This document shows, in pieces, positions 1 to 6,328 of a stretch of 6,328 nucleotides of DNA. Source of the DNA: an archaeon (GTDB taxonomy: Archaea > Hydrothermarchaeota > Hydrothermarchaeia > JALTZZ01 > JALUTC01). Position 1 is the stretch's first letter. Every line of letters begins with the position of its first letter. Below the pieces are notes generated by a model that searched no databases, was not told the origin of the DNA, and worked only from the letters and a program-made list of their open reading frames with translations. The DNA is taken from assembly GCA_027051265.1 (NCBI GenBank), contig JALTZH010000025.1, forward strand, positions 1-6,328. The letters run 5' to 3'. The position numbers and the translations under genes are program-made.

Positions 1-2
1 TC

Positions 3-179
3 TGGAACAAAAGCTCTTTGGAAAAGGTTTTGCCTTTGTTAAATCTTTCGGATATCTCTGTTGAGGATTTGACAACAGAAAACCCTGTGAAATTAGACGA
101 ATTCGAAAACTATCTTTTTCTTGTTTATATATTTATATATCTCGTGAGTTCTCGATTCTCAAAGTTAAGAATAATGTAG
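3..179 (+). CDS. Possible 3' end of an unrecognised gene (partial)
   Basis: This frame is open from the left edge of the window to a TAG at 177-179 and gives 58 residues without a start. The first 36 or so residues look like ordinary protein, a mixture of hydrophobic and acidic residues with the stretch SDISVEDLTTENPVKLDEF. A hydrophobic run (YLFLVYIFIYL, residues 37-47) follows, then a short basic tail (SSRFSKLR). I do not recognise the family. The hydrophobic run and tail are encoded inside the left copy of the 117-bp repeat, so the original C-terminus may have been replaced or extended when that element arrived. The gene would converge on pelA, whose stop lies 54 bases away. The reading frame is short and could be chance, and the opposite strand is also partly open here. 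Confidence 0.4.
   Translation, partial: WNKSSLEKVLPLLNLSDISVEDLTTENPVKLDEFENYLFLVYIFIYLVSSRFSKLRIM
132..140 (+). promoter_or_regulatory. TATA-like box of the left repeat copy
   Basis: TTTATATAT matches the archaeal TATA consensus, and a second similar box (TTTATATA) starts at 124. The box is kept in the other repeat copy, 11 bases instead of 9 upstream of CTCGTGAGTTC. Initiation about 25 bases downstream would fall near 160, inside the variable centre. No plus-strand gene follows, so any transcript would be non-coding or antisense to the end of pelA. AT-rich archaeal DNA yields such boxes by chance; conservation in both copies is the main support. Confidence 0.3.
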
Positions 180-203
180 TCCAAGAGAATTTAAGCTATA
201 TCT

Positions 204-229
204 GTAGTATTGAAAGGTAGTATTGAAAG
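204..229 (+). repeat. Two tandem 13-base units, GTAGTATTGAAAG
   Basis: The unit GTAGTATTGAAAG occurs twice without a gap, at 204-216 and 217-229. The right element has three related units, at 4323-4336 (degenerate), 4337-4349 (identical) and 4353-4364 (one A short). The unit ends in ATTGAAAG, which is also the end of many archaeal CRISPR repeats and forms the 8-base crRNA tag. With no spacer between units this is not a CRISPR array. Confidence 0.75.
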
Positions 230-238
230 GGATTCAAT
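222..238. other. Perfect short inverted repeat across the pelA stop
   Basis: ATTGAA (222-227) and TTCAAT (233-238) are exact reverse complements separated by AGGGA. The hairpin spans the pelA stop codon (234-236, read on the minus strand) and the end of the last 13-base repeat unit. It might mark the 3' end of the minus-strand transcript, but no T-run follows on that strand, and archaeal termination usually relies on T-runs. Six-base stems arise easily by chance. Confidence 0.3.
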
Positions 239-1256
239 GTAATTTATATCTTAATATAGCACATATTCCTCCAAATTTTTCAACCTTTTTATTTACATCT
301 TTACTTGAAATTATATATATTTTTGATCTCATATCTCTTGCTAGTTTGAAAAAATTTTGAGGAAGTTCTTTAATGATACTTGGTGATAATAGAATTTTAT
401 CAACAGCACCATGCATTAACGCATTAACAACATCGTTTACTCCATAGGTTGCCAAGCCATCTTTTGCCAATTCTTCCAAAAATTTTTCAAATATATAATT
501 TTCTTGAACAAATCTATTTCTTTGTAAAATTTTATTTGTTATACCCCTCTTCAAAACTTCATAAATACCAGATCTTGATCCCGTTGAAACTGTTTCAATT
601 ATAAACTTATCGGCAAGTTCTTCATAATTTTCTGAAACATACTTACTAAAGATATCTTTAAAGAAACCTGGACCACATATTATAACGTTCTCAATGTTAT
701 ATCTTTGCATCAAATCTTTTATCTTTCTTATTATTTCACCAAAGTATTCTTTTAAACTTAATTCGTACGCTTTGTTATCTTTACCTGATTTTCTATTGTA
801 TATTGAAGCTAAAAATTTCAAACCATTCTTTTTCAACATCGCCACTTCACACTCATCTTCTTCTATACAAACAATCAATGCTTCCGGTGATTCTGAAATT
901 AAAATTGCTTCCTTTAATCTTTCAATCTCCCATTCACTCCATTCCTTTTTTATAATTAATTCATATCCCAATTTTACTTCGATAGTGTGATAGGAACCAT
1001 ATGTTATCAAGTTTTCAGGACCTTCTATTATTTTGCCCAATACTCTTAACGTTCCATATTGCGTTATTTCCGTTTTTTCAACCTCGATTCCTAAAAACAT
1101 TGGAACCCTTTCTGTTCTTGTTTCTTTTTTAATGACACGTGATGTTTTTCCATATACTTTATCACCTTGCTTTAATATATCTTTTAAGGCTAATAAATCT
1201 TCAGGGATTTCAACTTTTACTCTAATTTCATCCTTCTTTATAACAAATACCTTCAT
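234..1256 (-). CDS. pelA: Pelota (Dom34), ribosome rescue factor
   Basis: The product is 340 residues, the usual length for archaeal Pelota, and has its three domains. The N-terminal Sm-like domain spans about 1-125. The central eRF1-2-type domain spans about 126-250, with GPGFFKDIF at 195-203 and STGSRSGIYEVLKRG at 224-238. The C-terminal eRF1-3-type domain spans about 253-340, with ATYGVNDVVNALMHGAVDK at 269-287 and GGICAILRY at 329-337. There is no GGQ motif, which separates it from release factor aRF1. In the cytoplasm Pelota enters the empty A site of stalled or non-stop ribosomes with the GTPase aEF1A, and ABCE1 then splits the subunits (family knowledge). The start is set by the normal N-terminus and lies 29 bases inside the upstream gene, so translational coupling is likely. 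A weak AGGGAT precedes it. Confidence 0.95.
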   Translation of the reverse strand: MKVFVIKKDEIRVKVEIPEDLLALKDILKQGDKVYGKTSRVIKKETRTERVPMFLGIEVEKTEITQYGTLRVLGKIIEGPENLITYGSYHTIEVKLGYELIIKKEWSEWEIERLKEAILISESPEALIVCIEEDECEVAMLKKNGLKFLASIYNRKSGKDNKAYELSLKEYFGEIIRKIKDLMQRYNIENVIICGPGFFKDIFSKYVSENYEELADKFIIETVSTGSRSGIYEVLKRGITNKILQRNRFVQENYIFEKFLEELAKDGLATYGVNDVVNALMHGAVDKILLSPSIIKELPQNFFKLARDMRSKIYIISSKDVNKKVEKFGGICAILRYKLH

Positions 1257-1989
1257 GATTTAATCCCTTACTTTTCCAACATTTTCTAACGGTTGCTTTC
1301 ACGTTACTTCTTTCTTCAAATTCTGCTGTAATTTCAACATATTTTGGTTTAATAATCCTAATCAGGTCATTTAATATTATGTTCACAACTTCCTCGTGAT
1401 ATAATTCCTTATCTTCAAATTTTTTAAAATATCTTTTCAACGATTCGTATTCTAAAAGTTTTTCGTTTGGAATATATCTAATCCTTAACTTAGCAACGTC
1501 TCGTTTTTTCGTAATAGGACATATACATGTGAAATCTCTGTAGGTTAATTCTATTTCAACTTCACCGTAATTATTTGGAATTGTTTTTAAATCTTTTAAT
1601 TTTATATTCTTTAAAACATCTATTAATTCTGATTCATTCTTTACTATATAATTAGAAAAATATATTGGCCATGGGGATTTAACCTTATCTTTACATAAAG
1701 CAATTACATACTTACCAGTTAGATATGAAAATATTGTCTCTGCCATTGCACCAAAGCTTGGTTTAGTAACTAAGAATATTACGACGTCAGCTTCTGATAC
1801 ATATTTCAAATCGTTCTTAATTATTTTCTCACATAATTCTTTTTTGTCTCGGAAATCTTCAACATAACTATAATCCAGGTTCTTAAATTGATCAATAACT
1901 TCAAATCCTTTTTCTTTTAAAAATCTTTGTATAGATATTATTTCCTTTATGTCACCATATCCTACAGCACCTAATACGATGACCTTCAT
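1228..1989 (-). CDS. Fusion of a deoxyribosyltransferase/DNPH1-like domain with a QueF-like domain (probable archaeosine synthesis)
   Basis: Two domains in 253 residues. Residues 1-128 look like the nucleoside 2-deoxyribosyltransferase/DNPH1 fold: an N-terminal strand (MKVIVLGAVGYG), EADVVIFLVTKPSFGAMAE at 66-84 with E84 at the usual catalytic position, then GKYVIAL at 92-98. Residues 145-238 resemble QueF: FTCICP at 153-158 puts C157 at the catalytic cysteine, D164 lies seven residues on as in QueF, and YHEE at 197-200 supplies the His-Glu pair. The QueF NADPH motif, ESKSLKLY-like, survives only partly as EYESLKRY (180-187). Archaeal QueF-like proteins without that motif convert preQ0 in tRNA to archaeosine using ammonia, so this role is more likely than nitrile reduction; that is inference. 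What the first domain does here is unknown. The start lies 4 bases after the PP-loop gene, with only a purine-rich AGAAAGAA upstream. The last nine codons overlap pelA. Confidence 0.75.
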   Translation of the reverse strand: MKVIVLGAVGYGDIKEIISIQRFLKEKGFEVIDQFKNLDYSYVEDFRDKKELCEKIIKNDLKYVSEADVVIFLVTKPSFGAMAETIFSYLTGKYVIALCKDKVKSPWPIYFSNYIVKNESELIDVLKNIKLKDLKTIPNNYGEVEIELTYRDFTCICPITKKRDVAKLRIRYIPNEKLLEYESLKRYFKKFEDKELYHEEVVNIILNDLIRIIKPKYVEITAEFEERSNVKATVRKCWKSKGLNHEGICYKEG

Positions 1990-1993
1990 ATAA

Positions 1994-3010
1994 TTATTTC
2001 TTTCTAATATTAAACTTATAGATCACTTTAAATAAATCTATTATTGTTCTAGCGGCATCACTTGGTTCTTGAACACCTGCTCTAACTTCTCTTGTAATTC
2101 TTTGTATCGTATAGTATAAGAATTGAGGATTCCTCTTTAAGCATTCGAGATGCATCACACATCCGTAGGGATAGCGGTTTAAATTTAAAGGCTTAACGAT
2201 TTCTTTGATTTCTCTCTTTGTTAAACAAAAGCACGCTGGAAGATTAAGTCTAACTAAATCTTTACTCAGATAAGCTATAGCTTGACTTCCAGTTGATATA
2301 TTATCACCGAATATGACAATATGTACTCGATTCTTCTTACAGTATTCTAAGATTTTGTTTTTTATTTGTTTACTGCATTTCGTACATGGATGATATTTTC
2401 CTTTTAATGCTTCTTCATATACTTCTCTGAGATTCTCCTTCAAGAACAAATGTTTAACACCAGTATACTTAATTACTCGTTGAACGTTATCTCTCATGAA
2501 TTTTGTAAGTATAAATTCACCGGGATCTACTGTTACTGCTGTTACGTTTAAGCCTAATTTTTTAGCAAGTATTGTTGAACAACTCGAATCAACTCCTCCA
2601 GATAAAGCAACAACAGCTCTATATTCATTTTTTAACGGTATTATTTCATTTGTTCTCAAGTATTGTTGCAATACGTTTTTAAATTCCTCCAAGAATGATC
2701 TTATTTCCGAGTTGAAAAGGTATTTCTTTTCATCTATTGCTCTAATTGTTTGTTTTATTCTGAGCTTTTTCAGTAAAAGATCGTTATAAGATAGAATTCT
2801 AATTTTGTTTACGTTCAAATCTTTTAGATTTTTTTTAAGTTTACCAACCAAATATCCTTTACCAATTATCAAGGATTTATCCGTCCTATCATATCCTATA
2901 ATTGTCAACGTTCTATCATCCAAGATTACATCTCTAATTAGAGGTATATCAAAAGAACCCCAAAATTCTTTTTGTATTTTTATAATTTCGTTGAGTATTT
3001 TTTCCTTCAT
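1994..3010 (-). CDS. PP-loop ATP pyrophosphatase with KH-like N-terminus, probable tRNA-modifying enzyme
   Basis: The 338-residue product carries the PP-loop SGGVDSS at 137-143, followed by AVTVDPGEF at 158-166 and IFGDNISTGS at 233-242, in the arrangement of the adenylating PP-loop family (TtcA/NcsA/ExsB relatives). A CxxC pair (C209, C212) and further cysteines at 260, 262, 284 and 290 could hold zinc or an iron-sulfur cluster. The N-terminal third contains DRTDKSLIIGKGYLVGKL (41-58), which resembles a KH-domain GxxG loop, so RNA binding is plausible. PP-loop enzymes adenylate a base or carbonyl before thiolation or amination. The exact substrate is not visible, and it lacks the typical QueC motifs. 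It starts 3 bases after the DUF1512 gene with a good Shine-Dalgarno site and is followed after 4 bases by the QueF-like gene, which supports a tRNA-modification role. Confidence 0.8.
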   Translation of the reverse strand: MKEKILNEIIKIQKEFWGSFDIPLIRDVILDDRTLTIIGYDRTDKSLIIGKGYLVGKLKKNLKDLNVNKIRILSYNDLLLKKLRIKQTIRAIDEKKYLFNSEIRSFLEEFKNVLQQYLRTNEIIPLKNEYRAVVALSGGVDSSCSTILAKKLGLNVTAVTVDPGEFILTKFMRDNVQRVIKYTGVKHLFLKENLREVYEEALKGKYHPCTKCSKQIKNKILEYCKKNRVHIVIFGDNISTGSQAIAYLSKDLVRLNLPACFCLTKREIKEIVKPLNLNRYPYGCVMHLECLKRNPQFLYYTIQRITREVRAGVQEPSDAARTIIDLFKVIYKFNIRKK

Positions 3011-3013
3011 GAT

Positions 3014-4147
3014 TTATTTCCTCCTTTTAACTTCTGGTTCAAATTTTAAATCTTTAATTTCTTCATAACAGTTCCCAATTCCACATGTATTTCCAATTCC
3101 AACGATTAGGACGTTACCATCAGATCTTCTAATCGAATCCTTAATCTTCTGAATAACTTTATCCGAAGCTTTTGCTATCTTTTCATTCATAGGCTCTATC
3201 GCTTCCTCAGGTGACATCTTTATAATTATGGCTTCAAGTGGAATATTTAGTTCCATACAAACTTGTTCAATCTTAGCTTTTTCAGGACCAGGATCTCCTA
3301 TAGCTGCACCGATACCTTCAGAAACTTTTCCGGTTTCTTCACCTTCTAGTTTTGCAGCGGCATCTATTGTGATGACTTTCGACAACTTAACAATCTTTGC
3401 GAGATTCTTTACACCCTCGCCCGGTTTTCCAACAGTAGCCCCTGGTCCGAGAGCTTTCATAAGAAAGATTCGTTTACCATCAATAATCTCTTCTGCATAT
3501 ATACAATCTTTAGCAATTCGTTTTATTTTACCTTTATCTTTTATAAGTTTTGCAACAACATATGGTCCAATACCATCTCCTATAGGTTTACACGAAGCTA
3601 TTGCTTCAATTCCTTTCATAAGACTCTCTATAAATCTTCGTAATATTGGAATAAACATCTGTAGAACCATTGCTAATTGTAAGCTTCCTGTTTTTCTTAA
3701 TAAACCTATGTAATGTCTTATCTGTTTATTTAAGGTATGAAGAGAAATAGCTCCCTTTAACAAACTTATTGCATTTGCTTTCCATATTTCATCAATTTTA
3801 GGAGCAATAGAATCAATAAAAGTTTCTATCCTTTCTTCAGATTTATCTATAAGAAATTCTAACTTTTTTAATATACCATACGGATCTAGACTTACGGGGG
3901 GAATTACAAAGAAATCTATAAAATCTTCTATCTTTTCTCTATCTTTATAACTACCAGAACCTTTTTCTATACATACTCTGCATAGGAGATCTATTGTTCT
4001 TTTAGTATATCCATCCAATCGTCTCGATAGCGATTCCAAATCAGCAAGAACTTTGTAAAACTGTAATCTCCAGAGTAAGAATAACAATACCGTAAATAGG
4101 AAGAACCATAATATTACAGATAGTGGGTCGAATTGTTGAAATACCAT
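3014..4147 (-). CDS. DUF1512 family protein, membrane-anchored, function unknown
   Basis: The 377-residue product has one strongly hydrophobic N-terminal segment (about 8-29, SVILWFFLFTVLLFLLW), followed by a basic stretch, so it is probably anchored with the body in the cytoplasm. The middle (about 35-180) is helical. The C-terminal part is glycine-rich with strongly patterned motifs: PIGDGIGP (188-195), GPGATVGKPGEG (234-245), IDAAAKLEGEETG (261-273), GIGAAIGDPGPEK (278-290) and VGIGNTCGIGN (349-359). These match my memory of DUF1512, an archaeal family of about this length without an assigned function. The glycine loops suggest nucleotide or ligand binding, which is inference. It is the first gene of the minus-strand block, with its promoter in the divergent region. 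The Met start directly precedes the membrane segment and fits. Confidence 0.85.
   Translation of the reverse strand: MVFQQFDPLSVILWFFLFTVLLFLLWRLQFYKVLADLESLSRRLDGYTKRTIDLLCRVCIEKGSGSYKDREKIEDFIDFFVIPPVSLDPYGILKKLEFLIDKSEERIETFIDSIAPKIDEIWKANAISLLKGAISLHTLNKQIRHYIGLLRKTGSLQLAMVLQMFIPILRRFIESLMKGIEAIASCKPIGDGIGPYVVAKLIKDKGKIKRIAKDCIYAEEIIDGKRIFLMKALGPGATVGKPGEGVKNLAKIVKLSKVITIDAAAKLEGEETGKVSEGIGAAIGDPGPEKAKIEQVCMELNIPLEAIIIKMSPEEAIEPMNEKIAKASDKVIQKIKDSIRRSDGNVLIVGIGNTCGIGNCYEEIKDLKFEPEVKRRK
3019..3025 (-). promoter_or_regulatory. Shine-Dalgarno site for the PP-loop gene
   Basis: On the minus strand the sequence reads AGGAGGA, ending about 8 bases before the ATG at 3010. It lies in the last codons of the DUF1512 gene, so translation of the two genes is probably coupled. 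It supports the chosen start. Confidence 0.7.
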
Positions 4148-4184
4148 AAATAATAATAAAATTTATTAAGCGAAACCCTGCCAA

Positions 4185-4197
4185 TTTTGTATATTTC
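4185..4197 (-). promoter_or_regulatory. Candidate TATA box for the DUF1512-to-pelA operon
   Basis: On the minus strand this reads GAAATATACAAAA. Initiation about 26 bases downstream would fall near 4166 and leave a leader of about 19 bases before the ATG at 4147. Other AT-rich options exist (TTAAATAT on the minus strand near 4215-4222, CTTAATAAAT near 4161-4170), so the choice is tentative. Confidence 0.3.
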
Positions 4198-4232
4198 AGT
4201 AATTCTTAACTTTTAATATTTAATTGTTTGTA

Positions 4233-4349
4233 CTTTTTCTCACTTTGTTTATATACTTCTCGTGAGTTCCCAATCCATAGGATCTGGGGTGATATTGATC
4301 CTAGAGAGTTTAAGCTATACTTGTAATATTATAAAGGTAGTATTGAAAG
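4233..4349 (+). repeat. Right copy of the two-copy ~117-bp element
   Basis: This copy aligns with 114-229: CTTTTTCT (4233-4240), TTTATATAC (4248-4256), TCTCGTGAGTTC (4258-4269), the 21-base TTTAAGCTATA block (4299-4319) and AAAGGTAGTATTGAAAG (4333-4349). The centre, 4270-4298, differs from the left copy. It holds a stronger hairpin, TAGGATC (4278-4284) with GATCCTA (4297-4303) around a 12-base loop. An extra tandem unit (4353-4364) extends the tail. It sits in the divergent region between the DUF1512 gene and rpl18e. Finding it both here and behind pelA argues against a simple rpl18e promoter. Confidence 0.8.
4248..4256 (+). promoter_or_regulatory. TATA-like box of the right repeat copy
   Basis: TTTATATAC matches the archaeal TATA consensus and is conserved in the left copy. 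Expected initiation is near 4278, at the foot of the TAGGATC/GATCCTA hairpin. It could drive a small RNA, or the ribosomal protein operon with a leader of about 125 bases. No better TATA box lies at the expected distance from rpl18e: the AT-rich stretch at 4386-4397 is too close to the ATG. Confidence 0.35.
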
Positions 4350-4375
4350 ATAGTAGTATTGAAGGTTAATTTTTT
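4278..4375 (+). ncRNA. Candidate small RNA or structured 5' leader
   Basis: If the conserved TATA box at 4248 is used, transcription starts near 4278. The RNA would open with a 7-bp perfect hairpin (4278-4284 with 4297-4303), continue through the conserved TTTAAGCTATA block and three 13-base units, and meet a run of six T at 4370-4375, a plausible archaeal terminator. No C/D-box or H/ACA signature is clear. The same stretch could instead be the leader of the rpl18e operon. This is inference from layout only. Confidence 0.25.
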
Positions 4376-4402
4376 CTTGATAACTTTTATTAAAATATTT
4401 TT

Positions 4403-4750
4403 ATGGTAAGTAAAGTTCTAGAAGAATTAATTAAAGAATTAAAGAGAAAGAGTTTTGAGCATAGAGCAAAAATATGGAAAGATATTGCTGAAAGATTAGA
4501 AACTCCAAGAAAGAATAGAGCGGAAGTAAATGTTGGAAAAATTGCAAGATACACAAAACCAAACGATATGGTAATAGTTCCCGGTAAAGTTTTAGGTGGT
4601 GGAGAAATAAATCATCCCGTTATTGTTGCGGCGTTATCTTTTTCTAAAAAAGCTAAATATAAAATAGAGAAAGCTGGTGGTAAATGTTTAAAAATACTCG
4701 AATTAGTTGAATTGAATCCAAAAGGATCAAACGTTAAGATAATGAGGTGA
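4403..4750 (+). CDS. rpl18e: 50S ribosomal protein L18e (eL18)
   Basis: The 115-residue product is close to full length for archaeal L18e. Diagnostic segments are AKIWKDIAERLETPRKNRAEVN (split here as 22-34 and 35-43), KIARYTK (46-52), VIVPGKVLGGGEINHPV (57-73) and AGGKCLKI with NPKGSNVKIMR at the C-terminus. The protein belongs to the large ribosomal subunit and is specific to archaea and eukaryotes. It is the first gene of the conserved L18e-L13-S9-RpoN-RpoK-enolase cluster. There is no Shine-Dalgarno site before the ATG, consistent with a leaderless or atypical first gene, and no other start codon nearby gives a better N-terminus. Confidence 0.95.
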   Translation: MVSKVLEELIKELKRKSFEHRAKIWKDIAERLETPRKNRAEVNVGKIARYTKPNDMVIVPGKVLGGGEINHPVIVAALSFSKKAKYKIEKAGGKCLKILELVELNPKGSNVKIMR

Positions 4751-4751
4751 T
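4744..4751 (+). promoter_or_regulatory. Shine-Dalgarno site for rpl13
   Basis: GAGGTGAT is fully complementary to the archaeal 16S 3' end and lies 5 bases before the ATG at 4757. It contains the TGA stop of rpl18e (4748-4750), so termination and reinitiation are coupled. Confidence 0.75.
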
Positions 4752-4756
4752 AACTT

Positions 4757-5200
4757 ATGGTTAAGATTATAGATGCAACAGGGTTAATTGTTGGTAGATT
4801 AGCAAGTTATGTTGCGAAAGAATTACTCCTAGGTGAACGTATCATAATTGTTAACGCAGAAAAAGCAGTAATTTCTGGAAGAAGAAGATACTTAATAGAT
4901 GAATATAAGTATATAAAATTTGAAAGAAAGTCAGTTATTAATCCACATAGGTTTGGTCCAAAATATCCAAGTAGACCTGATGGAATTATTAAAAGAGCAA
5001 TAAGAGGAATGTTACCAAGAAAACAAGCAAAAGGTAGAAATGCTTTAAAAAGGTTACGTGTCTATATAGGAGTTCCAAGAGAGTTAAAAAACAAAGAAAA
5101 CGAGTTCATAACAATTCCTGATGCTCATGTTTCAAAGTTAAAAATTCCTAAATTTATAACGTTGTTAGAATTATCTAGAGAATTGGGTGCAAAATTATGA
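4757..5200 (+). CDS. rpl13: 50S ribosomal protein L13 (uL13)
   Basis: The 147-residue product has the family's opening, [18 protein letters not shown] (4-21), then [10 protein letters not shown] (32-41), the basic [22 protein letters not shown] segment (66-87) with the RGMLPRK core, and RLRVYIGVP (99-107). It is full length for an archaeal L13, a component of the large ribosomal subunit. The start is fixed by the strong Shine-Dalgarno site overlapping the rpl18e stop. The stop TGA overlaps the ATG of rps9 as ATGA, so the two are translationally coupled. Confidence 0.96.
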
Positions 5201-5607
5201 AGGATGAGAAAAAAATTGTTATATCAACAGGTAGAAAAAAATGTGCTAGAGCTAGAGCTGTAATTAGAGACGGTATCGGAAGAATTAGAATAAATAAAAT
5301 ACCAGTAGAATTATGGCAACCAGAGATGGCGAGGTTGAAAATATTGGAATTAATTACTCTAACAAAAGACTATATAAACAAAGTTGATATAGATGTTAAA
5401 GTTGAAGGCGGCGGATTCATGGGTCAAACCGTTGCCGCAATGATGGCAATAGCTAGAGGATTGGTACAATACTTTAACGATTCAAATTTAAAAGATCTCA
5501 TAGCTTCTTATGATAAAATGCTTTTAAAAGGTGATCCAAGATTTGTAGAACCTAAGAAATTCGGTGGTAGAGGAGCAAGAGCAAGATGGCAAACTTCTTA
5601 TAGATAG
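5197..5607 (+). CDS. rps9: 30S ribosomal protein S9 (uS9)
   Basis: The 136-residue product shows [17 protein letters not shown] (10-26), [20 protein letters not shown] (69-88) and the C-terminal tail [14 protein letters not shown] (123-136). The terminal SYR is the universal S9 end that reaches the P-site tRNA in the small subunit. The start codon overlaps the rpl13 stop (ATGA). A GGGTG at 5185-5189 is the likely ribosome binding site. Confidence 0.96.
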
Positions 5608-5611
5608 AGGT
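5607..5611 (+). promoter_or_regulatory. Shine-Dalgarno site that decides the rpoN start
   Basis: GAGGT begins on the last base of the rps9 stop and lies 6 bases before the ATG at 5618. It supports that start over the in-frame ATG at 5564, which lies inside rps9 and would add 18 residues foreign to RpoN. Confidence 0.7.
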
Positions 5612-5617
5612 TTAAAA

Positions 5618-5824
5618 ATGATAATTCCTATACGCTGCTTTAGTTGTGGTGCAGTTATAGCTGATAAATATGAGGAATATAAAAGAAGAGTTAAAAACGG
5701 TGAACATCCAGCAAAAGTCTTAGATGATCTAGGGATTAAAAGATATTGCTGTAGACGAATGTTTTTATCTCAAGCTGATTATCTTGACGAAATAATTGAA
5801 ATTGAAGAATACAAGGGGCCGTAG
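5618..5824 (+). CDS. rpoN: DNA-directed RNA polymerase subunit N (Rpb10 homologue)
   Basis: The 68-residue product begins [11 protein letters not shown], the signature RpoN N-terminus, and carries the zinc ligands C7, C10, C44 and C45 (CFSC and RYCCRR). It is a small assembly subunit of the archaeal RNA polymerase. Length is normal. An in-frame upstream ATG at 5564 exists but is inside rps9 and not part of the family. The gene lies 10 bases after rps9. Its last codons (AAG GGG CCG TAG) run into tRNA-Pro: ten bases (5815-5824) are shared, and the stop codon is tRNA bases T8-A9-G10. Confidence 0.95.
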
Positions 5825-5888
5825 GGTAGCCTGGTGATCCTGCCGGCTTGGGGTGCCGGTGACCCAGGTTCAAATCCTGGCGGCCCCA
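5815..5888 (+). tRNA. tRNA-Pro, anticodon GGG
   Basis: A complete cloverleaf without intron: acceptor GGGGCCG (5815-5821) with CGGCCCC (5881-5887), D arm GGGT...TCCT (with a G-T and a T-T pair) and loop AGCCTGGTGA, anticodon stem CCGGC/GCCGG around TTGGGGT with anticodon GGG, variable loop TGAC, T stem CCAGG/CCTGG around TTCAAAT, and discriminator A at 5888. CCA is not encoded. It reads proline codons CCC and CCU. At about 69% G+C it contrasts strongly with its AT-rich surroundings. It sits inside the ribosomal protein operon between rpoN and rpoK, so it is probably cut from the polycistronic transcript by RNase P and a 3' endonuclease. Confidence 0.96.
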
Positions 5889-5907
5889 TATTGAGTTGGG
5901 TGTAATT

Positions 5908-6111
5908 ATGGCTGAGAAGTATACAAAATATGAAATTGCTAGAATAATTGGTGCTCGTGCTTTACAAATAGCTATGGGAGCTCCTCCACTCATAAAAATT
6001 TCCGATAATGTTATAGATCCTATTGATATAGCAATGAAAGAGTTTGAAAAAGGTGTTATTCCAATAACTGTGAGAAGAAGGCTACCTCCTAAAAAAGAGG
6101 TGATCGTATAA
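5908..6111 (+). CDS. rpoK: DNA-directed RNA polymerase subunit K (Rpb6 homologue)
   Basis: The 67-residue product has the family core TKYEIARIIGARALQIAMGA (6-25), then DPIDIAMKEFEKG (37-49) and PITVRRRLP (52-60). It stabilises the archaeal RNA polymerase core. The ATG at 5908 follows a GGGTG at 5898-5902 and gives the usual MAEKYTKYE start. A TTG four codons upstream (5896) is in frame, but it lies only 7 bases after the tRNA end and overlaps the ribosome binding site. The stop is directly followed by the eno ATG. Confidence 0.94.
   Translation: MAEKYTKYEIARIIGARALQIAMGAPPLIKISDNVIDPIDIAMKEFEKGVIPITVRRRLPPKKEVIV
6097..6104 (+). promoter_or_regulatory. Shine-Dalgarno site for enolase
   Basis: GAGGTGAT, fully complementary to the 16S tail, lies in the last codons of rpoK, 7 bases before the ATG at 6112. 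It fixes the enolase start and suggests strong, coupled translation. Confidence 0.75.
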
Positions 6112-6328
6112 ATGGAATCAATAATAACAGACATGAAAGCGAGAATAGTTCTAGACAGTAGAGGAAACGAAACAATAGAAGTTGAAGTATATACGAGAAA
6201 AGGTTATGGTATCTTCTCATCTCCAAGTGGTGCAAGTAAGGGAAAATTCGAGGCAATTTCTTATCCAGATAACAATATTTATAAATCATTGGAAGAATTC
6301 AAGAAGCTAAAAGATAAGATAATTGGAC
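6112..6328 (+). CDS. eno: Enolase, N-terminal part (cut by window end)
   Basis: 72 residues are visible. [19 protein letters not shown] (10-28) matches the enolase opening (DSRGNPTVEVEV in most enolases), and SPSGASKG (37-44) is the catalytic-loop motif SGAS(T/K)G that closes over the substrate. Enolase interconverts 2-phosphoglycerate and phosphoenolpyruvate in the cytoplasm. Directly after rpoK is its normal place in archaeal genomes, often followed by rps2. Oddities: the usual proline after DSRGN is glutamate, and the segment after the loop ([11 protein letters not shown]) lacks the usual ExRD ending, so this is a divergent archaeal form. Whether the catalytic lysine and metal ligands are kept lies beyond the window. 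The ATG directly follows the rpoK stop. Confidence 0.88.

Follow-up and report, generated by a model that had tools for sequence, protein, structure and literature searches.

Solitary CRISPR leader–repeat copies around a four-gene block and between other genes of an archaeal genome

Two repeated elements around a pelota-like gene block

The stretch of DNA analysed here, the window, is the entire contig C25 (6328 bp) of a draft genome (G000) of 1.46 Mb in 257 contigs. Four minus-strand genes lie between two same-orientation copies of an element, as an earlier reading of the letters alone (the sequence-only reading) had described: both copies are present at about the places given there (114-229 and 4233-4349), their similarity is far beyond chance and the bracketing of the genes is borne out. 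The features are as follows.

110-188, plus strand: leader of copy 1 (W1), a 5'-truncated degenerate CRISPR leader (profile match 110-216, model positions 19-125)
124-140, plus strand: TATA-like box of copy 1, TTTATATATTTATATAT (read from the sequence; conserved alignment column)
149-171, plus strand: decayed leader palindrome of copy 1 (TTCTCGA ... TTAAGAA)
189-216, plus strand: single CRISPR repeat of copy 1, three mismatches from the array repeat
217-229, plus strand: tandem partial repeat of copy 1, GTAGTATTGAAAG
234-4147, minus strand: outer span of the bracketed genes
234-1256, minus strand: pelota-like gene (pelA), with eRF1 domains
1228-1989, minus strand: QueF-like gene
1994-3010, minus strand: PP-loop/QueC-like gene
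3014-4147, minus strand: DUF1512 gene
4166-4369, no strand: junction specific to G000, filled by copy 2 (from alignment to the congener G001)
4194-4307, plus strand: CRISPR leader of copy 2 (W2) (C128:12309-12448 against window 4194-4330, 84%)
4248-4256, plus strand: TATA box of copy 2, TTTATATAC (read from the sequence)
4267-4289, plus strand: leader palindrome of copy 2, partly decayed (TTCCCAA ... TCTGGGG)
4308-4336, plus strand: single CRISPR repeat of copy 2, four edits from the array repeat
4337-4365, plus strand: two partial repeats of copy 2 (4337-4349 and 4353-4365)
4403-4750, plus strand: L18e gene, first in the L18e-L13-S9-RpoN operon downstream of copy 2

The extent and anatomy of the element had been drawn less accurately than its presence. 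Copy 2 is longer than proposed, with leader homology from ~4194 and partial repeats to 4365, and copy 1, whose leader is missing its first part, starts at ~110-115. The 17-base tail seen at the end of both copies is there, but it is a tandem partial duplicate of the 3' end of the repeat: GTAGTATTGAAAG stands at 204-216, 217-229 and 4337-4349, and GTAGTATTGAAGG at 4353-4365. The supposed architecture of conserved ends around a variable centre does not hold, since most other copies keep the palindrome at the centre, whereas in these two it has decayed. Copy 1 comes after a reading frame truncated at the contig edge and points at the 3' end of pelA, tail to tail; it is most likely an inert relic. 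Within the gene block, the QueF-like protein (of the pair at 1228-3010) has a nucleoside-deoxyribosyltransferase-like N-terminus, a weak match below the Pfam cut-off, and this gene and its PP-loop/QueC-like neighbour, next to pelota, are probably a tRNA 7-deazaguanine gene pair.

A CRISPR leader followed by one repeat

Three identities had been offered from the sequence (small RNA genes, a transposable unit or relic leaders), and the last was right. Each window copy is a degenerate CRISPR leader plus a single 28-bp repeat (GTTTAAGCTATACTAGTAGTATTGAAAG), without spacers. The same leader heads a true CRISPR array in this genome (C128:12330-14317) of ~30 repeats, at least 28 of them identical or near-identical. 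This array has 27 identical copies of the repeat, a few variants at the far end and spacers of 38-43 nt, and goes on into C27. Copy 1 matches the array leader and repeat at 76% over 129 bases (E ~3e-17) and copy 2 at 84% over 141 bases (E ~9e-37); in both, the repeat that matches the array follows directly after the leader. Neither copy is itself an array of at least two repeats with regular spacers: each holds one repeat and 13-bp partial repeats.

Cas1–Cas2 and effector genes are encoded in the same genome, with Cas1 on C117, a divergent Cas2 beside it, and Cas7, Cas5 and Cas11 of types I-A and I-B; searches with PF10040 and TIGR01877 gave no Cas6, in an incomplete assembly and for a variable protein. 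A third type I cas cluster (C253, L221) has a cas7 broken by a stop codon, beside cas5. The C128 array has probably been active, because two of its spacers, 6 (40/40 bases) and 24 (38/39), match a contig that resembles a mobile element and was binned with the sister species. These protospacers lie at L140 (G001:C25) 2993-3032 and 5794-5832, and the gene content of that contig, judged by eye (ParA-like, HerA/VirB4-like ATPase, TadC-like and prepilin-peptidase-like), is that of a mobile element targeted by the array. Spacer 15 (L034:13405-13443) corresponds, in reverse complement, to a sequence resembling the repeat and the 12 nt that follow it; no exact source turned up in this genome, and the spacer may therefore have been taken from a repeat-bearing unit on some other DNA. 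An array fragment on C84 (L036:1-394) has no leader, and its first repeat abuts an apparent ATPase coding sequence on the minus strand.

The sequence-only reading had also proposed looking for further copies, and there are ~20 to 35 solo leader–repeat copies between ordinary genes across the genome. BLAST with copy 2 found many places, one of which (C128) then has matches in series ~67 bases apart. A profile built from 14 copies found, outside arrays, 20 places at E<1e-7 and ~15 decayed ones between 1e-6 and ~1e-2. Both window copies, which score 2.6e-20 and 1.9e-22, are among the 14 sequences that built the profile, and the strong matches include most of those 14, so that independent support comes from the single-sequence BLAST and from a genome-wide repeat pattern search. 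The latter, allowing at most three mismatches, gave 63 matches, ~21 of them outside arrays, and none with the reversed pattern as a control. Among 60 relatives, convincing matches were confined to G001 (MAG JALUTC01, of the same genus and the closest relative examined), which carries one weak solo copy besides an array whose repeat is related; a single marginal match came from each of two more distant genomes. The one solo copy detected in G001 (L115:1183-1309) lies upstream of an apparent RHH/MazF-like toxin–antitoxin pair.

Aligned copies have in common an AT-rich stretch, an invariant TATA core, TCGTGAGT, a palindrome (TTCCCGA-N9-TCGGGAA), a short linker and the repeat. Subfamilies can be recognized: a deletion before the repeat is common to C113, C48a, C48b and C252, and a variant (GTGACTCGA) of the GTGAGTTCCCGA block to C120 and C48b. 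Several copies, the two of the window among them, are followed by short tandem duplicates of the 3' half of the repeat. Across 15 aligned copies, identity drops to 0.31-0.39, the chance level, directly after the repeat, whereas 5' homology ends at different points, some copies matching the array up to ~290 nt upstream; C108 matches the array at 90% over 211 nt. The 3' end is thus fixed at the last base of the repeat and the 5' end is variable. In C48b, C50 and C119 the upstream stretch consists of common IS605-like right ends. These IS605/TnpB-type ends lie just upstream of leader copies (L035:3372-3574, L039:5000-5152 and L050:2967-3241), and the homology crosses the IS end into the leader.

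A family of small RNA genes or an autonomous small transposable unit would also be multi-copy, promoter-bearing and equipped with inverted repeats, but we regard either as extremely improbable. An Rfam search of the entire window returned just a tRNA, which also gave a further match below threshold. The palindrome was considered as a conserved RNA hairpin and rejected: its pairing (89.6%) equals that in shuffles (89.5%), and there is no covariation beyond shuffles. In solo copies it decays without compensation, as expected of relics. A MITE-like unit would have two fixed ends, terminal inverted repeats and a target-site duplication; here the 5' ends differ between copies, and inspection revealed neither terminal inverted repeats nor a transposase or a target duplication. 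The element is, moreover, the same in kind as a CRISPR leader plus repeat.

Gene-order breaks, gene starts and possible routes of dispersal

Gaps that bear an element have broken gene order relative to the congener in 12 of 12 testable cases, against 73 of 108 other gaps (Fisher p=0.018), in a small test based on ~38% of the congener's genome; settled copies thus mostly mark places of changed gene order. At copy 2, homology to G001 stops at 4165 on the DUF1512 side and restarts at 4370 on the L18e side. In G001, DUF1512 comes after a polB-ORF116 operon, and a Bud32-like kinase gene, 45 bp away, faces L18e; a more distant relative has L18e behind S11-RpoD, with DUF1512 at another place beside other genes. 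Because the neighbours differ in both, the DUF1512/L18e neighbourhood is new in this genome: the flanks of copy 2 stem from different ancestral neighbourhoods, and the leader–repeat unit fills their junction. The sequence-only reading had suggested that recombination between the two copies could delete, duplicate or move the enclosed operon; this idea is unsupported, and the findings at copy 2 speak for something else. A reciprocal exchange between elements at this site has left no trace. The displaced Bud32-like gene sits here on G000:C151 without an element, so a simple exchange of that kind is not indicated.

Co-oriented copies crowd against gene starts. With hand-curated starts, 11 of 21 co-oriented copies have the end of the repeat no more than 11 nt from the start codon, where a null of uniform placement in the gap gives 3.1 (P ~5e-6); among the strong copies the figure is 6 of 12 (P ~2e-4). 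The genes hisB (C138) and aTrm56 (C108) appear to start at a TTG inside the repeat. C138, C210 and C15 hold near-perfect repeats although the leader is barely recognizable; such repeats stand at gene starts at L106:7094-7120, L102:6607-6633 and L105:761-787 (hisB, riboflavin-synthase-like and UDP-glucose-dehydrogenase-like). On the usual archaeal promoter spacing, transcription is predicted to start inside the palindrome, ~27 nt before the repeat, which for copy 2 would be at ~4276-4281. Copy 2 is a plausible candidate promoter for the L18e operon; a native promoter for L18e is also conceivable, since ~33 nt of its own upstream sequence is kept in common with G001. Promoter use could not be general, because in ~14 of 35 copies the next gene is convergent rather than co-oriented; the orientation bias (~21 of 35 co-oriented) is not significant.

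Placement at gene starts raises the idea of a selected regulon, in which promoter and 5' UTR modules would tie housekeeping genes to CRISPR regulation and a crRNA-processing nuclease would perhaps cut the mRNA within the repeat, giving an mRNA that starts with AUUGAAAG. The abutment of repeat ends on start codons, the apparent TTG starts and the near-perfect repeats beside fading leaders all speak for it. Many copies, however, are degenerate or have no co-oriented gene downstream, the linked genes have no obvious function in common, and the Cas6 search described above came back empty; we judge such a regulon to be quite unlikely. We give equally little weight to a bolder version, in which the units would serve as portable cassettes of promoter and 5' UTR: copies would be placed at the start codons of genes whose upstream neighbours were lost, giving housekeeping genes CRISPR-type transcription and repeat processing. 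Cas1–Cas2 would then perhaps join chromosomal ends at the distal edge of the repeat, which would explain the fixed 3' end.

Contraction in place is another route to the same structure: each solo copy would be the remnant of a longer array whose spacers were deleted by repeat–repeat recombination. The product would look exactly like a leader plus one repeat, the remaining arrays on C27 and C84 likewise end beside genes, and on C208 two repeats are separated by a short insert. Yet a way to place ~35 leaders at different sites would still be needed, a second near-complete repeat is kept at just one solo site, and the congener has no arrays at the tested sites. On balance, contraction in place is possible but rather unlikely.

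The explanation that we consider probable is that solo CRISPR leader–repeat units spread duplicatively, mostly after the split from the sister species, that they mark changes of gene order and that some lend a promoter. A leader with one repeat would be duplicated by a recombination-like process that fixes the 3' end at the last base of the repeat and leaves the 5' end variable. Candidate routes are Cas1-mediated end joining, recombination with array contraction, and hitch-hiking with IS605. A copy that came to lie directly upstream of a co-oriented gene would probably lend that gene the CRISPR promoter, with transcription passing through the repeat into the gene.

CRISPR leaders are usually regarded as fixed parts of an immune locus; here a piece of that locus has apparently been scattered as loose, promoter-like DNA. 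Dozens of spacer-less leader–repeat copies at gene starts and gene-order breakpoints suggest that the piece of DNA targeted by the adaptation machinery can multiply, and that it could supply promoters to ordinary genes. Solo copies would also offer new arrays a ready-made starting point, and the origin of new CRISPR loci becomes directly testable by comparing close relatives.

Relation to known CRISPR-derived elements

A literature search, with subscription journals mostly outside its coverage, found no description of dispersed chromosomal leader–repeat units. The nearest counterpart is the leader and first repeat of an archaeal type I array: the copies have the same leader, TATA promoter, repeat-near palindrome and repeat as the organism's own array, but they lack spacers, are many and are scattered among housekeeping genes. 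In Sulfolobus islandicus, Cas1 binds a stem-loop at the leader-proximal end (PMC9456107), and the leader palindrome may, by analogy, be a counterpart of that structure.

Archaeal viruses bear leader-preceded mini-arrays (PMC6858448), which likewise combine a leader with one or few repeats and no cas genes; phages encode solitary repeat units, or Racr RNA anti-CRISPRs (PMC10651486), which likewise place a lone repeat downstream of a promoter. Both precedents, and the array spacer that stems from a repeat-like sequence with no exact counterpart found elsewhere in this genome, would suit an origin of the copies as remnants of mobile elements or viruses that bore mini-CRISPR arrays or solitary repeats. 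We nevertheless hold such an origin to be very unlikely: the repeat and leader patterns had no match in the viral contigs, phages and plasmids searched, the copies are flanked by housekeeping genes and no viral genes, and IS605-like right ends adjoin only a few of them. The mini-arrays are viral and have 1-2 spacers, whereas the units described here are chromosomal, spacerless and present in ~20-35 copies. Racrs sit on phages or plasmids, whereas the present copies have housekeeping neighbours rather than a location in a virus, provirus or plasmid, carry the full host leader and are decaying.

The link to rearrangement has a precedent in Thermotogales, in which CRISPR loci occur at inversion and rearrangement sites, as a review reports from DeBoy et al. 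2006 (PMC5052741). CRISPR sequences are found at such sites in both cases; in that review's account the association is with CRISPR loci, whereas here it is with solo leader–repeat units.
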